Shown here one piece after another: positions 1 through 24,536 of a stretch of 24,536 bases of DNA (its first letter is position 1; each line of letters opens with the position of its first letter). The position numbers were made by a program, and so were the translations under genes. The notes beneath the pieces were generated by a model, which saw only the letters and a list, made by a program, of their open reading frames with translations, searched no databases and had not been told where the DNA came from. The stretch is from a virus, in the IMG/VR virus record IMGVR_UViG_3300002514_000236, positions 1 to 24,536 of that record. One strand, 5' to 3'.

Positions 1-659
1 TTTAATTTCTCTATTATATCTGTTTTCTTTTTAGGCTGCAATTTAGCAAACCCATTTTTTGCTTTGTTTACTTTTGTTTTAGTTGGTTCTTTTACTAAAA
101 ACTCAACTAATTTTAAAAGACTTTCAAAAGACTTTTCTAACTTATTAATTCTTGCAGAAAATTCTTCATTTAATACATTTGTATCTTCCTTAGAAAATAC
201 TCTTTCAGTTATTATACTTTCGATAATCTTTTTAGCTTCTTTTTGTTGTGCCTCATTTAATGGGCTTTTGTCAAGTTCCTCTACTACTTCTTCTTCAGCT
301 TCAGCTTCAGCAATTTCTTCTGGCTCATCTTCTATTTCTTCAATCTCTGTAATTACTCCGCCTTCTGTAGTTATTATGCGGCCATCTGCTAGCTCCCAGC
401 TTCCGTCTGGTGCTGGAACTAATTCCTCATCCTGAACTAAAACAACAGCAGCGCCAACAATTACCTCAGGCTCTACTTGTGCTACTTCTCCAGTTGCTAA
501 AACTAAATCCTCAAATTTCTCTACTGGTTTAATATCAACTGCTACGCTCTCAACTTCTTCTGTAGTTTCTGTAGTTTCTGTGACTTCTGTCGTTTCTACT
601 TGTACACCTTCATTTTTAAAGATGTCTCTAATTTCTTCAAACATTTCTTTTACTTTCAT
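1..659 (-). CDS. Probable capsid scaffold-like acidic coiled-coil protein (partial, runs off left edge)
   Basis: An open frame from ATG at 659 reaches the window edge without a stop (219 codons visible). The product is very acidic and Thr/Glu-rich at first (ETTEVTETTETTEEVES), then has a short PDGSWELADGRIITTEGG segment, an acidic Glu/Ala stretch, and a C-terminal half rich in Lys, Glu and Leu that looks like coiled coil (LNEEFSARINKLEKSFESLL). Acidic, coiled-coil proteins encoded right after a prohead protease commonly act as internal scaffolds, and the PDGSYELEDG-type segment is one I recall from Bacteroidota phage head proteins. The gene lies 48 bp downstream of the XkdF-like protease, which fits a head-assembly role. 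Low-complexity codons at 551-600 form imperfect repeats. The scaffold role is inferred from position and composition; no catalytic motif is visible. Confidence 0.6.
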   Translation of the reverse strand, partial: MKVKEMFEEIRDIFKNEGVQVETTEVTETTETTEEVESVAVDIKPVEKFEDLVLATGEVAQVEPEVIVGAAVVLVQDEELVPAPDGSWELADGRIITTEGGVITEIEEIEDEPEEIAEAEAEEEVVEELDKSPLNEAQQKEAKKIIESIITERVFSKEDTNVLNEEFSARINKLEKSFESLLKLVEFLVKEPTKTKVNKAKNGFAKLQPKKKTDIIEKL

Positions 660-707
660 AATTCTGTTTTATATTTAATATATGTTTTTAATTTTAATTT
701 ATTTCCG

Positions 708-1289
708 TTAATTTTTATAATTCTTTATAACCTCTCTTATTTTAGCTACAATTCTAGTCTGTAGATTTAATTCTTTTGAACTTGAGAATATCCCCTCCAC
801 GCTAAAACCTTTAAACGTTCCATCTTTTACTTGTTGCCAAATATCTTCATTTTCAACACGCATAGAACCCCACCAACTACCGTCTGGAACTTTCTCAAAA
901 TTCTCAGGAGCTAATACACCTCTTTTTTTGTCTATTATTAAACTCTCTATAATATACACCCCATCAGCTTGGCTATCGTGCATTAAGTTTGTTTGGTTTG
1001 TTAAGCCTTCCTTCATAAACTTATTTACTATCTTTTCTATCGTGTGCTTTCTAAAGACACAATAAAAAACAGTATCGTTTCTCATTCTCAACATAGGCAA
1101 GTCTGCAATCATAAAATAACCGCTTACTATTCTTTTTTCTTCGTTCTGAATTTTAAATTTAAAGTCTTCTTTTTTGAAGGCTAAAAAATCTGATTCAATT
1201 GCTGGTGTATCGACTAAAGAAACGAACTCCACGCCCTCTTCATCATCTATTACTAGTTCTACTAATTTAATGTTTTCTTGTTTTTCCAT
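708..1289 (-). CDS. XkdF-like prohead maturation protease
   Basis: This 193-residue protein resembles the phage XkdF / head maturation serine protease family. Visible features are VSLVDTPAI near residue 23, IVSGYFMIADLPM at 54-66, a histidine in NLMHD (His104), the segment IESLIIDKKRG at 114-124, PDGSWWGSMRV at 135-145, and GTFKGFSVEGIF with Ser163. The His and Ser placement matches the expected catalytic pair of such proteases, which process scaffold and capsid N-termini inside the prohead. The length suits a stand-alone protease. It lies between the tape measure gene and the acidic scaffold-like gene, so head genes probably continue beyond the left edge. The C-terminal 25 residues are basic. 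Family assignment is by remembered motif pattern. Confidence 0.8.
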   Translation of the reverse strand: MEKQENIKLVELVIDDEEGVEFVSLVDTPAIESDFLAFKKEDFKFKIQNEEKRIVSGYFMIADLPMLRMRNDTVFYCVFRKHTIEKIVNKFMKEGLTNQTNLMHDSQADGVYIIESLIIDKKRGVLAPENFEKVPDGSWWGSMRVENEDIWQQVKDGTFKGFSVEGIFSSSKELNLQTRIVAKIREVIKNYKN

Positions 1290-1299
1290 AATTTATATT

Positions 1300-3444
1300 T
1301 TAAAATGTTGCTCTTTCTTCTATTACTTTTACTTTATTTTGTGTATTTGAAATATCGGTTTCTGTCACATAAACTTTATTTTCTTGTCCTAATATTGTGT
1401 TTGTATTTGAGACAGGATTTAAAGTTGGTACGCTCCCACCACCGCCAACTCCACCGCTAAAACCAGGAGCAGAACCTCCAGGACTTGAACTCTGAAATTG
1501 TTGTTTACTTATATTCTTAACATTAGCTAAGCCACCAGCTACTGCTATTGCTGCCATTATTCCAGGATATGCTGGAAAACCAATAGTTATAGGATTAAGT
1601 GCTGCACTTGCAAAAGCAGCTTGTGCTCCTTGGTAAGTAGAAATTAATGCTTGTGCTATTTGCAACTTTTTATTAATCTCGAACGCTCTTTTTTGGCTCT
1701 TTTCATTATCTTTAGCAAAAGCGGTTGTAATATTCATTAAAGCATCTATGCTTCCCATAGCCATATCTACCTTTGCTTGTGTTATTTCTTGTTCTTTTGC
1801 TAAATCTGCTTTTCTATCTTCCTCTTTTTTTTGTTTTAGTGCATCATCAATTTCTTTTTGTTTATCTGTATAGGTTTTATTTATAGCAGCTATATCTGCT
1901 GCTTGTTGTTCTGTTAATGCTTTTTCAAGTTCTGCGTTTCCATTTGCTAACTCAAATTTCTTTTCATATTGTAGAACTAAATCATTAATTTCATTTTCTT
2001 GTGCTGTATTTCTTAATTTCTGAAGTAATTGAAATTGCGCCTCTTCGTTATTTACTTCTTCTTTTTTAGTTTCTTTTTTTACTTCTTTTATTTCCGTTGA
2101 AGATTCCTTTTCTATTTTAACTTTTTTCTTTGCTACTTTTTTAAGTCTTTCAGTTTCTGCTGTTGCTTCTTCTTCTCCTACTGCTCCAAGTTCTTTTAAA
2201 GCGTCAATTTCTTTTTGTAGTGCAGCTTCTACATTATCTAAGGCTGTTACTTGCTTTTGATTTACTACTATTGAATTCGCTGTTCTATAATTTGCTTGTT
2301 CTTGAGCAGTCTGCCCTAACCCTAACGCAGCTATTTTATCTCTAAATGCTACATTTGCTCCAGTTTGTGCGTCTGTTTGTGCTTGTATTATTTTCTTAAA
2401 TTCTTCTGCCCTTAATTGTGCTACTGCTTCTTGTTTAGCCTTTAATAATAGTAGTTTAGTATTTAATTCAAGTGCTTTGTTTATTTCTTCAATAGAATTT
2501 TTTTCTGCATCTACATTACTTAATAAATTAGGATATTCTTTTTGTAATTCTTTTACAGCTTTGTTTTTTTCCTCTCTGCTTATTGTTTCATCATTTAAGA
2601 CTTTTTGCAATTTATCAGCAGCAGATAATTCTGAAGATATGCTTTCTATTGCTTTTGTTGATGCTTCATTATATGCTTTTTGTTCCGATGTAGCACTACT
2701 TAAAGCTGCTGTAATATCATCCCACTTAGCAATTAAAGTTCCTATCAATACAACTAAAGCACCTATTCCTGTAGCTATTAATGCAGCTCTCATATTTTTA
2801 AAACTCTTAGTCGTTACATCTGTAGAACGCCCTAACATTTTTTGTGCTGCTGTTGTTGCTTTTGTTAATATTAATCCAGCTTTTTCTGCTGTATTTTTTG
2901 CTACTAATACTATTGTGCTTTCTTTTTCTAAGTTTTTTCTTAGAGTTTCAACTGCCATTAATAAAGACATAGCGCCCTGTAGCTTAACCATAGTTTCCCT
3001 AAGTTCTTCACTTTCTCCACCAGCTAAAGCCATAACACCCTGAAAACCAGCAAACCCAGCTACCATAGTAGAGCCAATATCTAGTACTGCTTTAAGTTTT
3101 ACTCCATCATTGGCCAGTCTATTAACTTCATTTTGAATATCAATATACTTATCTTTTAATGCTGCTGCTTTTTGTATAGCTTGTTTTCCTAGAGGCGAAG
3201 TTCTCCCAGCTTCTAATGCAATGGCCTGATACTGTTGTATCTGCTTATTCATAGCCCTTATATTTACAGGACTTTCTTTAATCTCTTTATTTAAAGCGTC
3301 AAATTGTTGGTCTAGTGTTTGCGTATCTTTGGCTACTCCCTTAGTCGTTTGCCCTACTTTTTTAGTTGCCTTTTCTAACTGTCCTAAACTGCTTACCGCT
3401 TCGCCTGTATTTATATCTACTTGTAATGCTATTCTTTCCGCCAT
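1300..3444 (-). CDS. Tail tape measure protein
   Basis: This 714-residue protein has tape measure architecture: a coiled-coil N-terminus with many Gln/Lys heptads, a hydrophobic helix around residues 125-145, a strong membrane-like segment near 220-240 (ALIATGIGALVVLIGTLIAKW), and a long Lys/Glu/Ala/Gln coiled coil to about residue 610. It ends with a small-residue region (GGSAPGFSGGVGGGGS) and a Thr/Asn-rich tail. In siphophages and myophages this protein sets tail length and enters the cell envelope during DNA injection. It follows the large tail protein gene by only 3 bp and precedes the protease gene, consistent with one late operon. About 700 residues suggests a medium-length tail. I see no lytic domain in it. 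Confidence 0.85.
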   Translation of the reverse strand: MAERIALQVDINTGEAVSSLGQLEKATKKVGQTTKGVAKDTQTLDQQFDALNKEIKESPVNIRAMNKQIQQYQAIALEAGRTSPLGKQAIQKAAALKDKYIDIQNEVNRLANDGVKLKAVLDIGSTMVAGFAGFQGVMALAGGESEELRETMVKLQGAMSLLMAVETLRKNLEKESTIVLVAKNTAEKAGLILTKATTAAQKMLGRSTDVTTKSFKNMRAALIATGIGALVVLIGTLIAKWDDITAALSSATSEQKAYNEASTKAIESISSELSAADKLQKVLNDETISREEKNKAVKELQKEYPNLLSNVDAEKNSIEEINKALELNTKLLLLKAKQEAVAQLRAEEFKKIIQAQTDAQTGANVAFRDKIAALGLGQTAQEQANYRTANSIVVNQKQVTALDNVEAALQKEIDALKELGAVGEEEATAETERLKKVAKKKVKIEKESSTEIKEVKKETKKEEVNNEEAQFQLLQKLRNTAQENEINDLVLQYEKKFELANGNAELEKALTEQQAADIAAINKTYTDKQKEIDDALKQKKEEDRKADLAKEQEITQAKVDMAMGSIDALMNITTAFAKDNEKSQKRAFEINKKLQIAQALISTYQGAQAAFASAALNPITIGFPAYPGIMAAIAVAGGLANVKNISKQQFQSSSPGGSAPGFSGGVGGGGSVPTLNPVSNTNTILGQENKVYVTETDISNTQNKVKVIEERATF

Positions 3445-3447
3445 TGT

Positions 3448-6411
3448 TTAATTTTTACTTATTATTTGGTAATCCACGCCGTCAAATCTAATACTGAAAC
3501 TGTCATATAAGTTAGATGTTGCTTTATTTGCTGCTCCGTCTATTCTAGGAGTTCCTGATGCTGTTGTTATATTTAAAGTATTTGAAGCCTCTATTAATTT
3601 AATGTCAAATGTCTGTCCTATCTCTGTAGTATCTGGCAAATATAATTCTATGTTCCCCCCTGATGTATCTACTAAATACGTCAATATTTCTTCTGTTGCT
3701 GTGTATGGGCTTGTAGATACTTCTATTAGACTACCAGAGCCAAGTATAGAATTATTAACAACTGTTGTATTGCTTTGACTTATAATTAAACCGTTTGTAT
3801 TTATAAGATTAACATTTGAAACTCCAGACTTAATTACATTATCATCTCCTTGTATAGTTACGTTTAAAGCGTTGCTATAAACTTTATTTGAATTTCCTTT
3901 AATATCTACATTCGTGGCGCTTCTACTTATATAATTATTATCTCCACTTACAGTATGATTTCTATTGCCTTGACTGTTTCCATTATGTAGCCTCGCACTT
4001 GCTTGGCTAAATGTAGGACTTGCTTCTGCGCCTATCTTTATATCTACCGCCCCATTAATTAAAGTATCTGTAGGCACAAATATTTCAGCATCTTTAATCT
4101 TTAAAAATTCGCACATAGTTAATTCAGAAGGATTATAGTTTTCTATTTTGTTTAATCTGAAATAAGCATTGTTAAATCTAAATTGTTTTCTGAAACTAAT
4201 ATTTTTAATATCTGAGGGCGTTAACCTAAAATAACCTCTTACTATTTTTGAATTTACATCTGTAATTTCTTCTATAAACTTTTTATGATATTTATTGAAA
4301 AGATTGTTATTACTTATCGTAATAGAATTATTAAACACATCAGCCCAGTAAATTTCCCTTGTAAGCCCAAAACCTATATCTTCAGTTGGTGTATAAGGGT
4401 CGTTATACATTCCAGCATAAGGATAAGTAGTTCGTAAATCAAATACACCAGAATTATCTGTATAATCCCAGCATTGTTGGGTATTTTTTAGTCCGCTCCA
4501 TTGTAAAATTCTTATATTACTTTCTGTTCTTTGAACTCCATTTTTATCATCATATTTTATTATAGTAGGAATAACTCTATCATACCACGCTTGTCCTACG
4601 CTTGGAGTTGGTGAAAATATTATTTCAGTTTTAAATTCATTCTTTATAAAATCATTTGTTATGCCATATTTTCTTTGTCCATAAATTTCGCTCCAAGTTT
4701 CTTCATAGAGTTTGTTATAATAATCTTTGTCTTGCTTATAGGTATATAAATAATCTTTACTATCTAATGCTCCCATAGGTAAGTAAGTAACTTCTTTTGA
4801 ATTATCTAACTTTTGCGTCCAGTCTACTATATCATTTGTAAAAAAGTCATCTCTAGGCTCAATTAATAAATTCTTATCATTTTGCCCATCTGATTGAACG
4901 TACAAATTAAACATCTTTACTAAAGACATAAAATAATCTCTTTGCTTTACTTTCAAAGGTATGCTACTTGACATATCAATAGTGTTACCGTCAGTATATC
5001 CACTATTTACTACGCTGTTTTTAAAATAACCATCTAATATGTTTAATTTATAGCCATTTACTGGACCATTTCTAAGAACTCCAGCAGAAACATACCAACA
5101 AGGAGAACCATAACTATATCCAAAAGCCGTTTCTTTTCTTACTGCGTATTTTATTTCTAGCTTAATTTGCTCATTAGCACTTAAATATATATTACTTACA
5201 TTAATATTATATTTATTACAAATAGAATTATTATTATTTCCTAACGATGTTATATCTGTTGTATTAGAACCCCCTGTAATTGCCATATATATATAATCCT
5301 GTGACGGTGTTGTAGGTGCTGCTAAAGTTGTTACTGTAGCAGAAGGTGCTACTGAAGCATTGTATTTAGATACACCAAACGAAACTTGGTCTAAAGTATT
5401 TATAAATACACCTCCACTTGTATATTTATTTATTTCAATATATCCTTGTATATAACCTAATAATGTGTAACTTGCTGCTGGGGTGCTTGGTGCTGTAAAT
5501 TCGCCCTGTAGTTGTAGCATAGCTTCAATATTATAAAAGCCGTTTTGATTCGGTGTATATATGCCTGTTACTATACTATGTATATTGCTAGTATCATATA
5601 CTTCTACTATATTATTTATAATATCATCATCATACGAAGTATTATCATTATATTCTAAAGCGTATAATTCTGGCACTCCTGTCGCTTGAATTTCAGGAGT
5701 ATTTGCATTAAAAATTCTATTATTAATTACTGTTTCTGTAAGTGCAAAATTCTTAGAAGAAAATGGTATTATTAAATTCTCAAAATATTGACTATCAAAA
5801 AAGTCGCTATCGTAAGTATAACCAGCATCAGCAAATATTTCATCTATGTATTTCTTTGCTGTTATTGCTGGAAATAAATCTTCTACATCCCACTGCTCAC
5901 TAAAACCTTGTCCTCCGTAGTTAATATCATAGTTAATCATAGGGTAAACATAATCAGTAGTAAGTGGATAATTCCACGTAGCTACCTGAGTTGCTTTATC
6001 GTATGTATGATTTAATGAACTCATATCTAAATCTGTTAGTTCTTTATTTCCTAACTCATTTATAAAATTACCTACCCTACCAATTATAGTAACTTCATAG
6101 CTTATTAATTCGTCTATTATTTTAATTTCTTTTAACTGTAAATAACCGTCTATAATAGTTTCTCCGTTAACTAAATATAAAACATCAGTTTTTAAATTAG
6201 GGTTAAATGTTTGCAAGTCTATATTTACCTCAAAAATATGCTCAAATAATTTATTTATTTTTTTACTTCCAGGCAACGAAATACTTTTTGAGTAGTCGCT
6301 TTTTCTTTTATCAGGGTTTTTAATATCTGAAATATTAAATGTTAAATTAGGCTCTAAACTTCCTAATAATTCCACCCTTTCGTTTCCTATGTATAATTCT
6401 TCTTTAACCAC
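3448..6411 (-). CDS. Large tail tip / baseplate protein with C-terminal adhesin-like repeats
   Basis: This 987-residue protein starts with a domain common in Bacteroidota phage tail genes (MVKEELYIGNERVELLG..., with a KRKSDYSKSISLPGSKKIN segment), rich in beta-strand patterns. From about residue 819 to 889 it has short Asn/Ser/Val repeats such as SGDNNYISRSATNVDIKGNS and IQGDDNVIKSG, typical of a beta-helix or head-type adhesin. The last 100 residues (ILTYLVDTSGGNIELYLPD ... RIDGA ... FDGVDYQII) resemble C-terminal domains of phage fibres. I infer a protein that joins the tail tip and contributes to receptor binding. The start overlaps the previous gene by 8 bp. No enzymatic site was recognised, so it may be purely structural. 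Confidence 0.7.
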   Translation of the reverse strand: MVKEELYIGNERVELLGSLEPNLTFNISDIKNPDKRKSDYSKSISLPGSKKINKLFEHIFEVNIDLQTFNPNLKTDVLYLVNGETIIDGYLQLKEIKIIDELISYEVTIIGRVGNFINELGNKELTDLDMSSLNHTYDKATQVATWNYPLTTDYVYPMINYDINYGGQGFSEQWDVEDLFPAITAKKYIDEIFADAGYTYDSDFFDSQYFENLIIPFSSKNFALTETVINNRIFNANTPEIQATGVPELYALEYNDNTSYDDDIINNIVEVYDTSNIHSIVTGIYTPNQNGFYNIEAMLQLQGEFTAPSTPAASYTLLGYIQGYIEINKYTSGGVFINTLDQVSFGVSKYNASVAPSATVTTLAAPTTPSQDYIYMAITGGSNTTDITSLGNNNNSICNKYNINVSNIYLSANEQIKLEIKYAVRKETAFGYSYGSPCWYVSAGVLRNGPVNGYKLNILDGYFKNSVVNSGYTDGNTIDMSSSIPLKVKQRDYFMSLVKMFNLYVQSDGQNDKNLLIEPRDDFFTNDIVDWTQKLDNSKEVTYLPMGALDSKDYLYTYKQDKDYYNKLYEETWSEIYGQRKYGITNDFIKNEFKTEIIFSPTPSVGQAWYDRVIPTIIKYDDKNGVQRTESNIRILQWSGLKNTQQCWDYTDNSGVFDLRTTYPYAGMYNDPYTPTEDIGFGLTREIYWADVFNNSITISNNNLFNKYHKKFIEEITDVNSKIVRGYFRLTPSDIKNISFRKQFRFNNAYFRLNKIENYNPSELTMCEFLKIKDAEIFVPTDTLINGAVDIKIGAEASPTFSQASARLHNGNSQGNRNHTVSGDNNYISRSATNVDIKGNSNKVYSNALNVTIQGDDNVIKSGVSNVNLINTNGLIISQSNTTVVNNSILGSGSLIEVSTSPYTATEEILTYLVDTSGGNIELYLPDTTEIGQTFDIKLIEASNTLNITTASGTPRIDGAANKATSNLYDSFSIRFDGVDYQIISKN

Positions 6412-7663
6412 GTTGTCTATAGTTATCTATTCCTAATTCAAGTTCTATTTCTAAATTAAATACACTATCTGTGTCAGCTCTTTTTTCCTCCCAGTCTGAA
6501 CTAATATTTTGTATTGCAATTCTTTCTCCATTCTCCCATAAATAAATCTCTGGGCTTTCTATTAATTCTAATAACCAGTTATAAACGTCTACACTTAAAT
6601 TGTCAGAGTTTAATTTAATCTTTGGGCTTGATTTAGTATAATACTGAGTTTTAACTTTATCTTGAAGTGAATAATCTATTACACCACTTACCATATTATC
6701 AGCATTTTGTTTATAAAACTTTCTTTCTATTGTTTCTGATTTTCTTGAAACCTTAGTAAAATTAAATGTATCAAAACCCCCTAAACTATTTAAAAACTCC
6801 AGTCTTCTTACTTCATATCTACATTCAGAGACCAAATCAAAGTGTAAAGATTCACTTGCTATATTTACGCCGTTCCATAAATCAATATAATAGTAAGCAC
6901 AATTTGATGGTATTATAGGCTGCGCTATACTTACGGCAGCAGGGTCTATGTTATTTAAACTATCAGGGCTTGAAGGTATAAGAATCATCTTATCAGCATT
7001 AATAGCTGCAGTAACATCAACATTAGCAATTAAAACTCCTGAACTGTCATAAGTCCATACTTCAAAATGTGTAATTGCTTCGCCTGTTTCTGTTAAAAAA
7101 TAAGTAAAGCCTTTGTCAGTTAATTCTACCTTTTGCGTATTAGTGTCTGGAGGTCTTACCCCCTTTGGCATATTAGTTAAAAACTTTCTTGTAATTGCGT
7201 TTACTGTAAAATCTTGGTACTTGTTATTAGCTTGATAGTCTACAAAATTTAAAGCATCTCTATAATTAGGTAAACAGCCATTAAAAGTTATTAATGTAGT
7301 ATCATAAGCTGGTGTCATAAATACAGTTAATACTCCTAACACTTCATATTCCTCTCCAAATTTTATAGTAAATTCTTTATATGAGTTATTACAGTCTTCA
7401 AATGCTACGCCTGTAGCTGCTGTGTTTATAGTTCCTAGATTCTTAGTTAGATAGCTTTCCATTATTCCTTGTACATCTGCTCTACCATATAACAAAGGGT
7501 CTGCTGGTATTTTTAACGTTCCTATCTTTGTAGCTCCATCATATACTTCTACTATGTACTTAAACCTATCTTCAGATGTTTTATTTGAAGTTGCCACGTA
7601 CTCAATAGGATTATAAACCGTTCTATAATCTTGAGGTTCGTATGTTATTCCTGTTATTGCCAT
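6404..7663 (-). CDS. Conserved tail protein, possibly distal-tail-like
   Basis: This 419-residue protein is predominantly beta-type with no membrane segment or catalytic motif. It begins MAITGITYEPQDYRTVYNPI and contains RRLEFLNSLGGFDTFNFTK near residue 287, a pattern I recall from tail proteins of Bacteroides and flavobacterial phages. It ends in an acidic segment (FNLEIELELG). The gene shares its start with the stop of the preceding gene at 7663 and overlaps the tail-tip gene by 8 bp, so the products are probably made together. Position upstream of the tail-tip gene in the transcribed order suggests a tail-end or distal-tail component. The function is inferred from synteny. Confidence 0.6.
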   Translation of the reverse strand: MAITGITYEPQDYRTVYNPIEYVATSNKTSEDRFKYIVEVYDGATKIGTLKIPADPLLYGRADVQGIMESYLTKNLGTINTAATGVAFEDCNNSYKEFTIKFGEEYEVLGVLTVFMTPAYDTTLITFNGCLPNYRDALNFVDYQANNKYQDFTVNAITRKFLTNMPKGVRPPDTNTQKVELTDKGFTYFLTETGEAITHFEVWTYDSSGVLIANVDVTAAINADKMILIPSSPDSLNNIDPAAVSIAQPIIPSNCAYYYIDLWNGVNIASESLHFDLVSECRYEVRRLEFLNSLGGFDTFNFTKVSRKSETIERKFYKQNADNMVSGVIDYSLQDKVKTQYYTKSSPKIKLNSDNLSVDVYNWLLELIESPEIYLWENGERIAIQNISSDWEEKRADTDSVFNLEIELELGIDNYRQRG

Positions 7664-8208
7664 TATTTTATAATTTTTTTAATCTCATTTAATATGCCTA
7701 ATTTTCCAGCGCTTTTTAAATCTTGTATTAATAAGCTGTGTATTTCTCCATTCTTTACATCTTCTACAACTTTATCAAAGTAACCTTTCTTTTTAATTCC
7801 TTTTTTAAATATTGATTTACTTACAGCCCATTCGTTTAAGCCTTTTCTATGACTCCACTCTTTTAATGCACTTGCTGGAGGTTGTTTGTCTTTATATGAA
7901 TAAGGACTATCAGGCGCTCTTTCTGAACTCTCAGCACCTCTTACTCCTTTATTTATATAATCATAATAATCAGCTAAATATAATTCTGTTGCAAAACTTT
8001 CTCCAAATATCTTAGTATTAAATTTTACGGATTGTCTTAAATTTCCAGAAGTATCTTTTATTGTATCTATTTGCTTTAATGTTTCATCCTTAAGCCTTAT
8101 ACCTAAATTATTCATTACATCTCCTAAGGAGCTGCATTTATCAACTATACCCTCTGTTCCTGTAGCGTGAAATTCTGTAAAAGCATTATGTAAATAATTA
8201 TCTGCCAA
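7663..8208 (-). CDS. Putative tail completion / neck protein, TTG start
   Basis: This 181-residue, mostly charged and partly helical protein contains LRQSVKFNTKIFGESFATELY followed by LADYYDYINKGVRG and ends with repeated basic residues (GILNEIKKIIK). The pattern of a strand-rich core containing YINKGVRG and a C-terminal helix recalls HK97 gp10-like or tail-completion proteins, but this is weak. The frame has a TAG three codons upstream, so translation must begin at or after 8208. The only early start is TTG at 8208, which overlaps the stop of the chaperone extension (8198); the next Met is at residue 32. Reinitiation after the upstream stop is likely. The product should function at the tail-head junction or in tail maturation. 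Confidence 0.55.
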   Translation of the reverse strand: MADNYLHNAFTEFHATGTEGIVDKCSSLGDVMNNLGIRLKDETLKQIDTIKDTSGNLRQSVKFNTKIFGESFATELYLADYYDYINKGVRGAESSERAPDSPYSYKDKQPPASALKEWSHRKGLNEWAVSKSIFKKGIKKKGYFDKVVEDVKNGEIHSLLIQDLKSAGKLGILNEIKKIIK

Positions 8209-8967
8209 TTTTCTCTAATTCTATTTTTTCTTTTCTTTGTTTATCTTTATAATATGAACATATATTCAAGCCGTGAATTACGTTCCACTTTGTGACAATT
8301 TCCCATTTATCAACTCTTGAATTCGTCAAAGAATCAATTATACACCACCAGCCCCACCTGTCGCTAAATCCATCTCCACTTCCTTTGTTATCTTCTCCGC
8401 TCGAGTTATCAAAGAAGTTTGTATATTTGTCATTAAGTCCTTTGAGTGATTGCAAAAAAAAACCGCCAAAGGATAAGCATCTTGTATACTCATTTTATCT
8501 CTAAATAGTTTTACTGTTTCTTGTAATAACTTGCTTGTCATTTTCTTTTCCTTCCATTTGCCAAACTTCTTTTCTACTGGTCTGCAAATACTCGCTAATA
8601 TTTTATCTAAGTTTTCTATTACTGCATTTTCATTTTTAGAATTTAATGTTTCCATAGCGTTAATATACTCCCCAAATAAAAGATTTTCTGCATTAAGTTT
8701 AAACTCATAATAGTTACCATCTAACTTTATTCTTTTACTTTCTAATTTAGTTGGTATCTCTGTAAACAAAAAAGCCATCTTTTTAATAAGTTTATGATAA
8801 TCAGTTAGTTGTATTTCTTTTATTTCTTCCCTTTTCTTACCTGTCAATACACATAGAATATTTATAACTCTTGTTATATCTTCTTGTTCAGTTTCTAATA
8901 CAGGAACTAATTTAATATAAGTGTCAATATTTATATCCTTCCAGCTTGTTGGTATTGTTACGTCCAT
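8198..8967 (-). CDS. Tail assembly chaperone, -1 frameshift fusion (GT-like)
   Basis: Reading from ATG 8967 to the T9 run, then slipping back one base at 8455, joins two open frames to give a protein of about 256 residues. The first 171 residues are shared with the short product. The extension has the segment RWGWWCIIDSLTNSRVDKW and a charged tail DKQRKEKIELEKIG ending at 8198. This is the layout of lambda G/GT: a short abundant product and a rarer extended one that guide tape measure and tail tube assembly. The -1 frame has no convincing start of its own; it opens at TTG inside the T-run. A conserved WGW motif in the extension fits what I recall of Bacteroidota tail chaperones. The fusion itself is inferred, not observed. 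Confidence 0.7.
8338..8967 (-). CDS. Tail assembly chaperone, short product (G-like)
   Basis: This 209-residue product starts at ATG 8967 (MDVTIPTSWKDINIDTYIK). A longer frame from TTG at 9033 overlaps the terminase by 38 bp and is less likely. The body is helical and charged (ITRVINILCVLTGKKREEI; LQLTDYHKLI-type segments), with no catalytic motif. It ends EVEMDLATGGAGGV at 8338, after reading straight through the T9 run at 8454-8462 as Val-Phe-Phe-Cys. It follows the large terminase by 28 bp and precedes tail genes. Tail assembly chaperones of this size usually precede the tape measure gene; here three tail genes lie between them. Identification depends on the frameshift arrangement and position. 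Confidence 0.7.
   Translation of the reverse strand: MDVTIPTSWKDINIDTYIKLVPVLETEQEDITRVINILCVLTGKKREEIKEIQLTDYHKLIKKMAFLFTEIPTKLESKRIKLDGNYYEFKLNAENLLFGEYINAMETLNSKNENAVIENLDKILASICRPVEKKFGKWKEKKMTSKLLQETVKLFRDKMSIQDAYPLAVFFCNHSKDLMTNIQTSLITRAEKITKEVEMDLATGGAGGV
8438..8473 (-). promoter_or_regulatory. Programmed -1 frameshift site: T9 slippery run inside a 7-bp inverted repeat
   Basis: On the coding strand nine T residues (8462 to 8454) follow GCGG and precede GCAATC. Frame 0 reads GTT TTT TTT TGC, so a T TTT TTT heptamer is in the correct register for tandem -1 slippage into TTG CAA. TCCTTTG (coding 8473-8467) and CAAAGGA (8444-8438) form a perfect 7-bp inverted repeat around it. The two reading frames then overlap for 118 nt, both looking like protein. 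Confidence 0.7.
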
Positions 8968-8995
8968 AATTAATATATGTTTTTTATTTGGGTTT

Positions 8996-10300
8996 TTACC
9001 TAATTGAATAAAAGCCTCTTTTGTTAAATTCAAAATACATTCTCATCATTAAGCAGTCTGAATAATCAGGGCTTCTTCCAATTATTGTTTTTACTATATC
9101 TTTAGGAATTAATTTTAGCTTTGTATCTTTGTCTATATCCTTTGCTCTTACTTGCTCTAGTTCTTCTATTAGCTTATTCTTTTCTTGCATTGTGGCACTT
9201 ACTCCTATTTGTGCTTTATTGATTAAATCTGATAGCTTATAATAGCATTGCGTCTTTAAGTTTTGGTAGTTCTCATTATTAAAAGGCCTGGCGTTGTTTA
9301 TAAAATTAACACATCTTAATATATCAGCAAGTCCACCGCCTACACCGTCACTATCTGCTATAATGTTTTTAAGGTTTACTCTATGCTTAACTTGTAAGTC
9401 TTTTATGTAGTTAGCTAATTCTGTTATTGTATTCTTATCGAATGTCTTTATTAATTCCACTTGTAGGCCATTCCAAAGCATTACTACGCTTTTGTCATTA
9501 CCTAATCTAGCAACATCACAAGTAATATATTTATCTCCTTCTATTCCTATATTATCAAACATAGTTAAAATACTGTCATAGTCTATTAAGTTATCTGAGT
9601 TTATATCATACTCCCAATTTCCGAATAGTAACCTTTGTTTGCTTACTTCATCTAATTTAGATAATTGCTCCGCATAATGTTTAGAGATATAATCATTATC
9701 ATCAACTAATGACTGTATAAACTTTTTATAACCTTCTAACGTGCCATCTTTTGACTTCTTGTAGTAATCCGTATAGACCCAGTTCTTGGCTGGGTTACAA
9801 GTCATTAATAACTTAGGTATCAATTTAAACTTATCTAGTTTATATCTAATCCTAGACATTACTATATTTTTAGCCTTTTCTGTTATTTGATTTGCTTCGT
9901 CAATAAAAGCCCCTGTTATTTCTAGACTTCCTAAGCTATCAAAGTTTCTGTCTGATGGATATAGAAACAAATCTTTTAATAGTATTTCAGAACCGTTATA
10001 AAAGGTTATTACATTACTACTAGCGTTGAACTTATAATGAGTATCAGATTTTAAACCCCATTCATTACAAACCTCAAAGAACGTGTTTAAGGTTGTTTTC
10101 TTTAGTGCGTCCAGTTTACTCCGACCCATTAAATACCTTACCTTTGGATATTTAAAACATTGTACTATTAACCAGCTTACACCTATCCAAGACTTACCAC
10201 CACCAGCAGCACCACCAAATAATACTTCGTTTGTTTTATTGTCTACTAAATACTTTAATGCTTGTTTTTGTTTAGTTGTGAATTTAGGCTCTACATTCAT
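8996..10300 (-). CDS. terL: Large terminase subunit
   Basis: This 434-residue protein has a complete ATPase and nuclease set. The Walker A is GGAAGGGKS at residues 29-37, and the Walker B is GAFIDEAN at 130-137 with Asp134/Glu135. The C-terminal RNase H-like nuclease shows CDVARLGNDKS (Asp262), ADSDGVGGG (Asp316/Asp318) and SPDYSDCLMM (Asp412, Asp415). It packages DNA into proheads using ATP and cuts the concatemer. The TCNP segment at 167-170 fits the ATPase coupling motif. Length is near that of the compact phage large terminases. It overlaps the small terminase gene by 4 bp, as expected for a packaging operon. The packaging type (cos or headful) cannot be read from this protein alone. Confidence 0.95.
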   Translation of the reverse strand: MNVEPKFTTKQKQALKYLVDNKTNEVLFGGAAGGGKSWIGVSWLIVQCFKYPKVRYLMGRSKLDALKKTTLNTFFEVCNEWGLKSDTHYKFNASSNVITFYNGSEILLKDLFLYPSDRNFDSLGSLEITGAFIDEANQITEKAKNIVMSRIRYKLDKFKLIPKLLMTCNPAKNWVYTDYYKKSKDGTLEGYKKFIQSLVDDNDYISKHYAEQLSKLDEVSKQRLLFGNWEYDINSDNLIDYDSILTMFDNIGIEGDKYITCDVARLGNDKSVVMLWNGLQVELIKTFDKNTITELANYIKDLQVKHRVNLKNIIADSDGVGGGLADILRCVNFINNARPFNNENYQNLKTQCYYKLSDLINKAQIGVSATMQEKNKLIEELEQVRAKDIDKDTKLKLIPKDIVKTIIGRSPDYSDCLMMRMYFEFNKRGFYSIR

Positions 10301-10755
10301 TCGCCTAGATTTATGCTAATGTTTACTATCTCTTGGCGTATGTCTATCTTATCAGGCTCATTAAGGCCATACATTCTGGCCAAGCTATCAAATGCGCCTC
10401 TATAGTCAGAACCCTTAACCATCTCTTTAAGTAAATAGAATTTTTGTGTTTGTTCTTTTGTTAGTTTGTCTTGACTTGCTAATGTCATTAAACCTTTCCA
10501 AGCGTTTATTATTTCTAAGTAACCATTAGCTATATCTACTCTAGTAACAAAATGCTTTGCAGCTAGTTGGTCTTTTAACTCTTTAATTCTTACCTTGACA
10601 TTACCGTTTTGAAGTAACTCAGAAGCCTTTACACTAATGACATTCATTTTAGTAGTTGGGCTAACATCATAAGCTGCTTTGTATGCTTTAGAAGGGCTAC
10701 TAGTATTTACATATACTTCACAGAATTTATTTTGTTTTACTGTTAGCTTCGACAT
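10297..10755 (-). CDS. terS: Small terminase subunit
   Basis: This 152-residue protein begins with MSKLTVKQNKFCEVYVNTSSPSKAY and continues KAAYDV, the pattern of the Terminase_2 family N-terminal helix-turn-helix that binds the packaging site. The middle is a helix-rich oligomerisation region (ELLQNGNVKVRIKELKDQL), and the C-terminus (DSLARMYGLNEPDKIDIRQE) matches the usual small-subunit tail. It recruits the large subunit to viral DNA. The gene ends 4 bp inside the large terminase start. The preceding gene's end overlaps this start by 29 bp, so translation is probably coupled. The pac or cos site is often close to or inside this gene, but none could be identified. Confidence 0.9.
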   Translation of the reverse strand: MSKLTVKQNKFCEVYVNTSSPSKAYKAAYDVSPTTKMNVISVKASELLQNGNVKVRIKELKDQLAAKHFVTRVDIANGYLEIINAWKGLMTLASQDKLTKEQTQKFYLLKEMVKGSDYRGAFDSLARMYGLNEPDKIDIRQEIVNISINLGE

Positions 10756-10903
10756 AATCTAATATAACTTCATTGTTTCTTACTTTGCAGCCGTTTATAT
10801 CTTTTATTTTAATTACCTTATCGTTTAATAAAGTAATTTCATATAACCCTACTTCATCAACTCTTAATAGTTTTCTTATTACTCTTCCCTTTTGCTTTTC
10901 CAT
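10727..10903 (-). CDS. Small hypothetical protein upstream of terminase
   Basis: From ATG at 10903 the frame gives 58 residues (MEKQKGRVIRKLLRVDEVGLYEITLL...), with a basic N-terminus followed by beta-strand-like alternation (YEITLLNDKVIKIKDINGCKV). A longer start at 10936 adds 11 very basic residues and overlaps the previous gene further; ATG 10903 is preferred because its upstream sequence is A-rich. It overlaps both neighbours (47 bp with the gene before, 29 bp with small terminase), which is in keeping with a packed phage operon. I do not recognise the family. The compact size and charge could suit a regulator or virion accessory protein, but nothing specific supports a role. Confidence 0.5.
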   Translation of the reverse strand: MEKQKGRVIRKLLRVDEVGLYEITLLNDKVIKIKDINGCKVRNNEVILDYVEANSKTK

Positions 10904-11204
10904 TCTTTGCAACTTTCTTTCTCGCTTTCTTTGCATTATTCGCTTGTTCGTTTATCATATCTTGCATAGCTGCTCTTTCTGCTGCTTCGTCTGCTTCTGC
11001 TTGTTTTATTTCTAACTCTTCTAAATATCTTGAAATCATACTTAAATAATTTCTAGAGCAAGTTTGACAGCCCCAATTAATATTTAGACTTTTATCTATG
11101 TCGTAGAGTATAGGATTAAAGTTTTCTTTTAACCAATTCAAATGACACTTTCTAGGCAGTGTTTTTGATTTTCTGTAAATTTCTATTACTTCTTTTATTG
11201 TCAT
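10857..11204 (-). CDS. Conserved hypothetical phage protein with WGCQTC motif and Lys-rich tail
   Basis: The likely start is ATG 11204 (MTIKEVIEIYRKSKTLPRK), which overlaps the stop of the upstream gene as ATGA. A longer frame from 11264 would add 20 residues encoded over the upstream gene and is rejected. The 115-residue product has NINWGCQTCSRNYLSMISRYL near residues 61-81, a pair of cysteines that could bind metal or join a structural site, then an Ala/Glu-rich helix and a highly basic C-terminus (NAKKARKKVAKNGKAKGKS), suited to nucleic acid binding. Proteins with such a CxxC motif recur near terminase genes of Bacteroidota phages as far as I recall, without known function. The role is unknown. 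Confidence 0.6.
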   Translation of the reverse strand: MTIKEVIEIYRKSKTLPRKCHLNWLKENFNPILYDIDKSLNINWGCQTCSRNYLSMISRYLEELEIKQAEADEAAERAAMQDMINEQANNAKKARKKVAKNGKAKGKSNKKTIKS

Positions 11205-11440
11205 AATAATCTTCTTTCTATAATTCTTAATACTAAAGGCGAAACTAAAACAAATGCAGAACAATCAATAACATAAATCAGGCTTAAAAAATATACTGCT
11301 AAGCTACTCCAAACTGTCAGACAAAAGGCACAGTTAAAAGGCTTCTTATCGTACTTAATCCCAAACTTAGAATTTATATAATCTACATAAGTCGTTGTAA
11401 ATGTAATAATTAATATTATAATTTCAAAATCTTTAATCAT
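11201..11440 (-). CDS. Small membrane protein with CAFC motif (DUF1360-like)
   Basis: From ATG 11440 (an alternative ATG is at 11449) this encodes 79 residues with two or three hydrophobic segments: DFEIIILIITFTTTYVDYI, VWSSLAVYFLSLIYVI and a C-terminal one. Between the first two lies KKPFNCAFCLTVWSSL, which resembles the Cys-containing motif of DUF1360-type inner membrane proteins. It overlaps the sigma-like gene by 8 bp at its start, and its stop overlaps the next start as ATGA. The position directly after the sigma-like gene suggests co-expression. The function is unknown: holin-like or superinfection-related roles are possible but not supported by sequence. Confidence 0.55.
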   Translation of the reverse strand: MIKDFEIIILIITFTTTYVDYINSKFGIKYDKKPFNCAFCLTVWSSLAVYFLSLIYVIDCSAFVLVSPLVLRIIERRLL

Positions 11441-11918
11441 AAAATTCATTTAATTGATGTTTATTTCTTATTGCTTCCTCCATTTTGTCTATCATTTTTA
11501 ATAAAGATGTATAATGTATTTTACTTTTCTTTGCTATTTCTGATTTATTCTTAGTCTTTAATAATTCTTGGAATAGTTTTTTATTAGCTCCGCTTAAATT
11601 GTTTTCAATTTCTCTAAACTTTTTTAAATCAAATTTTAAATTTTTTTCGTTTCTTATCTCTTTTAATTCTTCATTAAATCTGGGCTTAATATACTTTTTA
11701 TAGTAGTTTCCATTCTTAGATAAGATTTGATATACGCTAACCTTGTAAGCAAAGTTATATAATTTATCTTTTCTTTTTAATTCGTTAATAAAAGTAATAC
11801 CTCTTTCATAAATAATAAACAGAACTTCTTGCACATAATCATCTAAATATGGAACTGTATAATGTTTTCCTATATTCTCTATGTAATTGCTTAGTTCTTT
11901 TATTTCTTTAGTTTTCAC
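11433..11918 (-). CDS. Sigma-70-like transcription factor, candidate late-gene regulator (GTG start)
   Basis: This 161-residue helical protein looks like a small sigma factor. Residues 24-45 (YLDDYVQEVLFIIYERG) resemble sigma region 2, where sigma binds RNA polymerase. Residues 122-150 (TKNKSEIAKKSKIHYTSLLK) look like the region 4 helix-turn-helix that reads the -35/-33 element. Such proteins are common ahead of late operons in Bacteroidota phages. The start is GTG at 11918, only 5 nt from the TATATTTG box, so the transcript is probably leaderless. No near-by alternative Met was found. The gene immediately precedes the packaging and tail genes. Region 4-like similarity is read by eye and could also describe a sigma-related activator. 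Confidence 0.6.
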   Translation of the reverse strand: MKTKEIKELSNYIENIGKHYTVPYLDDYVQEVLFIIYERGITFINELKRKDKLYNFAYKVSVYQILSKNGNYYKKYIKPRFNEELKEIRNEKNLKFDLKKFREIENNLSGANKKLFQELLKTKNKSEIAKKSKIHYTSLLKMIDKMEEAIRNKHQLNEFYD

Positions 11919-11921
11919 TTT

Positions 11922-11946
11922 TGCAAATATAGTATATTTTTTTAAT
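11922..11946 (-). promoter_or_regulatory. Promoter for the sigma-like gene (TATATTTG box)
   Basis: On the minus strand TATATTTG (11931-11924) matches the Bacteroidota -7 consensus TAnnTTTG. It is preceded by an ATTAAAAAAA tract at a fixed 15-nt offset (ATT to box), as at 15292-15316. No clear -33 TTTG is present. The predicted start of transcription lies at the GTG start codon at 11918. Confidence 0.65.
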
Positions 11947-12289
11947 CACTTTTTATATTATTTAATTCACTTTTCAAGAATGATATGTTAGTTCGTATTG
12001 CATCAGCTATTCTGTAACCAGCAGTCATAAGTCTGCGAAGGTGGTAAATCTCTGGCACTTCTACATTAGCTTTATTAGTTGCTCTTGCTACGCTTTTACC
12101 TTTTGAGACTTCAGTATGAATAATCTTCTCAAAGTGCAAATGATGTTTACTTCTTATTGTTTCTAAATAGAATAAATTCGTAGTTAAATCTTTTAACATT
12201 TCATTCAAATAAAAGCCGTTTGTTTTATCTATTTCTATTTCATTGTACTGTAATATAATATTAGTAATATTTTCTATTGTTTCATTCAT
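11942..12289 (-). CDS. Conserved phage hypothetical protein, helical
   Basis: This 115-residue protein is entirely helical and charged. It has a coiled-coil N-terminus (MNETIENITNIILQYNEIEID), a basic central segment (KGKSVARATNKANVEVPEI) and a C-terminal helix (MTAGYRIADAIRTNISFLKSE). I recall similar proteins with the TAGYR.ADAIRTNISFLKSE ending in other flavobacterial phages, without assigned function. Its stop at 11942 lies just upstream of the promoter of the sigma-like gene, so the A-tract of that promoter overlaps its last codons. It may belong to the replication-to-late-switch region. No motif for catalysis or metal binding was seen. Confidence 0.6.
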   Translation of the reverse strand: MNETIENITNIILQYNEIEIDKTNGFYLNEMLKDLTTNLFYLETIRSKHHLHFEKIIHTEVSKGKSVARATNKANVEVPEIYHLRRLMTAGYRIADAIRTNISFLKSELNNIKSD

Positions 12290-12317
12290 TATTATTTAAG
12301 TATTATTTTATTTTATC

Positions 12318-12380
12318 TTCTATTATTCTTCTATTATTTTTCTATTATTCTTTATGGTTGAGCGACCGCTTAAGCGACCG
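12318..12380. repeat. Tandem 11-bp AT-rich repeat followed by direct/palindromic GC-richer element
   Basis: TTCTATTATT occurs at 12318, 12329 and 12340 with an 11-bp period. Next to it AGCGACCG occurs twice (12361 and 12373, period 12), and CGCTTAAGCG (12367-12376) is a perfect 10-bp palindrome. The element fills the gap between the NinG-like gene and the helical protein gene. It might be a protein-binding site or a transcription pause; no T-run makes it a convincing terminator. Confidence 0.6.
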
Positions 12381-12776
12381 TTAAATTAATTCATTTAATT
12401 TAGCTTTATATTCTATAATCATTTCTTGTAATTCTACATTATTAAACTTTTGTAATTGTCTTGACTTAAAAATTAATGCTTCAACATCTATTCCTTCTTT
12501 TTTAAGTTTCTCTCCGAACTTGTATTGCTCCCCATATTTAAAAACATTACAGCCGACATCCTGAGGTCTACAGTTGTCTTCATCCCATCTTGTGTTTAAA
12601 TGCTTTCTAGACTGGAAGTGTCCGTTTTGCATTTCTTTAATAGGCTTTACAGCTCCACAAGTATAACAAGCTACAAGTCCATTCTTAGAATATTTATGTC
12701 TAATGTATTTGCTAAATACAGCATCTAATTCTTTTTTTAATTTGCTTATAGATTTTTTCTTTAATTTCTTTTTCAT
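12381..12776 (-). CDS. ninG: NinG-like recombination endonuclease
   Basis: The 131-residue protein shows the NinG/Rap pattern: Cys37 and Cys40 in CYTCGAVK, MQNGHFQSRKHLNTRW with His53, DEDNCRPQDVGCN with Asn67/Cys69/Cys76, and a C-terminal helix (GEKLKKEGIDVEALIFK). The Cys4-like set probably binds a structural zinc and the NGHF.SR and EDNCR elements form the HNH-like active site. Lambda NinG (Rap) resolves Holliday junctions and branched DNA during recombination. A Lys-rich N-terminus fits DNA binding. It follows the helicase-containing block, so it belongs to the replication/recombination genes. ATG at 12776 has no clear Shine-Dalgarno sequence. Confidence 0.8.
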   Translation of the reverse strand: MKKKLKKKSISKLKKELDAVFSKYIRHKYSKNGLVACYTCGAVKPIKEMQNGHFQSRKHLNTRWDEDNCRPQDVGCNVFKYGEQYKFGEKLKKEGIDVEALIFKSRQLQKFNNVELQEMIIEYKAKLNELI

Positions 12777-12806
12777 ATCTTAATAAAATTAATAAAAATA
12801 TTATAA

Positions 12807-12869
12807 CTACTTCATCCATTTTAAAATTATTAACATTCCTAATATAAACAGTGCTATAATTGTAATCAT
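12807..12869 (-). CDS. Possible 20-residue membrane peptide
   Basis: A short frame, ATG 12869 to TAG, gives MITIIALFILGMLIILKWMK, one hydrophobic segment followed by positive charges. The ATG follows the stop of the preceding small ORF by 5 nt within an A-rich run, resembling other starts in this genome. The length is too small for reliable prediction, and coding potential is only suggested by the membrane pattern and spacing. Confidence 0.3.
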   Translation of the reverse strand: MITIIALFILGMLIILKWMK

Positions 12870-12874
12870 TTTTT

Positions 12875-13021
12875 TTAGTTTTTATCTTCGTAAAGCCAGT
12901 ATTTTTTTACCTTTTTTTTCTTTTCTCTGTATGTATAATTTCTTTCTTTGGTTATAATAATACCAACACATAAACCCATTACGAATATCATTATACAGCA
13001 TATAATTATAATATAAGTCAA
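12875..13021 (-). CDS. Small single-membrane-segment protein (TTG start)
   Basis: The 48-residue frame starts at TTG 13021, inside the TTTTGA that ends the upstream gene, or at ATG 12991 for a 38-residue form. It has a hydrophobic stretch (TYIIIICCIMIFVMGLCVGI) followed by a strongly basic tail (ERNYTYREKKKKVKKYW), the positive-inside pattern of an inner-membrane protein. The same TTTTGA coupling occurs at 18533. I do not recognise a family; small membrane proteins of this kind are common in phages. Confidence 0.4.
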   Translation of the reverse strand: MTYIIIICCIMIFVMGLCVGIIITKERNYTYREKKKKVKKYWLYEDKN

Positions 13022-13299
13022 AACTCGTTTATTCTTATTAGTTTCTTAACTTGTTTTTCTAGTGAAATTATTTCTAATTTTTGTTTTGAATAAAGCAACT
13101 TTATATCTCTATTTTCGTTTATTAGTTCTCCATTAAATTCATCTAAATATCTAACTAAATTAATCATATTATTCATTCTATCTAATGCTTCTAGTCCTTT
13201 TTCTTTACTTTCTCCTTTACGATTTTTCAGGCTTTCAACAGCTTGATGTATTAAAATTGTAAATTCATTCCTTATGTCTATTTGTTGTATTATTTCCAT
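13018..13299 (-). CDS. Hypothetical coiled-coil protein downstream of the helicase
   Basis: The product has 93 residues and is almost all helix with charged heptads: MEIIQQIDIRNEFTILIH, then KNRKGESKEKGLEALDRM and SKQKLEIISLEKQVKKLI near the end. It overlaps the end of the helicase gene by 10 bp, so both are probably translated from one message. Its position directly after a replicative helicase could suggest a helicase loader or partner, but size and sequence give no direct support. I see no metal-binding or enzymatic motif. Confidence 0.55.
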   Translation of the reverse strand: MEIIQQIDIRNEFTILIHQAVESLKNRKGESKEKGLEALDRMNNMINLVRYLDEFNGELINENRDIKLLYSKQKLEIISLEKQVKKLIRINEF

Positions 13300-14237
13300 T
13301 CTTCTTTTTTTTCTGTATCATAATAATTATCTGGTGCTTTTTGGTCTTTCATTAATTCATCTAAATCATTCTTACAAGCTATTCTTAAGCCTTCTAAGGC
13401 ATCTTTATCGCTTATAAAGCCTAAACCTCTATTGTAGTCAAATAAAATAGGCTGGTCGTAATAAGTAGGAGTTCCGCCTGTCTCCGTATCCTTAATTTTC
13501 CTAACGTGTATTTGTGTTTTAGTCCACTGCTCAGGATGTGAAACTAATCTATGTATCGTAATGAAGTCATCGCATCTATTGGCAAAAACTTGTCCGCCTT
13601 CTGTGTCTGATTTTTTAGGGGGCTGTACGTGTCCAGCAAGTTCGTTATCTAGAGGATAAACCCTTCTAGCTGCTTCAGTTTGAGGGTGCGAATTTATATA
13701 AATAGTTTGTCCAGTTTTGTTGCAGTGTTCTCTTATATCGTTACACATTTGATAATTACGCTCAAATTGACTTATTCGTCTATCGTGGTTTAATCCTGTG
13801 AAAGGGTCGATTAAACACGCATCAGCTCCAGAGTTTTTAAATATCTTCAGTAAGTCTTTATGATTGTAAAGTAAAGCATTATTTATAAACATAAAATTAT
13901 TATCTATTCTGTTTAATAGTTTTATTATATCTCCTTTAAAAATGTTTTTAAATTGCATTCCTGTAAGCATTTGAATTAAGTCTCTTTTTTGTTGTCCTGG
14001 TCTATTTTCTCCACTCCAAATACAAAACTTTAAATCGTATTTTAAAGATAGAACTAAATAATACCAAAGTATCCAAGCTGTTTTCCCTACGTTGTCAAGT
14101 CCATTAATCATTACAAACTGTCCTTTTTTAAATACTAAGTTTGTATCTAGATTTGTTCCTATTCCTAAACCGTTTTTAATCTTACCCTCGTGAAAGTCAA
14201 ATAAATATTCTTGTCCATAACCTTTTTCTAGTATCAT
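13290..14237 (-). CDS. RecA-fold replicative helicase-like ATPase
   Basis: The 315-residue protein has a RecA-type ATPase core: Walker A GLDNVGKT at 46-53, a downstream arginine-rich segment (SGENRPGQQKRDLI at 75-88), and Walker B with Asp144 in ACLIDPFTGLN. A sensor-like TIYINSHPQTEA follows at 178-189, and the HVRKIKDTETGG segment resembles the DnaB-type loop and arginine-finger region. The N-terminus lacks a primase or DnaB-N domain, so this is a compact DnaB-like helicase, as seen in many small phages. It probably unwinds DNA at the origin inside the adjacent gene. The C-terminal 25 residues are acidic. It could alternatively be a KaiC/RadA-type ATPase, but the genomic context supports replication. 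Confidence 0.75.
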   Translation of the reverse strand: MILEKGYGQEYLFDFHEGKIKNGLGIGTNLDTNLVFKKGQFVMINGLDNVGKTAWILWYYLVLSLKYDLKFCIWSGENRPGQQKRDLIQMLTGMQFKNIFKGDIIKLLNRIDNNFMFINNALLYNHKDLLKIFKNSGADACLIDPFTGLNHDRRISQFERNYQMCNDIREHCNKTGQTIYINSHPQTEAARRVYPLDNELAGHVQPPKKSDTEGGQVFANRCDDFITIHRLVSHPEQWTKTQIHVRKIKDTETGGTPTYYDQPILFDYNRGLGFISDKDALEGLRIACKNDLDELMKDQKAPDNYYDTEKKEEWK

Positions 14238-14352
14238 TTTAAAGCGTTTTAACGAGTTTTAATATTTTTTCTATGTGTATATATCATTTTATTGTATAAG
14301 TGTCTTAAATCAAACGATTTGCCTATATAAAAGGCTAATATGTTGTATTTAA

Positions 14353-14976
14353 TTAAAGTAAGTTAGTATTTAAGTATCTTTTTTTTACAGTATTTAAACA
14401 ACTTTTATATTTTTCTTTATCATTAAGATTATAATTACTAACCCTCATCATTCTAATAGTAAGTATTTTATGTTTATCTTCAATACTAAAATCTGATTGC
14501 AAAACTTCTTCAATGCTTTTGCCAGTCATTTTTAAAATTTCCTCTTTATTAGTTTTATTAGTTTTATTAGTATTAATAGTTTTATTATAGTGACCTAAGT
14601 AAGGTACCTTGATGTCCCCTAGTAAGGTATCTAGTGAGGTATCTACTTTGTTACTTAGTGAGGTATCTAGTAAGGTTAAAAAGACTAAACTAACTATATT
14701 AGCATTATGATGATTTACTGACTTCTTTATTAGTTTAATAAAACCCCATTTAATTAATTCGTTAAATGCTTTAAAATAGGATTTATGACTACTTATACCA
14801 ATATACTGCATTGTCATATAAGTAGGTAGTCCGAACTTCTTTTGCCAACCTAAAATATTACATTGTTCTATTGCTCTAAAATAAATTGCTGTATGTATAG
14901 GCCTAACTTTATCAGGATTAGAAAGAGTAAATTCCCACCATTGTTTATTCATTTCAAAAATATTTACTTTATACAT
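14353..14976 (-). CDS. Replication initiator-like protein with internal origin iterons
   Basis: The 207-residue protein has a helix-turn-helix/winged-helix-like N-terminus (MYKVNIFEMNKQWWEF; FRAIEQCNILGWQKKFGLP; KAFNELIKWGFIKLI), of the kind found in phage replisome organisers. A linker of repeated residues follows (DTSLSNKVDTSLDTLLGD and NKTNKTNKEE), then a basic C-terminal region (RMMRVSNYNLNDKEKYK). The linker DNA holds 12-bp iterons at 14597-14679 and AT-rich 9-bp repeats at 14545-14589, like the origin inside lambda O. The protein would bind those repeats and load the helicase encoded next. Its stop lies 115 bp before the helicase start. DnaD-like homology is by pattern only. Confidence 0.65.
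   Translation of the reverse strand: MYKVNIFEMNKQWWEFTLSNPDKVRPIHTAIYFRAIEQCNILGWQKKFGLPTYMTMQYIGISSHKSYFKAFNELIKWGFIKLIKKSVNHHNANIVSLVFLTLLDTSLSNKVDTSLDTLLGDIKVPYLGHYNKTINTNKTNKTNKEEILKMTGKSIEEVLQSDFSIEDKHKILTIRMMRVSNYNLNDKEKYKSCLNTVKKRYLNTNLL
14545..14679. other. Candidate replication origin: iterons plus AT-rich unwinding repeat
   Basis: Five copies of a 12-bp element near the consensus TAGT(A/G)AGGTATC lie at 14597, 14620, 14632, 14656 and 14668, with spacings of 23, 12, 24 and 12 bp. Beside them TTTATTAGT repeats at 14545, 14554 and 14563, with two degenerate copies to 14589. Iterons next to an AT-rich tract inside an initiator gene is the lambdoid ori design. Amino-acid repeats (DTSLDTLL, NKTNK) are their coding side. 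Confidence 0.7.
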
Positions 14977-15172
14977 CTTCGACCTCCATTAACTTTATTT
15001 CATCTGCTAGAACTTCTTGAAGTTTTATAGCTGTTTCTTTGTCTAATTGTAAATGTCCATAATAACCGTCTTTATTATCTATACTGATAAATATTTTGTT
15101 TTTATTATTTAAAAATAATTGTAATTCTGCTTCAGAATCTACACAATCGTAAAAAATTAATTTATAATTCAT
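14969..15172 (-). CDS. Small hypothetical acidic protein upstream of the initiator
   Basis: The 67-residue protein MNYKLIFYDCVDSEAELQLF... has alternating strand-like segments (IFISIDNKDGYYGHLQLD) followed by a helix (KETAIKLQEVLADEIKLMEV). The YYGHLQLDKETAIKL part resembles small proteins I recall from Bacteroidota phage early regions, without known function. Its first codon lies 8 bp after the T-run that ends the candidate small RNA, so it may be expressed by readthrough of that terminator. Its end overlaps the initiator start by 8 bp, arguing for co-translation with the replication protein. Confidence 0.55.
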   Translation of the reverse strand: MNYKLIFYDCVDSEAELQLFLNNKNKIFISIDNKDGYYGHLQLDKETAIKLQEVLADEIKLMEVEDV

Positions 15173-15180
15173 AATTTATA

Positions 15181-15290
15181 AAAAAAGAAAAGCCCTCAAA
15201 CAAATTTGCAAACAGGAGCAAGTATCCTATAATTCGTTGTATTGGGCTAATATGTTAATCATTATCTTGCTTCTTTGATTTGTGTTTGCA
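15181..15290 (-). ncRNA. Candidate structured small RNA with possible pseudoknot and terminator
   Basis: A region of about 110 nt begins at the promoter (15292-15316). On the RNA strand TGCAAACA (15290-15283) pairs with TGTTTGCA (15214-15207), AGCAAG (15271-15266) with CTTGCT (15222-15217), and ATAAT with ATTAT inside. The apical loop holds AGCCC (15248-15244), which can pair with GGGCT (15195-15191) downstream, giving a pseudoknot, or with a T-run (TTTTCTTTTTT) that would make it a terminator. It may be a free RNA or a leader of the 67-residue gene. No known family was recognised. The only ORF in it is 11 codons long. Confidence 0.5.
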
Positions 15291-15291
15291 C

Positions 15292-15316
15292 TGCAAATAT
15301 AATACTTTTTTTTAAT
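15292..15316 (-). promoter_or_regulatory. Promoter for the candidate small RNA
   Basis: TATATTTG at 15301-15294 on the minus strand matches TAnnTTTG. An ATTAAAAAAAA tract starts exactly 15 nt upstream, as at the sigma-like gene promoter, and both are followed by CA. Predicted initiation is about 5-7 nt downstream, near 15288, at the first paired stem. No -33 TTTG is seen. Confidence 0.65.
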
Positions 15317-15382
15317 TAATAGCTTTTTTTCTTGTTTTAATTGTTTTAATTGTCTATTTTTGACATAACTTTTTAATTAATT

Positions 15383-15425
15383 AAGCCCTTTATATTGTTT
15401 TGCTGACATTAGAGGGCTTTTTTTT
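15383..15425. terminator. Hairpin after the 105-residue gene; terminator-like on the plus strand
   Basis: AAGCCCT (15383-15389) and AGGGCTT (15413-15419) form a 7-bp stem with a 23-nt loop. The plus strand continues with T residues (15418-15425), so as a rho-independent terminator it fits plus-strand transcripts best. For the minus-strand gene ending at 15424 the hairpin has no T-run, so it could be only a weak stop or a processing site. Confidence 0.4.
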
Positions 15426-15741
15426 ATGCGTGTTTAAAGTGTGAATTTAATACTTGTTTCTCTCCCCTCCATTCCGAACACATACCTAAAGAATTAATAC
15501 ACTCTTCTAAATCAATATTACCTCCTAAATTATTCTCTAAATAATCTTCATAAGAGTAATAATCATATTTTTCGCCTTCTACTATTTCTTGTATTGTAAA
15601 TGTAGGCTTACAATAAAATAACATAAATAAAGCGTAATTTATTAAATTCGATTTATTTTCTGTATTAGCTTCTATTAAATCGTTTATTTTTTTAGTAGTT
15701 CTAAATGATATTAATTTTATTTTTTTTTCTGTTGTTTTCAT
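15424..15741 (-). CDS. Hypothetical protein with possible ribbon-helix-helix N-terminus
   Basis: The 105-residue protein begins MKTTEKKIKLISFRTTKKINDLI, a basic strand-helix pattern followed by another helix (ENKSNLINYALFMLFYC), which fits a ribbon-helix-helix DNA-binding domain. The C-terminal half is acidic and aromatic (GEKYDYYSYEDYLENNLGG). The start has the A-rich leader shared by other early genes (AAAACAAAATGAAAAC). It follows the IbrA-like gene and a 54-residue ORF, and precedes the small RNA. It could repress early genes, but no direct evidence supports this. Confidence 0.5.
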   Translation of the reverse strand: MKTTEKKIKLISFRTTKKINDLIEANTENKSNLINYALFMLFYCKPTFTIQEIVEGEKYDYYSYEDYLENNLGGNIDLEECINSLGMCSEWRGEKQVLNSHFKHA

Positions 15742-15752
15742 TTTGTTTTATT

Positions 15753-15917
15753 TTATTTTGTTTTTAAGTCTTTTAAATCGTGTTTATCAATATATTCTTT
15801 TATTGCTTGGCTCATTTGATAACCTACAGTTAAACCATTTTTATATTTATTTAATTTCAAAAGTCTCATTTCTTCCTTTAGCATTTCTATTCTGGTGTTT
15901 ATTATTTCTCTATTCAT
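15753..15917 (-). CDS. Small hypothetical protein
   Basis: A complete frame of 54 residues from ATG 15917 to TAA, MNREIINTRIEMLKEEMRLL..., is helical and charged (NKYKNGLTVGYQMSQAI, ending KHDLKDLKTK). It has an A-rich leader (AAACTAAATAAAATG) and lies 26 bp downstream of the IbrA-like gene and 11 bp before the next. Coding is supported by spacing and leader. I do not recognise a family. Confidence 0.5.
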   Translation of the reverse strand: MNREIINTRIEMLKEEMRLLKLNKYKNGLTVGYQMSQAIKEYIDKHDLKDLKTK

Positions 15918-15943
15918 TTTATTTAGTTTTAGTTATTATATAT

Positions 15944-17152
15944 TTAAAGTTCTGCTTCAATTTTTCTTTTAAGTTTTATGGATTTATATTTTTCATAGGC
16001 TTCTGATTTAGGTTGCGTTTGTCCAAGACCTTTACAATAATAATCATTTCTTAATATACATCTTGTCATACGTTTCCAAGAAGGAGCCCAACATTTAACC
16101 TCTAATATATGAGGGGCTTCATCTGGTATAGTTTTATAACCTCTTTGAAGCCATCCAGCTATAAATTTTTCAAATCTTTGCTTATAATTATTTTGAGTTT
16201 TTTTAGGTAAAGATTTTAATAAAAAATTCGTATAACTTTGCCAAGTATGATTTTTAGGCTTATCAATAAAAGTATTTCCATTAATACTACCACGTTCTTT
16301 AACATATAAAGCACCAGAATTAACACCGCTTACTCTATTTATTAATTTATACCAAGTCATTGGTTCTAAAATATGATAAAGCCATAATCCTTTTTTCTGG
16401 TCATCTCCATAAGGTTGGCAAAGTCTTTGGTCTCCAAATTTAACCCCAGCCTTAGTCATTAAATCATATACTTTATTATGAGGTAAATGATTGTTTTTTA
16501 AATGAAAAATCCAAATATCTTCTGTTCTCCAATCATAAATAGGATAAACATTATATAAATTTTTATTTAATTTAGTAGTCCATTTATAATTTTTATGAAT
16601 TAATCCCTTTTTTTCAGATGTTATTGCTCTATATCTATGTAAACTTTCATCAGAACGAATACCTATAAAAGCAGCACATTTTTTTTCTTGAGAATACCAT
16701 TCTCCAAATATAACCATCAATTCTTCAAATTCCATTTTAGGAACATAAAAATCATATTGAGATAAATCACTAGCTAATTTAGGTTTATTTCTTACCCATA
16801 AATCTTTCTTACTTTCATCCCAACAAATCCATTTAGGCTCAAAATCAGATACTGCATTTCTCAAAAGCAATTCGCCACAAAACCAGTGTAATTCTATTTG
16901 CTCTGAATACATTTCAATTATTTCTTCTATATGTTCAATTGTTGAATTATATTGCGCTTCTAAATCAATAATTAATAAACCTACTTTTTTATTTCTTTTT
17001 TTCGCTTCATCTAAAACTAAATGCGTCATAACAGTTGAATCTTTACCACCGCTAAAACTTATATAAATTCTCTCAAAGTCATCAAAAATTCTACTAATTC
17101 TACTTCTTGAAGCGTCCAAAACTGATATATTTAATTCTCTTTTTTTACTCAT
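15944..17152 (-). CDS. ibrA: IbrA-like DUF3440 PAPS reductase-family protein
   Basis: The 402-residue protein has the PP-loop SFSGGKDSTVM at 32-42 (SGGKDS), the signature of adenine nucleotide alpha hydrolases such as PAPS reductase and ATP sulfurylase. Its body carries the DUF3440 pattern: RLCQPYGDDQKKGLWLYHI, MTWYKLINRVSGVNSGALY, IPDEAPHILEV and DYYCKGLGQTQPKSEAY. IbrA of E. coli, in this family, works with IbrB to regulate immunoglobulin-binding genes; the true reaction is unknown but an adenylated intermediate is expected. It ends 2 bp before the IbrB-like gene begins in map coordinates, so the two are one operon. It lacks the C-terminal cysteine motif of assimilatory PAPS reductases as far as I can see. 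A DNA-modification or regulatory role is inferred. Confidence 0.9.
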   Translation of the reverse strand: MSKKRELNISVLDASRSRISRIFDDFERIYISFSGGKDSTVMTHLVLDEAKKRNKKVGLLIIDLEAQYNSTIEHIEEIIEMYSEQIELHWFCGELLLRNAVSDFEPKWICWDESKKDLWVRNKPKLASDLSQYDFYVPKMEFEELMVIFGEWYSQEKKCAAFIGIRSDESLHRYRAITSEKKGLIHKNYKWTTKLNKNLYNVYPIYDWRTEDIWIFHLKNNHLPHNKVYDLMTKAGVKFGDQRLCQPYGDDQKKGLWLYHILEPMTWYKLINRVSGVNSGALYVKERGSINGNTFIDKPKNHTWQSYTNFLLKSLPKKTQNNYKQRFEKFIAGWLQRGYKTIPDEAPHILEVKCWAPSWKRMTRCILRNDYYCKGLGQTQPKSEAYEKYKSIKLKRKIEAEL

Positions 17153-17154
17153 AA

Positions 17155-18285
17155 TTAATATAATTCTATTTGTTTTCCAATATTTAAAGCGCTATTCATT
17201 TCAACTTCTGGCATTTTGTTATTTAACAGCCATATATTTAGATACTTTAAAGCTATTTCATTAGCTATTTTCCTTTCCTTTTCATCTATTTTAAACCAAG
17301 CACCTGAATATTTTGAAGGAACGCCACTGTCATAACAAACAGACGCTTGTCCTAACCACGCTATTCTATTCATACTTACATTAGTTAAATAATGTTCACA
17401 AGAATATTTCCAATTAGATATTACTCCATTTAAAGCATTAGCAAATCTTACTTTATTAGTTAATACATCTATAAAAATTGCCTCACATTCTTCGTGACTT
17501 TTATCTTTAATAGAGTTTTCATAAAAACCAGACGGATAGCACTCCCACTTATCAAATGTATGAAAAATTCTATTAGGGTCATTTGTGTTTCCAGCACGAT
17601 ATTGAGCAATTTCTAAAGGCAATAATTTATCGTGAGTAGGGATATAATTTTCGTTTGATTCTTCTGAAATCCACGCTCTATTAAAATCTTTATCAGAAAA
17701 TAAATGCTCTAATCCTGAAACTTGACATAGTCTTAAAACTTCTTCTTCATCCATTCCTAATTGTTTAGATATTCTTTTATTACTCCAATTCCTGTTTTTT
17801 AATTCTATTACTATTTCGCTCATTGCATCAACTTGATGTTTACCTCTTGCTCTATTATGTCTTATTGTTGAAGCTATTCTGTCATTTTTGCTTGACTGTT
17901 CTTTTCTTATATTTACAACAGGTAAATAACCTTTTATTCTTTTGTTAATAATTTTAGATTCTTTACCAACTCTATTTCTATGAAATCCATCAATAACCTC
18001 AATTTTATCTTTTTCAAAATTATTCCAAGTAACTATAGGTTGCGTATAGCCATCATTCATTATAGAAACTTCCAAAAGTTCCATTTCTGGAGGGGCTACT
18101 TTATTTGGATTATAATCGTTTGCTACTATTTCATCACTTTTTACCCATTTTACAAAATCTACAGGCTCATTTTTAAAAGGGCTGTTTTCGTGTAAAAAAA
18201 ATTTTAATTCATTTGTAAAATTCACTTTTTCATCAAAATTCAAATCTTTTAATTTTTCTTTTATTATTAATTTTATTTTTTTCAT
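17155..18285 (-). CDS. ibrB: IbrB-like ParB/Srx-fold protein with HTH
   Basis: The 376-residue protein has a ParB-like N-terminal domain: PVDFVKWVKSDEIVANDYNPN, a later EVIDGFHRNRVG (Asp99 to Arg103) that takes the place of the ParB/sulfiredoxin phosphate loop (FGGCHR in sulfiredoxin; the Cys is a Phe here), and STIRHNRARGKHQVDAMS at 139-156. A helix-turn-helix follows (NWSNKRISKQLGMDEEEVLRL). The C-terminal half is unfamiliar. In Bacteroidota and Proteobacteria such proteins occur beside DUF3440 proteins (IbrA/IbrB). ParB folds bind and hydrolyse CTP, but this sequence lacks the canonical GERR box, so its nucleotide chemistry is open. The gene lies upstream of the DUF3440 gene and after the 80-residue HTH gene. 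Confidence 0.85.
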   Translation of the reverse strand: MKKIKLIIKEKLKDLNFDEKVNFTNELKFFLHENSPFKNEPVDFVKWVKSDEIVANDYNPNKVAPPEMELLEVSIMNDGYTQPIVTWNNFEKDKIEVIDGFHRNRVGKESKIINKRIKGYLPVVNIRKEQSSKNDRIASTIRHNRARGKHQVDAMSEIVIELKNRNWSNKRISKQLGMDEEEVLRLCQVSGLEHLFSDKDFNRAWISEESNENYIPTHDKLLPLEIAQYRAGNTNDPNRIFHTFDKWECYPSGFYENSIKDKSHEECEAIFIDVLTNKVRFANALNGVISNWKYSCEHYLTNVSMNRIAWLGQASVCYDSGVPSKYSGAWFKIDEKERKIANEIALKYLNIWLLNNKMPEVEMNSALNIGKQIELY

Positions 18286-18290
18286 TTTGT

Positions 18291-18533
18291 TTATTTTAAA
18301 TTATTATATATTTTCTTTTCTGAAGGACTTAAATCCTTGTAAGTTGTTTTATCTCCATTTAATAAATAGTCTTCTGAGCTGCTATAAATCTTATTATCTT
18401 CTACTATTTTTTCAGTTTCCCATACTTCAAAGATTATATTATTTACGTCTTTTCGCTTCATTTTCATTATCTTTCCTATTTTTTTAATAGAAGTGCCCTC
18501 AATTAAGAGGGCTTTAATAATCTTAGCTTTCAA
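18291..18533 (-). CDS. Small HTH-like protein, TTG start overlapping the SSB stop
   Basis: The frame opens at TTG 18533, in the TTTTGA that also ends the SSB-like gene. The 80-residue product has a helix-turn-helix-like segment (GTSIKKIGKIMKMKRKDVNNI, residues 13-33), then an acidic and Ser-rich C-terminus (YSSSEDYLLNGDKTTYKDL). It precedes the IbrB-like gene by 5 bp, so it may regulate or work with that pair. Alternative starts at residues 23 or 25 would lose the helix-turn-helix. The family is not recognised. Confidence 0.5.
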   Translation of the reverse strand: MKAKIIKALLIEGTSIKKIGKIMKMKRKDVNNIIFEVWETEKIVEDNKIYSSSEDYLLNGDKTTYKDLSPSEKKIYNNLK

Positions 18534-18898
18534 AACGGTAAATCGTCTTCTGATTTAACTTCTTTAACTTCTTTAACTTCTTTTACTTCAGGTTTATACT
18601 GGTTTATACTTATATGTACATCTTTACCAAACGTATCAGCTTCATCTAATAAGTTAATATTCAATTTTAAAAACTTATGTCCTCCATATTCTTGGACGTG
18701 GTCTTTAAATTTAGCTAAATTAATTGTTGCAGTAATCCAGTTTTCACTTCTTTTTTTACCGCTTCCGCAGTAGATTTTTTTATTCTCCATTGTTTGTTTT
18801 TTTTGTGCGAACTTAAAAACCTGTTCGCTTAAGGCTTGTTCCTTTTGGAACTCAAAATTGTCTTTAAAAAATTTATATTGCATTATCTTTTCTTTCAT
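18530..18898 (-). CDS. ssb: Single-stranded DNA-binding protein-like
   Basis: The 122-residue protein contains a small OB-like segment (IYCGSGKKRSENWITATINL ... GGHKFLKLNINLLDEADTFGK) and ends in EDDLPF, the acidic Phe-ending tail of SSB proteins that recruits partners. Between them is a low-complexity linker of four EVK units. The start is uncertain: ATG 18898 adds 36 residues, while ATG 18790 (MENKKIYCGSG) has an A-rich leader typical of this phage and gives an 86-residue protein more like its relatives. SSB probably protects single strands made by the RecE-like nuclease and supports the annealing and replication proteins. It belongs to the recombination block. Confidence 0.7.
   Translation of the reverse strand: MKEKIMQYKFFKDNFEFQKEQALSEQVFKFAQKKQTMENKKIYCGSGKKRSENWITATINLAKFKDHVQEYGGHKFLKLNINLLDEADTFGKDVHISINQYKPEVKEVKEVKEVKSEDDLPF
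18554..18610. repeat. Tandem repeats in the SSB linker
   Basis: TTTAACTTC occurs at 18554, 18563 and 18572, with TTTTACTTC at 18581: a 9-bp tandem repeat coding for EVK units. Directly after it GGTTTATACT is repeated twice (18591-18610). Both are inside the SSB-like gene, so the protein tail length may vary between strains. Confidence 0.7.
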
Positions 18899-18899
18899 A

Positions 18900-18929
18900 T
18901 ACTACGCTTTACTACGCCTTTTACTACGC
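18900..18929. repeat. Triplicate TACTACGC motif upstream of the SSB-like gene
   Basis: TACTACGC occurs at 18900, 18910 and 18922, between the nuclease stop and the SSB-like gene. On the coding strand this reads GCGTAGTA three times, GC-richer than the AT-rich surroundings. The spacing suggests a regulatory protein site, but no family was identified. It lies just upstream of the 18898 start. Confidence 0.55.
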
Positions 18930-18935
18930 CTCAGT

Positions 18936-19619
18936 TTATATCTCTATAATTCCATCATAATAACTTTCTTTTTCTCCGTCCCATTCTTTGTATTTTTCTG
19001 TTAAATTTATATACTTATTTCTTCCTTGTAGAAGCATACTATTACTAAACTTATAAACCTGAACGTTAAACGCTCCAGACTTTTCAATTGCTATAATGTA
19101 AAAGTCTTTGTCAGGAAAACACTCAAGATACATAGCTGCCTGCATTTTGTAATCGTTATAAGTTATATCTCTTTGAAATTTATCTCCAGCATCTGTAGTT
19201 GTTTTTATATCGGCTATAAAAGTGTCTCCTACCATATCAACAAAACCTTTAAACTCTATTCCTTGAGACTTCCAAGTAATTAATTTTTCTGTTTGGCTTG
19301 TTCTCATTAATAAGTCCATAAAAGTCTTATTATTTTTTGATTGCTCAACTACATAATTAGCAATATCATATTCTTTTATAGTCACTAACTCTTTGCCTTC
19401 ATTTTCAACTTTAAAACCCTCCCAGACTTTGCCCCTTCGTGTTCCTTCAAATACTGCGTAATCATTATCGAAATCATCAGGCTCTAGAATTATTTTATGT
19501 ATTAAACTGCCTAACATCATAGCGGATGTTGGTTCGAATTTCTTACTCCAGTATCTAAGTAAATGATTAGGACTTTTTCCAAAGGCACTTAATGCCGAAT
19601 AACTTAATCTCTTTTTCAT
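18936..19619 (-). CDS. RecE-like PD-(D/E)XK exonuclease (DUF3799)
   Basis: The 227-residue protein has the DUF3799/RecE-type signature. LGSLIHKIILEPDDF has His41; the catalytic core is FKGFVDMVGDTFIADIKTT with Asp128, Asp137 and Lys139; and YKMQAAMY at 157-164 is the QxxxY element that follows. The family trims 5' strands to produce 3' tails for annealing. With the SSB-like and annealing-like genes nearby it makes a phage recombination module. Its start overlaps the stop of the winged-helix gene as ATGA. The N-terminus (MKKRLSYSALSAFGKSPNHLL) is the usual start of this family. No extra domain is fused. Confidence 0.85.
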   Translation of the reverse strand: MKKRLSYSALSAFGKSPNHLLRYWSKKFEPTSAMMLGSLIHKIILEPDDFDNDYAVFEGTRRGKVWEGFKVENEGKELVTIKEYDIANYVVEQSKNNKTFMDLLMRTSQTEKLITWKSQGIEFKGFVDMVGDTFIADIKTTTDAGDKFQRDITYNDYKMQAAMYLECFPDKDFYIIAIEKSGAFNVQVYKFSNSMLLQGRNKYINLTEKYKEWDGEKESYYDGIIEI

Positions 19620-19999
19620 ACTATATAATTTTTATATTTTTCTAATACTACTTTTAAATCTTCTCTAATGTTTAACTCTTGCCCCTTTTTAAGCCACGTA
19701 ACGACCTTTTCTTGTTCTCTAGAGTTTCTATAATGTTCCACCATTTCAGAGTCTAAGACTGCTTCATATTGTGAATAATGTTTGCCTTCTATATTACAAT
19801 TTCCTACAACTTTAATTAATCCTAAGTCTTGAAGGTGTGAAATTCTACTTGTTAAAGTCTGATGGCTTATACCTGTTTGTCTTAATTCATAAACTGTAGT
19901 ACTTGGATTGTGGTTAATCCAGTGTAATACCTTTTCGTTATTGCTTTTTAAAAAGCCGTTTTTTACGTTCTTAATGTATTGTTTTGTTCTTGCTTTCAT
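19616..19999 (-). CDS. Winged-helix DNA-binding protein
   Basis: The 127-residue protein has an N-terminal winged-helix domain: NNEKVLHWINHNPSTTVYEL, then a recognition region RQTGISHQTLTSRISHLQDL and GLIKVVG, followed by a hairpin (NIEGKHYSQYEAV). A C-terminal helix (EHYRNSREQEKVVTWLKKG) may dimerise. Such proteins regulate phage early genes or join the recombination machinery. Its stop overlaps the nuclease start (ATGA) and its start overlaps the previous stop, showing coupled translation. The target is unknown. Confidence 0.65.
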   Translation of the reverse strand: MKARTKQYIKNVKNGFLKSNNEKVLHWINHNPSTTVYELRQTGISHQTLTSRISHLQDLGLIKVVGNCNIEGKHYSQYEAVLDSEMVEHYRNSREQEKVVTWLKKGQELNIREDLKVVLEKYKNYIV

Positions 20000-20196
20000 A
20001 ATTTATTTATTTTAGTTATTTCTTTTAATAATTCTTTTGCTTTAATAGTTCTTTCATTCATTAATGCAAGTTCTACTTTATTCGTTAATATTTGTGTATC
20101 AGCTTTAATTCTGTTTGTTTTTTTACAAAGTTCTCTGTAAGCATCTTCTAATTGTTTAACGCTTTTTTTTAATAATTTTATTTCTAAGTCTTTCAT
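19996..20196 (-). CDS. Small coiled-coil protein
   Basis: The 66-residue, strongly charged product (MKDLEIKLLKKSVKQLEDAY ... ADTQILTNKVELALMNERTI) is predicted as one coiled coil by heptad pattern. Its start shares a base with the stop of the annealing-like gene (TAATG) and its end overlaps the winged-helix gene (ATGA), so the three are translated together. The role is unknown; it may form a small adaptor in the recombination block. Confidence 0.5.
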   Translation of the reverse strand: MKDLEIKLLKKSVKQLEDAYRELCKKTNRIKADTQILTNKVELALMNERTIKAKELLKEITKINKL

Positions 20197-20546
20197 TATT
20201 GATTGTTTATAGCGTTAATAACTTCATCAGCACTTGCTACTGAGGCATCAATTCCAATTCCTAAATTACCTAGAGCGCGCCCCCAAGCAGACGTTTCGCA
20301 GTTCTCTATAAAAGAAGTCTTATTAATAAAGCTAGAACCTTTTACTTCGTGCGCTATTCCTGAAGCTAATTCTACGCCCTTATCATCTTTAATACTTGCT
20401 CTTATAATTACTCCATTCTCGTTTAGGTGTGTTATTTCACTTGTTAGGCTAAAACTCTTGTATAGCTCTCTAAATGCCTTTAAGCGTTCGTTTACAGTAA
20501 TGTAATCTTTGCCTTTAATGTTGATTGTTTTAATTTGTGTTTTCAT
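20196..20546 (-). CDS. Conserved phage protein, candidate single-strand annealing partner
   Basis: From ATG 20546 (leader AAACAAATAAAATG) the protein has 116 residues; a longer start at 20570 would add 8 residues over the Cys-rich gene. It contains YITVNERLKAFRELYK near the N-terminus and FINKTSFIENCETSAWGRALGNLGIGIDASVAS near residues 75-107, a strong signature I recall from many Bacteroidota and Firmicutes phages. The ETSAWGRALG motif resembles the helix of ERF/Rad52-type annealing proteins, and the operon context with SSB and RecE-like nuclease supports this. Assignment as an annealing protein is inferred; it has no enzyme motif. It may instead be an anti-host protein or part of a complex. 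Confidence 0.6.
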   Translation of the reverse strand: MKTQIKTINIKGKDYITVNERLKAFRELYKSFSLTSEITHLNENGVIIRASIKDDKGVELASGIAHEVKGSSFINKTSFIENCETSAWGRALGNLGIGIDASVASADEVINAINNQ

Positions 20547-20557
20547 TTTATTTGTTT

Positions 20558-20731
20558 TTAGTTTATACATTTACATTCTAATTCTCTACAGTCTTCACAT
20601 TCATCGCACGATGAACAGTAATCTACTGGCTCATCATTCCAGTCATCCCACATTGGGCTATCGCATTTTTTACAATAATCGCAATCTTGCTCGTGATTTT
20701 CAGGATTAAATCTATCGTGTTTATCTCTCAT
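20558..20731 (-). CDS. Cys-rich mini-protein, zinc-ribbon-like
   Basis: A frame of 57 residues from ATG 20731 (MRDKHDRFNPENHEQD...) has CDYCKKCDSPMWDDW and a later CSSCDECEDCRELECKC, many CxxC pairs that should bind one or two zinc ions or an iron-sulfur site. The start overlaps the previous stop as ATGA. The protein is also rich in Asp and Glu. It is too short for general gene finders. The function is unknown; it could be a protein-binding adaptor. Confidence 0.6.
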   Translation of the reverse strand: MRDKHDRFNPENHEQDCDYCKKCDSPMWDDWNDEPVDYCSSCDECEDCRELECKCIN

Positions 20732-20928
20732 TTTAATTCTTTTAATTCTTTTAATATATTCTTTTTATTAGCGTCAATTTCTTTTAAGCAAAAGTATGCT
20801 AAGGTTGGTAAGTCCTTAAATAAGGTTTCTGCTTTAAATATTAACATATTTCCATTACAAGTTTCTATATGAACTTCTCCATTCTCTGAATATAAAGTTG
20901 TTGTTTCGTGTATGTAGGTTGTTTTCAT
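20728..20928 (-). CDS. Small hypothetical protein
   Basis: The 66-residue product MKTTYIHETTTLYSENGEVH... has a strand-rich first half (ETCNGNMLIFKAETLFKDL) and a helical end (FCLKEIDANKKNILKEL). It starts after an AAAACAAAATG leader and its stop overlaps the next gene as ATGA. It lies in the first part of the early operon, downstream of the promoter. The family is not recognised. Confidence 0.55.
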   Translation of the reverse strand: MKTTYIHETTTLYSENGEVHIETCNGNMLIFKAETLFKDLPTLAYFCLKEIDANKKNILKELKELK

Positions 20929-20934
20929 TTTGTT

Positions 20935-21108
20935 TTATTTAGTTTTTAATTTATAAATTCTAAAAGGAATTACTTCAGTATCATTACACGTGTTGCAGCA
21001 TTTGAATTTTTGATTTGCTAAGGGTGCTGGGTTATTACCTTCTCCTTTAAAATATTTATTGCATAATATACATTTTGTCTCTGTCTCATTTTGTTTTGTT
21101 GTTTTCAT
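20935..21108 (-). CDS. Cys-rich mini-protein, first gene of the early operon
   Basis: A 57-residue frame from ATG 21108 (MKTTKQNETETK) has CILCNKYF and FKCCNTCNDTEV, giving two CxxC knuckles typical of a small zinc ribbon. The TAA is at 20935, followed after 6 bp by the next gene. The leader (AACAAACAAAATG) is A-rich, and the promoter at 21132-21163 lies just upstream. Very early, first-in-operon Cys-knuckle proteins are often host-takeover factors in other phages; here that is speculation. Confidence 0.6.
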   Translation of the reverse strand: MKTTKQNETETKCILCNKYFKGEGNNPAPLANQKFKCCNTCNDTEVIPFRIYKLKTK

Positions 21109-21131
21109 TTTGTTTGTTTTTAATTATGGTA

Positions 21132-21163
21132 CAATTATAATACAAATATTTGAGCTGTGCAAG
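21132..21163 (-). promoter_or_regulatory. Early-operon promoter
   Basis: On the minus strand CTTG (21163-21160) and TATAATTG (21139-21132) are spaced 20 nt apart, close to the Bacteroidota TTTG-N19/21-TAnnTTTG pattern with one mismatch in each box. It lies 24 bp upstream of the first early gene and between it and the phosphoesterase gene, so it probably drives the recombination block. A second TTTG lies between the boxes. Confidence 0.5.
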
Positions 21164-21249
21164 TTTTTTTACACTTATTTTTTATTTATTTTTCACTTTA
21201 ATATCTAAACGCTTGAAAATGAACACTTTAGAAAAGTATTTTTTTTTGT

Positions 21250-22587
21250 TTAAATTAAAGGAATATCGAAAACAGCGGGTTTGTTGTGCTTATTTTGAAT
21301 GATTAGAAACCCAGCAGAAGACGTAAAGCCTGAAGTTTCAGCATAAAAATTTCCAGTAAAAATACTAGGACAGGTTATACCTCTATAATCTCCAGAGTCT
21401 GAATGAATAGTTTCCATTTTAATTACAGGAACTTTGCTTTTTCTAGAATGCCAGTGTCCTTGAAGAACTAAATTAAAATACTTTTGTTTACCATATTTCC
21501 AGATAATCTGCTCTATGTTCTTTTTTGTGAAATTATGGTGTCCGTGTGTAAAGATATAGCAAATGTTATCTATTATTTCAGTAATTAAAATAGGATTATA
21601 TTTAATATTAACAGCTAATTCTTTATTTAAAAAATAAGAAATTAACTCTACTACTTCGCCCTTGGTGTCTTCTTTACTGCTTGAAGTAAGTCTATCGTGG
21701 TTTCCTGATACTAAATAAATAGAATGTAAATTAACTATCTTTTTAAAAAATGACAATAACAACTCATAGGCCATTATTATAATATTAGAGCCGTGGCCTT
21801 TATACATTAACTCCTTCCACGTTGAGGGATGATTTGTGCCTGTAAAACTTTCTATAATGTCTCCTAAGATAGATATATGAACTTCTGAATACTCTAAAGA
21901 ATTAATAGTGTCTGCAATTTCATCTAACATATCAGATATTTTATCTATGTCAAAATCTGGCGTTTTAATTAAACCCCTTATGTATGCTCCTATGTGAAAA
22001 TCTGCTAACGGTATAACACCTATCTTTGTAGTTAGTTTTTTCTTATTAGATATTTTTTTTCTTCCTTTAAGATGTTTCTTTAATATCTCTTTTGCCTGTT
22101 CGTATGCTTCTTCTTCTTTTAATCCTTTTTCTACACTTTCAAAGATTACTTTTATTTGATAATTTTCGCCCCATTTATTAGCCGTTTGTTTTACTGCTTT
22201 CCATTTTGTAGTATCAATTTTAGCAAACTTTATTAAATCTTCTTCTGTTTGTATTTTCTTTAATCCTGAGTAATCAAATGAAGCCGTTCCATTTTCGTAA
22301 TCTTCCTCCCATTTTGTATTTTCTTTTGTAGTCGTTAAAGCATAACTTGGAGTATTTTTTACAATTAAATTCTTATCTTTTATAAAATTGTTTATACTTC
22401 TTCTTATTGAATCTCCTTTATATCCTTGATTATATAATTTTGCTAAATAACCCCCTAGTTCTAATTGTTTAAATATAGTTGTTGAAGTGTGATGCCCTTT
22501 TATTATAATGTCTTCTATGACTGGAATTAAACCATCTAAAGCCACATAAATGCTATTTTTATTTCTAAAGCCTTTTTTCCTCCCCAT
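21250..22587 (-). CDS. Calcineurin-like metallophosphoesterase with N-terminal helical domain
   Basis: The 445-residue protein has all metallophosphoesterase motifs: PLADFHIG (Asp196, His198), ILGDIIES (Asp243), VSGNHDR (Asn296, His297, Asp298), FTHGHH (His348) and LQGHWHS (His378, His380). These bind two metal ions and cleave phosphoester bonds. The first 180 residues form another domain with a possible helix-turn-helix (GHHTSTTIFKQLELGGYLAK; IRRSINNFIKDKNLI) followed by a basic linker. The substrate may be DNA, RNA or a nucleotide; the N-terminus could supply specificity. Its start shares a base with the spanin stop (TAATG). Relatives appear in other Bacteroidota phages as far as I recall, with unclear substrates. 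Confidence 0.85.
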   Translation of the reverse strand: MGRKKGFRNKNSIYVALDGLIPVIEDIIIKGHHTSTTIFKQLELGGYLAKLYNQGYKGDSIRRSINNFIKDKNLIVKNTPSYALTTTKENTKWEEDYENGTASFDYSGLKKIQTEEDLIKFAKIDTTKWKAVKQTANKWGENYQIKVIFESVEKGLKEEEAYEQAKEILKKHLKGRKKISNKKKLTTKIGVIPLADFHIGAYIRGLIKTPDFDIDKISDMLDEIADTINSLEYSEVHISILGDIIESFTGTNHPSTWKELMYKGHGSNIIIMAYELLLSFFKKIVNLHSIYLVSGNHDRLTSSSKEDTKGEVVELISYFLNKELAVNIKYNPILITEIIDNICYIFTHGHHNFTKKNIEQIIWKYGKQKYFNLVLQGHWHSRKSKVPVIKMETIHSDSGDYRGITCPSIFTGNFYAETSGFTSSAGFLIIQNKHNKPAVFDIPLI

Positions 22588-23015
22588 TATATCAACTTAC
22601 CTAATTTTTTTAAGATAATTAAAACGCCTGTAAGCAAAGATAATATTAAAATGATTGTCTTATACTCTTGCCACCACGTAAGCTGCTTATAAACGACCTT
22701 TTCAACTTGTACGACTGTCTCCTTAATAATCGTATCGCCAAGGCACTCGACTTCGTGCCATATTTCCCTTGTGAGTGTATCATAGAAGTATTTTAAAATA
22801 ACTTTTTCATTATTAATAACTGTTGTGCTATCGTGTAAATGTATGTTTGTAATGGTATCATAAGTGTAATTATCTATTATAACTGTATCAATAACTCTAA
22901 TAGTGTCTAGTTCTATTAATTGAGGATTTTTTTTAAGCAATCTTTGAAGTCTCTGCTGAGGGCTACAACTGCTCAAAAAGAGTATAAGTAAAACTATTGC
23001 CGTATATCTTTTCAC
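22587..23015 (-). CDS. Candidate unimolecular spanin (lipoprotein with C-terminal TM)
   Basis: The 142-residue protein begins with a lipoprotein signal, MKRYTAIVLLILFLSSCS, whose lipobox LSSC would give acylated Cys17 in the outer membrane. The C-terminus has a transmembrane segment at about 119-135 (TIILILSLLTGVLIILK) with Lys after it. The middle is strand-rich. A protein anchored in both membranes is the design of phage T1 u-spanin, which fuses the membranes at lysis. Its start lies 53 bp inside the endolysin gene end, typical of lysis cassettes. The next gene starts at its stop. Function is inferred from topology; no homologue was recognised. Confidence 0.6.
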   Translation of the reverse strand: MKRYTAIVLLILFLSSCSPQQRLQRLLKKNPQLIELDTIRVIDTVIIDNYTYDTITNIHLHDSTTVINNEKVILKYFYDTLTREIWHEVECLGDTIIKETVVQVEKVVYKQLTWWQEYKTIILILSLLTGVLIILKKLGKLI

Positions 23016-23517
23016 TTCTTTTTATTATGTCTATAAATCTTTTAAACTGACTTTCTACTGCAAAGACTTGGCACCCAGCCGACCATTTATCAACTTGCTT
23101 ACTATCATTACCAGCTCTATGTATGTTAATGAAAAAAAAGCCTTCTTGAATGTACCCTTTATCGTGGTTTTCGTCTTTGTTGTTGTCTCTAAATACTTTT
23201 ACTGGACCTTTTTGTACTAATGCTTCTTTTCCTTTGTGTAATCCTAGTTTATACTTATATTGTCCTTCTACTAAAATTGCAGTTCCTTTTCTATTCATAG
23301 GGTTTTTCATCCAATATTTACCAGGGTCAGTAGTTGCTTTAAATATCTCCACAAAGTCAAAATCGTTTTTATATGCTATTCCTATAATGTCATCAAATTG
23401 ATTAGTATTTAATTGCCTTCTTATAGCAAAGATATTAACGTTATAGTCTCCTTTGTCGTAGAACCTATATCCATTCTTAGCGTATAAGTGCATTATATTA
23501 TCGTAGCTTACTTTCAT
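22963..23517 (-). CDS. Putative endolysin, L,D-transpeptidase (YkuD)-like
   Basis: The 184-residue protein has NIHRAGNDS (His133) followed by WSAGCQVF with Ser146, Gly148 and Cys149, the H...SxGC order of YkuD-type L,D-transpeptidase sites, with a nucleophilic Cys. The rest fits a small beta domain (AILVEGQYKYKLGLHKG; PVKVFRDNN). Position between the two-TM holin candidate and the spanin candidate supports action on peptidoglycan. No signal peptide is present, so release depends on a holin. It could cleave or transfer peptide bonds; catalysis is inferred from motif only. The gene is complete, starting at ATG 23517. Confidence 0.6.
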   Translation of the reverse strand: MKVSYDNIMHLYAKNGYRFYDKGDYNVNIFAIRRQLNTNQFDDIIGIAYKNDFDFVEIFKATTDPGKYWMKNPMNRKGTAILVEGQYKYKLGLHKGKEALVQKGPVKVFRDNNKDENHDKGYIQEGFFFINIHRAGNDSKQVDKWSAGCQVFAVESQFKRFIDIIKRSEKIYGNSFTYTLFEQL

Positions 23518-23535
23518 TTAAAGATTATTTAAAGA

Positions 23536-23751
23536 CTATTTAAACATCCCTCCAATAGTTCTAAGCCCTATTAAAGTACATCCAGCTACAAGAGTAGGAT
23601 TAAATAAATCAGCAGATACATCATAAAACTTTAAACCGTCAATAACAAAAGTAATTGCACAAAGTAATAAAAATATATTACCATAAAACTTTTTACTTGA
23701 AATCTTTCCGCCTGTTTTTTCTCTAAATAAATCACTTATAAATTTTTTCAT
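23536..23751 (-). CDS. Putative holin, two membrane segments
   Basis: The 71-residue protein has a charged N-terminus (MKKFISDLFREKTGGKISSK) and two hydrophobic segments (YGNIFLLLCAITFVIDGLKF and LFNPTLVAGCTLIGLRTIGG), which is a small class II-type holin pattern. Such proteins open the inner membrane so the endolysin can escape. Its start overlaps the coiled-coil gene stop as ATGA, and the endolysin candidate follows by 18 bp. The first segment contains an Asp, unlike many holins, so assignment stays tentative. Confidence 0.55.
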   Translation of the reverse strand: MKKFISDLFREKTGGKISSKKFYGNIFLLLCAITFVIDGLKFYDVSADLFNPTLVAGCTLIGLRTIGGMFK

Positions 23752-24104
23752 AATTCTAGTTTATTAATTAATAATTCCATTTTAGTCGTTAAATCTTGAA
23801 TGCTTAAATTAATAGCATTAAAAGACTGTTGTAAACCTCTTATTTCTGTATCTATGCCTTTAAATTGTTTAGAAAAAACCTCATTATTAGATTTAAGGTT
23901 TACTTCAAAATTCTTATATATCTCGTTTCTTCCTTGCCTTGCTTCTTTCTCTACTGACTTTATTTCTTTTTCGTGCTTAGTTACAGTCATAGCTAAATTA
24001 ATTATTTTTTCTTCTTGCTTTTCTGTTTCAAGTTTAATCTTAAACCAGCTAGAAAGAACAGCAACTAAAACACCACCGAAATATATATAATCTTTTATTT
24101 CCAT
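23748..24104 (-). CDS. Membrane-anchored coiled-coil protein of the lysis cassette
   Basis: The 118-residue protein has an N-terminal membrane segment (DYIYFGGVLVAVLSSWF) followed by a long charged coiled coil (KLETEKQEEKIINLAMTVTK ... KEIKSVEKEARQGRNEI). This is the look of an i-spanin-like or membrane scaffold protein, and similar genes often flank holins in Bacteroidota phages. It overlaps the 26-residue ORF at its start and the holin at its stop. It might modulate holin timing, or contribute to a second spanin pair, which is not proven. Confidence 0.55.
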   Translation of the reverse strand: MEIKDYIYFGGVLVAVLSSWFKIKLETEKQEEKIINLAMTVTKHEKEIKSVEKEARQGRNEIYKNFEVNLKSNNEVFSKQFKGIDTEIRGLQQSFNAINLSIQDLTTKMELLINKLEL

Positions 24105-24175
24105 TTTTCGCTAAAATACTTAAAAATTATCAAAGTAAGTAATATTATTTGAAATTCTAGTATTATATCTATCAT
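24095..24175 (-). CDS. 26-residue single-TM peptide
   Basis: ATG 24175 begins in ATGA overlap with the upstream stop and the frame ends at 24095, 9 bp into the next gene. The product MIDIILEFQIILLTLIIFKY plus six more residues has one hydrophobic segment then Lys and Glu. Coupled overlap on both sides supports a real gene. It may act with the lysis genes, but the role is unknown. Confidence 0.4.
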   Translation of the reverse strand: MIDIILEFQIILLTLIIFKYFSEKWK

Positions 24176-24420
24176 TCTACTGGCATTGGCTCACTCCAAG
24201 CCGAAGTTTGCATTAATTCTAATATCTCTGCGTGGTTGTAAGTTTCAACTGGAACTACTGAACCATCTGTTATAAATGTTGGAGTATATCCATCTTTCCA
24301 TTTAATTACAAATTGCGTATCATCTAAAGATTTTCTTATAGTGAAAGCGCTTGTTTCTCCTATTTGTGCAAAATCTATTTTGTCTATGTCTTCTAGTTTA
24401 ATTACTGCGTATGTTCTCAT
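24172..24420 (-). CDS. Small conserved hypothetical protein
   Basis: The 82-residue product MRTYAVIKLEDIDKIDFAQI... is mixed strand and helix, with a strand-rich core (FVIKWKDGYTPTFI) and an acidic end (SAWSEPMPVE). I recall similar small proteins just upstream of lysis genes in flavobacterial phages, where they are often called tail- or fibre-related. It has an ATG start with A-rich leader. The function is unknown. Confidence 0.55.
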   Translation of the reverse strand: MRTYAVIKLEDIDKIDFAQIGETSAFTIRKSLDDTQFVIKWKDGYTPTFITDGSVVPVETYNHAEILELMQTSAWSEPMPVE

Positions 24421-24431
24421 TATTTTTATTT

Positions 24432-24536
24432 TTAAGGTGTTTCTTCTACTATATCTGCTGCGTCCATATTATATGAAAGCGAATTATTTTCTGAATCAGG
24501 AGCATCTCCTACTCTGTCTTCTATTGTCATATTTGC
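24432..24536 (-). CDS. Small acidic protein, possibly partial
   Basis: The frame is open to the right edge; the visible Met (ATG 24530) starts 32 residues (MTIEDRVGDAPDSENNSLSY...) ending MDAADIVEETP at 24432. It is acidic with no membrane segment. Upstream codons GCA AAT are also open, so it may be the 3' end of a longer gene. The function is unknown. Confidence 0.45.
   Translation of the reverse strand, partial: ANMTIEDRVGDAPDSENNSLSYNMDAADIVEETP

Follow-up and report, generated by a model that had tools for sequence, protein, structure and literature searches.

Putative kissing-hairpin 5′ leaders ahead of DNA-replication genes in viruses of Flavobacteria and related hosts

Viruses of Flavobacteria and related hosts carry a family of structured leaders ahead of DNA-replication genes, whose output these leaders probably control. 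The element considered here lies on the minus strand of a 24,536 nt stretch of viral DNA (positions 1 to 24,536 of IMG/VR record IMGVR_UViG_3300002514_000236; hereafter the window), where a sequence-only reading had noted a promoter, nested stems, pairing of a loop across a hairpin, and a T-run. All of these elements are present on that strand. As that reading had proposed, they predict a structured phage RNA, apparently undescribed, that has a promoter to itself, a hairpin-crossing loop pairing and a terminator-like end. We consider it somewhat better than an even bet that this RNA serves as 5′ untranslated leader for an early or replication operon, belonging to a kissing-hairpin family and likely attenuating transcription with its terminator hairpin in the kissing complex. 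At the level of sequence comparison the family has a promoter, two hairpins, loop-loop complementarity, a U-tract, a consistently placed AUG, and covariation of the RNA type. The predicted parts in the window are as follows.

15301-15294, minus strand: promoter −7 element TATATTTG, of the Bacteroidota TAHHTTTG type, assigned from sequence
15290-15283 with 15214-15207, minus strand: 8 bp outer stem of the sequence-only reading, TGCAAACA with TGTTTGCA
15257..15280, minus strand: hairpin H1, stem AATCA/TGATT, with a 14-nt loop containing AGCAAG
15271-15266, minus strand: loop arm a, AGCAAG, pairing with the H2 loop (5-6 bp with CTTGC(T), 15222-15217)
15191..15248, minus strand: terminator-like hairpin H2, with AGCCC/GGGCT base, AACGAATT/AATTTGTT, ATAGGA/TCCTGT and the 7-nt loop TACTTGC
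15248-15244 with 15195-15191, minus strand: GC-rich arms of the H2 base, AGCCC with GGGCT
15218..15224, minus strand: H2 loop a′, TACTTGC, complementary to the H1 loop
15180..15190, minus strand: U-tract TTTCTTTTTTT directly after H2, assigned from sequence
14969..15172, minus strand: 67-aa ORF with its ATG at 15172, the first gene after the leader
14353..14976, minus strand: 207-aa ORF, the second gene of the operon
15741-15424, minus strand: 105-aa ORF on the other flank of the leader, opposite the 67-aa ORF

Promoter mapping in F. johnsoniae places the G of TTTG in the TAHHTTTG element at −5 (PMC6847099), and with this spacing the window transcript is predicted to start at 15289, close to the 15288 suggested earlier. 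The ~110 nt between promoter and U-tract contain no ORF of at least 40 aa, consistent with the earlier view that no credible protein lies inside. What that view omitted is the ATG at 15172, 8 nt past the U-tract and 18 nt past the H2 stem. The proposal of an independent small RNA gives way at this point: in the window, as in nearly every relative, a same-strand ORF starts just past the terminator stem, and because it does so 4-26 nt past that stem the element is better described as a 5′ leader than as a free-standing small RNA. A terminated RNA of ~100 nt may be produced as a by-product of the leader. The 67-aa ORF has no match in Pfam or PHROGs, and the last ~75 residues of the 207-aa ORF resemble the C-terminus of a DUF6291 protein encoded behind the same leader in another contig (L005). 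Behind the 105-aa ORF, at 15355-15425 on the plus strand, lies a probable bidirectional terminator: TATTTTTG and then a hairpin, AAGCCCT...AGGGCTTTTTTTT, whose 3′ arm is similar to the leader terminator arm of the other strand (17 nt, 88%).

Evaluated alone, the window fold is only partly unusual. The stability of the entire 110 nt is ordinary (z −0.53) and H1 is weak by itself (−0.4 kcal/mol); the minimum-energy fold of the H2 segment is somewhat unusual (−15.6 kcal/mol, z −2.4, P 0.022), and its helix recurs in the fold of the whole leader. A 5′ hairpin loop complementary to the 7-nt loop of H2 arises in 1.2% of shuffles. The stems named by the sequence-only reading all exist, and H1, H2 and the loop-loop pairing prove to be family features, whereas the 8 bp outer stem that it had placed at the core is at chance level: at least 8 pairs form between these regions in 9.4% of shuffles (P 0.094), the stem is absent from the family, and TGTTTGCA (15207..15214) shares positions with the internal bulge of H2 and with the final 3 bases of d3 (TCCTGT). 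The two-hairpin fold, H1 plus H2 with the GCAAG/CTTGC loop contact, is thus better supported in the window than the outer stem. The strong evidence is comparative.

A DNA similarity search of the phage collection with the region itself gave no match. Two other phage contigs (L003/L005/L174 and L004) carry the same 120-nt cassette at 99-100% identity; it runs from just before the promoter to GAGGGCTTTT and has different genes on both flanks. In L005 it lies directly before a DUF6291 gene (PF19808, E 2e-19); the ORF that follows it in L004 has 69 aa and is homologous to the 67-aa ORF of the window (39% identical, E 2e-7). Proteins of 67-69 aa without a Pfam match are found behind the leader in the window (14969-15172), L004 (1285-1494) and L111 (5460-5663), the window and L111 proteins being weakly similar (E 0.015).

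Further loci were fetched via neighbouring PAPS-reductase, ParB-like and terminase genes, and were scanned for promoter, hairpin and terminator. Scans of ~2 Mb of related phage DNA yielded ~30 leaders that are unrelated in sequence and share one architecture. At a score of at least 50 there are 23 non-redundant matches in 1.95 Mb against 2 per shuffle replicate, and 15 of the 23 have TAnnTTTG within 45 nt upstream, where permuted motifs average 1.6. A promoter-anchored search that did not require the U-tract gave 29 non-redundant sites scoring at least 52, and none in shuffles. A simple terminator scan found nothing; the H2 loop is bigger than that of textbook terminators. These thresholds and scores are home-made, the E-values of the covariance models described below are rough, and many of the contigs are metagenomic. 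Members were partly found by structure and then described as sharing it, and the controls are accordingly shuffles, permuted promoters, swapped loops and a covariance model built without the loop helix.

The common plan is a TAHHTTTG promoter, H1 from +1, an AU-rich linker, H2 with a GC-rich base and U-tract, and an AUG 4-26 nt after H2. At the median, H1 begins 4 nt past TTTG (that is, at +1) and has a 6 bp stem and a ~10-nt loop; the AU-rich linker is 17 nt; H2 has an 11 bp base, a small internal loop and an inner stem bearing a 7-10-nt loop; and the loop-loop helix is 8 bp. The inner H2 stem, which was outside the search criteria, exceeds shuffled spacers (combined P 1e-5). The nine nucleotides after the H2 base contain a mean of 7.2 U, against 2.5 ahead of other start codons, and the tract is interrupted in a few members. 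Apart from the promoter and U-tract, the family has few conserved positions, and the conserved unpaired nucleotides of a ligand pocket, by which a metabolite riboswitch would be recognized, are not seen. By eye, the H2 internal loops fall into AGTA/GAA (L176, L171, L027 1640, L156), TGAA/GGAT (L014, L013, L015, L026, L182, L200) and TGAT/TGAT (L073, L153); the recurrence of these known non-canonical types (bulged-G/loop-E-like or tandem G-A) suggests a defined three-dimensional shape.

Compensating changes among relatives, which the sequence-only reading had put forward as the test of its structure, are abundant. A first covariance model, R1, was built from eight members and included only H1, the H2 base and the inner stem. 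It recovers members that were not used in training, with Cellulophaga phage phi10:1 (10239-10346, E 7e-6) at the top, followed in order by L153, L066, L176, Flavobacterium phage 11b, Croceibacter phage P2559S and FCL-2. The phi10:1 leader, with TATATTTA as its promoter, was missed by the first simple descriptor and found by the covariance model. Among 25 aligned matches 89.5% of cells pair, compared with 58.1% when shuffled and 36-51% when slid, all 21 of the 21 pairs change on both sides, and the covariation score is 0.63 versus 0.19 (0 of 500 shuffles). Since this 25-sequence alignment was fitted to the structure, pairing that lies outside the model, the loop-loop helix, counts most. Complementarity between the 5′ region and the H2 interior averages 19.1 within a leader's own sequence and 12.4 when partners are swapped (0 of 20000 permutations), and 6-11 contiguous loop-loop pairs are found in 24 of 24 credible matches. 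This is the sole conserved long-range pairing in the family. In the ungapped pair L176/L188 there is one compensatory change in the loop helix and another in the inner stem. G-U occupies 47 cells and A-C 7, and an excess of this size points to selection on RNA of this sense. The fold is well supported for the family, its effect on expression being inferred.

The window copy is best described as a divergent member. It has the TAHHTTTG-type promoter directly before the fold (TATATTTG), and a GC-rich base, U-tract and AUG at H2. Its loop-loop helix (GCAAG/CTTGC, 5-6 bp) is weaker than the 6-11 bp of the family, H1 begins 9 nt after +1 rather than at +1, and H2 is longer than in other members. R1 does not match it at E ≤5. 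A second model, R2, built from 25 members with the window excluded, returns 15301-15181 as the best match in the window (E 0.024), with the L004 copy next; the H1 and inner H2 stems are not aligned, and the match rests mostly on the promoter, H2 base and U-tract. It is the R2 rank together with the AUG position and shared gene order that would place the copy in the family.

Position relative to genes is equally characteristic. At 28 of 37 sites scoring at least 50 an ORF starts within 30 nt of the stem, compared with 12% for promoter-like sites in general, and some of the nine exceptions resemble false matches or contig ends. The genes behind the leaders are mostly replication genes or HNH endonucleases, and the products include DUF6291 proteins, CHC2 and VapE/PriCT primases, BT4734-like plus HTH replication proteins, ParB-like proteins, a ResIII helicase and NUMOD4/HNH endonucleases. 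Named phages with a member are Flavobacterium phages 11b and FCL-2, Croceibacter phage P2559S and Cellulophaga phage phi10:1. In five contigs (L005, L070, L045, L066, L043) the leader occupies the same position, just behind the PAPS-reductase gene. A single phage can have three leaders (L153, L027), and L112 has a second leader-like element (5125-5248) ahead of a 178-aa protein without a Pfam match. Genes of NUMOD4/HNH type with the same kind of leader are present in L027 (1743-2489), L156 (2934-3410), L151 (1570-2124) and L153 (-17846), as if mobile endonuclease genes bring or acquire it. The leader can also serve to correct gene starts, as in P2559S (L171, NC_018276), where the leader region is 33901-34000 and the annotated start of gp48 at 33955 falls inside it, the leader model placing the start at 34000.

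Host chromosomes carry matches in 3 of 299 Flavobacteriaceae and in 1 of 395 phylum-wide. Two of the matches were inspected: one from Flavobacteriaceae is clear (L213, a 1.9-kb contig), and L214 looks false. The leader thus belongs essentially to phages. In L207-L209 the prophage DUF6291 genes are without it, and in seven contigs (L179, L180, L184, L185, L190, L195, L196) a DUF6291 gene is preceded by a bare promoter, TATATTTG CAAAAACAATCA...ATG, with a leader of ~20 nt. The bare-promoter phages constitute a natural control group.

In the mechanism that we favour, host RNA polymerase would start at ~15289, and the nascent RNA would fold H1 and then H2, the H1 loop pairing with the H2 loop in an intramolecular kissing interaction. 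With its GC-rich base and U-tract, H2 would act as an intrinsic terminator directly ahead of the AUG; part of the transcripts would stop there, with an efficiency set by the loop-loop contact, and read-through would give the mRNA of the downstream gene. Termination, its tuning by the kissing contact and the resulting limit on replication-gene dose are all three things that we infer. No conserved antiterminator pairing is found in the family, and a classic two-state attenuator is not visible; this lack of an alternative helix, together with U-richness after the H2 base, would favour a constitutive kissing fold with partial termination. More tentatively, the leaders may form a new cis-regulatory RNA class of Bacteroidota phages in which kissing between a +1 hairpin and a terminator loop controls intrinsic termination, with a start-codon copy of the loop acting as a translational switch in some members; selection would then act on the complementarity of the loops alone and leave the sequence free to vary.

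The copies just mentioned are second occurrences of loop arm a; they lie past the U-tract, either on the start codon or immediately ahead of it, and are seen in L176 (409-523), L188 (2664-2778), L178 (377-502), L045 (6264-6382) and L201 (upstream of 4001), reading GGGCAG/GAGCAG, ACACAACCA, TAACGTCGAA and TGCAACATG. In L188 the copy has changed jointly with a and a′. Such a copy at the AUG is a possible start-codon switch. As a general rule of the family it was rejected, being found in 3 of 31 tested members (at least 6 identical nt) plus L188 and L201 by eye.

Translational control is the main rival to attenuation. The folded leader would gate ribosomes ahead of an AU-rich start, with a phage protein (e.g. 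SSB) bound and the U-tract serving as initiation region. The AUG 4-26 nt behind H2 suits such an operator, as do the tuning of F. johnsoniae initiation by structure near the start codon (PMC6847099), the T4/RB69 gene 32 pseudoknot with the unstructured start region that follows it (PMC535899), and the arm-a copies of L178, L045, L176/L188 and L201, which a′ could cover. However, these copies occur only in a minority, a conserved U-tract right after a GC-rich stem is a hallmark of terminators, and the downstream genes are unrelated, making a single autogenous repressor unlikely; we give this explanation a modest chance. The small RNA of ~105 nt that was first proposed, if it ended at the U-tract and its loops acted in trans, would account for the separate promoter, the terminator-like end and an upstream operon that finishes before the leader, but the element is nearly always directly before a start codon, its hypervariable loops are complementary to one another rather than shown to match other genes, and the same RNA stands ahead of different genes, so that a free-standing RNA seems unlikely. 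H1 at +1 and the compact kissing fold could also shield early mRNA from decay without any regulation, an idea we find quite improbable as it leaves the U-tract and H2 base beside the AUG unexplained. That the repeats act as DNA, for example as a replication origin or a protein-binding inverted repeat, fits their frequent proximity to replication genes, but is hardly credible given the 47 G-U against 7 A-C cells, the several copies per phage, some before HNH endonucleases, and the fixed orientation behind a promoter.

No Rfam 15 family reaches its gathering score in the window or 12 member loci, and the window minus strand has no match even at E ≤10, two sub-threshold chance matches being on the plus strand only. 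Searches of an open-access library turned up no paper on such leaders. Like transcription attenuators and other terminator-bearing 5′ leaders, these have a promoter, a structured leader, a terminator-like hairpin with U-tract and a gene, but here a +1 hairpin kisses the terminator loop, no conserved antiterminator helix is found and no leader peptide was noticed. ToxI-type type III toxin-antitoxin systems likewise combine promoter, pseudoknot-like RNA, terminator and gene on one transcript; positions 15150-15450 of the window lack direct repeats, and so tandem antitoxin units, and no ToxN/CptN/TenpN-like gene is downstream, the relatives carrying replication or HNH genes instead. The put RNAs of phage HK022 are also early leaders with two hairpins that act in cis on transcription, but they suppress downstream terminators, whereas these leaders themselves end terminator-like and have complementary loops. 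ColE1 RNA I/II kissing resembles the leaders in its 7-10-nt complementary loops, hypervariable sequence and conserved geometry, and differs in being between sense and antisense RNAs rather than within one leader. The T4/RB69 gene 32 operator shares a phage replication gene and a pseudoknot-type leader fold followed by an AU-rich start (PMC535899); it is a ~28-nt pseudoknot before one gene, in contrast to two hairpins and a U-tract before many unrelated genes. Each of these ingredients, the kissing loop, the terminator leader and the phage pseudoknot operator, is thus known by itself, and it is their combination as a widespread phage leader family that appears new.

Cis-regulatory RNA in Bacteroidota phages is little described, and leaders that keep their shape while varying in sequence escape both sequence search and Rfam models. 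Isolates with a leader exist (11b, FCL-2, P2559S, phi10:1), and their action can be put to a direct test. In several phage groups that are unrelated to one another, the leaders stand before the genes with which phage DNA replication begins. If kissing does control termination, this would be a new and easily tested way to set gene dose, and the leader would be usable as a genetic part in Flavobacteria.
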